A stretch of DNA of 63,839 nt from Chelativorans xinjiangensis (GTDB lineage Bacteria; Pseudomonadota; Alphaproteobacteria; Rhizobiales; Rhizobiaceae). Below the pieces are notes generated by a model that did no database searches, had not been told where the DNA came from, and saw nothing but the letters and a program-made list of their open reading frames with translations. The first letter of the stretch is position 1. Each line of letters opens with the position of its first letter. The DNA lies in the NCBI RefSeq assembly GCF_009812055.1, contig NZ_WQNH01000028.1:1-63839 (forward strand). The letters run 5' to 3'. A program made the translations under genes and the position numbers. Below are positions 1-63,839 of this stretch, in pieces.

Positions 1-84
1 GGCGCTGCCGTGAAGAACCTGTCCCATAGTGCATCCTTCCATTCCTGGGAAAACAATGCACCATCAAAATGCGGGATCAAACAA

Positions 85-729
85 CTAGCTGCCACCCAAA
101 ATGCGCTTCACCTTGGCGCAGTAGGCCGAGGAGACGGGGTTCATGCGCTTGGCGCCGTGGCCGGCATTGTACCGCAGGATGGCGCCGCAGGTGTCGCCGC
201 CTCCCAGCGTATAAGCGCCGGCGAGATATTTCATGCCGTATTTGATGTTCGTCTCGGGGTCGTAGAGCGCCTTGACGGATCCGCGGTAGCCCATGCCCCG
301 AGCGGTGGACGGCTTGATCTGCATCAGGCCGATTTCGCCCGCCCTGCCACGCGCCGAGGCGCGGTAATTGCTCTCCACCGAAATGACGGCATGCGCGAGC
401 GCCACCGGCACGCCGTATTCGCTGGCATAGCGCGAAACAATCGTGTGGTAGGCGTGTCTGGCGTCGGGCTGTTTGGCTACGCTCACCTTCTTGGCGGTGC
501 CGCCGGCGAACTCTTCCAGGCGAGCTATCTTTTCCTCGTCTTTGGCCGTGGGCGCGGTCTTTCCACCTCGTATAACCTGCTTGATCAAAGGGGCGAGCGA
601 CCCCTTGTTGGTGCCGTTTGCATTGGCTTTCACAGTGGCAGGCGTGTTGGGAGAATCGTCCGCGGCCTCGGAGCCGCCCGTCGTCATGCCGACAACGAGC
701 GTTGCCGCAACAAGAATTTTGATGTGCAT
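85..729 (-). CDS. Lytic transglycosylase, SLT domain
   Basis: A 214-aa secreted enzyme predicted to cleave the MurNAc-GlcNAc bond of peptidoglycan. The N-terminus (MHIKILVAATLVVGM) looks like a signal peptide. A low-complexity linker covers about residues 25-60 and the Slt domain about 98-205. The catalytic glutamate is E119 in VISVESNYRA, followed by the family motifs GLMQIKP and RYNAGHG. The ATG at 729 was chosen because the open frame upstream of it encodes a basic non-signal sequence, while 729 opens directly onto the signal peptide. It lies downstream of the amidase, past a probable terminator, so it is likely a separate transcript. The family is clear; the specific physiological role is not. 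Confidence 0.9.
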   Translation of the reverse strand: MHIKILVAATLVVGMTTGGSEAADDSPNTPATVKANANGTNKGSLAPLIKQVIRGGKTAPTAKDEEKIARLEEFAGGTAKKVSVAKQPDARHAYHTIVSRYASEYGVPVALAHAVISVESNYRASARGRAGEIGLMQIKPSTARGMGYRGSVKALYDPETNIKYGMKYLAGAYTLGGGDTCGAILRYNAGHGAKRMNPVSSAYCAKVKRILGGS

Positions 730-788
730 TGTAATCCGTTTATTTTGCCGCTGCGGGCGCAGCGTGTTTTGTTGATTGCACGGCGTGG

Positions 789-815
789 AAAAACCCCGCC
801 GCCGACCCAGCGGGG
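789..815 (-). terminator. Rho-independent-type terminator after the djlA-like/amidase operon
   Basis: On the minus strand CCCCGC and GCGGGG form a 6-bp GC stem around a 10-nt loop, followed by TTTTT. It sits between the amidase stop (890) and the start of the lytic transglycosylase (729). The stem is short, hence moderate confidence. Confidence 0.45.
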
Positions 816-889
816 CGTGTCGCAGGCAAAAATGCGCCAATGAGGGCTTACTCACTCAATAAAATTAACACTTTGAAATATTTAGCGAT

Positions 890-1657
890 TCAGCCGACAG
901 CGTTCTTCGGCAGCGCGGACAGGAGCCGCGCAAGCGTGTCGCGGGTCGAGGGATCGGCGGCGCCGTCCACCCGCGCCGGGCGGAAATGGCGCTGGAAGGC
1001 GCTCACCACGGTCGCTGTCGCGGCATCGAATAAGCCCGTTATCTCAACGCCGTACCCATAGAGCGCCAGCATCGTCTGCAGCGTCTCCACCGCCTCGCCC
1101 CGGTCTCCCTCGGCGAGCACCCGACCGTCCGTCAGCGGCGCCGGCACGACATGATGGCCGACCCCCTCGCGCGCCAGGAGATCCCAGGGGAACTTTTCGC
1201 CCGGATCGACCTTGCGACCAGGTGCCACGTCCGAATGGGCAAGCACCCTTTGCGGCGCAATTGGATGCCGCCGGCACAAATCGCGGCACAGGGCGATCAC
1301 CGCGGCGATCTGCTGGGCGGGAAAATCCGGATAGCCGAGCTCGTGGCCGGGATTGACGATCTCGATGCCGATGGAAAAAGAGTTGACGTCGCTTACCCCC
1401 TGCCAGGAGCCCCTGCCGGCGTGCCACGCGCGCGCGCCCTCGCGCACCATCTGCACGACGCGCCCGTCCTCATGCACGAGATAGTGTGCCGAGACCTCGC
1501 TTTCGGGATCGCACAGCCGGCGCTCCGCCGCCTCGCCGCTCTCCATGCCCGTATAATGCAGGATCAGCGCGTCGGGCCGCATCCCGCTGCGCCGCGCGCC
1601 GAAATTGGGGGAGACGCGCACGTGCGCCGGCGCGTATTCGGCGGTGAAGCCGATCAT
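890..1657 (-). CDS. N-acetylmuramoyl-L-alanine amidase (AmpD/AmiD type) with peptidoglycan-binding domain
   Basis: A 255-aa zinc amidase (Amidase_2) that cuts the bond between MurNAc and L-Ala of the stem peptide. Zinc-ligand regions are visible as LILHYTGM (H34) and LAHSDVAPGRKVDPG, with the GIEIVNPG strand between them. The C-terminal third (TLQTMLALYGY ... VSAFQRHFRP) is a PG_binding_1 repeat. The ATG at 1657 overlaps the stop of the upstream TerB-DnaJ gene by 4 bp (ATGA), which decides the start and indicates translational coupling. No signal peptide is visible, so a cytoplasmic muropeptide-recycling role (AmpD-like) is as likely as periplasmic action. Confidence 0.9.
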   Translation of the reverse strand: MIGFTAEYAPAHVRVSPNFGARRSGMRPDALILHYTGMESGEAAERRLCDPESEVSAHYLVHEDGRVVQMVREGARAWHAGRGSWQGVSDVNSFSIGIEIVNPGHELGYPDFPAQQIAAVIALCRDLCRRHPIAPQRVLAHSDVAPGRKVDPGEKFPWDLLAREGVGHHVVPAPLTDGRVLAEGDRGEAVETLQTMLALYGYGVEITGLFDAATATVVSAFQRHFRPARVDGAADPSTRDTLARLLSALPKNAVG

Positions 1658-2361
1658 GCCGGCCGCCGGCTTTTCTCGAGCTGCTCGTAGGCCGCGTTGA
1701 GCGCGGCGACGCGGGTGTTGGCGATGGCGATGAACTCCTCCGGCACGCCGCGCGCGATCAGGCGGTCGGGATGGCTTTCGGCCACCAGTTCCCGATAGCG
1801 GCGCCTGATCTCCTGAAAGGGGGCATCGCGCCCGACGCCGAGCAGGATGTACGGATCGCCCTCCCCCGCCGCCACGTGCCTGGCGCGGATTTGCGCATAG
1901 TGCCTCTCGCTGATGCCGAAGATCTCCGCCACGCGGGCGAGAAACGCCTGCTCCCCATCGTGCAGCACGCCGTCGGCCTTGGCGATGTGGAACAGCCCGT
2001 CGAGAATGTCCTCCAGCATCGCGCAGTTGGGCCTGCCCGAGCCGCACAGCCCGGCCATCTGCCGTGCATAGGCCTCGAAGCCGGCCACGTCCTTCTTGGC
2101 GAGGTCGTAGAGGCGGGCGACATTGCGCATTTCCTCGCGCGGCACGGAGAATATCTCATGGAAGGCACGCACCTCGTCCGGCGTCACGATGCCGTCGGCC
2201 TTGGCCATCTTTGCCGACAGCGCGATCAACGCGATGGAAAAGGCCACTCGCCGCCGCAGCTCCGGATCGCCCTTGAAAGCCGTGCGCACCGCCTCGACCA
2301 GCGCCGAAACGCCGCCGGATGCGCGGGTCAGGAGTTCGGAGATGCGGACAAGGATGCTCAT
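1654..2361 (-). CDS. DjlA-like TerB/DnaJ-domain co-chaperone
   Basis: A 235-aa protein. A TerB-like helical domain covers about residues 45-160 (AKMAKADGIVTPDEV and HIAKADGVLHDGEQ, two related acidic helices), followed by a C-terminal J domain (DPYILLGV ... ESHPDRL, with the HPD signature that activates Hsp70/DnaK ATPase). This order matches the DjlA family, but the usual N-terminal membrane anchor is weak. The ATG at 2361 was chosen because conserved sequence starts there (MSILVRISELL). The gene is coupled to the amidase by an ATGA overlap, a common pairing in this order. Function beyond co-chaperone is not inferable. Confidence 0.85.
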   Translation of the reverse strand: MSILVRISELLTRASGGVSALVEAVRTAFKGDPELRRRVAFSIALIALSAKMAKADGIVTPDEVRAFHEIFSVPREEMRNVARLYDLAKKDVAGFEAYARQMAGLCGSGRPNCAMLEDILDGLFHIAKADGVLHDGEQAFLARVAEIFGISERHYAQIRARHVAAGEGDPYILLGVGRDAPFQEIRRRYRELVAESHPDRLIARGVPEEFIAIANTRVAALNAAYEQLEKSRRPA

Positions 2362-2460
2362 CGCCGGCACTTTTAAAACGATTTGCCGTCGAATTCGAGG
2401 CTGGATTTTCGCCATGCCCGGCCGTGACGGGAAAGCCCGTCTCCAACCGCCCGCGCGCGC

Positions 2461-2490
2461 AAAAAAGAAAGGCCGGTGACCCGGCCTTTC
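2461..2490 (-). terminator. Intrinsic terminator downstream of the small lipoprotein gene
   Basis: A perfect 10-bp stem (2467-2476 with 2481-2490, GAAAGGCCGG/CCGGCCTTTC) with a 4-nt loop is followed on the minus strand by TTTTTT. It stops transcription coming from the small lipoprotein gene before the djlA-like gene. A near-identical hairpin terminates the microprotein gene at 15856-15879 on the other strand. Confidence 0.75.
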
Positions 2491-2527
2491 TCATGGAAGC
2501 CCAGCCGAAACCCGTCTCCCCTGGCGA

Positions 2528-2649
2528 CTAGTGGTGCGATCCTGACAGATGGTACCCATCTGTCAGGACAAATCGCCCCACCAGACCAATAGCTTGTGGG
2601 CTGACCTTTCCAAACGGATGGGTACCATCCGTTTGGGTCGGACCACTAG
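2528..2649. mobile_element. 122-bp MITE-like palindromic element
   Basis: The ends are inverted repeats starting CTAGTGGT (2528-2535) and ending ACCACTAG (2642-2649), with further matches inward. Inside are two perfect 12-bp hairpins with 3-nt loops: 2541-2552/2556-2567 (CCTGACAGATGG arms) and 2610-2621/2625-2636 (CCAAACGGATGG arms). The central GATGGTACCCATC of one is the reverse complement of the corresponding part of the other, so the element is a nested, nearly self-complementary unit. It carries no ORF. Together with the adjacent terminator it occupies the gene-free 2362-2705 stretch. Confidence 0.6.
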
Positions 2650-2705
2650 AGACAAACGCCATCGGAGGGGGATTTCGGTGCGGACCTCGAACTGTTGGGA
2701 AAGCG

Positions 2706-2918
2706 TTACTGCTGCGTGTCTCCGCCCGTCCCGCCGGTATCGGGCTCAAGGCCCTGTGTCGTTGTATCGTCCGTTCCCTCCGCCGGCTCTTCCAGCGGCG
2801 CCGTCTGCTCGGCACCGCCAGTGTCGCCACCCGGCGCAGCCGTATCACCGCCCTCGCCGCATGCCGCAAGCCCCACAAGGGCCGCCGCGGACAAAAGCCC
2901 GATGAAAACCTTGTTCAT
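2706..2918 (-). CDS. Small secreted lipoprotein, Gly/Thr/Asp-rich
   Basis: A 70-aa product. An N-terminal signal (MNKVFIGLLSAAALVGLAAC) ends in a lipobox (LAAC, acylated Cys20). The rest is a low-complexity acidic tail rich in G, T, D and E. The start at 2918 is fixed by a strong ribosome binding site, AGGAGACGTGAA. Such alphaproteobacterial mini-lipoproteins have no assigned function. It is probably monocistronic, with the terminator at 2461-2490. Confidence 0.75.
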   Translation of the reverse strand: MNKVFIGLLSAAALVGLAACGEGGDTAAPGGDTGGAEQTAPLEEPAEGTDDTTTQGLEPDTGGTGGDTQQ

Positions 2919-3064
2919 TTCACGTCTCCTTTTCAGGCAAGCCTGACGGCGGGCACAAGCCCCACGTCGGGCAGCCGCGGCAGGAATGCGCACCATCGTT
3001 CGGGGGTTTCCTCACATTTCGTGAAGAGCGGTCACGGTTGGGTGATCGGCCGCGCCGCCGCCTC

Positions 3065-3586
3065 TCACAGAATGGTGGCGCTGCGGGCGGCCTGATCGTA
3101 CTGGCCGGAGATACTGCGCATGGTGGCGGCGATGCCCGACAGCGCCTTTTCATCCAGGTTGAGCCGCTTCATGCTGTCCACCAGCAGGCCCTCGCGCACC
3201 TCGTGATAGCGCCGGCAGGCCTCGACGCCCTTTTCCGTCGCCTTCACCGTCTTCTCCTTGCCGCGCCGGCTGCTCTTTACGAGGTCGAGCGCCGCCAGCT
3301 TGTTGATGGCGTAGGTGACGACGTGGGTGTCTTCGATGTTGAACATCATGCACAGTTCCGACAGCGTCTTCTCGCGCCCGCGGTGGGCGACGGCGTGCAA
3401 GAGGTGCACGGCGACCGGCTGCAGCCCCGATACGCCGGCCGCCGCCATGCAGCGCACCATCCATCGCTCGAACGAGTGGTGCATCAGCGTCATGGCATAC
3501 TCGATTTCCGACAGCGCCGGCATGCCCCCGGCCGCAAGATGCGCGGCGGCAACGATGGGCCCTATTCCCTTGTTCTCCTCAGTCAT
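3065..3586 (-). CDS. MarR-family winged-helix regulator
   Basis: A 173-aa regulator. The wHTH is central (LSELCMMFNIEDTHVVTYAINKLAALDLV, about residues 83-111, with the wing at SSRRGKEKTV). Long N- and C-terminal helices provide the dimer interface. The start at 3586 follows GAGGTGATC; an upstream in-frame ATG at 3643 lacks a ribosome binding site and would overlap the probable operator. It is divergent from the hydantoinase/oxoprolinase gene with a 17-bp perfect palindrome between them, so autoregulation and control of that gene are plausible inferences. Confidence 0.8.
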   Translation of the reverse strand: MTEENKGIGPIVAAAHLAAGGMPALSEIEYAMTLMHHSFERWMVRCMAAAGVSGLQPVAVHLLHAVAHRGREKTLSELCMMFNIEDTHVVTYAINKLAALDLVKSSRRGKEKTVKATEKGVEACRRYHEVREGLLVDSMKRLNLDEKALSGIAATMRSISGQYDQAARSATIL

Positions 3587-3638
3587 GATCACCTCGAAGA
3601 CAATGCGACGGCGCGAGGGTGGCACGTTGAGATAATTT

Positions 3639-3655
3639 GTCAATAAATTATTGAC
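3639..3655. promoter_or_regulatory. Palindromic operator candidate for the adjacent MarR regulator
   Basis: GTCAATAA-A-TTATTGAC is a perfect 8+1+8 bp palindrome in the 127-bp gap between the divergent MarR gene and the fused hyuA-hyuB gene. Its size and position fit a MarR dimer site; binding is inferred. Confidence 0.55.
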
Positions 3656-3713
3656 GTTTTATTCCTGACGTGGTTTTGCTGAGGCAGTGGCCGATGCAAA
3701 AAGGAGCGAGCGC

Positions 3714-6700
3714 ATGACTGCCGGCAGATGGGACTTCTGGATTGACCGTGGCGGCACCTTCACCGACGTCATCGGCCGCGACCCCGAAGGCCGGCTTCAT
3801 GCGCGCAAGCTGCTGTCGGAAAACCCCGAAGCCTACCGCGACGCCGGCATCCAGGGCATCCGCGAGCTCCTGGGCGTTAAGGCCGGCGAGCCCATGCCCT
3901 CGCACCTGATCGGCGAGGTGAAGATGGGCACCACGGTCGCCACCAACGCGCTTCTGGAGCGCAAGGGCGACCGCGTTCTCCTGCTCGTCACCAAAGGCTT
4001 TCGCGACGCCCTGAAGATCGCCTACCAGGCCCGCCCCGACATCTTCGCCAAGGAGATCGTGCTGCCCGAACAGCTCTACGAGCGCGTCGTCGAGGTGCCG
4101 GAGCGCGTGCGCGTCGACGGCACGGTGGAGACGGCACTCGATCTTGCAGCGGTGCGCGCTAAGATGGAGGCGGCGAGAAAGGACGGCATCGACGCCGTGG
4201 CGGTCGTCTTCATGCACGCCTGGAAATACCCGGAGCACGAGAAGGAGGCCGCCGAACTTGCCCGCGCCCTCGGCTTCTCGCAAGTTTCGGCGAGCCACGA
4301 GACGTCGCCGCTGATAAAGCTCGTCGGCCGCGGCGACACGGCGGTGGTCGACGCGTATCTGTCCCCCATCCTTGCGCGTTATGTGCGGCTAGTGGCGGGC
4401 GAGCTTGGAATCCAATCGCATGATACGTCGGCGCGCGTCTCGCCCCCCTCTGTCCTGCCGGACATCTCCCCCACGAGGGGGGAGATTGGTGGTGGTGATG
4501 ACGGCACATCTCTTAGGAAGGGACGAACGGCTGATGACGGCGCAATCTCCCCCCTCGTGGGGGAGATGTCCGGCAGGACAGAGGGGGGCGAGACGGGCGC
4601 CGACAAAGCCGACCGCGATCCCCCCTTCCCCCGCCTCAAGTTCATGATGTCGTCCGGCGGGCTCACCGCGGCCGACATGTTCCAGGGCAAGGACGCCATC
4701 CTCTCCGGCCCCGCCGGCGGCGTGGTGGGCATGGTGGAGACGGCGCGCATCGCCGGTTTCGAGAAGGTGATCGGCTTCGACATGGGCGGCACCTCGACCG
4801 ACGTCGCCCATTACGAGGGCGAATATGAACGCGCCTTCGACACCGAGGTGGCCGGCGTGCGCATCCGCGCGCCGATGATGCGCATCCACACGGTGGCCGC
4901 CGGCGGCGGCTCCGTCCTGCACTATGAGGACGGCCGCCTTAAGGTCGGTCCCGATTCGGCCGGCGCCAACCCCGGCCCCGCCTGCTACCGCCGCGGCGGC
5001 CCCCTCGCCGTCACCGACGCCAACCTCATGCTGGGCAAGCTGCAGCCGGATTTCTTCCCGGCGATCTTCGGCCCCGGCCAGGACCAGCCGCTCGACGCCG
5101 ACACCGTGCGCGAGCGTTTCACCGCCCTGGCGGAAAGGGTCGGCGACGGCCGCCGCCCGGAGGTCGTGGCCGAGGGCTTCGTCACCATCGCCGTCGAGAA
5201 CATGGCCAACGCCATCAAGAAGATCTCCGTCCAGCGCGGCTACGACGTCACCCGCTACCTGCTCAACTGCTTCGGCGGCGCCGGCGGCCAGCACGCCTGC
5301 CTGGTGGCCGACGCGCTGGGCATGGAATCCGTCCTCATCCACCCCCTCTCCGGCCTTCTCTCGGCCTACGGCATCGGCCTTGCCACCGTCTCGGCCTCGC
5401 GCCAGAAGGCGCTGATCAAGCCGCTGTCTAAGGCCGCCCTCCCCGAGATCGAGGCGCTGATCGCCGAATTGCGCGAGGAGGTGGGGAAGGAACTCGCCGA
5501 CCAGGGCATCGCGGCCGCGACCACCGAGTGGCGCCTGCGCCTCGAGGTCCGCTACGACGGCACCGATACGACGCTCTCCGTCCCCTTCGACGAGCGCTCC
5601 ATCGACGCCGCCAGAACCGCCTTCGAGAGCGCCCACAAGGCGCAGTTCGGCTTCGTCTACGACGACAAGCCGATGGTCGTCGAGGCGGTCAATGTCGAGG
5701 GCGTGGACGCCCGCGCGGCGGGGCCGGAAGAGCCGTCCCTTGCCGTCAACGACACCGCGCCGGAACCGCACGTCACCCGCCGCATCTTCTGCGAGGGAGA
5801 ATGGCGCGAAGCCGGCATCTTCCGCCGCGCCGACCTGTCCCCCGGCAACCGCATCGACGGCCCTGCGCTCGTCATCGAGGACAACCAGACGATCGTCGTC
5901 GAGCCCGGCTGGCAGGCCGGGATCACGGCGCGCAATCACGTGCTCATGCGCCGCGTCGAGAAGAAGCCGCGCCAGGCAGCCCTCGGCACCGCGGCCGATC
6001 CGGTCATGCTGGAGGTCTTCAACAACCTCTTCATGTCGATCGCCGAGCAGATGGGCGTGACGCTCCAGAACACCGCCTATTCGGTGAACATCAAGGAGCG
6101 GCTCGACTTCTCCTGCGCCGTCTTCGACCGTAACGGCGCGCTGGTTGCCAACGCCCCGCACATGCCGGTGCATCTGGGCTCCATGGACCGCTCGGTGGAG
6201 ACCATCATCCGCCTCAACGAAGGCGACATCCGCCCCGGCGACGTCTTCGCGCTCAACGCCCCCTATAACGGCGGCACGCACCTGCCCGACATCACCGTCG
6301 TGACGCCGGTGTTCGATGGTGAGGAGTGGTCGGCCGACGGCCGATCGATCGACAACGATTTGTCGATCGAAACGACGAACGCCCGGAGCCATAGCGAAGG
6401 GCCGGGCAACATACTCTTTTGGGTCGCCTCGCGCGGCCACCACGCCGATGTCGGCGGCACGGCGCCCGGCTCCATGACGCCGCTCGCCACCAATGTGGAC
6501 GAGGAGGGCGTGCTGTTCGACAATTTCCGCCTCGTCGAACGCGGCCGCTTCCGCGAGAAGGAACTGCACCACCTCCTCACCGACCACCCCTACCCCGCCC
6601 GCAACCCGCACCAGAACATCGCCGACCTGAAGGCGCAGATCGCCGCCAACGAAAAGGGCGTGGCGGAACTGAGGAAAATGGTCGCCGACTTCGGCCTCGA

Positions 6701-7619
6701 CGTGGTCGAGGCCTATATGGGCCATGTCCAGGACAACGCCGCCGAAAGCGTGCGCCGCGTGCTGGAACGCCTGCCCGACGTCTCCGAATACGAGTACCCG
6801 ACCGACACGGGCCAGGTGATCAAGGTGAAGATCACGGTGGACCGGGAAAAGCGCGAGGCGACGGTCGATTTCACCGGCACCTCGCCTGTGATGAAGAACA
6901 ACTTCAACGCGCCGGAGCCCGTCGCCCGCGCTGCCGTGCTTTACGCCTTCCGCGTCATGGTGGAGGGCTCCATCCCCATGAACGCCGGATGCCTGCGCCC
7001 GATCAGGATCGTCATCCCGGAAGGGTGCATGCTGCGCCCCGCCTACCCGGCCGCCGTGGTGGCCGGCAACGTGGAGACCTCGCAGCACGTCACCAACGCG
7101 CTGTTCGCCGCCATGGGGGCGCTTGCCAACGCGCAAGGGACGATGAACAACCTGACCTTCGGCAACGAGACCTACCAGTATTACGAGACCATCTGCTCCG
7201 GCTCTCCCGCCGGCCGCATGAACGACGGCCGCGGCTTCAACGGCACGAGCGGTGTCCACACCCACATGACCAACTCCCGCCTCACCGATCCGGAGATCCT
7301 GGAGCTGCGCTTCCCCGTGCTTCTCGAGGATTTCCACATCCGCGAGGGCTCCGGCGGCAAGGGCAGGTGGAACGCCGGCAACGGCACGCGGCGCACCCTG
7401 CGCTTCCTGGAAACCATGGAATGCGCCATCCTCTCCTCCCACCGCACCGTGCCGCCGCGCGGTATCAACGGCGGCGGCGACGGCCAACTCGGCAAGACGG
7501 AGGTGCGCCGCAAGGACGGCCGCATCGAGCGGCTGAAGGGCTGCGACCAGACCGTGGTGGAGGCCGGCGAAGCGGTGATCGTGACGACGCCAACGGCGGG
7601 CGGATTCGGGCGGGGGTGA
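3714..7619 (+). CDS. Fused HyuA-HyuB hydantoinase / 5-oxoprolinase with an in-frame palindromic insert
   Basis: A 1301-aa ATP-dependent ring-opening enzyme of the 5-oxoprolinase/N-methylhydantoinase family. The HyuA half (about residues 1-750) has the N-terminal [31 protein letters not shown] and GGAGGQHA motifs. The HyuB half starts near residue 761 ([17 protein letters not shown]) and ends with the glycine-rich [10 protein letters not shown]. The start at 3714 has AAGGAG 9 nt upstream. Between HyuA residues of about 241 and 295 the frame reads through a 158-bp repeat (4437-4594), giving a P/G/S-rich segment absent from the family. The specific substrate is unknown. It is probably regulated by the divergent MarR. 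Confidence 0.88.
4437..4594. repeat. Family-A inverted-repeat element inside the hyuA-hyuB reading frame
   Basis: The arms 4437-4488 and 4543-4594 are perfect 52-bp inverted repeats (beginning GTCTCGCCCCCCTCTGTCCT) with a 54-bp spacer. The element is open in the frame of the host gene. Related copies lie at 10741-10905, 23347-23506, 36761-36920 and 60459-60617, all intergenic or upstream of a coding domain. Confidence 0.85.
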
Positions 7620-7758
7620 GAGGTCTCCTCGGTCAGGCGTGAGGGGTGGGGTATCCACCCTTCGATAAGCCTTTAAAGTTAGGCGGGCGCGAAAGGGGTG
7701 CCGACCATCTTGATTTCCAATTTAATGTTAGGATGCGCCGGCGAAACAGCCCCCATCC

Positions 7759-8562
7759 CTAAGCGTACGGAAGCTTCCCAAGCGACGAAAAGCGCTCGTT
7801 CAACCCATTGAGCCGCGCCATGTCGTCCTCGCCAAGTTCGAAATCGAACACGTCGATATTTTCCGCCAGGTGCGCGGGCAAGTTGGCCTTCGGCACGGCA
7901 GCCGTGCCGCGCTGCAGGTTCCAGCGGATCAGCACCTGGGCGGGCGACTTGCCGTGCTTGGCGGCGATCTCCCCAAGCCTCGCGTCGTCGAGCCGCTTGC
8001 CGCGCGTCAGCGGGCTGTAGGCCTGGATGATCATCCTCTTCTCGTTCGCGTAGCGCAGCATGTCGTCGCTGTGGCCGAACGGGCTCCACTCGATCTGGTT
8101 GACGGTCGGCACCTCGCCCGTCGCCTCGATCAGGCGGTCGATCAGGTCGGTGGAGTAGTTGCTGACGCCGATGTCTCGCGTAAGGCCCTCTTCCTTCGCC
8201 CGGATCAGGCCGCGCCACAGCTCTTCGCCGGGCCCGGACGACGGCGGGCGGTGTATGAGCATGAGATCGGCGTGGTCGAGGCCGAGCTCGCCCAGATAGG
8301 CGCGCGTCGCCTCGTAGGCATCGTCCGTCTCTTCCACCTTGGTGACGAGATAGAAATCCGAGCGCTCGATACCGCTGCGGCGGATGCCTTCTCCGACACC
8401 CGGCTGCGTTCCGTAATCCACGGCCGTGTCGATCAGGCGATAGCCGAGTTCCAGGGCCGCGGCGACCGTTCCTGCCGTATCGTCCGTGAGTTGCCAGGTG
8501 CCGAGACCGAATGCCGGCATCCTGTTGCCGGTATGCAGCGGCAGCGTGGTGTTCGCATCCAT
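7759..8562 (-). CDS. Aldo/keto reductase
   Basis: A 267-aa cytosolic NADPH-dependent oxidoreductase of the AKR TIM-barrel family. The catalytic tetrad regions are visible in order: DTAVDYG (Asp and Tyr), LVTKVE (Lys) and LMLIHRP (His). The C-terminal half carries the phosphate-binding GTAAVPKA segment. The ATG at 8562 was preferred over 8568 because AAGGAG is then 6 nt upstream rather than abutting. It is divergent from btaA. The natural substrate cannot be told from sequence; 2,5-diketo-gluconate-reductase-like names are often given to such proteins. Confidence 0.9.
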   Translation of the reverse strand: MDANTTLPLHTGNRMPAFGLGTWQLTDDTAGTVAAALELGYRLIDTAVDYGTQPGVGEGIRRSGIERSDFYLVTKVEETDDAYEATRAYLGELGLDHADLMLIHRPPSSGPGEELWRGLIRAKEEGLTRDIGVSNYSTDLIDRLIEATGEVPTVNQIEWSPFGHSDDMLRYANEKRMIIQAYSPLTRGKRLDDARLGEIAAKHGKSPAQVLIRWNLQRGTAAVPKANLPAHLAENIDVFDFELGEDDMARLNGLNERFSSLGKLPYA

Positions 8563-8706
8563 TGCCATCTCCTTGTCTTCCCGCTTGCGGACCGCCGGAG
8601 GCCCGGTCTTTCGGCTCTAACCCAGGCTCCGGCGACATGTTCCAGGCTACCCGCGGATATCGCCATGGCCGGCTGGGCGCCCTCCCATCCACAGCCCCGT
8701 CACATA

Positions 8707-8735
8707 CCGTCACATCGCCTTCACCCGCCTGTCAC
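8707..8735 (+). promoter_or_regulatory. Pho-box-like direct repeats upstream of btaA
   Basis: Three 7-bp units (CCGTCAC at 8707, CCTTCAC at 8718, CTGTCAC at 8729) are spaced exactly 11 bp apart, the periodicity of the PhoB site (CTGTCAT-n4-CTGTCAT). Another GTCAC lies at 8699. btaAB is known to be PhoB-controlled in Sinorhizobium; here that is an inference from the site. Confidence 0.6.
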
Positions 8736-8780
8736 GCGCCTCCGCTAGCCCCTTGGACAGTGTCCAAGGGGGATTCTCCC

Positions 8781-10025
8781 ATGACTGACCTTTCCGCCGA
8801 TATCGGCCTCTCCTCCCGCCGCCGCATCGGCAGCGCCGTCTACCAGAACGCCGCCTTGACGAAGGCGGGCCTTTCGGAGCGGCTGTTCGCCCTTCTCTTT
8901 TCCGGCCTCGTCTACCCGCAGATCTGGGAAGACCCGGAGGTCGACATGGAGGCGATGGCGCTTGCCGAGGGCCACCGCGTCGTCACCATCGCCTCGGGCG
9001 GCTGCAACATGCTGGCTTATCTGACGCGCGCGCCCGCCCGCATCGACGTGGTCGACCTCAACGCCGCCCACGTGGCCCTCAACCGGCTGAAGCTTGCCGC
9101 CTTCGCCGCGCTGCCCGCCTACGGCGACCTCCTGCGGTTCTTCGGCCGGCCCGGCGAGACGGCCAACGAAGAGGCATACGACCGCTTCATCGCACTGAGG
9201 CTCGACGCGACGAGCCGCCGCTACTGGGAGACACGCGACCTTTTGGGTCGGCGCCGCATCGGCGCTTTCGACCGCGATTTCTACCGCACCGGCCTGCTCG
9301 GCTTTTTCATCGCCACGGGCCACCGCATCGCCCGCCTGCACGGCGTCGACCCTTCCGAGATCATGCGCGCGAAAAACATCCGCGAGCAGCGCCGCTTCTT
9401 CGAGGAGCGGCTGAAGCCCCTGTTCGACAAGACGCTGGTGCGCTGGGCCACCTCGCGCAAGGCCTCGCTCTTCGGCCTCGGCATCCCGCCGGCACAATAT
9501 GACGCGCTTCTGGGCTCCGGCGGCTCCATGGCCGAGGTGCTGTCCGCGCGGCTGGAAAAGCTCGCCTGCCACTTCCCGCTGAAGGACAATTACTTCGCCT
9601 GGGCCGCCTTCGCCCGGGGCTATCCGAAGGAGGGCGAAGCAACGCTTCCCGCCTATCTCCAGCGCGCCAACTTCGAGACCATCCGCGCCAACGCCGGCCG
9701 CGTCGCCGTCCACCACGCCAATTTCATCGAGCTGCTCGCCATAAAGCCCGCGGCGAGCGTCGACCGCTTCGTGCTGCTCGACGCCCAGGACTGGATGAGC
9801 GACCGGCAGCTGAACGCGCTATGGAGCGAGATCACCCGCACCGCCGCCCCCGGCGCCCGCGTCATCTTCCGCACCGCCGCCCAGCCGACGCTCCTGCCCG
9901 GCCGCGTCCCGCAGGCGCTGCTCGACCAGTGGCATTACGAATTCGCCCGCTCGCGCGATTATTCCGCGCGCGACCGCTCGGCCATCTATGGCGGCTTCCA
10001 CCTCTATGTGAGGAAGGACGCCTGA
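8781..10025 (+). CDS. btaA: SAM:diacylglycerol 3-amino-3-carboxypropyltransferase BtaA
   Basis: A 414-aa enzyme (DUF3419). It transfers the aminocarboxypropyl group of S-adenosylmethionine to diacylglycerol, the first step to the phosphorus-free betaine lipid DGTS. Recognisable family segments are LVYPQIWEDPEVDMEAM near the N-terminus, the SAM-site TIASGGCNMLAYL and VVDLNAAHVALN, and the C-terminal LLDAQDWM. The ATG at 8781 has AAGGGGGA 7 nt upstream. The stop overlaps the btaB start by one base (TGATG). A Pho-box array precedes it, consistent with induction by phosphate starvation. Confidence 0.93.
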   Translation: MTDLSADIGLSSRRRIGSAVYQNAALTKAGLSERLFALLFSGLVYPQIWEDPEVDMEAMALAEGHRVVTIASGGCNMLAYLTRAPARIDVVDLNAAHVALNRLKLAAFAALPAYGDLLRFFGRPGETANEEAYDRFIALRLDATSRRYWETRDLLGRRRIGAFDRDFYRTGLLGFFIATGHRIARLHGVDPSEIMRAKNIREQRRFFEERLKPLFDKTLVRWATSRKASLFGLGIPPAQYDALLGSGGSMAEVLSARLEKLACHFPLKDNYFAWAAFARGYPKEGEATLPAYLQRANFETIRANAGRVAVHHANFIELLAIKPAASVDRFVLLDAQDWMSDRQLNALWSEITRTAAPGARVIFRTAAQPTLLPGRVPQALLDQWHYEFARSRDYSARDRSAIYGGFHLYVRKDA

Positions 10026-10687
10026 TGGCCGTCGCCGACAGCCCTGCCCATGCGCGGCTGATGGACGGCGTTTACCGCCGTCAGCGCCACATCTACGACC
10101 TCACCCGCAAGTTCTACCTGCTTGGCCGCGACGGCCTCATCGCCGGCCTTGCCGTGCCGCCGGGCGGCAGCGTGCTCGAACTCGGCTGCGGCACCGGGCG
10201 CAACCTGGCGCTCGCCGCCGAGCGCTACCCGCAAGCCCGGTTCTTCGGCCTCGACATCTCCCGCGTCATGCTGGAGACCGCCGAAAAGCGGATGCGCCGC
10301 GAGAAGATCGCCGGCAAGGTGCGGCTCGCCGAGGCCGACGCCTCCGCCTTCGATGCCGAAAAACTCTTCGGCAGCCGCCGCTTCGACCGCGTCTTCCTCT
10401 CCTACGCGCTCTCCATGATCCCCCCTTGGGAACGCACCATCGCCGCCGCGCTGGACTGCGTCGCCCCCGGCGGCTCGCTGCATATCGTCGATTTCGGCCG
10501 CCAGGAGCGGCTTCCCGGCTGGTTCCGCACCGGCCTCACCCACTGGCTCGCCGCCTTCCACGTGGCGCCGCGTGATTCATTGCGCGAGGTGCTTGAATCG
10601 GAGTGCGAGAGGCGCGGCGCAAGCCTTTCGTTCGACTCGCGTTTTTGCGGGTATGCGGTTCAGGCGGTGGTGAGGGTGCCGGGCTAA
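10025..10687 (+). CDS. btaB: DGTS N-methyltransferase BtaB
   Basis: A 220-aa class I SAM methyltransferase that trimethylates diacylglyceryl-homoserine to the betaine lipid DGTS. Motif I is VLELGCGTGRN (about residues 50-60), followed by FGLDISRVML (acidic loop), LAEADAS, FLSYALSMIPPW and the post-motif HIVDFG. The start overlaps the btaA stop by one base, so translation is coupled and the pair forms one operon. Downstream lies a family-A repeat rather than a clear terminator. Confidence 0.93.
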   Translation: MAVADSPAHARLMDGVYRRQRHIYDLTRKFYLLGRDGLIAGLAVPPGGSVLELGCGTGRNLALAAERYPQARFFGLDISRVMLETAEKRMRREKIAGKVRLAEADASAFDAEKLFGSRRFDRVFLSYALSMIPPWERTIAAALDCVAPGGSLHIVDFGRQERLPGWFRTGLTHWLAAFHVAPRDSLREVLESECERRGASLSFDSRFCGYAVQAVVRVPG

Positions 10688-10740
10688 AGACGACGGCGTC
10701 GCCTCTAGGCGTGAGTTTTCCGGGTAGCTCGGCGCCCCTT

Positions 10741-10905
10741 CGCGCCCCCCTCTGTCCTGCCGGACATCTCCCCCGCACGGGGGGAGATTGGCCGTCACGG
10801 ATGGTTTCGCCAACCGCAAACGTTGCAGGCAAGGCGTTTGAGCGAGCGGCCGGCGCAATCTCCCCCCTCGCGGGGGAGATGTCCGGCAGGACAGAGGGGG
10901 GCGCC
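10741..10905. repeat. Family-A inverted-repeat element (intergenic)
   Basis: Arms at about 10741-10790 and 10856-10905 (CCCCCCTCTGTCCTGCCGGA core) are near-perfect inverted copies. The spacer contains the shared core CGCCAACCGCAAACGTTGCAG (10808-10828, reverse orientation). It lies between the convergent btaB and serine hydrolase genes and could act as a bidirectional transcription barrier. Confidence 0.8.
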
Positions 10906-10955
10906 AACGAGTACCGGCATCTCTGATTTTTTGATTCCACCTCTACCACTACTCC

Positions 10956-12350
10956 CTAATCCCTCCCATCCAACGCCTTCACCACCGCCTCCACCAGCGT
11001 CTGCGGCTTGTAGGCCAGCACGTTCGGCGTCAGGCCCATGCGTACCACCACCAGGCGGCGCGAGGGGATGATGGTGATGGTCTGCCCGTCATGGCCGATC
11101 ATCCAGTAGGCGTCCTCCGGCAGGTCGAAACCCTCGTCCTGGTGCCTGTCCCGCGGCGTCGTCACGCGCGGGCCTTGCATCCACACACCGCGGCCGTATT
11201 CGCCGTCGGAGGCCCGCGTCGGCGTGCGCATCCATTTCGCCCAGCCTTCCGGCAGGACGCGCTGCCCCTCCCATACGCCGTCCTGCAGGAGAAGCTGGCC
11301 GAAGCGCGCCCAGTCGCGCGGCGAGGCATAAAGATAGGAGGAGCCGGTAAAGGTGCCGCGCGCATCGGTCTCGAAAACCGCCGTCTCCATGCCCAAGGGA
11401 TCGAACAGCGCCCGCCGTGGCCATGCGAGCGCCTCCTCCGCGTCGGCGAATGTGTTCTGCCAGACGCGCGACAGGATGACGCTCGTCCCGCTGGAATAGG
11501 AAAAGTGCTCGCCGGGCCGGTAGCGCAGAGGCATGTCGGCGGCGAAACGCGCCATGTCCGGCTCCAGGTAGAGCATGCGCGTGACGTCGCTGACCCCGCC
11601 GTAATCCTCGTTGAAGGCAAGGCCGCTTTCGAGGCCGAGGAGATGGGCGACGGTGATCTCGGAACGCCGGTCGCCGGCCCATTCCGGCAGAAGGTTCTTC
11701 TCCTCGACCGAGAGCCTGCCCGCCCCCACCAGCGTGCCGGCGATGGCAGCGTTGACGGTCTTGGTCACGGACCAGCCGAGAAGCCGCCGTTCGGGGCCGG
11801 CATCGCCCACGCCCAAACGCTCGCCGACGATGCGGCCGTCGCTGACCACCACCGCGGCGCGCAGTCCGGGACCGACGATCGCCGGATCGTCGAGAAGGGC
11901 GGCGATCTCGGGATAGCCGCCGGTATCCGCCCGCTCCCCCTGCGGCCACGGCGCCGCGTCGTCACGGGAGGCCGCCGTCGGCGCCTTAATTGCCGCGCCG
12001 CGTGCCGCCGCAACGTCGCCGTCCGGCACAGCGGCACAGCCTGTGCCGTCGCGGAAGACGGCGAGCCCCTCGCCGAACACGCCGAAAAGCCCCGTCCGCA
12101 CGGTCCTTTCTTCCCCGTCCACCCGCACCTGCATCAGCCTCAGGAGCGGATGGCCCGGCGCCTGCACGTCCTCGGCCAGAACGCTCTCGGCCTCGCGGCC
12201 GGCCAGGAAGACGTTGGAGCAGACGATCTTGGCGGTATAGCTCGCGCCGACGCGGATAAGCGCCGGCGGCGCCAGCCACAGCGCCAGCGCCGGAACCGCA
12301 ACGACGAGAAGGCCCGCGAACCATTTGACGATGGAAAGAACGATCTGCAT
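10956..12350 (-). CDS. Serine hydrolase of the beta-lactamase class C / esterase family
   Basis: A 464-aa protein. An N-terminal hydrophobic segment (about residues 5-25, signal anchor) precedes a roughly 110-residue region of unknown fold. The penicillin-binding-protein-like domain follows with the catalytic SxxK at WSVTKT, a YSSGTS loop in the YxN position, and a C-terminal WMIGHDGQTI segment in the HxG position. It likely acts in the periplasm on an ester or amide bond of unknown identity. It is not a recognised AmpC resistance enzyme. It is divergent from the lysozyme gene with only 62 bp between them. Confidence 0.85.
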   Translation of the reverse strand: MQIVLSIVKWFAGLLVVAVPALALWLAPPALIRVGASYTAKIVCSNVFLAGREAESVLAEDVQAPGHPLLRLMQVRVDGEERTVRTGLFGVFGEGLAVFRDGTGCAAVPDGDVAAARGAAIKAPTAASRDDAAPWPQGERADTGGYPEIAALLDDPAIVGPGLRAAVVVSDGRIVGERLGVGDAGPERRLLGWSVTKTVNAAIAGTLVGAGRLSVEEKNLLPEWAGDRRSEITVAHLLGLESGLAFNEDYGGVSDVTRMLYLEPDMARFAADMPLRYRPGEHFSYSSGTSVILSRVWQNTFADAEEALAWPRRALFDPLGMETAVFETDARGTFTGSSYLYASPRDWARFGQLLLQDGVWEGQRVLPEGWAKWMRTPTRASDGEYGRGVWMQGPRVTTPRDRHQDEGFDLPEDAYWMIGHDGQTITIIPSRRLVVVRMGLTPNVLAYKPQTLVEAVVKALDGRD

Positions 12351-12412
12351 GGCTTATCCCCGGAGGAACACACGCACGATAGCGATTCGCCGCCGGGGAG
12401 GCTCCCGCAAAA

Positions 12413-13219
12413 ATGCGCCTGTTGACGGTTTTGCTGCTGCTCATGTCGGTGACGGCCTGTTCGCGGGTGAGCTACGACTTCTCGGACCTCGCGCCCTCGC
12501 CTTCAGCCCCGGCACCCGCACTCAGCGGCGGCGGGCTGCGCTTTGCCGACAACGATCCCCATGAATGGGAGAAGCGCCCGCCCTGGACCTATCCCGTCCA
12601 CGGCACCGACGTTTCCAAATACCAGGGCAAGGTCGACTGGAGCCGCCTGGCGCGGAGCGGCATCTCCTTCGCCTTCATCAAGGCGACGGAAGGCGGCGAC
12701 CGCTTCGACGAGACCTTCAACGCGAACTGGCAGGGCGCAAGGGCCGCCGGCATCGCCCGCGGCGCCTATCATTTCTACTATTTCTGCGGCCCGGCGATCG
12801 AGCAGGCACGCTGGTTCATCCGCCACGTGCCGCGCGATGCGTCAGCCCTGCCGCCGGTGCTGGATATGGAGTGGAACCACCGCTCCCCCTCCTGCAAGCT
12901 GCGCCCGCGCCCCGAGGTAGTGCGCAAGGAAATGCAGGTTTTCCTCGACGCGGTGGAGCGGCACTACGGAAAGCGCCCCATAATCTACACATCCGTCGAT
13001 TTCTTTGACAAAAACGGCCTCTCGCACTTCAAGGGCTATCCTTTCTGGCTGCGCTCGGTGGCCGGTCATCCGGATGACAAATATGGCAATCACCCTTGGG
13101 CCTTCTGGCAATATACGGGAACGGGCGTCTTGCCCGGCATCGAGGGAAACGCCGACATCAACGTTTTCCACGGCAGCGCCAAAGCCTGGCGGGAATGGTT
13201 GAAGGCCTACACCAGCTGA
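12413..13219 (+). CDS. GH25-family lysozyme lipoprotein
   Basis: A 268-aa N-acetylmuramidase-type glycosyl hydrolase. The lipoprotein signal ends at SVTAC (Cys16), followed by a Pro/Ala-rich linker. The GH25 barrel begins at HGTDVSKYQGKVDW (first catalytic-site Asp). It includes FIKATEGGDRFD, then the catalytic acid pair in VLDMEWNH, and the closing PWAFWQYTGTG and GNADINVFHG. It is followed 33 bp later by an MltB-type lytic transglycosylase on the same strand, so this is a two-gene murein-hydrolase unit. Confidence 0.92.
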   Translation: MRLLTVLLLLMSVTACSRVSYDFSDLAPSPSAPAPALSGGGLRFADNDPHEWEKRPPWTYPVHGTDVSKYQGKVDWSRLARSGISFAFIKATEGGDRFDETFNANWQGARAAGIARGAYHFYYFCGPAIEQARWFIRHVPRDASALPPVLDMEWNHRSPSCKLRPRPEVVRKEMQVFLDAVERHYGKRPIIYTSVDFFDKNGLSHFKGYPFWLRSVAGHPDDKYGNHPWAFWQYTGTGVLPGIEGNADINVFHGSAKAWREWLKAYTS

Positions 13220-13251
13220 TGGTGCCCGTGGTCATATGGAGGGAGAAAGGC

Positions 13252-14430
13252 ATGTATTTGCGAAGCCCCTTGTTCGCGGCCGTAGCCGCCCTTTCAATGA
13301 CGACGACGGCCGCCGCCCAAGAATGCGGTGGTGATTTCGCCGCCTGGCGCGCCGGCGTCGAGGCGGAGGCGGCAAGCCAGGGCGTCGGCGCCGCCGGGCT
13401 TTCAGCGCTCGGCCGCGCCTCCTTCGACCAGCGGGTGATCAACAGCGACCGGGCGCAGGGCGTCTTCACGCAGACCTTCCGCGAGTTCGCCAGCCGCATG
13501 ATCAACGACTACCGCCTCACCCACGGCCGGCGGAACCTTGACAGATACGCCGACACCTTTGCCCGCGCCGAGCGGGAATTCGGCGTTCCAGGGCCGGTCA
13601 TCGCCTCCTTCTGGGCGCTGGAGACGGATTTCGGCGCCGTGCAGGGCGACTTCTCCACCCTCAACGCACTCGCCTCGCTGGCCCACGACTGCCGGCGGCC
13701 GGAGATCTTCCGTCCCGAGCTGATCGCCCTTCTGAAGCTCATCGACCAGGGCGCGGTGACGGCCGACGTCACCGGCGCCTGGGCGGGGGAAATCGGGCAG
13801 TTGCAGATGCTGCCGAGCGACTACCTTGAAAAGGGCGTGGACGGCGACGGCGACGGCCGCGTCGACCTCAAGGGCAGCGCGCCCGACGCCATCCTGACGG
13901 CGGCAAGGGCCATCGGCGCGCTCGGCTGGAGGGCCGGCGAGCCGTGGCTCGACGAGGTGCGCGTGCCGGGCGACCTTCCCTGGGGAGAGGCCGGGCTGAC
14001 GAACAAGCTGCCGCGCGGTGAATGGGCTGGGTTCGGCGTCACCCGCCGCGACGGCAGCCCGTTGCCGGCCGACGCCCTTCCCGCCCGCCTCATCCTGCCC
14101 ATGGGCCATAAGGGGCCCGCCTTCCTGGCCTACGACAATTTCGACATCTACCTCGAATGGAACCAGTCGCTGGTCTACACGCTGACCGCCGCGCACCTTG
14201 CCGCCCGCTTCGACGGCGCGCCCGCCTTCGACCCGCGCAGCCCGGAGCCCGGCCTGGCGCCGGAGGTCGTCAAGCAGCTCCAGCAGAAGCTCGCCGACCG
14301 CGGCTATAACGTCGGCGGCATCGACGGCATTCTCGGCTTCAACACCCGCGAGGCGGTACGCCTGGAGCAGCTGCGCCTTGGCCTGCCGGCGGACGGCTGG
14401 CCCACGGCGACGCTTTTCTCGAATTTGTAG
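13252..14430 (+). CDS. Lytic murein transglycosylase, MltB type with peptidoglycan-binding domain
   Basis: A 392-aa secreted enzyme. The signal peptide (residues 1-23) ends at AAAQ. The SLT_2 domain covers about residues 25-320 with the catalytic-glutamate region SFWALETDFG, EIGQLQMLPSDYLEKGVD, and the typical LPMGHKGPAFLAYDNFDIYL. A PG_binding_1 domain closes the protein (QQKLADRGYNVGGIDG ... LRLGLPADGWPT). The start at 13252 follows GGAGGGAGAAAGGC. It probably cleaves glycan strands to 1,6-anhydro products. Confidence 0.93.
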   Translation: MYLRSPLFAAVAALSMTTTAAAQECGGDFAAWRAGVEAEAASQGVGAAGLSALGRASFDQRVINSDRAQGVFTQTFREFASRMINDYRLTHGRRNLDRYADTFARAEREFGVPGPVIASFWALETDFGAVQGDFSTLNALASLAHDCRRPEIFRPELIALLKLIDQGAVTADVTGAWAGEIGQLQMLPSDYLEKGVDGDGDGRVDLKGSAPDAILTAARAIGALGWRAGEPWLDEVRVPGDLPWGEAGLTNKLPRGEWAGFGVTRRDGSPLPADALPARLILPMGHKGPAFLAYDNFDIYLEWNQSLVYTLTAAHLAARFDGAPAFDPRSPEPGLAPEVVKQLQQKLADRGYNVGGIDGILGFNTREAVRLEQLRLGLPADGWPTATLFSNL

Positions 14431-14619
14431 CCCAGCGCGAAGGGGCGCCGGCATCTCCAGGCTTCCAGCACCCAAACGCAACCCGCGTTACCCGTGCACT
14501 CGCCCCACGCCTCGCCGCAGCCTCGTGCCACGGCGGCGATCGCCGTTGTGCCAGCGTCGAAAACGGGTGGTGGCGGATGGTGCCGGTGTTAAGGATGCCC
14601 TTTCACGAGGGAGAACGCC

Positions 14620-15552
14620 ATGGCCGCCGGGACCAGCGCTGCGACCGCCCGCCCGATGTCGCTGCAGGACTGGGCGCTGCTGATCCTGCTCGGCGCCATC
14701 TGGGGCGGGTCCTTCTTCTTTGCCCGCATCGCGGTGGCCGAGATCGCGCCGCTGGCGCTCGTCATGTTCCGCGTGGCGATCGCCGCCCTCGTGCTGCAGC
14801 TCTGGCTCGCCCTGCGCGGCCCGAGCTTCCGCCTCGCCTTTCCCATGGCCGGCAGCTTCTTCGTCATGGCGACGCTCAACAACATCATCCCCTTCTCCCT
14901 CATCTTCCTCGGCCAGACGGAGCTCGGCGCGGGGCTTGCCTCCGTGCTCAACGCCACCACCCCGTTCTGGACGGCGATCCTCGCCAACATGCTGACCAAG
15001 GACGAGAAACTCTCCCTGAACAAGCTTGCCGGCATCGGCTTCGGCATCGCCGGCACGGCGGTGATGATCGGCCCAGGCCTCGTTGCCGGCATCGGCGGGC
15101 CGATCTGGGCCAAGTTCGCCCTCGTCGGCGCCGCCGTCTCCTACGGCTTCGCCTTCATCTTCGCCCGCCGCTTCCGCGCCATCCCGCCGCCCGTGGTGGC
15201 GACGGGCCAGCTCACCGCCTCGACCGTCGTCATGGTCCCCCTGGTGATGCTGGTGCACGGGCCGGAGGGCCTGTTCTCGGCAAGCGCGCATGTCTGGGCG
15301 GCGGTCGTCGCGCTCGCCGTGCTCGCCACCTCCTTCGCCTATATCCTCTATTTCCGCATCATCGCGTCCGCCGGCGCCACCAACGCCTCGCTCGTCACCC
15401 TCATCGTGCCGGTCAGCGCCATCCTGCTCGGCGCCCTGTTTCTCGGCGAGAGGCTGGAGACGTTCGAGATCGCCGGCATGCTTTTGATCGGGCTCGGGCT
15501 GATCACCATAGACGGGCGCCTTCTCAGACCGCGCCAAAGCGCGCGTCTGTGA
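14620..15552 (+). CDS. EamA/DMT-family inner-membrane transporter
   Basis: A 310-aa protein of about ten hydrophobic helices arranged as two tandem EamA repeats (about residues 14-150 and 165-300). The first opens with LLILLGAIWGGSFFFARIAV and the second ends with VLLG-type helices. Members export metabolites such as amino acids or take up small solutes; the substrate cannot be assigned. The ATG at 14620 follows GAGGGAGAACGCC. The flanking gap 14431-14619 contains nothing recognisable. Confidence 0.9.
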   Translation: MAAGTSAATARPMSLQDWALLILLGAIWGGSFFFARIAVAEIAPLALVMFRVAIAALVLQLWLALRGPSFRLAFPMAGSFFVMATLNNIIPFSLIFLGQTELGAGLASVLNATTPFWTAILANMLTKDEKLSLNKLAGIGFGIAGTAVMIGPGLVAGIGGPIWAKFALVGAAVSYGFAFIFARRFRAIPPPVVATGQLTASTVVMVPLVMLVHGPEGLFSASAHVWAAVVALAVLATSFAYILYFRIIASAGATNASLVTLIVPVSAILLGALFLGERLETFEIAGMLLIGLGLITIDGRLLRPRQSARL

Positions 15553-15724
15553 AGTTATTAACACAACGTGAAGGGAGGCGTTTGCGCAGGAAATTCAAGC
15601 GGCAATGCAAGGTCGGGAGAAGCGTTTTTCACAAAGCTGCTGCAGCGCAGCATAGAAAGCTCTTGGCAATGCCGCGTGAGAAACCGTAGAATCCGGCTTC
15701 AGTCTGCAGAGGAGGCATTCGCTT

Positions 15725-15811
15725 ATGGGACTGACACGGCCACTAAACGCGCTCGTGATATGTGCAGCTTTCGCATTCATCGGCGCAGTCATCATGGGGG
15801 TCCTTCCGTAA
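15725..15811 (+). CDS. 28-aa single-pass membrane microprotein
   Basis: ATG at 15725, TAA at 15809-15811. A strong Shine-Dalgarno AGAGGAGG (15708-15715) lies 9 nt upstream. The peptide (MGLTRPLNALVICAAFAFIG then AVIMGVLP) has a basic N-terminus and one hydrophobic helix spanning most of its length. An intrinsic terminator starts 45 bp after the stop, so the unit has its own ribosome binding site and end. It is too short for routine annotation. Function unknown; it could be a regulator or subunit of a membrane complex. Confidence 0.6.
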   Translation: MGLTRPLNALVICAAFAFIGAVIMGVLP

Positions 15812-15855
15812 GCAGCAGAATAAGAAAAGACGGGAAGAAACTGAAACAGTTCAGG

Positions 15856-15885
15856 AAAGGCCGGGGCGACCCGGCCTTTTCTGTT
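15856..15885 (+). terminator. Intrinsic terminator of the microprotein gene
   Basis: AAAGGCCGGG (15856-15865), loop GCGA, CCCGGCCTTT (15870-15879), then TCTGTT. This is a 10-bp perfect stem resembling the hairpin at 2467-2490. Confidence 0.7.
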
Positions 15886-15897
15886 GCGCGCAGCGGC

Positions 15898-16054
15898 ATC
15901 GGCCCGAAAACCGGAATCGAAATTTCGGGCCGATGCCTAGATTCAACGACTTAGAGCATGATCCCGAAAAGTGGATACCGGTTTTCGGATAAGATCATGC
16001 TAAAACAAAGAGATAGATCGTGACGCCGATTCCACGAAAAGGCATCACGATCTA
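15898..16054. repeat. RIME-like mosaic of three palindromes
   Basis: Palindrome 1 has arms ATCGGCCCGAAA/TTTCGGGCCGAT (15898-15909, 15923-15934). Palindrome 2 runs from AGCATGATC (15955) to GATCATGCT (16001), with inner CCGAAAA/TTTTCGG. Palindrome 3 runs from AGATCGTGA (16015) to TCACGATCT (16053) and contains the metF stop codon. The 2+3 arrangement matches the two-palindrome Rhizobium-specific intergenic mosaic element; the name is given from memory of that family. Confidence 0.65.
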
Positions 16055-16972
16055 GGCGGCCGCCGGCTGCACGCCGATCCTCTCCATCACCGGCCGTATG
16101 CCGATCATGTGGCAGATGGCGAAGACGAGGTCGGCGCGGTTCATCGTGTAGAAGTGGAAATCCTCCACGCCGCGCTCGACGAGGTCGAGCACCTGTTCCG
16201 CCGTTACCGCCGCGGCGACGAGCTGGTGCGTGGCCGGGTCGTCTTCCAGCCCCTGGAAGCGCTCGGCCAGCCACGCCGGCACATGCGCCCCGCACTGCCC
16301 GGCAAAGCGCGTCATCTGCGTGAAATTGTGCACCGGCAGGATGCCCGGCACGATGGGGATGTATATGCCGGCGCGCCGCGCCCGCTCGACATAGCGCTCG
16401 TAGACGTCGTTGTCGAAGAAGAACTGGGTGATGGCGCGCGTGGCGCCGTTGTCCACCTTGCGCTTCAGCATCTCGATGTCGGTGGCGAAATCCGGGCTTT
16501 CGGGATGCTTTTCCGGATAGGCGGAGACGGAGATGTCGAAATCGCCGTGGCGCGAAAGCGCCCCCACCAGCTCCGCCCCGTTGGTGTAGCCGTTCGGGTG
16601 CGGCCGGTAGTTGGCACCCACGCCTTCGGCCGGATCGCCGCGCAGCGCCACGAAGCGCTTCACGCCCATCCCGGCGAACTCGCGGATGACGGCATCGACC
16701 GCATCGCGGTCCGCGTCGACGCAGGTCAGGTGCGCGGCCGGCGTCAGCGCCGTCTCCTCCAGGATACGCCGCACCGTGCGCGCCGTGCGCTCCCGCGTCG
16801 TGCCGCCGGCACCGTAGGTGACGGAGACGAAGTCGGGATCGAGCGGCGCCAGCCGCCTCACGGTCTCCCACAGCCGGCGCTCCATCTCGTCCGTCTTGGG
16901 CGGAAAGAACTCGAAGGAGACGCGGATTTTCTCGCCCTTGTCCGTGCGGCGGGAAAAGCGGTACCGGGACAT
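16052..16972 (-). CDS. metF: Methylenetetrahydrofolate reductase MetF
   Basis: A 306-aa FAD-containing enzyme reducing 5,10-methylene-THF to 5-methyl-THF for methionine synthesis. The sequence has the family segments VSFEFFPPKTDEME (N-terminal substrate-binding Glu), VSVTYGAGGTTRE, HLTCVDADRD, VKRFVALRGDP, ITQFFFDNDVYERYV and VPGILPVHNF. The ATG at 16972 overlaps the stop of the ArsR-methyltransferase gene (ATGA). It lies within a metF-regulator operon whose promoter has an ArsR-type palindrome. The stop codon lies inside the RIME-like palindrome. Confidence 0.95.
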   Translation of the reverse strand: MSRYRFSRRTDKGEKIRVSFEFFPPKTDEMERRLWETVRRLAPLDPDFVSVTYGAGGTTRERTARTVRRILEETALTPAAHLTCVDADRDAVDAVIREFAGMGVKRFVALRGDPAEGVGANYRPHPNGYTNGAELVGALSRHGDFDISVSAYPEKHPESPDFATDIEMLKRKVDNGATRAITQFFFDNDVYERYVERARRAGIYIPIVPGILPVHNFTQMTRFAGQCGAHVPAWLAERFQGLEDDPATHQLVAAAVTAEQVLDLVERGVEDFHFYTMNRADLVFAICHMIGIRPVMERIGVQPAAA

Positions 16973-17991
16973 CACGCAATCTCCTCGCGCGCCTTGGTTT
17001 CTGTTTCGTTGCCGGCAATCAGGATGCGCCGGTCGCGCGCCAGCCACAGCTTCACCGTCAGTCCGTCGGTAGCCTCGCCCCGGGGCGCGAAAGCGCGCGT
17101 CTCCTCAAGGTCGAGTTCGGCCTCGCCCAGCCATTCGGCGATCTGCCGGTCGGTGAAGCCGAGGCGCAGATGCGCATGCTCCTCGCGCAGGAATTCGTGC
17201 CCGTGCGGCGCGAAGTCGACGATCAGCAGCCGCCCGCCGGGGCGCAGAAGGCGCGCCGCCTCGCGGATCGCCAACGCCGGGTCCTCCAGGTAGTGCAGAA
17301 CCTGGTGGATGGTGACGAGATCGTGCGCGTCGCGCTCCACCGGCGGCGCATAGATGTCGCCGAGGCGCACCTGCGCTTGGCCCACGCCGGCGCGCTCCAG
17401 ATTGGCGCGCGCCACGGCCAACATCTCGCGCGACAGGTCGATGCCGACGCCGCGCCGGTAAAGCGGCGCGAACAGCTCCAGAAGCCGCCCCGTGCCGGTG
17501 CCGAGATCGACCATGGACTGGAACGAGCGCTCCCCCACCAGCGCCTTCAGCCCCGCCTCGACGGCGGCATCAGGCACGTGCAGGGAGCGGATCTGGTCCC
17601 AGCTCGCCGCGTTCTTGGCGAAATACTCAGCCGCCCGCTCCTGCCGGCGCCGCTTGATGGCTTCGAGCCGCTCCAGATCGCGGTCCGTCACCGGGTCCGC
17701 GCGGTCGATGCGGGCCACCACGCCGTCGACGAACTCGCGTGCCGCATCCGCCTCCGACAGGCGGAAGAAGGCCCACGAGCCCTCCTGGTAGCGGGCGATG
17801 AGATCGGCATCGAGCAAGAGCTTCAGGTGGCGCGAGACGCGCGGCTGCGACTGGTTGAGGATTTCGGTCAGGTCGGAAACGGTCAGATCCGCGTGCGACA
17901 GGAGGACGAGAATGCGCAGCCTGCTCGGCTCGGCCGCCGCCTTCAGGATATCCACCATCGCGTCCAGCCGTATCGTCGGGCGTGTCAGCAT
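16972..17991 (-). CDS. ArsR-family regulator fused to a SAM-dependent methyltransferase
   Basis: A 339-aa fusion. An N-terminal ArsR winged helix covers about residues 10-95 (EPSRLRILVLL, then LTEILNQSQPRVSRHLKLLLDADLI). A class I methyltransferase covers about 140-330 (VDLGTGTGRLLELF motif I, VGIDLSREML, DLVTIHQVLHYLEDP, LLRPGGRLLIVDFAPH). In this order the arrangement next to metF is common and is thought to sense the SAM/SAH state. No SAM riboswitch is visible upstream. The start at 17991 is the first ATG after a 20-bp AT-rich palindrome (18009-18028), which is probably its own operator. Confidence 0.88.
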   Translation of the reverse strand: MLTRPTIRLDAMVDILKAAAEPSRLRILVLLSHADLTVSDLTEILNQSQPRVSRHLKLLLDADLIARYQEGSWAFFRLSEADAAREFVDGVVARIDRADPVTDRDLERLEAIKRRRQERAAEYFAKNAASWDQIRSLHVPDAAVEAGLKALVGERSFQSMVDLGTGTGRLLELFAPLYRRGVGIDLSREMLAVARANLERAGVGQAQVRLGDIYAPPVERDAHDLVTIHQVLHYLEDPALAIREAARLLRPGGRLLIVDFAPHGHEFLREEHAHLRLGFTDRQIAEWLGEAELDLEETRAFAPRGEATDGLTVKLWLARDRRILIAGNETETKAREEIA

Positions 17992-18008
17992 GCGCCTCTC
18001 CAACAAAG

Positions 18009-18028
18009 ATATAAAGATATGTTTATAT
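18009..18028. promoter_or_regulatory. Candidate ArsR operator upstream of the ArsR-methyltransferase/metF operon
   Basis: ATATAAA-n6-TTTATAT is a perfect inverted repeat 18 bp upstream of the regulator start codon. Its AT-richness in GC-rich DNA and its spacing are typical of SmtB/ArsR sites; autoregulation is inferred. Confidence 0.55.
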
Positions 18029-18163
18029 GGATTGCATCGAATTGGCAAGCCCGCGCGCTTGTGAAACCCTTCGCGGCACGTCAAAGAGCAGATGCGTTTC
18101 AATAGGGCTTGGCCGACGGGAAAGCAGAATGCACGAATCGTTCGGCAGCAAGGAGAGAGCGCA

Positions 18164-18514
18164 ATGAAGGTCTCGACCGCCCGCCAGCGCGCGGTGAACA
18201 AGGCGCTGACGGCGCTCCTGCCCCAGGCGCCCTATTCCGACACGGAGAAAATCCGCGCCCTGGCGGGCGACCGCAAGCTGCGCGCCCTGCCACCCTCGAT
18301 CGCCGTGTGGCTGGCAACGGTCGCCCATGTGCGCCACGAGCACAGCGACTACGACGATCTTCTGGCCGAAGGCTACGACCGCGACGCGGCGCGCTTCTTC
18401 GTGGTCGACCGGATCAACGACGTTCTGACGGGCTGGCGGGCGACACGGCTACTCGATGCGGAGAAGGATGAGGGCGACATGGGCGTTGGCGTATTTGACA
18501 ACAGATCGGGGTGA
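18164..18514 (+). CDS. DUF2293-family protein
   Basis: A 116-aa cytosolic protein recognised as DUF2293: basic N-terminus, KALTALLPQAPYSDTEKIRAL, and the conserved VRHEHSDYDDLLAEGYDRDAAR followed by a final helix (VVDRINDVLTGWR). It has AAGGAGAGAGCGCA in front of the ATG at 18164. Function unknown; the Arg/His-rich surface suggests nucleic-acid or metal interaction, which is only a guess. Its stop lies directly before the operator-like palindrome of the toxin-antitoxin pair. Confidence 0.8.
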   Translation: MKVSTARQRAVNKALTALLPQAPYSDTEKIRALAGDRKLRALPPSIAVWLATVAHVRHEHSDYDDLLAEGYDRDAARFFVVDRINDVLTGWRATRLLDAEKDEGDMGVGVFDNRSG

Positions 18515-18528
18515 TGGCATATATGCCA
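18484..18528. promoter_or_regulatory. Two operator-like palindromes of the TumE/TumA-like operon
   Basis: TGGCATATATGCCA (18515-18528) is a perfect palindrome 2 bp before the toxin start. A degenerate copy (TTGGCGTATTTGACAA, 18485-18500) lies one to two helical turns upstream inside the end of the DUF2293 gene. Paired sites are typical of autoregulated toxin-antitoxin promoters; binding by the antitoxin is inferred. Confidence 0.5.
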
Positions 18529-18530
18529 AC

Positions 18531-18815
18531 ATGAAGGCGAAGCTCGTCCGCAGCGAGAAGAATGACTTTCCGGACGGCTCGATCATCGAGATGGTCATAT
18601 GGGAAGTGCCTCGTCCCGTGGTCGGGAGCAACCATTTCTACAAGTATCGCTTGTTCTTCGGCCGTGACGGCAGGCGGATCGTCGGCTTCGACAATGAGCG
18701 GGGAAAAGGGGATCACTGCCATTTGGACGGTGTTGAATATCCCTATGTTTTTACCACCGCGGAAAAGCTGATGGAGGACTTTTTCGCCGAGGTTCGAAAG
18801 AGGAGGCTGAAATGA
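18531..18815 (+). CDS. Toxin of the TumE / DUF6516 family
   Basis: A 94-aa protein resembling the TumE-type toxin family (DUF6516). It has DGSIIEMVIWEVPRPV, then YKYRLFFGRDGRRIVGFDNERGKGDH-type strands ending in HLDGVEYPYVFTTAEKLMEDF. The conserved D/N-E-R-G-K-x-D-H segment is the probable active or substrate region. It is followed by an HTH antitoxin with an ATGA overlap (toxin-first order, as in TumE-TumA). The ribosome binding site is poor and a palindrome sits at the start, consistent with tight control. Family assignment is from memory of the motif pattern. Confidence 0.7.
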   Translation: MKAKLVRSEKNDFPDGSIIEMVIWEVPRPVVGSNHFYKYRLFFGRDGRRIVGFDNERGKGDHCHLDGVEYPYVFTTAEKLMEDFFAEVRKRRLK

Positions 18816-19186
18816 AGCGTGCAGCCATTCGCATCCGGCACGGAATGGATATCGATGCCGAAATGGAGGAGATGGGCAAGAGATTTGTGGAAACCTGGCA
18901 CAGCGGCAAGCCCGCCGATCCTCTTCTCACCCTCACCTTCAGTTCGCCGGCGCAGCTCTTCTCGGTCATCACGCCGAAGCGCTGGGAGCTGATCGAGCGC
19001 CTGCAGGGTATCGGGCCTTCCTCCATCCGCGGCCTGGCGCGCGCGCTGGAGCGCGACGTCAAGCGCGTGCACGAGGATGTCACGACCCTGATCGAGTGGG
19101 GCCTGGTGGAACGCACCGAGGACGGCAAGGTGGAAGTGCCCTTCGAGGTCATCCACGCCGATTTCGACCTGCGCGCCCTCGCCTGA
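18812..19186 (+). CDS. HTH antitoxin/regulator partner of the TumE-like toxin
   Basis: A 124-aa protein whose C-terminal half is a winged helix (WELIERLQGIGPSSIRGLA ... VKRVHEDVTTLIEWGLVER). This is the HVO_A0114-type fold found in antitoxins paired with TumE-like toxins. The start overlaps the toxin stop by 4 bp. It probably neutralises the toxin and represses the operon through the palindromes at 18484-18528. The N-terminal 40 residues are acidic and may be the toxin-binding part. Confidence 0.72.
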   Translation: MKRAAIRIRHGMDIDAEMEEMGKRFVETWHSGKPADPLLTLTFSSPAQLFSVITPKRWELIERLQGIGPSSIRGLARALERDVKRVHEDVTTLIEWGLVERTEDGKVEVPFEVIHADFDLRALA

Positions 19187-19256
19187 GCGCCCTCAGAGAC
19201 TGTTCGGGAATTCGCCGCGACAGGTGTCCGCCGCAGTAGAATTCCCAAGCGATCTC

Positions 19257-20441
19257 TCACATCATCCTGAGCAGCGCACCGCCGATGGAGTAGCCCGCCC
19301 CGAAGGCGCACAGGAGGCCGAAATCGCCGGCGTGCATGTCCTCGTGGTTTTCCTTGAGCGCCACGATGGCGCCGGCGGCGGCCGTGTTGCCGAGGCGTTC
19401 GAGCACGGTCGGCGCCCGGTCCTGGCCCACTTCCTTGCCGAAGGCGAGCTTGAGGATCATGGCGTTCATGCGGGCGTTGGCCTGGTGCAGCCAGAAGCGG
19501 CGGATGGTGCGCGGGGTGTGGCCGTGCTCGGCCAGGAAGTCGACGATGAACTGATGACCGGCCACCGTCACTTCCTTGAAGACCTTGTTGCCCACCTGCT
19601 TGATCATGTTGCCTTCCATCTCGAGCACGGAAGGGTTGTCCTGCGAGAGGCGGGCAAGGAAGCCGAAATTGGTGCGGATGTTGTTGGAGAACTGGGTCCA
19701 GCTGCGCGTGTCGACGATCTCGAAGCGGCCCGGCCGCTCTTCCCCCTCCTCCATGCCCTCGACGAGCACGGCGACGGATGCATCGCCGAAGATGAAGTGG
19801 GTCTGCCGGTCGCGGAAGTTCAGGAGCCCGGTGATCAGCTCCGGCGTGATCACCAGCACCCGCCGGTGCGCGCCGGTGCGCACAAGGTTTGTCGCCACAT
19901 GCAGCCCGGCCAGCGCCGAGGAGCAGCCGAGCCCCATGTCGAAGGCCGCGCCTTGCGTCCCCAGCGCCTGCTGGATCTCGATGCCGACAGCCGGATAGGG
20001 CCGCTGGTGGTGCGCGGCGGAACAGATGACGAGGTCGACGTCGCCTGGGGACACCTCGGCATGGGCGAGCGCCTTTTGGGCCGCCTTGAGGCCGAACTCG
20101 GCCATCACCGACAATTCGTCGTCGCCGCGTGCGGGAATGTGCGGCGCCATGCGGTTCGGATCGAGGATGCCCTCGCGCTCGTAGACATGGCGGCGGCGGA
20201 TGCCCGAGGCCTGGACGATGAAATCGGCATCCGAGCGCGGCAACGGCTCCTCGCCGCGCATCGCCCGCTTGGCGTTCTCCGCCTCCACCCAGGTATTGTA
20301 GGTGTCGACCAGTTCTTCGTTGGAAATGGAGGCCGGAGGGATTTCGACGCCGATGCCGCCGATCGCCACGCGGCTGAACGTCCTGCGCGCAGTCATCACC
20401 GCGAAATCCGTCGCCTCGCGCTCGCTCGTCCGCCGTAGCAT
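19257..20441 (-). CDS. Beta-ketoacyl-ACP synthase III (FabH-like)
   Basis: A 394-aa thiolase-fold condensing enzyme. The catalytic triad regions are DMGLGCSSALAG (Cys), WLHQANARMN (His) and LGNTAAAGA (Asn). It is longer than E. coli FabH (317 aa), with an inserted region around residues 45-75 (TYNTWVEAENAKRAMRGEEP). This resembles a separate alphaproteobacterial KAS III group, so priming of a non-standard acyl chain is possible. An internal ATG at 20396 (MTARRT) is an equally plausible start; neither has a strong ribosome binding site. It is monocistronic, facing the TumE/TumA operon tail to tail. Confidence 0.85.
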   Translation of the reverse strand: MLRRTSEREATDFAVMTARRTFSRVAIGGIGVEIPPASISNEELVDTYNTWVEAENAKRAMRGEEPLPRSDADFIVQASGIRRRHVYEREGILDPNRMAPHIPARGDDELSVMAEFGLKAAQKALAHAEVSPGDVDLVICSAAHHQRPYPAVGIEIQQALGTQGAAFDMGLGCSSALAGLHVATNLVRTGAHRRVLVITPELITGLLNFRDRQTHFIFGDASVAVLVEGMEEGEERPGRFEIVDTRSWTQFSNNIRTNFGFLARLSQDNPSVLEMEGNMIKQVGNKVFKEVTVAGHQFIVDFLAEHGHTPRTIRRFWLHQANARMNAMILKLAFGKEVGQDRAPTVLERLGNTAAAGAIVALKENHEDMHAGDFGLLCAFGAGYSIGGALLRMM

Positions 20442-20615
20442 GGTTTCGGCCTGCCTTCTTGCGTTACATCTTCACGCGCGGAGCCGACGAGGCGGCAGTC
20501 CCCGCTTCCTCCCGGGGCAATCGATACTATGAAAGAATAACTAAGGGAATGCGAATACGGCGTTATTCTGACCGGAAGACGCCGAAGCGGGCGGGCGACG
20601 CCCGCCCCGCAGCGC

Positions 20616-22265
20616 CTACCGGGTCAAGGGCTTATACGTCACCCGCTTCGGGTTGACGCTTTCCGGCCCCAGCCGGCGCACCTTGTCGGCCTCGTAGTCC
20701 TCGAAGTTGCCTTCGAACCATTCCACGTGGCTATCGCCCTCGAAGGCAAGGATATGCGTTGCCAGGCGGTCGAGGAACATGCGGTCGTGCGAGATGATGA
20801 CGGCGCAGCCGGCGAAGTTTTCCAGCGCGTCCTCGAGGGCCGCCAGCGTCTCGGTGTCGAGGTCGTTGGTCGGCTCGTCGAGCAGGATGACGTTGCCGCC
20901 CTCCTTCAGGAGCTTGGCCATATGCACGCGGTTCCTCTGGCCGCCGGAAAGCGTGCCCACCTTCTGCTGCTGGTCGCCGCCCTTGAAGTTGAACGAGGAA
21001 CAGTAGGCTCTGCTGTTCACCTCGTGCCTGCCGAGCTTGATGATGTCGTTGCCGCCGGAAATCTCCTCCCACACGGTCTTTTCGGGGTTGAGCGTGTCGC
21101 GGCTCTGGTCGACATAGCCGAGCTTGACCGTGTCGCCGATGCGGATTTCGCCGCCGTCGGGTGCCTCCTGCCCCGTCAGCATGCGGAACAGCGTCGTCTT
21201 GCCGGCGCCGTTGGGGCCGATCACGCCGACGATGCCGCCGGGCGGCAGCTTGAAGGAGAGGCCGTCGATCAGAAGGTGATCGCCATAGCCCTTGGAAAGC
21301 CCCTCGGCCTCGATCACCTGATTGCCCAGCCGCTCGCCGGCCGGAATGATGATCTGCGCGTCGCCCGGCCGCCGCTCGGAGGCCGACTGCACCAGTTCGT
21401 CATAGGCCCTGATGCGCGCCTTGGACTTGGCCTGCCGCGCCTTGGGGCTGGCGGCGATCCACTCGCGCTCGCGCGACAGCGCCTTGAGGCGGGTGGCCTC
21501 CTCGCGGCCCTCCTGCGCCATGCGCTTGGCCTTGGCCTCAAGATAGGCCGTGTAGTTGCCCTCGTAGGGAATGCCGCGCCCGCGGTCGAGCTCGAGGATC
21601 CAGCCCGTCACGTTGTCGAGGAAGTAGCGGTCGTGGGTGATGATGAGGACGGCGCCCGGATATTCGCGCAGGTGCTTTTCGAGCCACGCCGTCGTCTCGG
21701 CGTCCAGATGGTTGGTCGGCTCGTCGAGGAGTAAGAGGTCCGGCTGGCGCAGGAGGAGCTGGCACAGCGCCACGCGCCGCTTCTCGCCGCCCGACAGGTT
21801 GTCGACCGAGGCATTGCCCGGCGGGCAGCGCAAGGCCTCCATCGCCATCTCCACCTGGGAATCGAGGTCCCACAGGTTCTGGCTGTCGATCTTGTCCTGG
21901 AGCTCGGCCGCCTCGTCGGCCGTCTCGTCCGAATAGTTCATCATCAGTTCGTTGTAGCGGTCGAGGATGGCCTTCTTGGCCGCCACGCCCTCCATGACGT
22001 TGCCCATCACGTCGAGCGCCGGGTCGAGCTGCGGCTCCTGCGGCAGGTATCCGCACGTCGCCCCCTCGGCCAGCCACGCTTCGCCGGTGAACTCCGTGTC
22101 GAGGCCGGCCATTATCCTGAGCACGGTCGACTTGCCGGCGCCGTTCGGCCCGAGGATGCCGATCTTGGCATCTGGATAGAAGGAAAGGTGGACGTTTTCG
22201 AGAACCTTCTTGGCTCCGTAGGCCTTGCTGAGGCCGGCCATGTGGTAGATGAATTGGCGTGCCAT
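20616..22265 (-). CDS. ettA: Energy-dependent translational throttle protein EttA
   Basis: A 549-aa ABC-F ATPase that binds the ribosomal E site and gates the first elongation cycle according to ADP/ATP ratio. Two ATPase cassettes are present: Walker [13 protein letters not shown] and [12 protein letters not shown], signatures [13 protein letters not shown] and [13 protein letters not shown], Walker [13 protein letters not shown] and [12 protein letters not shown]. They are separated by the charged P-site tether/arm region. Length and the Tyr-Gln N-terminus ([14 protein letters not shown]) match EttA. A GC hairpin at 20589-20607 just after the stop may terminate it. Confidence 0.95.
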
Positions 22266-22378
22266 GAGGGCCGTCGCGCTCCGTTAAGGTGTGGGTTGGG
22301 AAAGATGAATTCGCCCGCGTATTTAGGCGAAACGCGGCCGCGGGGCAATGCGGGAAACGCGGCGAAGGGGCCAAGGGG

Positions 22379-23320
22379 ATGGGGATACAATTCGACGCCG
22401 CGACGACGCTGGAGACACCGACGGGTGCCGCCCTCCGCCTCTACGTCCAGCGGCCCGAGGGCGAGCCGCGGGGTATCGTCCAGATCAACCACGGTCTTGC
22501 CGAACACGCCGCCCGCTACGCCCGCTTCGCCGCCTTCCTCGCCGGCCGCGGCTTCGCAGCTTACGCGCACGATCACCGTGGCCATGGCCGCACGAAGGCG
22601 CCGGGAGCGCCGCTCGGCTCCTTCGGGCCGGAGCCAGCGGCGGACAAGGTGCTTGCCGACGTTCTGGCCGTTAACGAACGCATCGCTGCCGACTATCCCG
22701 GCCTGCCCGTCATCCTCTTCGGCCACTCCATGGGCGCCATGATCGCGCTTACCTTCCTCATGCGCCACGCCGATCGCATAGCCGCCGCCGCTCTGTGGAA
22801 CATGCCGCTCGCCAGCCGGCCGGAGGCGCGCGCGGCAAAGCTCCTACTCGCCTGGGAGCGCTTCCGGCTTGGCTCCGACGTGCCCTCCCGCCTCATGCCG
22901 CGCCTCACTTTCCGCGCCTGGGCGAAGGCCTTTCCCGATGCCCGCACGCCCTTCGACTGGCTGTCGCGGGACTCAGGAGAAGTGGAAAAATACATCGCCG
23001 ACCCGCTCTGCGGCTGGGACGCCACGGTGGGCATGTGGCGCGGGGTCTTCGACTTCAACCTGATGGCCGCCGACGACCGGGCGCTCGCTTCAATTCCCAA
23101 ACCCTTGCCCATCCAACTCGTCGGCGGCGCCGCCGACCCCGCCACCGCCGGTGGCATAGCACTGAAAAGGCTCGAACGGCGCCTCCGGCGAGCCGGCTTT
23201 TCGAATCTGGAAACAAGCATTTATCCCGAAACCCGGCACGAATCGCTCAACGAGTTGAACCGGGAGATCATCATGGAGGATTTCGCGCGCTGGGTGGGTC
23301 GGGCTGTTGCTCCAGCCTAG
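22379..23320 (+). CDS. Alpha/beta hydrolase, monoacylglycerol-lipase-like
   Basis: A 313-aa serine hydrolase. The oxyanion-side motif is VQINHGLAEHAARYARF, then AYAHDHRGHGRT. The nucleophile elbow is LFGHSMGAM (Ser). A cap region follows, with the probable acid in QLVGGAADP and the catalytic His in YPETRHESLNE. The pattern is that of lysophospholipase/monoacylglycerol lipase (PldB-like) enzymes; the substrate is not proven. The ATG at 22379 is preceded by AAGGGGCCAAGGGG. It is divergent from ettA; family-A repeats follow. Confidence 0.88.
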   Translation: MGIQFDAATTLETPTGAALRLYVQRPEGEPRGIVQINHGLAEHAARYARFAAFLAGRGFAAYAHDHRGHGRTKAPGAPLGSFGPEPAADKVLADVLAVNERIAADYPGLPVILFGHSMGAMIALTFLMRHADRIAAAALWNMPLASRPEARAAKLLLAWERFRLGSDVPSRLMPRLTFRAWAKAFPDARTPFDWLSRDSGEVEKYIADPLCGWDATVGMWRGVFDFNLMAADDRALASIPKPLPIQLVGGAADPATAGGIALKRLERRLRRAGFSNLETSIYPETRHESLNELNREIIMEDFARWVGRAVAPA

Positions 23321-23346
23321 TTTGCGATTTACCGCCGCGCCGCTTC

Positions 23347-23506
23347 GCGCCCCCCTCTGTCCTGCCGGACATCCCCCCACGAGGGGGGAGATTGGCTGTC
23401 ATCGTCGCTTCCGCCAATCTTCCAACGCTGCAGAAGAGGCGAGATATCAATGAAGGGATGATCTCCCCCCATGTGGGGGAGATGTCCGGCAGGACAGAGG
23501 GGGGCA
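23347..23506. repeat. Family-A inverted-repeat element (intergenic)
   Basis: Inverted arms at about 23347-23393 and 23460-23506 carry the CCCCCCTCTGTCCTGCCGGA core. The spacer contains the shared core CGCCAATCTTCCAACGCTGC (23412-23431, reverse orientation). It fills most of the 316-bp gap between the hydrolase and CoA-transferase genes. Confidence 0.8.
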
Positions 23507-23636
23507 CGAAGGGGCGCCGCTTTTCCGGCAAACCGCCCCGACATCCGCCGCAGATTGCCGCTCGACTCCGACATGCCTTCCAGGGCGTGGCAAGTTCTGC
23601 TAGGCACCGGTCGTCGTCACAGGAGCATCCCCTTTC

Positions 23637-24812
23637 ATGGCCGAACCCCCGCTCAAAGGCATTCGCGTCGTCGAACTGGCGCGCATCCTTGCCGGCCCCT
23701 GGGCCGGGCAACAGCTCGCCGATCTCGGCGCCGACGTCATCAAGGTGGAAAACCCGAACGGCGGCGACGATACGCGCCGCTGGGGCCCGCCCTTCGTGAC
23801 GGGCAGGGACGGCGAGAACCTTTCGGCCGCCTATTACCACGCCACCAACCGGGGAAAGCGCTCCATCGCGCTCGATTTCGCGGAAGCGGACGACCGCGCC
23901 ACGCTCCTGAAGCTCATCGCCTCGGCGGATGTGCTGATCGAGAACTTCAAGCTCGGCGGCCTGAAGAAATACGGCCTCGACTACGACAGCCTGAAGGCGC
24001 TCAACCCGCGCCTCGTCTACTGCTCCATCACCGGCTTCGGCCAGGACGGGCCCTATGCCCCGCGCGCCGGCTACGACTTCATCATCCAGGGCATGTCTGG
24101 GCTGATGTCGATCACCGGCCCCGCCGACGGCGAGCCGCAGAAGGTGGGCGTGGCCGTCTCCGACATCTTCACGGGCCTCTACGCCGTCATCGCCATCCAG
24201 GCCGCGCTCCGCCACGCCGAGCGGACGGGCGAAGGCCAGTTCATCGACATGGCGCTCTTCGATGCGCAGATCTCCGTGCTCGCCAACCAGAACCTGAACT
24301 ACCTGGTCTCCGGCAACGCGCCGACCCGCATGGGCAACGCCCACCCCAACATTTGCCCCTACGAAGTGTTCGAGGTGGCGGACGGCCATTTCGTCCTTGC
24401 GGTCGGCAACGACGCGCAGTTCGCCCGCTTCTGCGCGGTCATCGGCGCGGAACATCTGACGGGCGATACGGATTTTTCGACCAACGCGGCGCGCGTCGCC
24501 AACCGCGAGCGCCTGCGCGGCGAGATCGCACCGAGGCTGAAGACATTCGCCCGCGAGGCGCTGCTCGAAAAGCTCGACGCGGCCGGCGTGCCGGCAAGCC
24601 CGATCAACACCATCGAGGAGATGTTCGCCGACCCGCAGACCATTGCGCGCGGCATGCACATCGACCTTGACGACGGGCACGGCAATACCCTGCCCTCGGT
24701 GCGCGCGCCCATGCGCCTGTCGGGAACGCCGCTTGTCTACGACCGGCCTTCCCCGCGGCTGGGGGAGCACAGCCAAGAAATCCTGCGCGAACTGGAAGAG
24801 AGGAAGCCATGA
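23637..24812 (+). CDS. Family III CoA-transferase (CaiB/BaiF type)
   Basis: A 391-aa formyl/acyl-CoA transferase-type enzyme. Diagnostic segments are GIRVVELARILAGPWAGQQLADLGADVIKVE at the N-terminus, the GKRSIALDF loop, VAVSDIFTGLYA with the catalytic Asp expected for the family, and GQFIDMALFDAQ. The stop overlaps the TPP-enzyme start by 4 bp (ATGA), so the two act in one operon. Such a pair recalls formyl-CoA transferase plus oxalyl-CoA decarboxylase, but neither sequence is close enough by eye to claim that pathway. Confidence 0.88.
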   Translation: MAEPPLKGIRVVELARILAGPWAGQQLADLGADVIKVENPNGGDDTRRWGPPFVTGRDGENLSAAYYHATNRGKRSIALDFAEADDRATLLKLIASADVLIENFKLGGLKKYGLDYDSLKALNPRLVYCSITGFGQDGPYAPRAGYDFIIQGMSGLMSITGPADGEPQKVGVAVSDIFTGLYAVIAIQAALRHAERTGEGQFIDMALFDAQISVLANQNLNYLVSGNAPTRMGNAHPNICPYEVFEVADGHFVLAVGNDAQFARFCAVIGAEHLTGDTDFSTNAARVANRERLRGEIAPRLKTFAREALLEKLDAAGVPASPINTIEEMFADPQTIARGMHIDLDDGHGNTLPSVRAPMRLSGTPLVYDRPSPRLGEHSQEILRELEERKP

Positions 24813-26458
24813 AGACGGGCGGACAGCTTATCGTCGAGGCACTTGAGGCGAACGGCGTCGACCGGCTCTATTGCGTGCCGGGCGAAAGCTATCTCGCCGT
24901 GCTCGACGCGCTCCACGATTCCGATATCCGCACCATCGTCTGCCGCCAGGAAGGCGGCGCGGCGATGATGGCGGACTGCCACGGCCGGCTCACCGGCCGG
25001 CCCGGCATCTCATTCGTCACCCGCGGCCCCGGCGCCACCAACGCGTCGGCCGGCGTCCACATCGCCATGCAGGATTCCAACCCGATGATCCTCTTCATCG
25101 GCCAGGTGGCGCGCGGGATCAAGGAGCGCGAAGCCTTCCAGGAGGTGGATTACAAGGCTTTTTACGGCTCCATGGCGAAGTGGGTGGTGGAGATCGACGA
25201 TGCCGCCCGCATCCCCGAGCTTGTCACCCGCGCCTTCGCGGTCGCCACCTCCGGCCGCCCCGGCCCGGTGGTCGTCTCGCTGCCCGAGGACATGCTGACC
25301 GACGCGGTGGAGGCGCCCGCCGCCCTGCCCTTCACGCCGGTCGAGACACGGCCGGGCGCGGAAGAGATGGAAAGGCTGGCGGCGCTTCTGGCCGACGCCG
25401 AGCGGCCCTTCGTCATCCTGGGCGGCACGCGCTGGAGCGAGGAGGCGGTGAAAGAGATGTGCGCGGCGCTCAAGCGCTGGGCGCTTCCCGCGGGCTGCTC
25501 CTTCCGCCGCCAGACGCTCTGCGACCAGTTGCATTCCTGCTATGCCGGGGACATCGGCATCGGCATCAATCCCAAGCTCGGCCAGTACATCAAGGAGGCC
25601 GACCTCGTGCTTCTCGTCGGCTGCCGCTTCGGCGAAATGCCATCTTCCGACTACACGCTGGTAAAGAGCCCCTACCCCGACCAGAAGCTGGTCCACGTCT
25701 ATCCCGACCCGCACGAGCTCGGACGGGTCTACCGCCCCACGCTCGCCATCAACGCCACTCCCGCGTCTTTCGCCGCCGCATTCGCACAGCTCCCCCCGCC
25801 CGCCGGCCCGGCCTGGGCGCCTTTGACGGAGGAGTTGCACCAATCCTACCTTGAATGGTCGACCCCGCCTTCCACCGGCCCCGGCCCGGTGAAGATGGGC
25901 CCGATCATGGCGTGGCTGGAAGAAAACCTGCCCGAAGACGCGATCCTCACCAACGGCGCCGGCAACTACGCCACCTGGCTGCACCGCTTCCACCGCTTCC
26001 GCCGCTTCAACAGCCAGGCGGCACCCACCTCGGGCTCCATGGGCTACGGCACGCCGGCGGCGGTGGCGGCGAAGGACCTCTTCCCGGAGCGCGAGGTGAT
26101 CGCCTTCGCCGGCGACGGCTGCTTCCTCATGAACGGCCAGGAATTCGCCACCGCCGTGCAATACGGCCTGCCCATCATCGTCGTCGTCGTCAACAACGGC
26201 ACCTACGGCACCATCCGCATGCACCAGGAGCGCAACTACCCCGGCCGCGTCTCCGCCACGGACTTGCATAACCCCGATTTCGCGGCGCTGGCCCGCGCCT
26301 ATGGCGGGCACGGGGAGACGGTGGAGACGACGGAGGAGTTTGCGGGAGCCTTCGAGCGCGCGCGGGCGAGCGGCAAGCCGGCGATCATCGAGGTGAAGCT
26401 GGACGCCGAGGCGATCACGCCGACGAAGACGCTGACGGAGATTAGAGAGGGGCGGTAG
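24809..26458 (+). CDS. Thiamine-pyrophosphate enzyme, acetolactate-synthase-like
   Basis: A 549-aa three-domain TPP enzyme. The PYR domain (residues 1-170) has the activating glutamate in VCRQEGGAAMMA. The middle TPP_M domain spans about 190-330. The PP domain has the metal/diphosphate motif FAGDGCFLMNGQEFATAV ending in VVVVNNGTYG. It is coupled to the CoA-transferase by ATGA. It likely decarboxylates or carboligates a 2-oxo acid; the precise reaction is unknown. The last 53 codons (26299-26458) are duplicated at 27539-27694. Confidence 0.87.
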   Translation: MKTGGQLIVEALEANGVDRLYCVPGESYLAVLDALHDSDIRTIVCRQEGGAAMMADCHGRLTGRPGISFVTRGPGATNASAGVHIAMQDSNPMILFIGQVARGIKEREAFQEVDYKAFYGSMAKWVVEIDDAARIPELVTRAFAVATSGRPGPVVVSLPEDMLTDAVEAPAALPFTPVETRPGAEEMERLAALLADAERPFVILGGTRWSEEAVKEMCAALKRWALPAGCSFRRQTLCDQLHSCYAGDIGIGINPKLGQYIKEADLVLLVGCRFGEMPSSDYTLVKSPYPDQKLVHVYPDPHELGRVYRPTLAINATPASFAAAFAQLPPPAGPAWAPLTEELHQSYLEWSTPPSTGPGPVKMGPIMAWLEENLPEDAILTNGAGNYATWLHRFHRFRRFNSQAAPTSGSMGYGTPAAVAAKDLFPEREVIAFAGDGCFLMNGQEFATAVQYGLPIIVVVVNNGTYGTIRMHQERNYPGRVSATDLHNPDFAALARAYGGHGETVETTEEFAGAFERARASGKPAIIEVKLDAEAITPTKTLTEIREGR

Positions 26459-26459
26459 A

Positions 26460-26504
26460 GCAACTCCAGGAAAAGTGGGAACCGGTTTCCCGTCCGCAAT
26501 TGCG
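26460..26504. repeat. RIME-family palindrome module
   Basis: GCAACTCCAGG ... GTCCGCAATTGCG is an imperfect palindrome containing GTGGGAACCGG. A closely matching copy is at 38740-38784. It begins directly after the TPP-enzyme stop. The remaining gap up to 26749 holds only the short hairpin CCGAGT-GGGT-ACTCGG (near 26606) and loosely matching ends (CAAATCG at about 26598, CGATTTG at about 26678) of a possible small element. Confidence 0.65.
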
Positions 26505-26749
26505 ACAAACAAGGAGAGAACGCGAACCGGAAGGGGCCCGGATCCGCTTCGAGCGAGGCCCCACCGGCAGCGGCGCTCGCTGCTCCGGCTTATACCAAAT
26601 CGACCCGAGTGGGTACTCGGCTCGACCGTATGGTCAGGTTACCCGGTCGCACCGGCTCTGGCATGCTCATCGGACCGGGCGATTTGTCCTCCAACGAAAT
26701 GCCGCGATCCGCTCACGGAGCTGTCGACAGCGTACCCTCGGACCCGCAC

Positions 26750-27694
26750 GTGTTCTTCGTTCTTTCAAAGCTTTTCTCGGCCTTGACGTTCCCATCCAAT
26801 CTGATTGGTCTGACGGCACTCCTGGGCCTTGTGTTCCTTGCGTTCCGCTGGAGGAAGGCGGGGGGATTTCTCCTGGTCACGGCGGCCGTTCTGCTGCTCG
26901 TCATTGGATGGTCGCCTATCGGAAGCCTCGCCTTGCTCGCGCTGGAAAACAGGTTTCCACGGCCCGCCATCGAGGGTTCCGTGACGGGCATTATCGTTCT
27001 CGGCGGACAAATCGATACCGACATCTCGCAAGACCGCCAGACGGTCGCCTTGACCGATGCAGCCGAGCGGCTCACGAAAACGGCCGAATTAAGCCGCCTC
27101 CATCCCGATGCCAGGATTCTCATTTCGGGCGGGATCGGCGACCTGTTGCTTGAGCAAGGGAAATCGGAAGCCGCCCTTGCACGCGACCTTCTTGTTGAAA
27201 TCGGTGTTCCGCGGGAGCGGATCGAACTCGAAGAGCGCTCGCGAAACACCTGTGAGAATGCAGTCGAGAGCAAGGTTGTGGCAAAGCCCGAGCCAGGGGC
27301 GACATGGTTGCTCGTCACATCCGCCTTTCATATGCCAAGGGCAGTCGCCTGTTTCCGCGCCGCCGGCTTTTCAGCAACCCCCTATCCCGTGGATTATCTC
27401 GTCCGGCGGTCCGACATGAAGCGCCCGGCACCTTCGATATCCGTTGGGCTGTACCTTGCGGATATAGCCGCCCACGAATGGATTGGGCTCCTGGCCTATC
27501 ACCTTGCCAAGGGAACCGAGCTTTTCCCCCGCGCTTATGGCGGGCACGGGGAGACGGTGGAGAGGGCGGAGGAGTTTGCGGGAGCCTTCGAACGCGCGCC
27601 GGCGAGCGGCAAGCCGGCGATCATCGAGGTGAAGCTGGACCCGGAGGCGATTACGCCGACGAACACGCTGACGGAGATACGGGAGGGGCGGTAG
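26750..27694 (+). CDS. DUF218/YdcF-family membrane protein fused to a duplicated TPP-enzyme tail
   Basis: A 314-aa product. Residues of about 1-60 form two hydrophobic helices (FFVLSKLFSALTFPSNLIGL, then VTAAVLLLVIGWSPIG). The DUF218 domain follows (GIIVLGGQID, ILISGGIGD, ERSRNTCENA, LLVTSAFHMPRA, VDYLVRR), the family of YdcF and ElyC envelope proteins. The natural family end is near GTELFPRA. From there (27539) the frame continues into a diverged copy of the last 53 codons of the upstream TPP enzyme. The GTG at 26750 fits family N-termini; an ATG at 26699 is the alternative. Neither has a convincing ribosome binding site. Confidence 0.7.
   Translation: MFFVLSKLFSALTFPSNLIGLTALLGLVFLAFRWRKAGGFLLVTAAVLLLVIGWSPIGSLALLALENRFPRPAIEGSVTGIIVLGGQIDTDISQDRQTVALTDAAERLTKTAELSRLHPDARILISGGIGDLLLEQGKSEAALARDLLVEIGVPRERIELEERSRNTCENAVESKVVAKPEPGATWLLVTSAFHMPRAVACFRAAGFSATPYPVDYLVRRSDMKRPAPSISVGLYLADIAAHEWIGLLAYHLAKGTELFPRAYGGHGETVERAEEFAGAFERAPASGKPAIIEVKLDPEAITPTNTLTEIREGR
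27539..27694 (+). repeat. Second copy of the TPP-enzyme 3' end
   Basis: The segment from GGCGGGCACGGGGAGACGGT to the final GGGGCGGTAG matches 26302-26458 with roughly 90% identity by eye, including the same stop codon. It has become the tail of the DUF218 reading frame. The following gap 27695-28003 holds a hairpin CTACCCGCCCTTC/GAAGGGTGGGTAG (27726-27738, 27769-27781) and otherwise nothing recognisable. Confidence 0.85.
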
Positions 27695-28003
27695 GCGGCA
27701 TTGGTGACGCGAAGCCTACCGGAAGCTACCCGCCCTTCCTCGTGTGACACGCCGCTCCGATGGCGACCGAAGGGTGGGTAGATTGTCGGCCTTTTGATCC
27801 TGAGCCGCCCTTCGTCGGGCGAAGTCCTACGACAAGCCATGGACCCCAAAAAGCAGACAACCACAAGGCATGCCGGTTCTTAGATGAAATGGGCTCGACT
27901 GCGGGAACTAATCCTGCTTCGTTAGGAGTTGCTCGCTAGCATTGCCGCACCACCAGACGACAACCTAGACAGCTCTATCCCTGTCCCAAAGAGAACGCCT
28001 AAT

Positions 28004-29131
28004 ATGAGCCAGTCAACCGAAGACCAGCAGACAGAAGTCGACCAGCCGATAGAAATCGAGGACGAGTATAAACTCGGTCTCGAGGCTGGCGTGGACGACG
28101 AGAGCGCGGAAGAAGCGACCAGCGCCAGCTTTACCATCACCAGCTACGGCGCTGACTATCCCGTTGATACGCTGGTCAAACGAATGAAAGGTGAGGCGTT
28201 TTTCATCCCGAAGTTCCAGCGCAATTTCGTCTGGTCGCAAAGGCACGCTTCTCGTTTCATCGAATCGCTGCTGATGGGGCTGCCGGTGCCGGGGATATTC
28301 CTCTATAAAGAGGCTGAGACCGGAAGACACCTTGTTGTTGATGGTCAGCAGCGTTTACGCACGCTCCAGTACTTCTATAGCGGCGTCTTTCTCGAGAAGG
28401 CGTTTCGCCTCGTAGGTGTAAGAAAGGAGTGGGAAGGCAAAAGCTATCAAGAGCTAGAGACCAATGAGCAATTGAAGCTTGATGACTCCATTGTGCATGC
28501 GACGGTCTTTCAACAGGACCAGCCTAAAAACTCGCTCAAGAGCCTCTATTTCGTTTTCGAGCGTATCAACTCTGGCGGCATCCGCTTATCACCGCAGGAA
28601 ATCCGCAATTGTATTAGCGAAAGTGCGGTGCTTGACGTTGTGCGTGTGTTGAACGACGACGTCAACTGGCGGGCAATCTTTGGCGAAAAGAGGAACAGCC
28701 GCCTCAAGGACCAAGAGCTAGTCCTGCGAGCATTAGCGATGATCCACGACCGGTCCAACTATTCTGCGCCAATGCGCGATTTCTTAAACGACTTTGCCTA
28801 TGACGAAGAAAAGAAAGTGACGTCAGTTATTCTTGAGGAGTTGGAAAGGCTTTTCAAAGTCTCGATGGAGATTATCAACAAGGCCAAGGGGAAATCGGCT
28901 TTTCGACCAATCCGCGCGCTGAACGCTGCTGTCTTTGAGGCGGTCGTGGTCGGCATCGCGGAACGTGTTCGTGCAGGCGGACAGGATCCCGACTTAGTTA
29001 AAGTCGGAGCGGAATATGACAAGCTATTGCTTAACAATGATTTTATGAAGGCGTCAAACAGCGCTACGGCCACCGAGGAGTCGGTCAAGACGCGCCAGCG
29101 TTTGGCTGTAGAGGCATTTGCGAGCACCTAA
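28004..29131 (+). CDS. DUF262-domain protein (GmrSD N-domain / ParB-Srx-like)
   Basis: A 375-aa protein. A non-conserved acidic N-terminus (residues 1-50) precedes a DUF262 domain. That domain has the hallmark IPKFQRNFVWSQ, the FIESLLMGLPVPGIFLY helix, the VVDGQQRLRTLQYF motif (DGQQR, nucleotide-binding pocket of the ParB/sulfiredoxin-like fold) and FERINSGGIRLSPQEIRN. The C-terminal helical region is of the type found with DUF262. There is no GmrD-like HNH domain (DUF1524) in this protein. Base composition is clearly more AT-rich than the flanks. Its stop abuts the HEPN gene, forming a two-gene module; a defence or toxin role is inferred. Confidence 0.82.
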   Translation: MSQSTEDQQTEVDQPIEIEDEYKLGLEAGVDDESAEEATSASFTITSYGADYPVDTLVKRMKGEAFFIPKFQRNFVWSQRHASRFIESLLMGLPVPGIFLYKEAETGRHLVVDGQQRLRTLQYFYSGVFLEKAFRLVGVRKEWEGKSYQELETNEQLKLDDSIVHATVFQQDQPKNSLKSLYFVFERINSGGIRLSPQEIRNCISESAVLDVVRVLNDDVNWRAIFGEKRNSRLKDQELVLRALAMIHDRSNYSAPMRDFLNDFAYDEEKKVTSVILEELERLFKVSMEIINKAKGKSAFRPIRALNAAVFEAVVVGIAERVRAGGQDPDLVKVGAEYDKLLLNNDFMKASNSATATEESVKTRQRLAVEAFAST

Positions 29132-29599
29132 ATGTCTTTGGCAATCGAAAGCCGTTTCCGCGAGGTGGAGAAGCTTGTCGTCGCAGCGCAAGCCAAGGGT
29201 TTGGATCCCGAGGTCGCAGCCTACTACTGCAAGCTTGGATGCGTGATGATCTGTGGTGCGGTCGAGCGTTCGGTTGAGATTCTTATTACCGAGCGCGTAG
29301 GCAACAGGTCTGCGCCGCAGGTCAACTCCTTTCTAAAATCATTTTTCAAACGCGGCACGAATTATCACTGCGAGGAGATTTTAGAGCTTCTATACAAATT
29401 CGACAGTAGCTGGGGCCACAAATTCAAAGAATTTATTGCCAAAAATGATCAAATAAAAAGTGGTGTTTTATCATGCTATGCTATAAGAAACTCTATAGCT
29501 CATGGTGGAACGCAATCGCTAGGACCGAATATCCTTAAGCAGTATTTTGAAAACTCGTTTAGCCTTATCGCTGAATTGGAAAAACTGCTACGCTCCTGA
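29132..29599 (+). CDS. HEPN-domain protein (RNase-motif type), partner of DUF262
   Basis: A 155-aa all-alpha protein. The final third contains the HEPN ribonuclease signature R-N-x3-H as R119-N120-S-I-A-H124 in CYAIRNSIAHGG. An upstream helix pair (MICGAVERSVEILITERVG) is typical of the MAE_28990/RiboL-PSP-like HEPN families. The ATG follows the DUF262 TAA with no gap. The gene ends at 29599, ten bases beyond the end of the opposite-strand toxin remnant. Low GC and rare codons such as ATA and TTA mark it as acquired. RNase activity is inferred from the motif. Confidence 0.72.
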   Translation: MSLAIESRFREVEKLVVAAQAKGLDPEVAAYYCKLGCVMICGAVERSVEILITERVGNRSAPQVNSFLKSFFKRGTNYHCEEILELLYKFDSSWGHKFKEFIAKNDQIKSGVLSCYAIRNSIAHGGTQSLGPNILKQYFENSFSLIAELEKLLRS

Positions 29600-29691
29600 G
29601 CGCGCGAAATTTCTCTCGGCGATTGTGCTGACCGCCTTCGGCAGGCTTCCATATGCTTCCCAGAATTCGAGTGCAGCAAAAATGCGTCACA
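29588..29691 (-). pseudogene. Frameshifted, truncated toxin remnant (RelE/ParE-like partner)
   Basis: Directly after the antitoxin stop, the minus strand encodes GTG-Thr-His-Phe-Cys in one frame and then, one frame over, EFWEAYGSLPKAVSTIAERN, which looks like the start of a small toxin. It stops at TAG (29588-29590), right at the end of the HEPN gene. The rest of the toxin (about 60 aa) is missing. The frame change and the truncation both indicate a dead gene. Confidence 0.5.
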
Positions 29692-29887
29692 ACGGTCTGG
29701 TACGCCCGGCACGGTGGGCGGTAATCGCCTTTTCACCGAGGGCGTCCAGCTTACCGGAGGCCGCATCGGCCTCAATCTGCGAATCCCAGCGCGCGGCATC
29801 AAACGCTTCGAACCATTCACGAAAGCGGCGCAATTCCTGCGCGTCGAGCGCCTCGATCTCTTTTTCAATTCTTTCCAGCTTCGTCAT
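29687..29887 (-). CDS. Small antitoxin-like protein (orphan)
   Basis: A 66-aa helical protein (MTKLERIEKEIEALDAQELR ... FREWFEAFDAARWDSQIEAD, then a basic tail ending in GRTRPL). This is the pattern of a common antitoxin family encoded just before a RelE/ParE-like toxin; here the toxin is broken. The start at 29887 was chosen over an upstream GTG at 29908 from the family pattern. It may be retained as an anti-addiction gene. Confidence 0.6.
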   Translation of the reverse strand: MTKLERIEKEIEALDAQELRRFREWFEAFDAARWDSQIEADAASGKLDALGEKAITAHRAGRTRPL

Positions 29888-29944
29888 GATCAGTGGTCCC
29901 AGGCTCACGAAAACATAGCACGGCGTGCGCCGAACGAAACGCCC

Positions 29945-30559
29945 TCACCCCAGAAACAACCCCTCCAGAAACGTCGCCGCGTCCTCGAACCTTCCCTCCC
30001 CGCCCTTGTCCGGCCCCAGCACCGCGCGCACCTGCACGTCGAAGTCCGCATAGTGCTGGGTCGTCGCCCAGATGGCGAAGATGAAGTGGTGGGGGTCGGT
30101 TTTCTTCAGCCGCCCCTGGCGGATCCATTCGCGGATGATCTCGGCCTTCTCGTCCACCAGTTCCTTCAGTTCCCCCTCCAGCAGCGGCAGGATGCGCGGG
30201 GCGCCTTGCAGGATCTCGTTGGCGAAGAGGCGGCTTTCGCGCGGGAAGTCGCGGGCCATCTCGATCTTGCGGCGGATGTAGGAGCGGATTTCGGTGACCG
30301 GGTCCCCGTCCGCGTCCATCTCGCGCAAGGGGGCGAGCCAGGCTTCCATCAGCCGGTCGATGAGGGTGACGAAGATCGCCTCCTTGCTCTTGAAGTAGTA
30401 GAGGAGGTTGGGCTTCGACATGCCCGCGGCCTCGGCGATCTGGTCGATGGTCGCGCCGCGGAAACCGTGCTGGGCGAAGACCTCCAGTGCCGCTTCCAGG
30501 ATGAGTTCGCGCTTCTCGCGCTGGATGCGCGTGCTCCTCGGCTTCGTCGGCTTATCCAT
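29945..30559 (-). CDS. rutR: TetR-family regulator, RutR-like
   Basis: A 204-aa repressor. The N-terminal HTH is typical (ILEAALEVFAQHGFRGATID, then AEAAGMSKPNLLYYFKSKEA). The C-terminal domain (RSYIRRKIEMARDFPRESRLFANEIL ... PHHFIFAIWATTQHYADF) matches the YcdC/RutR type that binds uracil in E. coli. It is divergent from the pyrimidine-degradation operon, and a 14-of-16 match to the RutR consensus lies between them. That context, more than sequence alone, supports the name. Confidence 0.82.
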   Translation of the reverse strand: MDKPTKPRSTRIQREKRELILEAALEVFAQHGFRGATIDQIAEAAGMSKPNLLYYFKSKEAIFVTLIDRLMEAWLAPLREMDADGDPVTEIRSYIRRKIEMARDFPRESRLFANEILQGAPRILPLLEGELKELVDEKAEIIREWIRQGRLKKTDPHHFIFAIWATTQHYADFDVQVRAVLGPDKGGEGRFEDAATFLEGLFLG

Positions 30560-30679
30560 CGTCTCGGCCCCGCCTTCCTCGCCCCTCCCTGGCCCAGCGC
30601 ATCGCCGGAGGCTGGAGCGCCAAGCCGTGGGCTGAAAACCCTAGAATGGTCTTGACCGCCCGAATGGCGGTGTTAACGT

Positions 30680-30695
30680 TTGTCCAAACGGTCAA
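30680..30695. promoter_or_regulatory. RutR-box-like operator of the pyrimidine catabolic operon
   Basis: TTGTCCAAACGGTCAA compared with the E. coli RutR consensus TTGACCAnnTGGTCAA differs at only two specified positions. It lies between rutR and the aminotransferase gene and so could repress both. Confidence 0.65.
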
Positions 30696-30768
30696 AAATT
30701 GCGTATCACACCTTCGCCAAGAATACCAAGCTTGACCGGGACAAGGGGAATATAACGGAGGCTTGGTC

Positions 30769-32097
30769 ATGTCCAACCGGCTTAGCGTAAAGCCGAACGA
30801 TCTCAGTGCATTCTGGATGCCGTTCACGGCGAACCGGCAGTTCAAGCAGGCACCGCGCATGCTGGTGGCGGCGAAGGACATGCATTATACAGCCGATGAC
30901 GGCCGCAGGATACTGGACGGCACGGCGGGGCTGTGGTGCGTCAACGCCGGCCACTGCCGGCCGAGGATCACCGAAGCGATCCAGCACCAGGCGGCCGAGC
31001 TCGACTATGCGCCGGCCTTCCAGATGGGCCATCCGATCGTCTTCGAGTTCGCCAACCGGCTGGTCGACATGGCGCCGGAAGGCATGGACCATGTCTTCTT
31101 CACCAATTCCGGCTCCGAGTCGGTCGACACGGCGCTGAAGATCGCGCTTGCCTACCACCGGGCGAAGGGCGACGGCTCCCGCTTCCGCCTCATCGGCCGC
31201 GAGCGCGGCTATCACGGGGTGAATTTCGGCGGCATCTCCGTCGGCGGCATCGTTTCCAACCGCAAGATGTTCGGCACGCTTTTGACCGGCGTCGACCACC
31301 TGGCGCACACCCACCTGCCGGCCAAGAACGCCTTCACCCGCGGCGAGCCTGCGCACGGCGCGGACCTGGCGGACGAATTGGAGCGCATCGTCACGCTGCA
31401 CGATGCCTCAACGATAGCCGCCGTCATCGTCGAGCCGGTGGCCGGCTCGACGGGCGTGCTGATCCCGCCCAAGGGGTACCTGAAGCGCCTGCGCGAGATT
31501 TGCGACAAGCACGGCATCCTGTTGATCTTCGACGAGGTGATCACCGGCTTCGGCCGCCTCGGCACGCCTTTTGCGGCCGATTATTTCGACGTCGTGCCCG
31601 ACATCATGACCACCGCCAAGGGCGTTACCAACGGCGTCATCCCGATGGGCGCGGTGTTCGTGAAGAAGGAGATCCATGACGCCTTCATGGCCGGGCCGGA
31701 GCACCTGATCGAGTTCTTCCACGGCTACACCTATTCGGGCAACCCGATCGCCTCTGCCGCCGGCATCGCCACGCTGGAGACCTACAAGGAGGAGGGCCTT
31801 CTTACCCGCGGCGCCGAGCTCGGCCCCTACTGGGAAGACGCGCTCCATTCGCTCAAGGACGCGCCGCACGTCATCGACATCCGCAACATCGGCCTCGTCG
31901 GCGCCGTCGAATTGGAGGCGATCCCCGGCCAGCCGACCAAGCGCGCCTTCTCCGCCTTCCTGAAGGCCTTCGAGAAGGGCGTGCTCATCCGCACCACGGG
32001 CGACATCATCGCGCTCTCGCCGCCGCTCATCATCGAGAAGGGCCAGATCGACGAGATCGTCGACTGCCTGCGCGGCGTGCTGAACGAAATCGAATAG
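30769..32097 (+). CDS. Class III aminotransferase, beta-alanine:pyruvate type
   Basis: A 442-aa PLP enzyme. It has FFTNSGSESVDTALKIA, RGYHGVNFGG, IVEPVAGSTGVLIPPKGYL, LIFDEVITGFGRLG and the PLP lysine in MTTAKGVTNG. The opening LSAFWMPFTANRQFK is characteristic of omega-amino acid:pyruvate transaminases. In this operon it should convert beta-alanine (from uracil) or 3-aminoisobutyrate (from thymine) to the semialdehyde. The ATG at 30769 follows ACGGAGG. It is the first gene after the RutR-box. Confidence 0.9.
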   Translation: MSNRLSVKPNDLSAFWMPFTANRQFKQAPRMLVAAKDMHYTADDGRRILDGTAGLWCVNAGHCRPRITEAIQHQAAELDYAPAFQMGHPIVFEFANRLVDMAPEGMDHVFFTNSGSESVDTALKIALAYHRAKGDGSRFRLIGRERGYHGVNFGGISVGGIVSNRKMFGTLLTGVDHLAHTHLPAKNAFTRGEPAHGADLADELERIVTLHDASTIAAVIVEPVAGSTGVLIPPKGYLKRLREICDKHGILLIFDEVITGFGRLGTPFAADYFDVVPDIMTTAKGVTNGVIPMGAVFVKKEIHDAFMAGPEHLIEFFHGYTYSGNPIASAAGIATLETYKEEGLLTRGAELGPYWEDALHSLKDAPHVIDIRNIGLVGAVELEAIPGQPTKRAFSAFLKAFEKGVLIRTTGDIIALSPPLIIEKGQIDEIVDCLRGVLNEIE

Positions 32098-32107
32098 GGG
32101 AACGGAC

Positions 32108-33358
32108 ATGGCTGCACCGGGCGAAAACCTGAGGATCAACGCGGATCGTCTTTGGGATGCGATCCACGAGATGGCCAAGATCGGTCCCGGCGTCGCCGGC
32201 GGCAACAACCGGCAGACCGTGACCGACGAGGACGGCGAAGGCCGCCACCTCTTCAAGCGCTGGTGCGAGGAAGCCGGCATGAGCGTGGCCGTCGACGAGA
32301 TGGGCACCATGTTCGCCCGGCGCGAGGGGACGGACCCGGACGCGCTGCCAGTCTATGTCGGCTCCCACCTCGACACGCAGCCGACCGGCGGCCGTTACGA
32401 CGGCGTTCTGGGCGTGCTCGGCGGGCTGGAGATCGTGCGCAGCTTGAACGACCTCGGCATCAAGACGAAGCACCCCATCATCGTCACCAACTGGACCAAC
32501 GAGGAGGGCACGCGCTTCGCGCCCGCCATGCTCGCCTCCGGCGTCTTCGCCGGCGTCATCGACCGCGACTGGGCCTATGACCGGCGGGACAAGGAGGGCA
32601 AGCGCTTCGGCGACGAACTGGAGCGCATCGGCTGGAAGGGCGAGGAGCCGGTGGGCGGCCGCAAGATGAAGGCCTTCTTCGAACTGCACATCGAGCAGGG
32701 GCCGATCCTCGAGGCGGAAGAGATCGACATCGGCGTCGTCACCCACGGCCAGGGCCTGCGCTGGATCGAGTGCACCGTGACCGGCAAGGGCAGCCACACC
32801 GGCTCGACACCCATGCCCATGCGCAAGAATGCCGGCCGGGGCCTCGCGCAGATCACCGAGCTCGTGCACGAGATCGCCATGAAGCACCAGCCGAACGCCG
32901 TCGGCGCCATCGGCCAGATCGACGTCTACCCCAACTCGCGCAACATCATCCCGGAAAAGGTGGTCTTCACCATCGATTTCCGCAGCCACCTGATCAACAC
33001 GCTGGAGGCCATGGTGGCCGAGTTTGAGGAAAAGGCGCCCGGCATCTGCGAGGCCCTCGGCTGCAGCTTCGAAAGCACCATCGCCGGCCGGTTCGACCCG
33101 CCGGCCTTCAATGAGACCTGCGTGAAGGCGATCCGCGACGCCGCCGAACGCCTCGGCTACTCCCACCGCAACATTGTCTCCGGCGCCGGCCACGACGCCT
33201 GCTGGATCAACCGCGTGGCCCCGACGGCAATGGTCATGTGCCCCTGCGTGGATGGGCTGTCGCACAACGAGGCGGAGGAGATTTCCAAGGAATGGGCGCA
33301 GGCGGGCGCGGACGTGCTGTTTCACGCGGTGGTGGAGACGGCGGAGATTGTTGAATGA
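32108..33358 (+). CDS. N-carbamoyl-beta-alanine amidohydrolase (M20-type Zn hydrolase)
   Basis: A 416-aa metallo-hydrolase that releases CO2 and NH3 from N-carbamoyl-beta-alanine, step three of reductive pyrimidine breakdown. It shows the M20 motifs VGSHLDTQPTGGRYDG (metal His-x-Asp), NWTNEEGTRFAPAM (Glu-Glu pair), FFELHIEQGPILE and SGAGHDACW, with the lid/dimerisation domain at about 210-325. It lies 10 bp after the aminotransferase. N-carbamoyl-L-amino-acid hydrolases look similar; the operon decides the assignment. Confidence 0.9.
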   Translation: MAAPGENLRINADRLWDAIHEMAKIGPGVAGGNNRQTVTDEDGEGRHLFKRWCEEAGMSVAVDEMGTMFARREGTDPDALPVYVGSHLDTQPTGGRYDGVLGVLGGLEIVRSLNDLGIKTKHPIIVTNWTNEEGTRFAPAMLASGVFAGVIDRDWAYDRRDKEGKRFGDELERIGWKGEEPVGGRKMKAFFELHIEQGPILEAEEIDIGVVTHGQGLRWIECTVTGKGSHTGSTPMPMRKNAGRGLAQITELVHEIAMKHQPNAVGAIGQIDVYPNSRNIIPEKVVFTIDFRSHLINTLEAMVAEFEEKAPGICEALGCSFESTIAGRFDPPAFNETCVKAIRDAAERLGYSHRNIVSGAGHDACWINRVAPTAMVMCPCVDGLSHNEAEEISKEWAQAGADVLFHAVVETAEIVE

Positions 33359-33409
33359 GGGTGCATAAGGTCGGATAATGGGCTGAAAAGCATTCAACAG
33401 GAGGCCACC

Positions 33410-33625
33410 ATGGGCCGACCGAGAGGATTGACGAAGGAAGAGCGCGAAGAGCTGCTGGCCAAGGGTTACAAGCCGGTGGAGATTTGGGTGCCGGACGTCG
33501 ACTCCGAGGCATTTTGGAAGGCCTTGGAAAGGGAAGGAGAGGCTATTCGCGAGTCCGACCGGAGGTCGCACATGGACAAGGTCCTTGAGGCATTCCTCGA
33601 AGACGTCTGGGACGATCTCGACTGA
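33410..33625 (+). CDS. MazE-like antitoxin (DUF3018 type)
   Basis: A 71-aa protein. An N-terminal basic segment (MGRPRGLTKEEREELLAKGY) precedes the conserved KPVEIWVPDVDSEAFWK and an acidic helical tail (HMDKVLEAFLEDVWDDLD) that would contact the toxin. It overlaps the next gene by one base (TGATG). Family DUF3018 antitoxins are regularly paired with MazF-like toxins. It interrupts the pyrimidine operon. Confidence 0.8.
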   Translation: MGRPRGLTKEEREELLAKGYKPVEIWVPDVDSEAFWKALEREGEAIRESDRRSHMDKVLEAFLEDVWDDLD

Positions 33626-33990
33626 TGGTCCGTGGCAGCGTGGTGCTTGTTTCGGCAAAGGGGGATTATGGGAAACCCCGTCCTGCCGTTATCGTGCAGG
33701 ACACGCGGATGGAAAAGATCATCGGCAGCATCACTGTTTGCTTTCTGACGACGGATCTGACGGACGAAAACGGCGTCCTGCGGGTCGACATCGGGCCGGA
33801 TGCCCTGAACGGTCTTCGTCAAAAATCGCAAGTTCAGGTCGAGAAGCTGATGACGTTCCCACGCGACAAGGTGAGAGGTCCAATCGGCCAGCTCGATCAA
33901 CTGCAAATGCGCGCCGTGGATATCGGATTGCTGGTGCATCTGGGCTTGGCTGCCCAGCTTGATGCACCGACGCCACGGCGAGGGCGATAA
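33625..33990 (+). CDS. MazF/PemK-like toxin endoribonuclease
   Basis: A 121-aa protein with the PemK/MazF pattern: GSVVLVSAKGDYGKPRPAVIVQ (the conserved R in KPRP), the TVCFLTTDLT core strand with the expected Ser/Thr, LRQKSQVQVEKLMTF and PIGQLDQLQMRAVDIGL. The KS-Q-V-Q segment corresponds to the family's catalytic-loop region. It probably cleaves mRNA. It is coupled to the MazE-like gene and ends 14 bp before the dihydropyrimidinase start, so it is likely co-transcribed with pyrimidine catabolism. Confidence 0.82.
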   Translation: MVRGSVVLVSAKGDYGKPRPAVIVQDTRMEKIIGSITVCFLTTDLTDENGVLRVDIGPDALNGLRQKSQVQVEKLMTFPRDKVRGPIGQLDQLQMRAVDIGLLVHLGLAAQLDAPTPRRGR

Positions 33991-34004
33991 GGGGAACAAA
34001 AACA

Positions 34005-35456
34005 ATGTCCAAAGTCATCAAGAACGGCACCATCGTCACAGCCGACCGCACGTGGAAGGCGGACGTCCTCATCAAGCACGACAAGATCGTCGGCATCGGC
34101 CCGGACCTTCACGCCGACCACGAGATCGACGCCACCGGCTGCTATGTCATGCCCGGCGGCATCGACCCGCACACGCATCTGGAGATGCCCTTCATGGGCA
34201 CCTACTCCTCGGACGATTTCGAGAGCGGCACGCGCGCTGCCGTCTCCGGCGGCACCACCATGGTGGTCGATTTCTGCCTCCCCTCGCCCGGCCAGTCGCT
34301 GCTCGAGGCGATCCAGATGTGGGACAACAAGTCCACCAAGGCTACCTGCGACTACTCCTTCCACATGGCGATCACCTGGTGGAGCGAAGAGGTCTTCAAC
34401 GAGATGGCCGAGGTGGTGGACCGCGGCATCACCTCCTTCAAGCACTTCATGGCCTATAAGGGCGCGCTGATGGTGGACGACGACGAGATGTATGCGTCCT
34501 TCCAGCGCTGCGCCGAGCTTGGCGCCCTTCCCCTTGTCCACGCCGAAAACGGCGACGTGGTGGCAGGGCTCCAGGCAAAGCTCATGGCCGCCGGCAACGA
34601 CGGCCCGGAGGCGCACGCCTATTCCCGTCCGCCGGAGGTGGAGGGCGAGGCCACCAACCGCGCTATCATGATCGCCGACATGGCCGGCAGCCCGCTCTAC
34701 GTGGTGCACACCTCCTGCGAGCAGGCGCATGAAGCCATCCGCCGCGCCCGCCAGAAGGGCATGCGCGTCTATGGCGAGCCGCTGATCCAGCATCTGGTGC
34801 TGGACGAGAGCGAATACGCGAACCCCGACTGGGACCACGCCGCCCGCCGCGTCATGTCGCCCCCCTTCCGCAACAAGCTGCACCAGGATTCGCTCTGGGC
34901 CGGCCTGCAGGCGGGCTCCCTACAGGTGGTGGCCACCGACCACTGCGCCTTCACCACCGAGCAGAAGCGCTTCGGTGTGGGCGACTTCACCAAGATCCCC
35001 AACGGCACGGGCGGCCTTGAGGACCGGATGCCGGTTCTGTGGACCTATGGCGTCAACACCGGCCGGCTGACCATGAACGAGTTCGTCGCCGTCACCTCGA
35101 CCAACAGCGCCAAGATCCTCAACATGTACCCGAAGAAGGGCGCCATCGTCGAAGGGGCGGACGCCGATATCGTGGTGTGGGACCCCAATGCGGAAAAGAC
35201 CATCTCCGCCGAGAACCAGCAGTCTGCGATCGACTACAACGTCTTCGAAGGCTTGCACGTCAAGGGCCTGCCGAAGACGGTGCTGTCGCGCGGCGAGATC
35301 GTCGTCGAGGACGGGGTGGTCAGGCCGAAGCCCGGCCATGGCGAGTTCGTGGCGCGCGAAGCCAACGCCCCCGTCAACCGGGCGCTGTCGAAGTGGAAAG
35401 AGGTGACTGCACCGCGCAAGGTCGAGCGGGCCGGCATCCCGGCGAGCGGGGTATGA
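34005..35456 (+). CDS. Dihydropyrimidinase
   Basis: A 483-aa amidohydrolase opening dihydrouracil or dihydrothymine to N-carbamoyl-beta-amino acids. Metal ligands lie in GGIDPHTHLEMPF (HxH). The carbamylated lysine region is ITSFKHFMAYKG; further metal residues are in LVHAENGD, VVHTSCEQAHE and VATDHCAFTTEQK. Length and the NGTIVTADRTWKADV start are standard. It follows the MazF-like gene by 14 bp. A DUF559 gene flanked by inverted repeats has inserted directly after it. Confidence 0.92.
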   Translation: MSKVIKNGTIVTADRTWKADVLIKHDKIVGIGPDLHADHEIDATGCYVMPGGIDPHTHLEMPFMGTYSSDDFESGTRAAVSGGTTMVVDFCLPSPGQSLLEAIQMWDNKSTKATCDYSFHMAITWWSEEVFNEMAEVVDRGITSFKHFMAYKGALMVDDDEMYASFQRCAELGALPLVHAENGDVVAGLQAKLMAAGNDGPEAHAYSRPPEVEGEATNRAIMIADMAGSPLYVVHTSCEQAHEAIRRARQKGMRVYGEPLIQHLVLDESEYANPDWDHAARRVMSPPFRNKLHQDSLWAGLQAGSLQVVATDHCAFTTEQKRFGVGDFTKIPNGTGGLEDRMPVLWTYGVNTGRLTMNEFVAVTSTNSAKILNMYPKKGAIVEGADADIVVWDPNAEKTISAENQQSAIDYNVFEGLHVKGLPKTVLSRGEIVVEDGVVRPKPGHGEFVAREANAPVNRALSKWKEVTAPRKVERAGIPASGV

Positions 35457-35470
35457 TAAGCGCAGGCAGA

Positions 35471-35937
35471 TCCCCCTCCCCCTTGAGGGGAGGGGTTAGG
35501 GGTGGGGGTACCGCCGCGATGCCCACGATCGTTAGAAAGAACGCCATCAAGCGCTCACGCCAGCTCCGCCGACACGCGACGGAAGGAGAAAAACGTCTCT
35601 GGCGCGAACTGAAAGAATTCAGGAAACTCTATGGCGTCCACGTCAGGCGGCAAGTTCCGATTGGCCCCTACGTGGCTGATTTCGCGATTCATTCCGCAAG
35701 ACTCGTGATTGAAGTCGACGGCCAGTTTCATACCGAGCCAGAAAGGATGGCATCAGACGCCACTAGGGATCGATGGCTTCACCAAGCGAGCTACAGGGTT
35801 CTACGCTTCCGAACGGGAGAATTGGATGAAACTTTGGACGGCTGCATCGAAGAGATACTTCGAGAGCTGGGGATAGTGCATTGAACGTCGTGACCCATAC
35901 CCCCACCCCTAACCCCTCCCCTCAAGGGGGAGGGGGA
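35471..35937. mobile_element. DUF559 element bounded by 40-bp perfect inverted repeats (family B)
   Basis: 35471-35510 (TCCCCCTCCCCCTTGAGGGG onward) and 35898-35937 are exact reverse complements over 40 bp. They enclose one gene, the DUF559 protein, with 8 bp and 13 bp to spare. Each arm is itself partly palindromic (CCCCTCCCC...GGGGAGGGG). Gene-less copies of the same repeat occur at 45372-45498, 46764-46947 and 61560-61810. The right arm supplies the GGGGGA upstream of the ABC ATPase start. Confidence 0.75.
35519..35884 (+). CDS. DUF559 protein, Vsr/PD-(D/E)XK nuclease-like
   Basis: A 121-aa basic protein. N-terminal basic helices (RKNAIKRSRQLRRHATEGEK, then RLWRELKEF) are followed by the DUF559 core: FRKLYGVHVRRQVPIGPYVA, then ADFAIH, RLVIEVDGQFH and YRVLRFRTGEL. 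The D...ExD pattern (ADFA, IEVDG) corresponds to the PD-(D/E)XK active site of Vsr-like endonucleases. The ATG at 35519 suits the family length. An in-frame ATG at 35453 overlapping the dihydropyrimidinase stop would add 22 residues translated from the repeat arm. It is the only gene inside a perfect 40-bp inverted-repeat pair. Confidence 0.8.
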   Translation: MPTIVRKNAIKRSRQLRRHATEGEKRLWRELKEFRKLYGVHVRRQVPIGPYVADFAIHSARLVIEVDGQFHTEPERMASDATRDRWLHQASYRVLRFRTGELDETLDGCIEEILRELGIVH

Positions 35938-35946
35938 CGTGAAGCA

Positions 35947-36723
35947 ATGGCGCCCGTCGTCGAGGCGCGGGGTCTGGGCCTCACCTTCGACACCGCCGAC
36001 GGCCCGGTCCAGGCGCTCGCAAACGTCGATCTTTCGGTCGGCCGCGGCGAGTTCGTCTCCTTCATCGGCCCGTCGGGCTGCGGCAAGACCACCTTCCTGC
36101 GCGTCATCGCCGACCTGGAGCGGCCGACGGCGGGCGACATCCGCGTCAACGGGCTCACGCCGGAGGCCGCCCGCCGGGCGCGGGCCTATGGCTACGTCTT
36201 CCAGGCGGCCGGTCTCTTTCCCTGGCGCACGATCGAGAAGAACGTCGCCTTGCCCCTGGAGATCATGGGCTATTCCAGCCGGGAGAGACAGGAGCGCGTG
36301 GCGCGCACGCTCGACCTCGTCAACCTCTCCGGTTTCGAGCGCAAATTCCCGTGGCAGCTTTCCGGCGGCATGCAGCAGCGCGCTTCGATCGCCCGCGCGC
36401 TCGCCTTCGACGCCGATCTGCTTCTGATGGACGAGCCCTTCGGCGCCCTGGACGAGATCGTGCGCGACCATCTGAACGAGCAGTTGCTGGAGCTATGGGC
36501 GCGCACCAACAAGACCATCTGCTTCGTCACGCACTCGATCCCCGAGGCGGTGTATCTTTCGACCCGCATCGTGGTGATGTCGCCGCGGCCCGGCCGCGTG
36601 ACGGACGTGATCGAATCCACGCTGCCGAAGGAGCGCCCGCTGGATATCCGCGAGACGCCGGAGTTTCTTGAGATCGCGCATCGTGTGCGCGAGGGCTTGA
36701 GGGCGGGGCATGCGGATGAGTGA
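35947..36723 (+). CDS. ABC transporter ATPase (nitrate/taurine/pyrimidine type)
   Basis: A 258-aa ATPase with Walker A GPSGCGKTTFLR, Q-loop YVFQAAGLFPW, signature QLSGGMQQRASIARAL, Walker B LLLMDEPFGALDE and the switch His in CFVTHSIPEAVY. The subfamily is that of SsuB/TauB/ThiZ. It energises the two permeases and the NMT1-like binding protein downstream, presumably importing pyrimidines. The ATG at 35947 was chosen because upstream codons are translated repeat sequence; its ribosome binding site lies in that repeat. Confidence 0.88.
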   Translation: MAPVVEARGLGLTFDTADGPVQALANVDLSVGRGEFVSFIGPSGCGKTTFLRVIADLERPTAGDIRVNGLTPEAARRARAYGYVFQAAGLFPWRTIEKNVALPLEIMGYSSRERQERVARTLDLVNLSGFERKFPWQLSGGMQQRASIARALAFDADLLLMDEPFGALDEIVRDHLNEQLLELWARTNKTICFVTHSIPEAVYLSTRIVVMSPRPGRVTDVIESTLPKERPLDIRETPEFLEIAHRVREGLRAGHADE

Positions 36724-36760
36724 ATTGTCGCTAAACGTTGCTGGCGCCGGCGCTCTTGCA

Positions 36761-36920
36761 CGCCCCCCTCTGGCCTGCCGGCCATCTCCCCCACAAGGGG
36801 GGAGATCAGCCGGCCGCTTGCTCCGGCGCCTGTTCTGCAACGTCGGCGATTGGCGGAGGCCGCCGCGACGGCTGATCTCCCCCCTTGTGGGGGAGATGGC
36901 CGGCAGGCCAGAGGGGGGCG
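36761..36920. repeat. Family-A inverted-repeat element inside the pyrimidine transporter operon
   Basis: The arms 36761-36812 and 36869-36920 are perfect 52-bp inverted copies (CGCCCCCCTCTGGCCTGCCG start, the GGCC variant of family A). The spacer has the shared core CTGCAACGTCGGCGATTGGC (36835-36854). It separates the ATPase from the first permease. Confidence 0.85.
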
Positions 36921-36951
36921 CCAAGGGGCGTAGACCTTGGAGGTATGCGAT

Positions 36952-37881
36952 ATGACCGCCTCCGCCCCCATCGCCGCCAGCCCCACCGCAAGCCCCGCCA
37001 CCCTCCGCCGCCTCACCGACGGCAAGGCGCTCCCTATCGCCATCGTCGTCGCCTCCATCGTCCTCATCTGGTACGGCTTCACCGTCTACCTCAACGCCCC
37101 CTGGCAGATCGGCCTCTACCAGCGCGCCGGCGCCGAGTGGACGGCCTCCGACCTCGTGCGCGACACCATGGCCCAGGAGCGCCCCGTGCTGCCGGCGCCG
37201 CATCAGGTGGTGGCCGAGATGTGGAAGACCACCGTCGAGACCCGCCCCACCTCCAACCGCAGCCTTTTGAACCACGCCTGGATCACCCTTTCCTCGACGC
37301 TCCTCGGCTTTGCCATCGGCACCACGCTGGGGGTGCTTCTCGCTGTCGGCATCGTCCACAACCGGGCCATGGACAAGTCGGTCATGCCCTGGGTGATCGC
37401 CAGCCAGACGATCCCCATCCTTGCGATAGCGCCGATGATCATCGTCGTCCTCAACGCCATCGGCCTCTCTGGCATCCTGCCCAAGGCGCTGATCTCCACC
37501 TATCTCTCCTTCTTCCCCGTGGTCGTCGGCATGGTGAAGGGCTTCAGGAGCCCCGAAGCGATCCAGCTCGACCTTATGCGCACCTACAATGCCAGCCGCA
37601 CGCAGACCTTCTTCAGGCTGCGCTGGCCGTCCGCCCTGCCGTTCCTCTTCACGTCCATGAAGGTGGCCGTCGCCATCAGCCTCGTCGGCGCCATCGTCGG
37701 CGAATTGCCGACGGGCGCGGTGGCCGGCCTCGGCGCCCGCCTCCTCGCCGGCTCCTATTACGGCCAGACGATCCAGATATGGGCGGCCCTCTTCATGGCG
37801 GCGGCACTCGCGGCGATCCTCGTCGCCCTCGTCGGCCTTGCCCAGCGCCTCGTCATGGCGCGCATGGGGGCGCGGCCATGA
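36952..37881 (+). CDS. ABC transporter permease 1 (pyrimidine importer)
   Basis: A 309-aa BPD_transp_1 permease. TM1 is around residues 25-45 (ALPIAIVVASIVLIWYGF), then a periplasmic stretch, then five helices. The cytoplasmic EAA loop (LDLMRTYNASRTQTFFRLRWPSALPFL) contacts the ATPase. The start at 36952 follows TTGGAGG. The gene overlaps permease 2 by 4 bp. The heterodimeric permease with one ATPase is typical of the riboflavin/thiamine-precursor/pyrimidine transporter group. Confidence 0.87.
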   Translation: MTASAPIAASPTASPATLRRLTDGKALPIAIVVASIVLIWYGFTVYLNAPWQIGLYQRAGAEWTASDLVRDTMAQERPVLPAPHQVVAEMWKTTVETRPTSNRSLLNHAWITLSSTLLGFAIGTTLGVLLAVGIVHNRAMDKSVMPWVIASQTIPILAIAPMIIVVLNAIGLSGILPKALISTYLSFFPVVVGMVKGFRSPEAIQLDLMRTYNASRTQTFFRLRWPSALPFLFTSMKVAVAISLVGAIVGELPTGAVAGLGARLLAGSYYGQTIQIWAALFMAAALAAILVALVGLAQRLVMARMGARP

Positions 37882-38738
37882 ACGCGGCGGTCGCCGGCGC
37901 TCTCATCTTCTGGGCGGGCGCCTGGGCGCTCAACGAGTGGCTGGTGCGGATGAAGCCGCGCACCGCGCTCGCCCGCCGCATCCTCTCCCTCCTCGTCCCG
38001 GCCATTTTCGGCGTCACGCTGCTGGTCGTCTGGGAAGGCCTCGTGCGCGGGCTCAACGTGCCGACGGTGCTCCTTCCCCCGCCCTCCATGATCTGGGATC
38101 GCATCGTCGGCTCCGTCCCCACGCTCTGGGCCGACTTCCGCCAGACCTTCCTGAAGGCGGTGATCATCGGCTATGCGCTGGGCTGCGGCACGGGCTTCCT
38201 GGCGGCGATCGCCATCGACCGCTCGCCTTTCCTGAAGCGCGGGCTCCTGCCGCTCGGCAATTTCGTCTCCGCGCTCCCCATCATCGGCATCGCCCCCATC
38301 ATGGTCATGTGGTTCGGCTTCGACTGGCCCTCGAAGGCGGCCGTCGTCGTCGTCATGACCTTCTTCCCGATGCTGGTGAACACGGTGGCGGGCCTTTCGG
38401 CCTCCTCGGCCATCGACCGCGACCTGATGCGCACCTATGCGGCCTCCTACTGGCAGACGCTCTTCAAGCTGCGCCTGCCGGCGGCCGCCCCCTTCATCTT
38501 CAATGCCTTGAAGATCAACTCCACCCTGGCGCTGATCGGCGCCATCGTGGCGGAGTTCTTCGGCACGCCCATCGTCGGCATGGGCTTCAGGATATCCACA
38601 GAAGTCGGACGGATGAACATCGACATGGTGTGGGCGGAGATCGCCGTCGCCGCCCTGGCGGGTTCGCTCTTCTACGGCCTTGTTGCCCAGATCGAGCGGA
38701 CCGTCACGTTCTGGCATCCGTCCATCCGCGGTGGATAG
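37878..38738 (+). CDS. ABC transporter permease 2 (pyrimidine importer)
   Basis: A 286-aa BPD_transp_1 permease with about six helices. The EAA loop is RDLMRTYAASYWQTLFKLRL, then PAAAPF. ISTEVGRMNIDMVWAEI lies before the last helix, as in ThiX/RibX-like proteins. It starts inside the stop of permease 1 (ATGA). A RIME-type palindrome separates it from the binding-protein gene. Confidence 0.87.
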   Translation: MNAAVAGALIFWAGAWALNEWLVRMKPRTALARRILSLLVPAIFGVTLLVVWEGLVRGLNVPTVLLPPPSMIWDRIVGSVPTLWADFRQTFLKAVIIGYALGCGTGFLAAIAIDRSPFLKRGLLPLGNFVSALPIIGIAPIMVMWFGFDWPSKAAVVVVMTFFPMLVNTVAGLSASSAIDRDLMRTYAASYWQTLFKLRLPAAAPFIFNALKINSTLALIGAIVAEFFGTPIVGMGFRISTEVGRMNIDMVWAEIAVAALAGSLFYGLVAQIERTVTFWHPSIRGG

Positions 38739-38739
38739 G

Positions 38740-38784
38740 GCAATTCCAGGAAAGGTGGGAACCGGTTTTCCGTCCGGAATTGCG
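38740..38784. repeat. RIME-family palindrome module
   Basis: GCAATTCC ... GGAATTGC arms with inner GGAAA/TTTCC, containing GTGGGAACCGG. It matches 26460-26504 closely. Placed between permease 2 and the binding-protein gene, it may influence mRNA stability of this operon. Confidence 0.65.
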
Positions 38785-38842
38785 TAGAATAGGGCAGCTA
38801 AACGGCCGTGGGGAGCACGGCCCAACCACAGTGGGAAGCGAA

Positions 38843-39829
38843 ATGAAAAGACTGATGACAACCATGCTCGCCGGCGCCATGTCGCTCACTGCATATTCCG
38901 CCCTTGCGGCGGACGACGTCACGCTACAGCTCAAATGGGTGACCCAGGCGCAGTTCGCCGGCTACTACGTGGCGCTCGACCAGGGCTTCTATGAAGAGGA
39001 AGATCTGAACGTCACGATCAAGCCCGGCGGGCCCGACATCGCCCCGCCGCAGGTGCTGGCCGGCGGCGGCGCCGACGTCATCGTCGAGTGGATGCCGGCG
39101 GCACTCGCCGCCCGCGAGCGCGGCGTGCCGCTCGTCAACATCGCCCAGCCCTTCAAGTCCTCGGGCATGATGCTCACCTGCCTCAAGGAGAGCGGCATCG
39201 AGACGCCGGAGGACTTCCGCGGCCGCACGCTGGGCGTCTGGTTCTTCGGCAACGAGTATCCCTTCCTGTCGTGGATGAGCCATCTCGGCATCCCCACCGA
39301 GGGCGGCGATGACGGCGTCGAGGTCTTGAAGCAGGGCTTCAACGTCGACCCGCTCCTGCAGAAGCAGGCCGACTGCATCTCCACCATGACCTACAACGAG
39401 TACTGGCAGGTGATCGACGCCGGCATCGCCGAGGAGGACCTCATCACCTTCAAATACGAGGACCAGGGCGTGGCGACCCTCGAGGACGGCCTCTACGTGC
39501 TCGAAGAAAGCCTCGAGGATCCCGCGTTCGCCGACAAGATGGTCCGCTTCGTGCGCGCCTCCATGAAGGGCTGGAAATGGGCCGAGGAGAACCCCGACGA
39601 GGCCGCCATGATCGTCCTCGACAACGACGCCACCGGCGCCCAGACCGAGGAGCACCAGAAGCGCATGATGGGCGAGATCGCCAAGCTGACGGCCGGCTCC
39701 GACGGCACGCTGGACGAGGAGGACTACCAGCGCACGGTGGAATCGCTCCTCTCCGGCGGCTCCGACCCGGTCATCACCGAGGAGCCGGAAGGCGCCTACA
39801 CGCATGATATCACCGAGAAGGCGCTGTAA
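38843..39829 (+). CDS. Periplasmic substrate-binding protein, NMT1/THI5-like (pyrimidine)
   Basis: A 328-aa protein. The signal peptide (residues 1-22) ends in SALA-A. The NMT1-like domain opens with VTLQLKWVTQAQFAGYYVAL, as in thiamine-pyrimidine and cytosine binding proteins, and continues with YEEEDLNVTIKPGGPD, IVEWMPAALAARERG and LGVWFFGNEYPFLSW. The likely ligand is a pyrimidine base or dihydropyrimidine, from the operon. It is the last gene of the rutR-pyd block; a family-C repeat follows. Confidence 0.87.
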   Translation: MKRLMTTMLAGAMSLTAYSALAADDVTLQLKWVTQAQFAGYYVALDQGFYEEEDLNVTIKPGGPDIAPPQVLAGGGADVIVEWMPAALAARERGVPLVNIAQPFKSSGMMLTCLKESGIETPEDFRGRTLGVWFFGNEYPFLSWMSHLGIPTEGGDDGVEVLKQGFNVDPLLQKQADCISTMTYNEYWQVIDAGIAEEDLITFKYEDQGVATLEDGLYVLEESLEDPAFADKMVRFVRASMKGWKWAEENPDEAAMIVLDNDATGAQTEEHQKRMMGEIAKLTAGSDGTLDEEDYQRTVESLLSGGSDPVITEEPEGAYTHDITEKAL

Positions 39830-39875
39830 GGGCTGCCGATACGAAGCGCGGCGCCGACGCTTGCAACCAGGGCGC

Positions 39876-40033
39876 GCGTCATCCCGGAAGCCGGCCTGAG
39901 CGTAGCGAAGGCGGCTGTCCGGGACCCACTCCGTGACTTCGACGTTCCGGCCCGCTTCGCCGGAGCTTCAGCGAGGCGAGAATGGATCCCGGATAAGCCC
40001 CCGCTGCGCTCGGGCTTTCCGGGAGGATGACGC
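39876..40033. repeat. Family-C inverted repeat (GTCATCCCGG type)
   Basis: GCGTCATCCCGGAAGCC at the left and CCGGGAGGATGACGC at the right, with internal GGGACCCACTCCGTGAC. It lies between convergent genes (binding protein and AraC regulator). Copies are at 44042-44150, 50828-50948 and 53766-53886. Confidence 0.7.
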
Positions 40034-40054
40034 ATGATGAGGTCTGCCTCCTCC

Positions 40055-40957
40055 TCACCCCACCAGCTTCCCCCGCTCCGCCTCCCGGAACGCCCCCGGC
40101 GTCATGCCCGTCCGGCGCTTGAAGAAGCGGTTGAAGTAGGCCGGGTCCTGGAAGCCGAGCGAGTAGGCGATGGCCTGCACCGGTGTCGGCGTGAAGACGA
40201 GGTCGCGGCGGGCGGCGCGCAGGAGGTGGCGGGTGGCGAGTTCCTGCACGCTGGCCCCGGTCTCGCGCCGCGCGAGGCGGTTGAGGTGACCGGCGGACAG
40301 GCCGAGTTTCCGGGCGTAGAAGCCGACCGGCCGGTGTTCGCGGCAATGCGCGGCGACGAGCGCCTCCAGCGCGCTCGTACGCTGCCGGTCGCGTTCGCGC
40401 GAGGCCGGGATATCGTCCCGGCGGTCCGTCTTCGCCCCCGTGCGCGCGAGCCTCAGCACAGCCTCCGTCACCATGGCGTCGAGAATAATCTCGCCGCCCG
40501 GCCGCGCCGCGTGCAGTTCCTCGTGGATGCCCGATGCGAGTGCCGCAAGCCGGCCGCAGTCCGTCTCGTTCGGCTCCAGCGCGGTTACCCGTGTCGTCGC
40601 CAGATAGGCGGCGATCGATGGATCGGACGCACCGAGCGACGACAGCCGGTCGGCCAGCACCGTGATCACCAGCCCGTCGGCATCGTGCGAGTAGCGGAAA
40701 CCGTGCACCGAACCCGGCGCGATGTAGATGGCGCAAGGCGCTTTGAACGGCAGCACGCGCCCGACGGGGCCCAGAAGCTCGCCCTCCCCCTCCTTGACCA
40801 CGAAAAGCTGGAACAGCGCCTCGTGGCGGTGCAGCGATATCTCCCAATCGTGCAGCCGGCTGCGCTCGGGAAGCGTCTCGCTGTGCAGCCAGAAATCTTC
40901 CGATTCCCCTGTTTTCGCACGATAAAGCCAATAGTTTGGAACGCTTCTACTGTGCAT
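40055..40957 (-). CDS. pobR: AraC-family regulator, PobR-like activator
   Basis: A 300-aa protein. An N-terminal cupin-like sensor covers about residues 20-150 (LHRHEALFQLFVVKEGEGEL, IYIAPGSVHGFRYSHDADG). The C-terminal AraC HTH pair covers about 200-295 (RKLGLSAGHLNRLARRETG; PVQAIAYSLGFQDPAYFNRF, then FKRRTGMTP). It is divergent from pobA with 110 bp between start codons. That is the classical arrangement of the 4-hydroxybenzoate-responsive activator, so the name is contextual. The start at 40957 follows GGGAGGCGAG. Confidence 0.82.
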   Translation of the reverse strand: MHSRSVPNYWLYRAKTGESEDFWLHSETLPERSRLHDWEISLHRHEALFQLFVVKEGEGELLGPVGRVLPFKAPCAIYIAPGSVHGFRYSHDADGLVITVLADRLSSLGASDPSIAAYLATTRVTALEPNETDCGRLAALASGIHEELHAARPGGEIILDAMVTEAVLRLARTGAKTDRRDDIPASRERDRQRTSALEALVAAHCREHRPVGFYARKLGLSAGHLNRLARRETGASVQELATRHLLRAARRDLVFTPTPVQAIAYSLGFQDPAYFNRFFKRRTGMTPGAFREAERGKLVG

Positions 40958-40980
40958 CTCGCCTCCCTGATATGTTCTGA

Positions 40981-42240
<1,260 letters not shown>

Positions 42241-42259
42241 AGAGGCCCCGGAGGAACGA

Positions 42260-42655
42260 ATGAGCGGGAAGTCCAAGCGCTACGAGGAAGGCATGGCGAC
42301 GCGTCGCAGCGTGCTGGGCGACGATTGGGTCGACCGTGCGGAGGCCGGCAAGACCGAGTTCGACGCGCCCTTCCAGGAGTTGATCACCGAGGCCGCCTGG
42401 GGCCACGTCTGGTCGCGCCCGGAATGGACCAAGCGCGAGCGCTCCATGGTCACCATCGCCCTGCTCGCCGCCCTCGGCCATCACGAAGAGCTCGCCATGC
42501 ACGTGCGCGCCACCGGCAAGACCGGCGCCACCGCGGACGACCTGCGCGAAGCCATGCTGCACGTGGCGATCTACGCCGGCGTGCCGGCTGCAAACCACGC
42601 CATCAAGATCATCAAACAGACACTTTCCGAGATGGAAGGCGGAGGAGAAAAATGA
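42260..42655 (+). CDS. pcaC: 4-carboxymuconolactone decarboxylase PcaC
   Basis: A 131-aa alpha-helical AhpD-fold enzyme converting gamma-carboxymuconolactone to beta-ketoadipate enol-lactone. Conserved segments: [68 protein letters not shown]. The start at 42260 follows GGAGGAACGA, 19 nt after pobA. It overlaps pcaH by 4 bp. No pcaD is present in the cluster. Confidence 0.94.
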
Positions 42656-43392
42656 GGAACGCAAGACCCGAGACGGGCGGCTTTTTCCAGCGCCAGCGAA
42701 ACTGGCACCCGCCGGCCTTCGCGCCGGGCTACAAGAGCACCGTCGTGCGCTCGCCGCAGCGCGCGCCCGTCTCCTTCGGCAATACGCTGTCGGAGATCAC
42801 CGGCCCGGTCTTCGGCCGCGCCATGCTGGGCGAGCTCGACAACGACCTGACGCTCAACTACGCCAGGCCCGGCGAGAGCGCCATCGGCCCGCGCATCATC
42901 GTCTACGGCCAGGTACTCGACGAGCGCGCCCGCCCGGTGCCCAATGTTCTGGTCGAGTTCTGGCAGGCCAATGCCGGCGGCCGCTACCGCCACAAGAAGG
43001 ACGGCTATCTCGCCCCTCTCGACCCTAATTTCGGCGGCTGCGGGCGCACGATCACCGACGAGGACGGCAATTACTCCTTCCTCACCATCCAGCCCGGCGC
43101 CTATCCCTGGCCGAACGGCATCAACGACTGGCGCCCCGCCCACATCCACTTCGCAATCTTCGGCCACGGCTTCGTGCAGCGGCTGATCACGCAGATGTAT
43201 TTCGAGGGCGACCCGATGATCTGGCAGTGCCCCATCGTCCGCACGATCCCCGACAAGCGCGCCATCGAGACGCTCATCGCCGCGCTCGACATGGAGGCGA
43301 CGGTGCCCATGGACGCGCGCGCCTACAAGTTCGACATCGTCCTGCGCGGGCGCCGCTCGACCATGTTCGAGAACAAGCTGGAGGGCAATTGA
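42652..43392 (+). CDS. pcaH: Protocatechuate 3,4-dioxygenase beta subunit PcaH
   Basis: A 246-aa iron(III)-binding subunit of the intradiol ring-cleavage enzyme. The typical N-terminal helix leads to [20 protein letters not shown], then [32 protein letters not shown] and the metal-ligand block [20 protein letters not shown] (Tyr and two His). It is followed 2 bp later by pcaG, with which it forms the (alpha-beta)n enzyme yielding 3-carboxy-cis,cis-muconate. Confidence 0.95.
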
Positions 43393-43394
43393 TC

Positions 43395-44009
43395 ATGGCG
43401 CAGTCGCTGACAAGACTGAAGGAGACCCCCTCCCAGACGGCAGGGCCGTACGTCCATATCGGGCTGACGCCGAACATCTGCGAGATTTCCGGCGTCTATC
43501 CGGAAGACCTCGGCACCCGCATGGTCGACGACAAGACCAAGGGCGAGCGCATCACGGTGAAGATGCGCATCTTCGACGGCACCGGCTCCGTCATCAAGGA
43601 TGCGCTGATCGAGATCTGGCAGGCCGATGCCGACGGGCTCTACAATTCGCCCTCGGAGCCGCGCGGGAAAGCCGACCCCAACTTCACCGGCTGGGGGCGG
43701 CAGGCTTCCGATGTGGAGACCGGCGTCTTCACCTTCGAGACCATCAAGCCCGGCCGCGTCCCCTTCCCCGACGGCCGCCCGCAGGCGCCGCACATCTCGC
43801 TGTGGATCGTCGCCCGCGGCATCAATCTGGGCCTGCAGACGCGCATGTGTTTCGCCGACGAGGAGAAGGCGAACGCGGAAGACCCGGTGCTTTCCCGCCT
43901 GGAGCACCAAAGCCGCATCGCCACGCTGGTTGCCCCACGGGATGGCGACACCTACACTTTCGACATCCACCTCCAGGGTGAGAAGGAGACGGTGTTTTTC
44001 GATGTGTAG
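43395..44009 (+). CDS. pcaG: Protocatechuate 3,4-dioxygenase alpha subunit PcaG
   Basis: A 204-aa non-metal-binding subunit homologous to PcaH. It shows ETPSQTAGPYVHIGL, the shared IEIWQADADGLYNSP motif, FTGWGRQASDVETGVFTFET and PQAPHISLWIVARGIN, where the ligand histidines of PcaH are lost, as expected. It closes the pcaCHG overlap chain; a family-C repeat separates it from pcaB. Confidence 0.95.
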   Translation: MAQSLTRLKETPSQTAGPYVHIGLTPNICEISGVYPEDLGTRMVDDKTKGERITVKMRIFDGTGSVIKDALIEIWQADADGLYNSPSEPRGKADPNFTGWGRQASDVETGVFTFETIKPGRVPFPDGRPQAPHISLWIVARGINLGLQTRMCFADEEKANAEDPVLSRLEHQSRIATLVAPRDGDTYTFDIHLQGEKETVFFDV

Positions 44010-44041
44010 CTACGCCGATGGCGCACCGGAAGGAGGAGCGC

Positions 44042-44150
44042 CGTCATCCCGGCTGAGCAAAGCGAAGGCCGGAATCCACTCCGTGACTCGATATCCCGGA
44101 ATGGGTTCCGGACAGCCTCCGCTATCGCTCCGGCTTCCGGAATGACGAAG
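44042..44150. repeat. Family-C inverted repeat
   Basis: CGTCATCCCGG at the left and CCGGAATGACG at the right, with inner CCGGAATCCACTCCGTGACT. It lies between pcaG and pcaB. Confidence 0.65.
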
Positions 44151-44199
44151 TGATTGTGATAAGCTCCACATCGCCGCACTTCTCACCGGAGACAGACCG

Positions 44200-45273
44200 A
44201 TGACCATCTCAGTCTTCGATCACCCGATCCTCTCCGGCCTCCTGGGCGACGAGGAGCTGGCGCAGCTCTTCTCGGCCAGGGCCGAGATCGACGCGCTGCT
44301 GCGCTTCGAAGCGGCGCTTGCCGAGGCTCAAGCCGAGGAAGGCGTCATCCCGGCCGCGTCCGCGCGCGCTATCGCCGGGATGCTGGAGAGCTTCAGCCCG
44401 GACGTCTCCGCCCTGCGAACCGGTGTCGCGAGCGACGGTGTGGTGATGCCCGCCCTCATTGCCCAGGTGCGAGAGAAGCTTGGCGCCAAGCACGCTGCGC
44501 ATTTTCACTTCGGCGCCACCAGCCAGGACGCGATCGATACCGGCCTTGCCATCAGGTTGTCGACGGCGATGGGCCTTGTGGCAGCACGCCTCGACCGTCT
44601 GGTGGAAGCGCTCGACGCGCTGGAAAGGCGCGACGGCGCCACGCCCGTCATGGCGCACACGCGCATGCAGGCGGCCATTCCCGTCCTTGCTGCGCGGAAA
44701 ATCCGCTCCTGGCGCGAGCCCCTGATGCGCCACCGCGCCCGCCTGGAGAGCGTCGCCAAGTCAGCCGCCGTCCTCACCTTCGGCGGCGCGGCCGGCACGC
44801 TCGACAAGCTCGGCGACAAGGGCCCGCCCGTTGCCGCACGCCTTGCCAAGGCACTCGGCCTCAATCTCGTCGCCCGTGCCCGGCATTCGGAGCGCGACGG
44901 CATCGCCGACCTCGCCTCCTTCCTGTCGCTCACCACCGGAAGCCTCGGCAAGATGGGGCAGGACGTGGCGCTGATGGCGCAGAGCGAGATGGGCGAAGTG
45001 AAGCTTGCGCAAGGCGGCGGCTCGTCCGCCATGCCGCACAAGCAGAACCCGGTGAAGGCCGAGACCCTCCTCACCCTCGCCCGCTTCAACGCCACGCTTC
45101 TCCCCGGCATGCACCACGCGCTGGTGCACGAGAACGAACGCTCGGGCGCCGCCTGGACACTGGAATGGATGCTCCTGCCGCAGATGGTGGTGGCGACGGG
45201 GGCGGCACTCAGGCTCGCCACCGAGCTTGCGGGCGGCATCTCCTTCACCGCGCGCAAGACCGACGGTCGGTGA
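44200..45273 (+). CDS. pcaB: 3-carboxy-cis,cis-muconate cycloisomerase PcaB
   Basis: A 357-aa fumarase/aspartase-superfamily enzyme lactonising 3-carboxymuconate to gamma-carboxymuconolactone. It has FHFGATSQDAIDTGLAIRL, MAHTRMQAAIPV and the superfamily signature GGGSSAMPHKQNPVKAE with the catalytic loop Ser. It is shorter than many PcaB proteins (about 400-450 aa) because of a reduced C-terminal region. It is on the same strand as pcaCHG and likely in the same regulon. Confidence 0.93.
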   Translation: MTISVFDHPILSGLLGDEELAQLFSARAEIDALLRFEAALAEAQAEEGVIPAASARAIAGMLESFSPDVSALRTGVASDGVVMPALIAQVREKLGAKHAAHFHFGATSQDAIDTGLAIRLSTAMGLVAARLDRLVEALDALERRDGATPVMAHTRMQAAIPVLAARKIRSWREPLMRHRARLESVAKSAAVLTFGGAAGTLDKLGDKGPPVAARLAKALGLNLVARARHSERDGIADLASFLSLTTGSLGKMGQDVALMAQSEMGEVKLAQGGGSSAMPHKQNPVKAETLLTLARFNATLLPGMHHALVHENERSGAAWTLEWMLLPQMVVATGAALRLATELAGGISFTARKTDGR

Positions 45274-45355
45274 CGGCCGGCTACGATTGCGGTTGCACTT
45301 GAAAAGCGCGCGGTTTGGCTTTCGTCCCTCTCCCCTAGAGGGAAGGGTAACGCAT

Positions 45356-45498
45356 CTTTGTTCGGCTTCGCCTGACCCCCACCCTCAATCCCTCCCCTCA
45401 AGGGGGAGGGAAGCTTTCGTGCCCGGCGCCATGGTTAACGCCAATCGCCCAACGCTGACGTCCCCCTCCCCCTTGTGGGGAGGGATTGAGGGTGGGTC
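45356..45498. repeat. Family-B inverted-repeat element (gene-less)
   Basis: Arms at 45372-45411 and 45461-45498 (CCCTCCCCTCAAGGGGGAGG and its inverse). The left flank TTGTTCGGCTTCGCC recurs inverted at about 61812. The spacer ends with the shared core CGCCAATCGCCCAACGCTGA (45439-45458, reverse orientation). Confidence 0.75.
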
Positions 45499-45530
45499 GG
45501 ACAGGAATAAAACTCGATAGCCTGCCTCCC

Positions 45531-45965
45531 TCAGCCGAGCTTCTTCAGCAAGGCCGCCAGCGCTTCCGCCTCTCCGCCCGCCAGCTTGTCCCCCACCGCC
45601 TCCTGAATGGCCTGCGCATAGGTCTCCCATATGCGCCGGCGCAAGGCGCGGCCTTCGGCGCTGATCCTCAGCACCTGCCCGCGCCGGTCCTCCGGGCAGG
45701 TGCAGCGCTCGACGAGCCCCGCCGCCGCCAGCCGGTCGGCCAGCCGCGAGAGATTGTACTGCTCGAACAAAAGCGCCTTCTCCAGCTCGAAGGGGCGCAG
45801 GCCCTTCTCGCCCGCTTTCTCCAGCTCCCACAGCGCGTCGTACCAGGAAAGCGGCGGCAGCTCCGCCGCCTTCAGCCGCGCCTCGATCCCCGCCATGCTA
45901 AGCCGCCCCGCCCGCGCCAGCGCGATCCATGCAGCGACGGTGGTTTCATCGGGTTTTGCGGTCAT
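45531..45965 (-). CDS. MarR-family regulator
   Basis: A 144-aa winged-helix repressor (LSWYDALWELEKAGEKGLRP, then the recognition part LLFEQYNLSRLADRLAAAGL and wing CTCPEDRRGQVLRI). It is divergent from the GST gene. Two identical 12-bp palindromes between them (45987-45998, 46034-46045) are probable operators. Regulation of the GST by an electrophile or phenolic ligand is inferred. Confidence 0.88.
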   Translation of the reverse strand: MTAKPDETTVAAWIALARAGRLSMAGIEARLKAAELPPLSWYDALWELEKAGEKGLRPFELEKALLFEQYNLSRLADRLAAAGLVERCTCPEDRRGQVLRISAEGRALRRRIWETYAQAIQEAVGDKLAGGEAEALAALLKKLG

Positions 45966-45986
45966 TGTTCACCAACAATTTATTTC

Positions 45987-46046
45987 ATGCAATTGCATCG
46001 AGATTGACATTCGTCGTCTTATCGCCAATATAGATGCAATTGCATC
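45987..46046. promoter_or_regulatory. Paired MarR operator candidates
   Basis: ATGCAATTGCAT occurs twice (45987-45998 and 46034-46045), 47 bp centre to centre, in the divergent MarR/GST promoter region. Identical perfect palindromes at that spacing strongly suggest one site per promoter. Confidence 0.7.
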
Positions 46047-46082
46047 AACTTTCCACTCCGACCCATATCCAAGGAGCATTCA

Positions 46083-46754
46083 ATGCCACAAAACCCCACC
46101 CTCGTCTCCTTCGACCTGTGCCCCTATGTGCAGCGCGCGGCGATCGTGCTCAAGGAAAAGAGCGTCCCCTTCGAGCGCATCGACATCGATCTCGAAAACA
46201 AGCCCGACTGGTTCCTGAAAATCTCCCCGCGCGGCAAGGTGCCGCTCCTGAAGGTGGGCGATGAGGTGCTGTTCGAGAGCGCGGCCATCGTCGAGTACCT
46301 GGACGAGACGTATGCCCCGCGGCTGCACCCGGAAGACGCCATCGCCCGTGCCCGCCATCGCGCCTGGATGGAGTTCGGCTCCGCCGCCCTCTCCGACATC
46401 TGGACCATCGAGACGACGGGCGATCGGGCGGCCTTCGACGCGGCCGTTGCGGCGCTGAAGGAGAAGTTCTCGCGCATCGAGGCCGAACTCGGCGACGGTC
46501 CGTATTTTGCAGGCGAGGCCTTCACCATCGTCGACGCCGTCTTCGCCCCCGCCTTCCGCTATTTCGACGTCATCGACACGATCGCCGACCTCGGCGTCTT
46601 CGACGGCCTTCCGAAGGTGCAGGCGTGGCGCAAGACACTGGCCGCGCGTCCCTCGGTGCGCGAGGTCGTGGCGCCCGACTACAACGACCGCCTGCACCGT
46701 TTTCTCGACAAGAAGGGCGGCGTGCTCGTGCGGCTGGACAGGGCGGCCGCCTGA
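46083..46754 (+). CDS. Glutathione S-transferase
   Basis: A 223-aa protein. The N-terminal thioredoxin fold has SFDLCPYVQRAAIVL (Cys-Pro at the active-site helix, omega/Tau-like), RGKVPLLKVG (cis-Pro) and LFESAAIVEYL (glutathione-binding Glu-Ser). The C-terminal helical domain follows (GPYFAGEAFTIVDAVFAP). AAGGAGCATTCA precedes the ATG. It probably conjugates or reduces electrophiles. Control by the adjacent MarR is likely. Confidence 0.9.
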   Translation: MPQNPTLVSFDLCPYVQRAAIVLKEKSVPFERIDIDLENKPDWFLKISPRGKVPLLKVGDEVLFESAAIVEYLDETYAPRLHPEDAIARARHRAWMEFGSAALSDIWTIETTGDRAAFDAAVAALKEKFSRIEAELGDGPYFAGEAFTIVDAVFAPAFRYFDVIDTIADLGVFDGLPKVQAWRKTLAARPSVREVVAPDYNDRLHRFLDKKGGVLVRLDRAAA

Positions 46755-46763
46755 TAGGAATGC

Positions 46764-46947
46764 AAGGCGCAACGCCCGCGACTCCCCTCCCCCTTGTGGG
46801 GAGGGGTGAGGGGTGGGGGTCAAGGCGTTCGCGTGCCGTCGCCGGCGATTGGCCTATCCCCGCCTATCAGGGATACGCCGGCTCATGTCGCCACGACCCC
46901 CACCCCTCACCCCACAAGGGGGAGGGGAGTCGCGGGCGTTGCGCCTT
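46764..46947. repeat. Family-B inverted-repeat element with extended arms
   Basis: Left arm 46764-46821 and right arm 46895-46947. Beyond the common CCCCTCCCCCTT core the inversion extends through AAGGCGCAACGCCCGCGACT (46764-46783), which is not seen elsewhere in the window. The left arm has a 5-bp AGGGG insertion relative to the right. It occupies most of the 270-bp gap between the convergent GST and preA genes. Confidence 0.75.
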
Positions 46948-47024
46948 TGCCTCATCCTGAGCCTCCCGGGCTTGTCGAACCACAAGGGTGAAGGCACGCA
47001 CCTACGTCTCCGCCGGCACAGGCC

Positions 47025-48335
47025 CTACTCCGCCGCCGCCTTCATCGGGTTGTTCGGGTGTGTGGTCCAGTTGGCGTAGTCGGCCTCCACCACTCTGCCC
47101 GTGCGCCGGTCCATCTCTCCCGCCGCAAGCGGCACCATGTCGATGCAGCCCTCCACCGGGCACACGTTGACGCACAGATTGCAGCCCACGCACTCTTCCT
47201 CGATCACCTCGAAGCGCCGCGCGCCGTCCACCATCGCCGTGATCGCCTGATGCGAGGTGTCCTCGCAGGCGATGTGGCAGCGCCCGCATTTGATGCACAG
47301 GTCCTGGTCGATCTTCGCCTTGGTCACGTAGTTGAGGTTGAGGTACTGCCAGTCCGTCACGTTCGGCACCGCCCGGCCGATCACGTCGTCGAGCGAGGCG
47401 TGCCCCTTGGCGTCCATCCAGTTGTTCAACCCCTCGATCATCTCCCGGACGATTTTGAAGCCGTAGGTCATGGCAGCCGTGCACACCTGCACGTTGCCCG
47501 CGCCCAGCGCCAGGAACTCCGCCGCGTCGCGCCACGTCGTCACGCCGCCGATGCCGGAGATCGGCAGGCCCCGCGTCTCAGCGTCGCGGGCGATCTCGGC
47601 CACCATGTTGAGCGCGATCGGCTTGACCGCCGGCCCGCAATAGCCGCCGTGCGAGCCCTTGCCGTCGATGGTCGGCTCCGGGGCGAAATTGTCGAGATCG
47701 ACCGCCGTGATGGAGTTGATCGTGTTGATGAGCGACACCGCGTCTGTGCCGCCTGCGTGGGCCGCACGCGCGGGCTTGCGCACGTCGGTGATGTTCGGCG
47801 TCAGCTTGGTGATGACGGGCATGCGCGTATATTGCTTGCACCAGCGTACCACCATCTCGACATATTCGGGCACCTGGCCGACGGCCGAGCCCATGCCGCG
47901 CTCGCTCATGCCGTGCGGGCAGCCGAAGTTGAGTTCGATGCCATCGGCCTCCGTCTCCTCTACCAGCGGCAGGATGGCCTTCCAGGCGTCCTCCTCGCAC
48001 GGCACCATCAGCGAGACGACCAGCGCCCGGTCCGGCCAGTTCTTCTTCACCTGCTTGATCTCCCTGAGATTGAGGTAAAGATCGCGGTCGGTAATGAGTT
48101 CGATGTTGTTGAGGCCGAGCAGCCGGCGGTCGGCGCCCCAGATGGCGCCGTAGCGCGGGCCGTTGACGTTGACGACCGGCGGCCCCTCCTCGCCCAGCGT
48201 CTTCCACACCACGCCGCCCCAGCCCTCCCTGAAGGCGCGTTCGACATTGTAGGCCTTGTCGGTGGGCGGCGCGGAGGCCAGCCAGAACGGGTTCGGCGAT
48301 TTGATGCCGACGAAATTCGAGCGGATGTCAGCCAT
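47025..48335 (-). CDS. preA: NAD-dependent dihydropyrimidine dehydrogenase subunit PreA
   Basis: A 436-aa catalytic subunit reducing uracil/thymine to the dihydro form. An FMN TIM barrel covers about residues 1-320, with the catalytic Cys in LNFGCPHGMSERGMGS and the TKLTPNITDV and GGVTTWRDAAEFL flavin segments. A C-terminal ferredoxin domain carries two 4Fe-4S motifs, CIKCGRCHIAC and CVGCNLCVNVCPVEGC. It lies 12 bp after preT, making one operon. It supplies the substrate for the dihydropyrimidinase at 34005. Confidence 0.95.
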   Translation of the reverse strand: MADIRSNFVGIKSPNPFWLASAPPTDKAYNVERAFREGWGGVVWKTLGEEGPPVVNVNGPRYGAIWGADRRLLGLNNIELITDRDLYLNLREIKQVKKNWPDRALVVSLMVPCEEDAWKAILPLVEETEADGIELNFGCPHGMSERGMGSAVGQVPEYVEMVVRWCKQYTRMPVITKLTPNITDVRKPARAAHAGGTDAVSLINTINSITAVDLDNFAPEPTIDGKGSHGGYCGPAVKPIALNMVAEIARDAETRGLPISGIGGVTTWRDAAEFLALGAGNVQVCTAAMTYGFKIVREMIEGLNNWMDAKGHASLDDVIGRAVPNVTDWQYLNLNYVTKAKIDQDLCIKCGRCHIACEDTSHQAITAMVDGARRFEVIEEECVGCNLCVNVCPVEGCIDMVPLAAGEMDRRTGRVVEADYANWTTHPNNPMKAAAE

Positions 48336-48347
48336 GGGGTTTGCTCC

Positions 48348-49700
48348 TCAGCCCATCAATGCGCGATGAATGCTCTCGGCCGCGTCGCGCCCCTGCGCCA
48401 CCGCCGAGACGGTGAGATCGTCGCCGCCGGCGATGCAGTCGCCGCCCGCCCATACCTTGGGCATGGATGTGCGGCCCTCTCCATCGACCCTGATGCGGCC
48501 GGATTCGAGCGCTATTCCCACGCCGCTGCCGTTCAGAACGGCCGGCTCGAAGGTCTGGCCGATGGCCTTGAAGACCTGATCGGCTTTCAAGGTCAGCGTC
48601 TCGCCCGTGCCGGTGAGCCGCCCGCCGGAAAGCTGCGTGTATTCCAGTTCGACCGCCGCCACCTTGCCGCCCTCCGCGAGCACCCGCTTCGGCTGCAGCC
48701 AATGGCGGATGGCGACGCCCTTGGAGGCCGCCAGATCCTGCTCCCATTCGGAGGCGTTCATGTGCTCGCGCCCGCGGCGATAGCAGATCGTCACCTCCTC
48801 CGCGCCCAGGAGCCGCGCCTGCACGGCCGCGTCGATGGCCGTCATTCCGCCGCCGATGACGACGACGCGCCGGCCGATTGGAAGTTGCGCCATATCCCGA
48901 GCCTGTCGAAGATTGGCGATGTAGTCGACGGCGTTCTCCACGCCCTCGGCCTCCTCCCCCTCGGCGCGGAGCGCGTTGACGCCGCCAAGCCCCATGGCGA
49001 GGAAGACGGCATCGAACGCCCCGGCAAGGCCGGAAAGCGAAAGGTCGCGCCCGAACGCCTTGCCATGTTCGACGGCGATGCCGCCGATGGCCGTCACATA
49101 ATCGACCTCGGCTTGCGCGAAATTCTCCGGCGTCTTGTAGGCGGCGATCCCGTATTCGTTGAGCCCGCCGGATTTCGGCCGCGCCTCGTAGACCGTCACA
49201 TCGTGCCCGTGCATGGCGAGCCTGTGCGCTGAGGCAAGCCCCGCCGGCCCGGCGCCGACGACGGCAACCCTTTTGCCGGTGGGCGCCGCCCGCCCATAAA
49301 ACTGCCTCCCCTCGCCCATCGCCGCGTCGGTGGCATAGCGCTGCAACCGGCCGATCTGCACCGGCTTACCCTCCGCCGCCTCGCGCACGCAGGCCTCCTC
49401 GCACAGGGTCTCCGTCGGGCACACGCGTGCGCACATGCCGCCGAGGATGTTCTGGTCGAAGATGGTCTTGGCCGAGCCGAGCGGGTTGCCCGTGGCGATC
49501 TCGCGGATAAACAGCGGGATGTCGATGGACGTCGGGCAGGCGTGCATGCAGGGCGCGTCGTAGCAGAAGTAGCAGCGATCCGCCTCCACCCGCGCCTCGT
49601 GCTCTTCGAGCGGCGGATGCAGGTCCGCGAAGTTCTGCGCGTAGTCCCCCGGCGAAAGGCGGCCTGGGACGATGCCGTCCTCGTATTGGCGTTGAACCAT
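48348..49700 (-). CDS. preT: NAD-dependent dihydropyrimidine dehydrogenase subunit PreT
   Basis: A 450-aa FAD/NAD electron-input subunit resembling the GltD family. N-terminal Fe-S cysteines: CYFCYDAPCMHACPTSIDIP and CARVCPTETLCEEACVRE. FAD site VAVVGAGPAGLASAHRLA; NAD(P)H site VVVIGGGMTAIDAAVQA; C-terminal VWAGGDCIAGG. The start at 49700 follows AGGGGAATGGC. A RutR-box-like sequence lies 66 bp upstream, tying it to the distant pyrimidine block. Confidence 0.95.
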   Translation of the reverse strand: MVQRQYEDGIVPGRLSPGDYAQNFADLHPPLEEHEARVEADRCYFCYDAPCMHACPTSIDIPLFIREIATGNPLGSAKTIFDQNILGGMCARVCPTETLCEEACVREAAEGKPVQIGRLQRYATDAAMGEGRQFYGRAAPTGKRVAVVGAGPAGLASAHRLAMHGHDVTVYEARPKSGGLNEYGIAAYKTPENFAQAEVDYVTAIGGIAVEHGKAFGRDLSLSGLAGAFDAVFLAMGLGGVNALRAEGEEAEGVENAVDYIANLRQARDMAQLPIGRRVVVIGGGMTAIDAAVQARLLGAEEVTICYRRGREHMNASEWEQDLAASKGVAIRHWLQPKRVLAEGGKVAAVELEYTQLSGGRLTGTGETLTLKADQVFKAIGQTFEPAVLNGSGVGIALESGRIRVDGEGRTSMPKVWAGGDCIAGGDDLTVSAVAQGRDAAESIHRALMG

Positions 49701-49765
49701 GCCATTCCCCTTTTTTAATTAGGGCCCCTTTTTGTTCTTGGGGAAAACTAACGCAGTTTCGTTTT

Positions 49766-49781
49766 TTTATCAATCGGTCAA
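49766..49781. promoter_or_regulatory. Second RutR-box-like site, upstream of preT
   Basis: Minus strand TTGACCGATTGATAAA matches TTGACCAnnTGGTCAA at 11 of 14 specified positions, with a perfect left half. It lies in an AT-rich promoter region upstream of preT-preA. Confidence 0.5.
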
Positions 49782-49955
49782 ATTTCTTCCAAGCAGTCGA
49801 TTTTGCTTCAAAAAGTAGACTTATATTATCAAGTTTTCCCGCCTCGTTCAGGCGATTGTCTGTCTGGTTGTCCCTCCTCGATCGTCCTATGATGGCACTG
49901 TTCATCCCATACGGTCTTCACGCGGCTATGCCGCCCGCGACAGAGGAGAAAGACG

Positions 49956-50729
49956 ATGCCGACCTCTCCCAAATCCTTCTTCTGGTATGAGCTGATGACC
50001 TCCGACATGAAGGCGGCCGAAGCCTTCTACACGGCCGTCGTGGGCTGGCGCGCCGAGCCCTGGACCGAGCCCGGCACGCCGCCCTACACCGTCATGAACG
50101 CAGGCGAGCGAGGCGTCAGCGGGATCATGGACCTGCCGGAGGAATATCGCCAGTCGGGCGGCCAGCCGGCGTGGCTTGGCTACATTCATGCCGACAACGC
50201 CGATGCGGCAACAAAGGGCGTTAAGGAGGCCGGCGGCACCGTCCACCGTCCGCCGGCGGACATTCCCGGCGTCGGCCGCTTCTCCGTCGTTGCCGATCCC
50301 CAGGGCGTGACCTTCATGCTGCTGCAACCCGACGGACCGGACCAGCCGCCCGTACCGGCCGGAACGCCCGGCCACATCGGCTGGCACGAGCTCTACACGA
50401 CAGACTGGCAAAAGGCCTTCGACTTCTATTCCGGCCAGTTCGGCTGGACCAAGGGAGAGGCGATGGATATGGGGGAGATGGGGGTCTATCAGCTATTCGC
50501 GGCCGGCGGCGAGCCGGTCGGCGGCATGATGAACAAGCCCGAGCAGATCCCCGTCCCCTTCTGGCAGTTCTATTTCAACGTCCCCGCCATCGACGAGGCC
50601 GCCGAGCGCGTGAAGACGAATGGCGGCAAGCTTCTGATGGGGCCCATGGAGGTGCCTGGCGGAGGCTGGATCGTGCAGTGCCTCGACCCGCAGGGCGCAG
50701 CCTTCGCCTTGTCCGCGCCGAAGCGGTGA
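49956..50729 (+). CDS. VOC-superfamily protein with two glyoxalase-like domains
   Basis: A 257-aa protein of two tandem betaalphabetabetabeta VOC modules. The first opens with FFWYELMTSDMKAAEAFYTA and the second with IGWHELYTTDWQKAFDFYSG; each ends in DPQG (VVADPQGVTFMLLQP; CLDPQGAAFALS). Members bind a metal or small ligand (glyoxalase, hydroxylase or resistance roles); no specific function can be given. AGAGGAGAAAGACG precedes the ATG. Confidence 0.88.
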   Translation: MPTSPKSFFWYELMTSDMKAAEAFYTAVVGWRAEPWTEPGTPPYTVMNAGERGVSGIMDLPEEYRQSGGQPAWLGYIHADNADAATKGVKEAGGTVHRPPADIPGVGRFSVVADPQGVTFMLLQPDGPDQPPVPAGTPGHIGWHELYTTDWQKAFDFYSGQFGWTKGEAMDMGEMGVYQLFAAGGEPVGGMMNKPEQIPVPFWQFYFNVPAIDEAAERVKTNGGKLLMGPMEVPGGGWIVQCLDPQGAAFALSAPKR

Positions 50730-50827
50730 GAGCAGCCGGGCTCTCTCGGAAAAAAGGGGAAAGATAGGGCGCCAAGCGCCCTTCTCAACGGCCCTTAGAG
50801 CGGGAGAGATTAGGCCAGGGCATCCCA

Positions 50828-51118
50828 ACGCGCGTCATCCCGGAAGCCGGAGCCCGCAGGGCGGAGGCTGTCCGGGACCTATTCCGAAACGTCTCCGTCA
50901 CGGAATGGCTCCCGGCCCTCACTTCGTTCGGCCGGGATGACGCGCGTTAGCTTTGACCGTTTTGTCTATTGGAGCGGTTCCGGCATGGGTCCTCGGGTCA
51001 AGCCCGAGGATGACGAAGTGGAAGTGTCTGCCGCAATTCTCCAACGCCGGCGACTGGCGCAAGCAACCCCTCCCGTCGTCGTCCTCGGGCTTGACCCGAG
51101 GATCCATGCCGGAACATC
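50828..51118. repeat. Two adjacent family-C inverted-repeat elements
   Basis: Element 1: AACGCGCGTCATCCCGG (50828-50844) with CCGGGATGACGCGCGTT (50932-50948). Element 2: a CCTCGGGTCAAGCCCGAGGA arm near 50990 with its inverse near 51085, flanked by GGCATGG/CCATGCC. Its spacer holds the shared core CTCCAACGCCGGCGACTGGC (51039-51058). They account for the gene-free 50730-51156 stretch. Confidence 0.75.
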
Positions 51119-51156
51119 GACGCGCCACCAGCGGTCAAACATCCAAGCCGCTGGTA

Positions 51157-53718
51157 CTACTTCTTCCTCGCCAGCGCCTTCGCCTGCTTCACCCAGTCCT
51201 CGCGCTCGATGCGGCCCTTGAGCTTCAGGTGCTCGTCCACCCACTGGCGCTCGGCCTTCTTCCAGGCGGCGATCTGCGCGTAGGTGTAGATGCCGAGGCC
51301 GTTGAGCATCGCCTCCAGCTTCGGCCCGACGCCGGAGATCAGCTTCAGATCGTCCGGCGTGCGCGGCGTGCGCATCTTCGGCGGACGGTTCTTGTCGGCA
51401 CCCGTTAAGCCCGGCTTCACGCGCGCGGAGGCCGCTTGGCGTCCGCCGCCGACTTCCGTCTGCACCTTCTTGGGCGCGGAGAAGCCGGGAACCGCGGAGG
51501 CCGTTTCGACCGGAGCGGCCTTCGCCTTGCGCTTGATCCCGCCCTTGGCGCGAGCGGATCGCACACCGGCCTTGGGCTTCGCCCGCGCGGGCTTCGCCGC
51601 CCCCTCCCCGCGCTTCTCGTCGAAGCTGATGACCGGCTCCATCGTCTTCAGCACCTCCTCGCCCAGCCAGCACAGGCTGCGGTGGCCCTCGCCGAGGTCG
51701 GCGAAGGGCGGCAGCTCGCGCTCGCACAGATTGTCCGGCACCAGGTGCTTGTAGCGGCAGCGGGTCTGGAAGGGGCAGCCGGACGGCGGGTCCATGGCCG
51801 AGGGGATGTCGCCCTCGAGCACGATATGCTTCTTGCGCACGGAGGTGTCGGCGATGGGGATCGCCGATAAGAGCGCCTCCGTATAGGGATGGTAGGGCGG
51901 CGCGAAGATCTGGTCCGTCGTCCCCTGCTCGACGATATGGCCGAGATACATCACCACCACCCTGTCGGCCAGATAGCGCACCACCGAGAGATCGTGGCTG
52001 ATGAACAGCATCGTCGTCTTGTTCTTGCGCTGGATGTCCATCAGAAGCTCGGTCACCGCCGCCTGCACCGAAACGTCGAGCGCCGAAACCGGCTCGTCGG
52101 CCACCACCACCTTGGCATTGCCGGCAAAGGCGCGCGCCACGCCGATGCGCTGCTTCTGCCCGCCCGAAAGCTGGCGCGGCATGCGCGAAGCGAAAGCACG
52201 CGGCAGCTTGACGAGGTCGAGCAGCTCCAGCATGCGGCTCCTGCGTTCCGCAACCGTCTTCCCCACCTTGAACTTTTCGAGCGTGCGCATGATCTGCGCG
52301 CCCACCGAGTGGCTGGGGTTCAGCGTGTCGAACGGGTTCTGGAACACCATCTGGATGCCGGCCACGGTGTCCGTATCCCGCTCCTCCACCGGCGTTCCCT
52401 GGATCTCCGTATTGCCCAGCGTGACGGTCCCTTCCGTCGCCGTCTCGAGGCCGAGCAGCACCTTGGCGAGCGTCGACTTCCCGCAGCCGGATTCGCCGAC
52501 GATCGCCACGGTCTCCGATTCGCGCGCCTCGAAGCTGACAGCCTCGTTGGCCTTCACCGTGCGCGTCTCCGCCCCGCCGAAGATGGCGTTGGCGGCGACG
52601 TGATAATATTTCTTCAGGTCGTCGATCTTCAGCATCGGCGCGCCCGGCTTCACCGGCTCGCGCGCCGTCTTCGCCCCTTCCGGCAGCTTCTTCCAGTCGA
52701 TCTCCTCGAAGCGCACGCAGCGCGAGTGATGGCTCTTGTGCTCCTTCACGGCGATCATGGGGATTTCCGCCGCATCGCACACGCCTTCCACGAAATGCTG
52801 GCAGCGCGGGCCGAAATTGCAGCCCCTCGGCCGCTCGTGCGGCAGCGGCAACTGGCCCGGAATGGCGATCAGCGGCTGCGCATTCTTGTCCGCGCCGGGC
52901 AAGGGAATGGAGCGGAACAGCCCCTGCGTATAAGGATGGCGCATGCGGTCGAACACGTCCTTGACCCGGCCCGTCTCCACCGCCTCGCCCGAATACATCA
53001 CCGTGATGCGGTCGCAGGTCTCCAGGATCAGCCCGAGATTATGCGACACGAAGATCATCGACGTGCCGAATTCCTTGCCCAGCCCCTTCACCAGTTCGAC
53101 GATGCCCGCCTCCACCGTCACGTCGAGCGCGGTGGTCGGCTCGTCGAGCAGAAGCAGCGAGGGCTTCGACAGAAGCGCCATGGCGATGACGATGCGCTGC
53201 TGCTGGCCGCCGGAAAGCTGGTGCGGGTAGGCGCGCATGATGCGCTCGGGGTCGGGCAGGCGCACCGCGCGCACCATCTCCAGCGCCCGGTTCCATGCCT
53301 CCTCCTTCGACACCTTCTCGTGGATCAGCGGCACTTCCATGAGCTGCCGGCCGATCTTCATGGCCGGGTTCAGGCTCGCCATCGGCTCCTGGTAGATCAT
53401 GGCGATCTCGTTGCCGCGGATATGGCGCAGCTCCTCCTCGCTCATCTCCGCCATGTCGCGGCCCTTGAACTTGATGCGGCCGCCGACGATTTTGCCGACA
53501 TTGGAAAGGTCGCGCATGATGCCGAGCGCCACGGTGGACTTGCCGCAGCCCGACTCGCCGACGATCCCCATCGCCTCCCCCGGCATCACCTCGCAGGAGA
53601 AGTCCATCACCGCGGGAATCTCGCCGGCGCGGGTGAAGAAGGAGATGGAGAGGTTCTCGATCTCCAGGATGGGTTGGCCGGCGTTCTGAACCCGGTTGGT
53701 GCTGATGGCTTCGTTCAT
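51157..53718 (-). CDS. Fused double ATPase of a peptide-type ABC importer with C-terminal HhH domain
   Basis: An 853-aa DppD-DppF fusion. ATPase 1: [38 protein letters not shown], then an oligo_HPY region with CNFGPRCQHF-type cysteines. ATPase 2: GESGCGKSTLAKV, QLSGGQKQRIGVA, VVVADEPVSALD and a second cysteine-bearing tail. A Lys/Ala-rich linker then leads to about 60 residues (DDLKLISGVGPKLEAMLNGL ... LKGRIEREDWVKQAKAL). This is a helix-hairpin-helix module also seen as a C-terminal extension of rhizobial NuoE. It is downstream of the permeases on the same strand. Confidence 0.92.
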   Translation of the reverse strand: MNEAISTNRVQNAGQPILEIENLSISFFTRAGEIPAVMDFSCEVMPGEAMGIVGESGCGKSTVALGIMRDLSNVGKIVGGRIKFKGRDMAEMSEEELRHIRGNEIAMIYQEPMASLNPAMKIGRQLMEVPLIHEKVSKEEAWNRALEMVRAVRLPDPERIMRAYPHQLSGGQQQRIVIAMALLSKPSLLLLDEPTTALDVTVEAGIVELVKGLGKEFGTSMIFVSHNLGLILETCDRITVMYSGEAVETGRVKDVFDRMRHPYTQGLFRSIPLPGADKNAQPLIAIPGQLPLPHERPRGCNFGPRCQHFVEGVCDAAEIPMIAVKEHKSHHSRCVRFEEIDWKKLPEGAKTAREPVKPGAPMLKIDDLKKYYHVAANAIFGGAETRTVKANEAVSFEARESETVAIVGESGCGKSTLAKVLLGLETATEGTVTLGNTEIQGTPVEERDTDTVAGIQMVFQNPFDTLNPSHSVGAQIMRTLEKFKVGKTVAERRSRMLELLDLVKLPRAFASRMPRQLSGGQKQRIGVARAFAGNAKVVVADEPVSALDVSVQAAVTELLMDIQRKNKTTMLFISHDLSVVRYLADRVVVMYLGHIVEQGTTDQIFAPPYHPYTEALLSAIPIADTSVRKKHIVLEGDIPSAMDPPSGCPFQTRCRYKHLVPDNLCERELPPFADLGEGHRSLCWLGEEVLKTMEPVISFDEKRGEGAAKPARAKPKAGVRSARAKGGIKRKAKAAPVETASAVPGFSAPKKVQTEVGGGRQAASARVKPGLTGADKNRPPKMRTPRTPDDLKLISGVGPKLEAMLNGLGIYTYAQIAAWKKAERQWVDEHLKLKGRIEREDWVKQAKALARKK

Positions 53719-53765
53719 GGCTGGCTCCCGCGCTGATCGATGCGGCGCCTTCGTGTTTCAGGCGC

Positions 53766-53886
53766 CACCGCCGTCATCCCGGAAAGCCGAAGGCTTGTCC
53801 GGGACCCATTCCGTGACCCCTCCACGTTCCAGAATGGGTCCCGGACAGCCTCCGCTATCGCTCCGGCTTCCGGGATGACGCGGTGG
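53766..53886. repeat. Family-C inverted repeat
   Basis: CACCGCCGTCATCCCGGAA at the left and TTCCGGGATGACGCGGTGG at the right, with internal GGGACCCATTCCGTGAC/AGAATGGGTCCCGGAC. It separates the permease from the double-ATPase gene within the ABC operon. Confidence 0.7.
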
Positions 53887-53911
53887 TGGTGTCGCATCAT
53901 CGTCGTCACCC

Positions 53912-55069
53912 TCAATCCTTCAACGACTGCTCGCGCAGCGCATCCGCAAGCAGGTTGAGCCCCAGCACGAACGACATCAGCGCGAAGACGGGCGGCAGGG
54001 CGGGATGGATATAGGCGCGCAACAGCCGGCTCGATTCCTTGATGCCCGTTCCCCAGTCCGGGCTTTCCGGCGCCAGCCCGAGGCCGAAATAGCCGAGCGT
54101 TCCCAGAAGGATGGTCGTGTAGCCGATCCTCAGGCACGCATCGACGATGAGCGGCCCGCGCGCGTTCGGCAGCACCTCCCACAGCATGATGTACCAGGGG
54201 TTCTCGCCGCGCGTCTGGGCGGCCGCCACGTAGTCGCGCGTCTTGATGTCCATGGTCAGCCCCCGCACGATGCGGAAGACGCCCGGCGAGGAGGCAAAGA
54301 CCACGGCCACGAAGATGTTCAATTCGTTCGGCCGGATAGAGATGATGCCGAGCGGATCCCTATTGAAGACGAGCCCGATATAGACCCAGCCGCCGATGAG
54401 CGCCGTGATCGCAAGCTGCACGGCGAGCAATCCCGGCCGGCTCTTGAACCGCGTATAGAACAGCGTCCCGAAGAAGATGACGGGAAAGATGAAGAAGACG
54501 CCCGCGAGCCATTGCGGGATGGCGGTCTCGCGGATGCCGGGCGTGACCAGCAGGTAGAAGAGCAGGATCACCGGGAATGCCAGCACCAGATTGGCGAGGA
54601 AAGACAGAAAATTGTCGATCCGCCCGCCGTAATAGCCGGCCGGCAGGCCCAGCGTCGTGCCCACCATCAGCGCGAACATCGTCGCCGCCGGCGCGATGAC
54701 GAGCACGATCTGGCTGCCGAACACCATGCGGCTGAACACGTCGCGCGCCAGCCTGTCGCCGCCGAAAAGGAACGTCAGGCCGCTGCCGGGGTCGACGGTG
54801 CCGGGGGTCGCGTTCTTCAGGATCGCCACCTGCTGCAACGGGTCGAAGGGGGCGATCACGTCGGCGAAGATCGCCGTGAACAGCCAAAACAGGCAGATCA
54901 TCAGCCCGGCGATCCCCACGCCCGTGTCGAACAGGTGCCCGTAGAGGCCGAGCACTTTCTTGTAGCGCAGGCTGAACGCCAGGATGATGCCGAGCGCCAG
55001 CCACACCGGCCAGAAGCGCGCGATCACGCCGATGACGATGCCGAAGACGCCGATGGTCTCGAATTCCAT
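53912..55069 (-). CDS. Peptide-type ABC permease (DppC/OppC family)
   Basis: A 385-aa permease. An extended N-terminal region has two hydrophobic helices (FWPVWLALGIILAFSL; GIAGLMICLFWLFTAIFADV). FLFGGDRLARDVFSRMVFGS is typical of DppC. The helical core carries the EAA loop DYVAAAQTRGENPWYIMLWE and ends PPVFALMSFVLGLNLLADAL. It is longer than E. coli DppC (300 aa). It lies between the DppB-like permease (13 bp upstream) and the ATPase gene. Confidence 0.9.
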   Translation of the reverse strand: MEFETIGVFGIVIGVIARFWPVWLALGIILAFSLRYKKVLGLYGHLFDTGVGIAGLMICLFWLFTAIFADVIAPFDPLQQVAILKNATPGTVDPGSGLTFLFGGDRLARDVFSRMVFGSQIVLVIAPAATMFALMVGTTLGLPAGYYGGRIDNFLSFLANLVLAFPVILLFYLLVTPGIRETAIPQWLAGVFFIFPVIFFGTLFYTRFKSRPGLLAVQLAITALIGGWVYIGLVFNRDPLGIISIRPNELNIFVAVVFASSPGVFRIVRGLTMDIKTRDYVAAAQTRGENPWYIMLWEVLPNARGPLIVDACLRIGYTTILLGTLGYFGLGLAPESPDWGTGIKESSRLLRAYIHPALPPVFALMSFVLGLNLLADALREQSLKD

Positions 55070-55081
55070 CCGTCGTCCCTC

Positions 55082-56119
55082 CTACTGCACGCGAATGCGC
55101 GGGTTGAGCAGCGCATAGCCGATGTCGGAAATGAGCTGCGTCGAAAGCACCACGAGCACCGACACCAGCGAGCAGGCGAGCAACAGGTCGATGTCGTTGT
55201 TGGCCGCCGCCTCCACCAGCGTGAAGCCGAAGCCCTGGTAGCGGAACATCACCTCGACGATGACGACGCCGGTCAAGAGCCACGGAAACTGCAGCATGAT
55301 GACGGTGAACGGCGCGATCAGCGCGTTGCGCAGCGCATGCTTCACCACCACCGCGCTGAAGCCCAACCCCTTGAGCCGGGCGGTGCGGATATATTGCTGC
55401 GTCATCACCTCGACCATCGAGGCCCGCGTCATGCGGGCGATGTAGCCGATGCCGTAGATGGCCATGGTCATCACCGGCAGGGTGAAATTGTAGAAGGTCA
55501 CGCCCTGGTTGGTGGCCGAGGCGGCAGAGCCGTTGAGCCAGCCGAGCCATGAGGCGAAGACGACGGTGAAGATGACGCCGGAGATGTATTCCGGCGTCGC
55601 CGTGGTGGTGATAGAGGCGATCGAGAGACTTCGGTCCGTGCGGCTGCCCTCGCGCATGCCGGCGAGCACCCCGATCAGGAGCGACACCGGCACCATCACC
55701 GCCATCACCCAGAACATCAGTATGCCGGTCGCTCCGAGCGCCGGGACGAGCCTCTGCGCCACCGGCACCTTGAACTTGGTCGAACAGCCGAAATCGCCCT
55801 GCAGGACGCCGGAGAAACGCGCCTCCGCCGGCTCGCGGCAATAGGCGAAGCGGGGGCTCGCCACCCCCGTTTGCGGGTCGATGTTGGGCTGTTTCGGCAT
55901 CACGCCGAGCCATTGGCCGTAGCGTACGAAGAAGTTCTGCCGGTAGCCGTTCCGCTGCAGCCAGCTTTCGAGGTCTTCCGCCGAGGAGCGCATGTCGAGC
56001 TGGCTGATGGCCAGCTTCTTCAGGTTGGGCTCCAGGTTGATCAGGAAGAACACCACCAGCGAGAGGCACAGCATCGTCAGCGCCATGACACCGAGGCGGC
56101 GAAGGATGAAGCTCAGCAC
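55082..56119 (-). CDS. Peptide-type ABC permease (DppB/OppB family)
   Basis: A 345-aa permease with the family N-terminus MLSFILRRLGVMALTMLCLS, a large periplasmic insert of about residues 35-110 (longer than usual), five further helices, and the EAA loop QQYIRTARLKGLGFSAVVVK. It ends LLNPRIRVQ. The first permease after the binding protein, separated from it by a strong hairpin. Confidence 0.9.
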   Translation of the reverse strand: MLSFILRRLGVMALTMLCLSLVVFFLINLEPNLKKLAISQLDMRSSAEDLESWLQRNGYRQNFFVRYGQWLGVMPKQPNIDPQTGVASPRFAYCREPAEARFSGVLQGDFGCSTKFKVPVAQRLVPALGATGILMFWVMAVMVPVSLLIGVLAGMREGSRTDRSLSIASITTTATPEYISGVIFTVVFASWLGWLNGSAASATNQGVTFYNFTLPVMTMAIYGIGYIARMTRASMVEVMTQQYIRTARLKGLGFSAVVVKHALRNALIAPFTVIMLQFPWLLTGVVIVEVMFRYQGFGFTLVEAAANNDIDLLLACSLVSVLVVLSTQLISDIGYALLNPRIRVQ

Positions 56120-56169
56120 TGTTTCCCCTCCCCCCGTTTCGGGGGTTGTTGTCTTATTCTAGCGTTTTG

Positions 56170-56197
56170 CAAGAGGGGCCGTCGCCGGCCCCTCTTG
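56170..56197 (-). promoter_or_regulatory. Intercistronic mRNA hairpin between binding protein and permease
   Basis: CAAGAGGGGCC (56170-56180), loop GTCGCC, GGCCCCTCTTG (56187-56197): an 11-bp perfect stem with no T-run on either strand. Such hairpins after ABC binding-protein genes usually protect the upstream mRNA and reduce downstream expression. Confidence 0.55.
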
Positions 56198-56213
56198 GCT
56201 GTCGCAACAGGCC

Positions 56214-57866
56214 TCAGGCCTCGTCGAGCCACACTTCGTGCAGGTCGATCTCGAAGGTCTGATGCATGCCGTGGTTCTTCACCGCCGGCACCGAGTGGTT
56301 GTAGAGCTTGCGCCAGTAGGGCTGGATGATGATGCCCGCATCCTGGATATGCTGCTGGATATCCTTCATCACCGTGCGGCGCTCATCCGGGTCCGGCATG
56401 GTCAGCGCCTTGTCGATCATGGCGTCGAGCTCTTTGTTGGAATAGGCCGACTCGTTCCACGCCTCGCCCGTCCGGTAGGCGAGCGCCACCACCTGGATGC
56501 CGAGCGGACGCATGTTCCAGTTGGTCATGGACCAGGGATACTTCGTCCAGTCGTTCCAGAAGGTGGAGCCCGGCAGCACCTCGCGCTTGACCTTGAAGCC
56601 GGCCTCGCGGATCTGCGCGGCGATGGCATCGCCCGTGTTCTTGTGCCAGTCCTCGTCGACCGTGATGAGCACGTGCTCGTAATCCATCTGGCCGGCCTCT
56701 TCCATCAGCGCCTTGGCCTGCTCGACGTCGCGCGCGAAGGGCGCAAGCTCGGCATATTCGGGATGGATCGGGGCGACATGGTGGTTTTCCGCCGGCTCCC
56801 CGGCATTGCCGTAGCCGAGCGCCAGCACCGTGGCGGGGTCGACGGCGAGCTGCAGCGCCTTGCGCACCTTCTGGTCTTCATACGGCGCGTTGTCGACGTT
56901 GGTGCGGGCGACGATGGTCGCCGCCGTCACCACTTCCGACTTCACCAGGTCGAGGCTGTCGAGGATATCGACAAAGTCGGCGCTGGTCTCGTAGTTGGTG
57001 TGCACCTCGCCCGCCTCGAAGGCCGAGACCATGGCGGAGGGATCCGTGCCGTAGTCGATGAACTCGATGCCGTCGAGATGCGGTTCGCCGCCCCACCACT
57101 GGCCGTTCTCGCGCCGCTTTAAAACGACCCGGTTGCCGACCTCGTAGGAGACCAGTTCGAACGGACCGGTGCCGATCGGGTTCGCCGTGAAATCACGGCC
57201 GGTATCCTCGAAGCTCGGATGCACGATCAGGGCCGGGTAATCGACGAAGCCGGAGATGATGGAGATGTCCGGCTCGGGCAGCACGAGCCTCACCGTGTGG
57301 TCGTCCACCTTCTCGATGGCGCCTTCGCGCGCCTTCTTGGTCTCCGGATCGATGAGCGAGGACATGCGCGCGGCCATCGAATTGCCCTCGACGCCCTGGT
57401 CGCACCAGCGGGTGATGTTGAAGATCACGTCGTCGGCCGTGAAGGCGTCGCCATTGTTCCAGGTCGCCCCCTGGCGCACGTTGAGGATGTATTCCGTCGC
57501 GTCCTCATTGACTTCCCAGCCTTCGAGCAGCCGGCCCTCGAAGGTGAAGTCGCGCGTGTATTTGACCAGCGGCTCCAGCGTCTGGCGCATGGCGTTGGCG
57601 ATCTCCGACCAATCGGCCGTCATCGGATCCTTGTTTTCCTTGATCCACATCGCGACCCTTAGAACGCCGCCCTTCTTCGGTTCCTGCGCCAGCGCCCGCA
57701 CGGGTGCAGCCAGCCCCGCCATCGCGTAGGCGCCCGCCGTCGTGGCGCCGAAGATGCTCGCCAGCGCGAGGAACTCGCGCCGGTCCATACCGCCCGCTCT
57801 CGCTTTCTCCGCCAGCGCCGCGATCCGATCCGGAACACGGCCGCCATTGCTCTTGAAGAATCTCAT
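56214..57866 (-). CDS. Peptide-type ABC substrate-binding protein (SBP_bac_5)
   Basis: A 550-aa extracytoplasmic protein. A Tat-like twin-arginine signal ([20 protein letters not shown], about residues 27-46) lies behind an unusually long N-region. The SBP_bac_5 domain follows ([79 protein letters not shown]). The ligand may be a peptide, opine or sugar. The start at 57866 follows GGGAGTGCGTCG. First gene of the SBP-permease-permease-ATPase operon. Confidence 0.9.
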
Positions 57867-57930
57867 CGACGCACTCCCATTTGTTCGTTTGCGTGCTTTT
57901 TCCGATCGCCCACAAGCTTGACCAGGCGCT

Positions 57931-57959
57931 AGCATTTCGCATCCGCACCGGCTTGTCAA
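57931..57959 (-). promoter_or_regulatory. Sigma70-type promoter candidate for the binding-protein operon
   Basis: On the minus strand TTGACA (57959-57954), 17 nt, then AATGCT (57936-57931), 65 bp upstream of the start codon. The -35 is perfect and the -10 weak. Confidence 0.4.
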
Positions 57960-58154
57960 AAGAACTTGCTGCGAAAAAGTCCCCCACAAATGCTCCCATA
58001 GTGTGCGTCCTGCGCACGCTCCGGAATGCCGAAAACGCGACATAAATGGCGCAAAAACGACAGCGGTCTGCCGATTTTGCGGCGCGGACGTGCCATTCCC
58101 GCCACGCCGGAAAATCGCCGCTCCCGACACGCCTCGGGGTGTCCGCCTGACCGA

Positions 58155-58182
58155 TTGACGGCATCGGGGGCGGTTGCTAATC
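58155..58182 (+). promoter_or_regulatory. Promoter candidate upstream of the cobalamin riboswitch
   Basis: TTGACG (58155-58160), 16 nt, CTAATC (58177-58182), placing transcription start just before the riboswitch. The preceding gene-free region back to 57867 otherwise holds only the opposing promoter. Confidence 0.4.
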
Positions 58183-58187
58183 CTGCC

Positions 58188-58375
58188 CTTGTGCCAGAGG
58201 TGCCCGGGCGGCCTGCCGCCGGGGTTAAAAGGGAATACGGAAGGGCAGATCAGCCCCAACCGTAGCTGCTCCCGCAACTGTGAGCGCCGAGGCTTCCACA
58301 TATGCCACTGGGCCGAGACGGCCTGGGAAGGCGGGAAAGCCGGAGAAGCGCGAGCCAGGAAACCTGCCTCGGGTC
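58188..58375 (+). ncRNA. Cobalamin (adenosylcobalamin) riboswitch
   Basis: It shows the conserved blocks in order: AGGTGCCCGGGCGGC at the left, GGGAATACGG (58231-58240), the GCTGCTCCCGCAACTGTGAG region (the B12-box-type core, 58264-58283), GGGCCGAGAC, and the 3' CCAGGAAACCTGCC (58355-58368), which closes the P3-P6 core. It lies 140 bp before btuB and controls the downstream B12 uptake operon, shutting it off when B12 is bound. Confidence 0.92.
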
Positions 58376-58514
58376 GTCACCGTCCGGATGCGGGCAGCTT
58401 CCGGGGCTGTGGTTTTCGCAGTGGTGGCGGACGACGTGTCACCGCTGGCGGAAACTGTGGCCGACAAGGGCCTCCGTTCCCTCCAGCATCATCGGGATAT
58501 CGCGGAGGGGCATC

Positions 58515-60395
58515 ATGACCGCATCACCAGGCAAATCCAGCCTTCTCATAACCGTATCAGTCGTCTCGCTGGCGCTCGCCGCCGGCCTGCCGGCCGCCGC
58601 CCAGGACCTCGAACTGGGCGAGATCGTCATCACGCCGAACCGGGCGCCGACGGAACTGTCGACGACCGGCTCGTCGGTCACCCTGATCGACCGCGAAGAG
58701 ATCGAGGAGCAGGCGCAGCCGCTGGTCACCGACTACCTCAACCAGGTGCCGGGCGTGGCCATCACCTCCCCCGGCGGCCCCGGCACGGAAACGAGCCTTG
58801 CCATTCGCGGCGCCCCCCGCCGCTACGTCAAGACGCTCTACAATGGCATCGACATCTCCGACCCCACCAACACCCAGGTACAGACCTCCTACCAGTACCT
58901 CCTGTCCGGCGGCATCGACTCCATCGAGGTTTTGAAGGGCTCACAGAGCACACTCTACGGCTCCGACGCGATTGCCGGCGTCATCGGCCTGTCGACGCTC
59001 GGCGACATCGACCCGGGCGTGACCCACCTCCTCGCCGGCGAAGGCGGCTCCCACGGCACCGCCCGCGCCTCCTACGGCCTGCGCGCGGCGGAGGGCGGCT
59101 CGCGCCTTTCCTTCAACGCGACGGGCTTTCGCACCGACGGGATTTCGGCGGCGGACGCAGGCACAGAGCGCGACGGCTATGAGAACGTGACGCTGGATAT
59201 CGCCGGTGAGCACGAATTCTCGGACGTGTTCTCGGTGTTCGGGTCTGCGCTGTTCATCGACGCGGAAGCGGAATTCGATGATGGCGATCCACCAGTCGAC
59301 AACCCCTTCAACACCAATTTCAGCACCCAGAAGGCGGGTCGCGTTGGCTTCAACCTCGACCTGATGGATGGGCGCCTGAAGAACACGGTCTCGCTCCAAG
59401 CTTTCGACATTGACCGCCGCATTTCCTCGAATACGTTCGGCCCCTACAACGGCGTTTTTGAGGGCCGGCGGATCAAAGCCGAATACGAGGGCGAATTCGA
59501 GGTCACCGACCGGGCTTCACTATTTTTCGGCGCCGACCACGAGCGCCAGAACGCGAGATATTCCGACGACGTCGGCTCGCTTCCGACCGACGATTCACTC
59601 TCCCAGACCGGCCTCTGGTTGATGGCGACGGTCGAGCCATTCGACAACCTGCATCTCACCCTCGGCGCCCGGCATGACGAGCATAGTGCCTTCGGCGGCC
59701 ATACCACCTGGCGCGTCACCGGAGCCTATCTCGTGCCAGATGTAGGGACACGACTGCATGCATCGCTAGGCACGGGCTTCCGTGCGCCGAGCCTCTACGA
59801 GCTCTATGCCGGCTTCGGCACGGGCAATCCGGACCTGACCCCCGAAACCAGTTTTGGTTTCGACGTGGGTATCGAGCAGAAGTTCCTGGACGATCGGCTG
59901 ACTGCCGATATCACCTATTTCCAGCTTGCTATCGACAATTTGATCGATTGCGTCCCGCCGGGAGGATTCTGCCGATATGAGCAAATCCACGGCACATCAC
60001 GCAGGCACGGCGTCGAAACCTCGCTCACCTACCACGTCAACAGCCAACTCACCCTCGGCGGCTCCTACACCTACACCCACGCCGAGAACCAGAACGGCGA
60101 CCGCCTCGCCCGCATCCCGCGCCACGCCGTCGGCCTCTCCGCCACCTACAGACCAGCCGAGAAATGGACCATCTCCACCGCCGGCAAGATCGCCGTCGAC
60201 ACGGTGGAGACCGACGGCGCGTCGCTCGACGACTACTTCCTCCTCAACGCCAAGATCGCCTATAAACCCACGGAAGACACGGAGCTTTACCTGCGCGCCG
60301 AGAACGTCCTCGACCAGGACTACCAGACCGCCCGCGGCTTCGGCACGCCCGGCCTCTCCGTCTTCGCCGGCTTCAAGGCAAGGTTCGGGCCATGA
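58515..60395 (+). CDS. btuB: TonB-dependent vitamin B12 outer-membrane receptor BtuB
   Basis: A 626-aa outer-membrane transporter. The signal peptide (about residues 1-28) ends in AAAQ. The TonB box is in GEIVITPNRAPT. The plug domain (VTLIDREEIEEQAQPLVTDY, IRGAPRRYVKTLYNGIDISD, SIEVLKGSQSTLYGSDAIAG) precedes the 22-strand barrel, which ends with an aromatic-rich GLSVFAGFKARF. The start follows GGAGGGGCATC. The riboswitch upstream supports cobalamin as substrate. It overlaps an in-frame ATG (60392) leading towards btuF. Confidence 0.92.
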   Translation: MTASPGKSSLLITVSVVSLALAAGLPAAAQDLELGEIVITPNRAPTELSTTGSSVTLIDREEIEEQAQPLVTDYLNQVPGVAITSPGGPGTETSLAIRGAPRRYVKTLYNGIDISDPTNTQVQTSYQYLLSGGIDSIEVLKGSQSTLYGSDAIAGVIGLSTLGDIDPGVTHLLAGEGGSHGTARASYGLRAAEGGSRLSFNATGFRTDGISAADAGTERDGYENVTLDIAGEHEFSDVFSVFGSALFIDAEAEFDDGDPPVDNPFNTNFSTQKAGRVGFNLDLMDGRLKNTVSLQAFDIDRRISSNTFGPYNGVFEGRRIKAEYEGEFEVTDRASLFFGADHERQNARYSDDVGSLPTDDSLSQTGLWLMATVEPFDNLHLTLGARHDEHSAFGGHTTWRVTGAYLVPDVGTRLHASLGTGFRAPSLYELYAGFGTGNPDLTPETSFGFDVGIEQKFLDDRLTADITYFQLAIDNLIDCVPPGGFCRYEQIHGTSRRHGVETSLTYHVNSQLTLGGSYTYTHAENQNGDRLARIPRHAVGLSATYRPAEKWTISTAGKIAVDTVETDGASLDDYFLLNAKIAYKPTEDTELYLRAENVLDQDYQTARGFGTPGLSVFAGFKARFGP

Positions 60396-60458
60396 GCGAA
60401 AGGGGTACCCCTCTCAAGACAGGGCAATCGCCTGAAAGGGCGGCACCCGTCGCGTCGA

Positions 60459-60617
60459 CCCCCCTCCGCCTGCCGGCACCTCCCCCACAAGGGGGGAGGC
60501 AGGCCGGCCGCTCGCTCCGGCGCCTCTTCTGCAACATTGGAGGTTGGCGAAGAGGGTCGCGACGGCTTTCCTCCCCCCTTGCGGGGGAGGTGCCGGCAGG
60601 CGGAGGGGGGTCGACGC
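60459..60617. repeat. Family-A-like inverted-repeat element between btuB and the btuF domain
   Basis: Arms at about 60459-60500 and 60572-60617 (CCCCCCTCCGCCTGCCGGCA-type variant), with the shared core CTGCAACATTGGAGGTTGGC (60529-60548) in the spacer. The frame from the ATG at 60392 remains open across it. Confidence 0.75.
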
Positions 60618-60688
60618 GACGGGCTCCGTCCTGTCAAGCGATTGCCCCACCCTCAAAGCGGGGGAGATGGCCGGCAGGCCAGAAGAGG

Positions 60689-61915
60689 GTGTTCCACGGA
60701 AGAAAGAGAGCCTCCCTCTCATTCAGCCTCTTCCTCGCCGGCGCTGCCCTCGCCATCCCCGCCCACGCCGAGCCCCCCGCCCGCGTCATGTCGCTCAACG
60801 TGTGCACGGACCAGCTCGCCATGGCACTCGCCGCTCCCGGCCAGCTCGTTTCCGTCTCCTTCCTGGCGCGCGATCCGGACCTTTCGCCGCTCCACCGCGA
60901 GGCGGAGCGCTATCCCGTCAACCGCGGCATGGCGGAGGATGTGTTCCTGGCGCGGCCCGACCTCGTCGTCACCGGAACCTACACGCTCCACAACACCACG
61001 CAGCTCCTGAAGCGGCTCGGCTTCCGCGTCGAGGAATTCAGCTTCGTGCAGACCCTCGACACCATCCCCCGCGACATCCGCCGCATGGGCGCGCTGCTCG
61101 GCCGCGAGGAAAAGGCCGAGGCCATGGCCGCCGATTTCGAGGCGGGGCTGGCCGAGGTCGAGGCCGATAGGTGCGAACCGCGCCCGACGGCACTCGCCTA
61201 CGAGCAGAACGGCGTGGCGCTGGGCAAGGGCACGTTGGCCGATACGGTGCTCGCCGCCGCCGGCTTCCGGAATCTGGCCGCTGAAGAGGGCGTAGAGGGC
61301 ATGGCCCCCTTCCCGCTCGAGCTGGTGGTGGAGAAGAAGCCCGACATCGTCATCGTGCCCGGCGGCGACGGCGACGCCCCCTCCCTCGGCGCCTTCGTGC
61401 CGCGCCATCCGGCGCTTCGCGCGCTGCCGGCCACCCGCATCGGCGCTTTCGTGCCGCGCGGCAGCTGGTCCTGCGGCGGGCCGGCGGTGCTGGAGGCGGT
61501 AAAGGCGCTCCACGCGCTGCGCCGTGAGATCAAATCCTGCGAGGCGCCGCCGCTGCCGGCTCCCCTCCCCCTTGAGGGGAGGGGTAAGGGGTGGGGGTCG
61601 GCGCGGAGCGCCCCAAAGAAAAATTCCTTGACGCCCTGCGGGCTAACCCCCACCCCCAACCCCTCCCCTCAGGGGGCAGGGCTATCGCATATGGATTTTG
61701 AGTTCTTGATCGGACCCCCACCCCTTACCCCTCCCCTCAAGGGGGAGGGGGATTCTGAGGTGTCGGCGCCCCCCTCCCCCTTGAGGGGAGGGGTGAGGGG
61801 TGGGGGCCCCGGCGAAGCCGAACAAAGACTCCATCCATATGCGATAGCCCTGCCTCAAGGGGGAAGGGAGCCAGTGCGCGCCGCAGTTGCCCCACCTTGC
61901 GGGGAAGCGCCATGA
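60689..61915 (+). CDS. btuF: Cobalamin ABC transporter periplasmic binding protein BtuF with repeat-encoded C-terminal tail
   Basis: A 408-aa product from GTG 60689, where a signal peptide begins (SLSFSLFLAGAALAIPAHA). The frame is open back to an ATG at 60392 overlapping the btuB stop, which would add 99 residues translated from a family-A repeat. The class III binding-protein domain covers about residues 30-285 (RVMSLNVCTDQLAMALA, LVVTGTYTLHN, PDIVIVPGGDG, WSCGGPAVLEAVKAL). The last 120 or so codons (from about 61555) are family-B repeats in frame. The stop still overlaps the btuC start (ATGA). Confidence 0.82.
   Translation: MFHGRKRASLSFSLFLAGAALAIPAHAEPPARVMSLNVCTDQLAMALAAPGQLVSVSFLARDPDLSPLHREAERYPVNRGMAEDVFLARPDLVVTGTYTLHNTTQLLKRLGFRVEEFSFVQTLDTIPRDIRRMGALLGREEKAEAMAADFEAGLAEVEADRCEPRPTALAYEQNGVALGKGTLADTVLAAAGFRNLAAEEGVEGMAPFPLELVVEKKPDIVIVPGGDGDAPSLGAFVPRHPALRALPATRIGAFVPRGSWSCGGPAVLEAVKALHALRREIKSCEAPPLPAPLPLEGRGKGWGSARSAPKKNSLTPCGLTPTPNPSPQGAGLSHMDFEFLIGPPPLTPPLKGEGDSEVSAPPSPLRGGVRGGGPGEAEQRLHPYAIALPQGGREPVRAAVAPPCGEAP
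61560..61870. repeat. Cluster of four family-B repeats, nested inverted, inside the btuF 3' end
   Basis: Copies at about 61560-61600, 61647-61680, 61713-61752 and 61769-61808 in alternating orientation. An outer pair GGCAGGGCTATCGCATATGG (61675-61694) with its inverse ending 61854 encloses the last two. GGCGAAGCCGAACA near 61812 also flanks the 45372 copy. All are translated in the btuF frame. Confidence 0.75.
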
Positions 61916-62901
61916 AGCCCCTCGCCCTCAACCTCGCGCTCGCCCTCCTGGCGCTCGCCCTCTTCCTCGCCTCGCTCGCCGTCGGCCCGGCCGAACTCGG
62001 CCTTTCCGAAAGCGTGCGCGGCCTCTTCGCCGGTGGTGGCGAGGCCGCAAGCATCATCATGCGCGAGATCCGCCTGCCGCGCGCGCTTTTAGGCCTCGGC
62101 ATCGGCTTCACGCTCGGCTTGGCCGGCGCCGTCTTACAGGGCTTCCTGCGCAATCCGCTGGCCGAACCCGGTATCATCGGCGTCTCGGCCATGGCCGCCT
62201 TCGGCGCCGTCGCCGTCTTCTATTCCGGCCTTGCCGGCGCCGCCCTCTACGCGCTTCCGGCCGGCGCCCTTGCCGGCGCGCTCGCCGCCGTCCTCATCCT
62301 GATGGCGCTCGCCGCCCGCAACGGCTCCACCCTCACCCTCATCCTCGCCGGCGTCGCGCTTTCGAGCCTTGCCGGCGCCCTCACCGCCCTGGTGCTCAAC
62401 CTCTCCCCCAACCCCTTCGCCAGCTACGAGATCATCTTCTGGCTGCTCGGCTCGCTCAAGGATCGGTCGATCGAGCACGTCTGGCTGGCCCTGCCGCTGA
62501 TGGCGGCGGGCTGGCTCCTGATCGCGCTATCGGCCCGCGCCATCGACGCCCTGTCGCTGGGCGAGGAGGCGGCCGCCAGCCTCGGCGTCCACCTGGGGCG
62601 CACGCGCTTCCTCATCGTCGCCGGCGTCGCTCTCGGCGTCGGGGCTGCGACGGCGGTCGCCGGCACCATCGGCTTCGTCGGCCTCGTCGTGCCGCATCTC
62701 GTCCGCCCGCTGACCACCCGTATGCCGAGCCGGCTGCTGCTGCCGGCGGGCCTCGGCGGCGCGGCCCTCCTCCTGATGGCCGATGTCGCCGTGCGCCTCG
62801 TCCTGCCGGCCGGCGAGCTCAACGTCGGCGTGCTCACCGCGCTCATCGGCGCCCCCTTCTTCCTGTGGCTGGTGGTGCGCGCCCGCCGGGAGGTGTTCTG
62901 A
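61912..62901 (+). CDS. btuC: Cobalamin ABC transporter permease BtuC
   Basis: A 329-aa FecCD-family permease with about ten helices. It has MREIRLPRALLGLGIGFTLG, LAGAVLQGFLRNPLAEPGII, IIFWLLGSLKDRS and the cytoplasmic ATPase-contact loop LSLGEEAAASLGVHLGRTR, then IGFVGLVVPHLVRP. It is overlapped at both ends: ATGA with btuF, and one-base TGATG with btuD. HmuU/FhuB-type permeases look similar; the riboswitch decides for B12. Confidence 0.9.
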   Translation: MKPLALNLALALLALALFLASLAVGPAELGLSESVRGLFAGGGEAASIIMREIRLPRALLGLGIGFTLGLAGAVLQGFLRNPLAEPGIIGVSAMAAFGAVAVFYSGLAGAALYALPAGALAGALAAVLILMALAARNGSTLTLILAGVALSSLAGALTALVLNLSPNPFASYEIIFWLLGSLKDRSIEHVWLALPLMAAGWLLIALSARAIDALSLGEEAAASLGVHLGRTRFLIVAGVALGVGAATAVAGTIGFVGLVVPHLVRPLTTRMPSRLLLPAGLGGAALLLMADVAVRLVLPAGELNVGVLTALIGAPFFLWLVVRARREVF

Positions 62902-63683
62902 TGCGCCTTGCGGTGGAAAACCTCGACGTCTCGCTCTCCGGCCGCCCCGTCCTGCACGGCGTCGGGCTCACGCTCGCGCCCGGCGAGGTCGTCGGCCTTC
63001 TCGGCCCCAACGGCGCCGGCAAGTCCACCCTCATGCGGGCGCTCGCCGGGCAGATCGCCGCCTCCGGCACCATGCGCCTCGGCGACGACGACCTCACGGC
63101 GCTCCCGCCCGCCGCACGCGCCCGGCTCCTTGCCTACCTGCCGCAGTCCCGCATCATCGGCTGGCGCCTCATGGTCGGCGATCTGGTCGGCCTCGGCCGC
63201 CTGCCCTGGCGCGGCTTCGGCGCGCGGCTGAGGCCGCACGACACCGAGATCGTCTCCCGCGCGCTGGAATTGATGGACGTCGCCCACCTCGCCCATCGCC
63301 CGGCGACGGAGCTTTCCGGCGGCGAGCAGGCGCGGGTGCTCGCCGCCCGCGCCGTCGCCCAGGACACGCCGGTCCTCATCGCCGACGAGCCCGCCTCCGG
63401 CCTCGACCCCGCGCATCAGATCACCATGATGCGCGCGCTTCGCCGGCTCGCCGGCGAGGACCGCGCTATCCTCGTCTCCCTGCATGACCTCACCCTCGCC
63501 GCCCGCTGGTGCGACCGCGTGGTGATGCTGAAGGATGGTCGCCTCGCCGCCGAAGGCCCACCCGAGGCCGTCATGACCGCCGGGAACCTCGCCTCGATCT
63601 ACGGCGTCGCCGCCCATATCACGCGCGACGAAGGCGGCCTCATCCTGGCCCCCACCGGGCTGACGGAGGGTGGCGCTCCATGA
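62901..63683 (+). CDS. btuD: Cobalamin ABC transporter ATPase BtuD
   Basis: A 260-aa ATPase with Walker [16 protein letters not shown]-loop YLPQSR, signature ELSGGEQARVLAARA, Walker B VLIADEPASGLDP and switch SLHDLTLAARW. The insert WRLMVGDLVGLGRLPWRGFG is typical of FecE/HmuV/BtuD. Its stop overlaps the next gene's ATG by 4 bp, so the operon continues past the window. Confidence 0.9.
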   Translation: MRLAVENLDVSLSGRPVLHGVGLTLAPGEVVGLLGPNGAGKSTLMRALAGQIAASGTMRLGDDDLTALPPAARARLLAYLPQSRIIGWRLMVGDLVGLGRLPWRGFGARLRPHDTEIVSRALELMDVAHLAHRPATELSGGEQARVLAARAVAQDTPVLIADEPASGLDPAHQITMMRALRRLAGEDRAILVSLHDLTLAARWCDRVVMLKDGRLAAEGPPEAVMTAGNLASIYGVAAHITRDEGGLILAPTGLTEGGAP

Positions 63684-63839
63684 TCGCCTGGCCCGATACC
63701 GCGCGCACGCGCGAGATCGCCGAAGCCGAGCCGGTGGGAGCCCCCCTGCCCACCGCACCGCGGACCGACGCCGCGCCCGCTCCGCCCGTCGAGCCCCACG
63801 CGCCGCCGGCGCCGGACACCGCCCCCGCTCTCCCCGCCG
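63680..63839 (+). CDS. Partial CDS of unknown function, Pro/Ala-rich N-terminus
   Basis: ATG at 63680 in ATGA overlap with btuD. Fifty-three codons run to the window edge, starting MIAWPDTARTREIAEAEPVG and then strongly Pro/Ala-rich. No domain is recognised. Coupling to btuD suggests a B12-related product; the low-complexity composition leaves coding status and identity uncertain. Confidence 0.4.
   Translation, partial: MIAWPDTARTREIAEAEPVGAPLPTAPRTDAAPAPPVEPHAPPAPDTAPALPA

Follow-up and report, generated by a model that had tools for sequence, protein, structure and literature searches.

Genes for small nucleases of the DUF559 family nearly always lie beside a repeat type of their own, in several phyla, and DUF559 may thus be the missing enzyme of these repeats. 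The locus described here, from Chelativorans xinjiangensis, is probably a REPtron-like unit in which the DUF559 protein would be the dedicated nuclease of a third superfamily of REPs, here called CTC-REPs. Such a repeat consists of a C-rich stem, a loop, a G-rich stem, often a YTRGG motif, and a G-rich tail; some have in addition a hypervariable second hairpin. The comparison with REPtrons was originally drawn from the letters of this one stretch of DNA (the sequence-only reading); it is partly supported, in that the analogy is now better supported than a single locus could show, and the enzymatic step is one that we infer.

Results

A DUF559 gene between two copies of a palindrome

The window, by which we mean the whole stretch of 63,839 nucleotides that was analysed, contains the following features.

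34005–35456, + strand: dihydropyrimidinase gene (hydA), the left neighbour, used for the empty-site search
35471–35510, + strand: left repeat unit (C-rich stem, loop CTTGA, G-rich stem, TTA, gene-facing G-rich tail)
35519–35884, + strand: DUF559 (PF04480) nuclease gene, 121 aa (ATG at 35519, stop at 35884; PF04480 E 1e-29)
35881–36723, + strand: ORF of an ABC transporter ATPase, which starts at TTG 35881 and runs across the right arm without a stop (ATG 35947 a possible alternative start)
35898–35937, − strand: right repeat unit, exact reverse complement of the left unit, in frame with the ATPase ORF
36761–36812 / 36869–36920, no strand: gene-less inverted pair of a related class with 52-bp perfect arms, between the ATPase and permease genes
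45378–45410 / 45464–45496, no strand: gene-less inverted pair, window class
46764–46813 / 46898–46947, no strand: gene-less inverted pair, 92% complementary, with inverted similarity about 20 bp past the repeat
61562–61809, no strand: cluster of four gene-less units, window class

As the sequence-only reading had stated, the two arms are exact reverse complements (40 nt each, 100% complementary, 387 nt in between), they enclose a DUF559 gene, and the setting is one of pyrimidine genes, the unit lying between the dihydropyrimidinase and ATPase genes of a series that also includes an amidohydrolase and a permease. Each arm forms a hairpin by itself, and the TTG start of the ATPase ORF overlaps the DUF559 stop. 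The window arms score 40, whereas none of 807 random positions of the same geometry in related regions reaches 18; chance or composition as the source of the pattern is ruled out by random same-geometry, shifted-position and reversed-pattern controls. Between the amidohydrolase and dihydropyrimidinase genes there is also a PemK/MazF-like toxin gene (33625–33990; PF02452, E 4.7e-17).

Gene-less copies of the repeat family had been claimed at three further places, and all three are there (45378–45496, 46764–46947 and 61562–61809). The pair at 36761–36920, in the same gene cluster as the DUF559 unit, had been passed over. Further inverted repeat pairs lie at 60422–60647 and 4427–4604 (approximate ends); in the former, the inverted similarity continues for 58 bp beyond the core on the outer side, a pattern that resembles the product of fold-back copying. 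Most other inverted pairs stop near the unit edge. Across the window's genome the core palindrome has 331 matches, compared with 4 for a reversed control pattern, and the four DUF559 genes of this genome have four different repeat classes alongside, one a mere remnant, as judged by eye. A reading as a known structured RNA was dropped, the 13 loci searched being without an Rfam family at threshold.

Repeats beside DUF559 genes in the window's family

DUF559 is present in 74 of the 121 genomes of the window's family, with one to six genes in each DUF559-bearing genome. The sets described below are made up of best-scoring matches rather than random draws. The first comprises 80 regions with the 81 best-scoring listed matches and about 8 kb flanks where the contig allowed; 80 of the 81 were tested, one having too little flank. 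The two family sets together cover the listed matches apart from G031:C46 (at a contig edge), the copy in the window and the seven at the end of the list; unlisted matches lie outside both.

Among these best-scoring listed matches, 78 of 80 DUF559 genes have a C-rich/G-rich hairpin core no more than 350 bp away, as against 20 of 810 random positions. For control gene families from the same bacterial family, the C-tract core was found within the same distance at 0 of 28 ParE loci (two further loci were too short) and at 1 of 27 GIY-YIG loci; the ParE result disposes of the idea that any small accessory gene has such repeats. Straddling inverted repeats with a local score of at least 16 were found at 36 of the 80 genes and at 1 of 807 random positions of the same geometry; at a score of at least 18 the figures are 33 of 80 and 0 of 807.

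Because the core pattern was written after the first 80 genes had been seen, two further sets served as checks. Sixty further listed matches from the family gave the core in 51 and a straddling inverted repeat in 41. The third set was drawn from named genomes, in which a scan confirmed at least 565 places, and comprises the best 80 of these. The core is present in 71 of 77 testable loci versus 6 of 144 control positions shifted along the same loci; for straddling inverted repeats the figures are 54 of 77 and 1 of 141. By eye, the nine misses of the second set and one of the first (L108) have variant units, and the other first-set miss (L079) has a remnant only. The six misses of the third set include three with variant units by eye (L188, L207, L251), one with a straddling inverted repeat (L215) and two (L209 and L218) with neither core nor straddling inverted repeat.

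DUF559 genes are therefore flanked by, or adjacent to, dispersed palindromes of their own, as the genes of REPtrons are. The expectation that they would be flanked by inverted repeats stands as to the general presence of repeats (78/80, 51/60 and 71/77), and their order is inverted in part of the cases. The outcome that had been named as telling against the whole idea, DUF559 orthologues that generally lack flanking repeats, was not seen.

Anatomy of the repeat units

Counted with a pattern slightly wider than the core, and with 2 standing for two or more, the units upstream and downstream of 160 oriented DUF559 genes are arranged as 1+1 (44 genes), 2+0 (36), 0+2 (19), 1+2 (15), 1+0 (13), 2+1 (12), 2+2 (11), 0+0 (6) and 0+1 (4). 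Among the first 80 genes inverted order is the better in 16 and direct order in 21, and one or the other reaches a score of at least 16 in 42. A reading in terms of inverted pairs only is thus wrong, since many genes have their repeats in direct order or as a dimer on one side. The orientation of single units is more regular. The tail of the nearest upstream unit points toward the gene in 69 cases and away in 18 (44 undirected; p = 3e-8), and that of the nearest downstream unit toward the gene in 60 and away in 19 (26 undirected; p = 4e-6); strand assignment by profile agreed in 81 of 81 cases. It may be, and this is speculation, that a G-rich tail just 5′ of the start codon doubles as a ribosome-binding region.

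Some repeat classes carry an inner second hairpin between stem and tail. Compared with mononucleotide shuffles of themselves, the 55 distinct inner segments show better folding (median z −2.45, with 58% below −1.5), so that base pairing is preserved although the sequence varies. Of 107 nearest units, 33 have YTRGG after the G stem; shuffled sequences gave a mean of 4.0 and a maximum of 11. The G-rich strand of 42 of the 107 nearest units has a four-run G-quadruplex motif, a figure given here without a shuffle control. When the arms were compared by blast with the rest of the fetched regions, own-genome copies were found for 9 of 36 elements, a low number explained by the small share of each genome that these regions represent; the pooled density was 2.4 as against 0.5 per 100 kb.

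Repeat type, protein clade and copy number

Repeat type follows the DUF559 clade rather than the genome. When the flanking repeats of a gene are set against those of its closest counterpart by protein in another genome, the median similarity is 44.5, compared with 14.4 for random genes (greater in 135 of 141 family genes) and 13.5 for other DUF559 genes of the same genome (greater in 103 of 109). Shared neighbourhood is excluded by restricting the comparison to close homologues whose outer flanks do not align, which exist for 67 of 81 genes; here the values are 34.5 and 17.1 (greater in 57 of 67; p = 1.6e-10). That repeat family and DUF559 clade should co-vary, as had been proposed, is borne out by both the within-genome and the non-syntenic comparison.

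Likewise, the number of core palindromes in the 121 genomes rises with the number of DUF559 genes (Spearman 0.75, p = 6e-23, with no phylogenetic correction), and the correlation is 0.71 after genome size is taken into account; a copy number unrelated to DUF559 presence, which had been named as the other adverse outcome, was not seen. The median is 39 palindromes in the 74 genomes with DUF559 and 0 in the 47 without. Palindrome-free genomes number 25; the single DUF559 match among them, in G042, is weak (E 3e-4). However, 7 of the 47 DUF559-free genomes still have at least 20 palindromes.

Presence and absence at hydA and elsewhere

Sites without the element between the dihydropyrimidinase and ATPase genes had been predicted for close relatives, and such sites were found by eye in three congeners: G125, whose dihydropyrimidinase is 96% identical to that of the window, and G090 and G123 (both 91%). 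The element is intact at this site in G121 (99%). Both arms are kept in G128 (94%; L258) and the DUF559 gene is internally deleted; G131 (90%) has other DNA after hydA, and no DUF559 was found there. No target-site duplication is visible at hydA, where the junctions have diverged. Within 1.5 kb on each side, 6 of 23 hydA loci have a DUF559 gene, downstream of hydA in G000 and G121, upstream in G002, G004 and G009, and on both sides in G003. The upstream position beside dihydropyrimidinase thus recurs in four other genera (G002, G003, G004 and G009).

In Deinococcus, DUF559 genes are found in two different slots of an hpa gene cluster, and each slot shows inverted arms. The slot in D. proteolyticus lies between hpaB and an oxidoreductase gene, which there overlaps hpaE by 4 bp; that in strain NW-56 lies between the oxidoreductase gene and hpaE.

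Other phyla, plasmids and Escherichia coli

The loci of the third set are mostly from Pseudomonadota. Eight testable loci come from outside the main group, and all eight have the core (L210, L211, L214, L222, L226, L235, L245 and L250); by title they belong to Spirochaetes, Syntrophaceae, Planctomycetota, Chloroflexi, Daviesbacteria, Stahlbacteria, Nitrospirae and Rokuibacteriota. One DUF559 protein used as a query matched 45 of 72,556 plasmid records, several of them chromosome-sized, and on the strength of this one query the notion of a plasmid-borne element was rejected. Units were seen by eye in eight of nine matched plasmid records (E. coli, two Deinococcus, three cyanobacteria, Azospirillum and Photobacterium); the ninth, with a partial Thermoactinomyces gene, showed no such unit by eye.

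The E. coli DUF559 gene is ycjD (b1289 in K-12), which lies between sapF and fabI with three units downstream; K-12 has both ycjD and the repeats. The GC-rich unit found between ycjD and fabI measures about 50 bp and occurs in multiple copies, and the window arm matches it with 30 identities in 37 columns. It occurs in 5375 of 5426 E. coli genomes, at a median of 16 places (range 1–29), whereas the ycjD block is present, at 80% or more, in 3333 of the 5375 matched genomes; the repeat thus outlives the gene. Twenty rows spread over the ranking comprise 12 with the ycjD block, 7 with sapF alone and 1 with only a 41-nt repeat; repeat copy number shows no clear difference by ycjD state among these 20 rows. 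At two sapF-only loci that were read, an efflux gene adjoins sapF. The repeat beside ycjD may well be BoxC, to judge from its location, BoxC being reported as first described beside envM/fabI. The published size and number of BoxC in E. coli, 56 bp and 32 copies (PMC2267715), agree only roughly with our unit counts.

GIY-YIG genes and CGTC repeats

GIY-YIG genes were chosen as a control, and 18 of 27 testable top-scoring loci in the family (three more were too short) proved to have straddling inverted repeats of their own. These are mostly of another class, CGTCAT...ATCCA. A CGTC repeat lies within 350 bp of 21 of 27 GIY-YIG genes, compared with 29 of 810 random positions, 2 of 80 DUF559 genes and 0 of 28 ParE genes. 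GIY-YIG number (less one for UvrC) and CGTC number correlate at 0.53, and cross-correlations between the DUF559 system and the GIY-YIG/CGTC system are 0.43–0.45. A phylum-wide draw provided 27 new loci, one of them too short (the GIY-YIG loci examined are L115–L144 and L281–L307). Flanking repeats in either order were found at 7 of these 26 loci beyond the family, 6 of them inverted (control: 0 of 52 inverted), and the pairing therefore fails as a general rule outside the family; some of these loci adjoin other repeat classes, of the CCTCATCCTGAGG / TTCGACAAGCTCAGG types. Small GIY-YIG nucleases appear to do with CGTC-type repeats what DUF559 may do with its own.

The DUF559 protein

That DUF559 belongs to the Vsr-type nuclease fold, as had been stated, is upheld by structure comparison (VIA-align), which places it in the Vsr/EDxHD homing endonuclease type; the call covers the folds that VIA-align lists. 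The window protein has an EDxHD/Vsr catalytic domain and a weak profile match to I-Bth0305I, and 16 columns are invariant across 26 DUF559 proteins. Comparison of the window gene with its copy in G121 (dN 0.086, dS 0.634) shows that it is under purifying selection. Searches with defence profiles gave one weak local match of the window protein to DpdF (E 1e-4, about 50 residues of 1078) and no match for a relative.

Discussion

A restriction-type fold hydrolyses DNA and makes no covalent HUH joints, and new copies of the repeats would therefore be made by host repair. Specifically, each DUF559 protein would recognise its own type of repeat by hairpin and tail, and would nick or cut there. Repair by the host, with another repeat-homologous locus as template, would then bring in the repeat by itself or the whole repeat-gene-repeat unit, the net outcome being homing into or between REPs. 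The inverted similarity that runs past the repeat in the pair at 46764–46947 fits such repair synthesis. Tentatively, with confidence a little short of even, we extend the proposal to several superfamilies of palindromes, each kept by a different stand-alone hydrolytic nuclease of homing-endonuclease fold and spread by repair-based homing into repeats. DUF559 (Vsr/EDxHD) would then serve the C-tract REPs and GIY-YIG the CGTC REPs. Such a route would differ from HUH transposition and would operate in E. coli as well as in several bacterial phyla.

It is informative to compare these units with known systems. Like the REPtrons of the REP/RAYT system, they combine high-copy extragenic palindromes with a small chromosomal nuclease gene beside its own repeats, and enzyme and repeat match. 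However, REPtrons have an HUH Y1 transposase (TnpA_REP) and a GTAG tag, whereas DUF559 units have a Vsr/EDxHD fold, no GTAG and often one-sided dimers; with the HUH enzyme absent and the tag missing, the DUF559 unit is REPtron-like in layout and yet no REPtron. The parallel with a different catalytic fold that the sequence-only reading had drawn thus stands for architecture and fold; inverted flanks are not general (of the first 80 genes, 21 are direct-dominant and 16 inverted-dominant). CGTC-tagged REPs (Di Nocera 2013; they include Neisseria dRS3) are likewise small palindromes, mostly head-to-head dimers and common in alphaproteobacteria, but their class is not that of the window and their partners here are small GIY-YIG nucleases rather than DUF559. 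According to PMC3733652, these repeats apparently have no dedicated transposase, and the term GIY-YIG does not occur in its main text. I-Bth0305I and Vsr share their fold with DUF559 by structure comparison; I-Bth0305I has a long DNA-binding extension (PMC3943268), whereas the window protein is a single 121-aa domain located among repeats. A homing endonuclease cleaves alleles without its gene and is then copied into them; sites with and without the present element exist, and their junctions have diverged. An insertion sequence has terminal inverted repeats and a target-site duplication; the arms are inverted in the window, repeats elsewhere can be direct or one-sided, and no duplication is visible at hydA. 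Among open-licence publications, judged by title and the start of the abstract and apart from subscription journals and preprints, we found none connecting repeats of this kind with DUF559 or GIY-YIG genes.

Other explanations deserve consideration. DUF559 might be cargo that lands in repeat-rich intergenic sites, the repeats being moved otherwise or by slippage or recombination. The 331 palindromes against four DUF559 genes in the window's genome, the E. coli units in 5375 genomes against the ycjD block in 3333 and the lack of a visible target-site duplication at hydA would all suit a passenger. Nonetheless we think this unlikely: ParE, another small accessory family of the same genomes, lies beside the repeats in 0 of 28 cases, GIY-YIG genes adjoin a different repeat class, repeat type tracks protein clade at non-syntenic loci, and the tails point toward the gene. 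The clade-specific repeat type is also hard to reconcile with the repeats being mere terminators or regulators beside a Vsr-like enzyme of short-patch mismatch repair tied to cytosine methylation, nor does that explanation readily account for upstream repeats with a preferred tail orientation or for the genome-wide copy-number correlation. It has a precedent in VsrA of C. crescentus, a DUF559-domain protein with a proposed role in mismatch repair (PMC12907096); for the genes considered here we regard it as improbable.

That the copy-number correlation and the dispersal of the repeats would be left unexplained likewise weighs against defence, in which the nuclease would attack incoming DNA and the repeats mark, regulate or insulate its gene. 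A small stand-alone nuclease with presence/absence variation would fit such a role, but the DpdF match is single, weak and lacking in a relative, and one DUF559 protein matched 45 of 72,556 plasmid records, several of them chromosome-sized; defence seems to us very unlikely. We give hardly any credence to movement of the repeats in trans by an ordinary HUH Y1 transposase, with DUF559 incidental. Such a dedicated enzyme is known for GTAG repeats (PMC3733652 and PMC8266576), yet the window arm, read directly, has no GTAG, Y1_Tnp at E 1e-15 or better occurs in only 4 of 51 family genomes, and at that threshold the window's genome is without it despite its 331 C-tract palindromes.

If DUF559 is indeed the dedicated nuclease of CTC-REPs, an uncharacterised Pfam family becomes a testable enzyme, and each unexplained repeat class gains a candidate enzyme in DUF559 or in the small GIY-YIG proteins. 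This would explain a repeat class that reaches from alphaproteobacteria to E. coli and to single loci of Chloroflexi, Spirochaetes, cyanobacteria and Deinococcus, and it would point to more than one origin of REP maintenance, each with a catalytic fold unrelated to the other.
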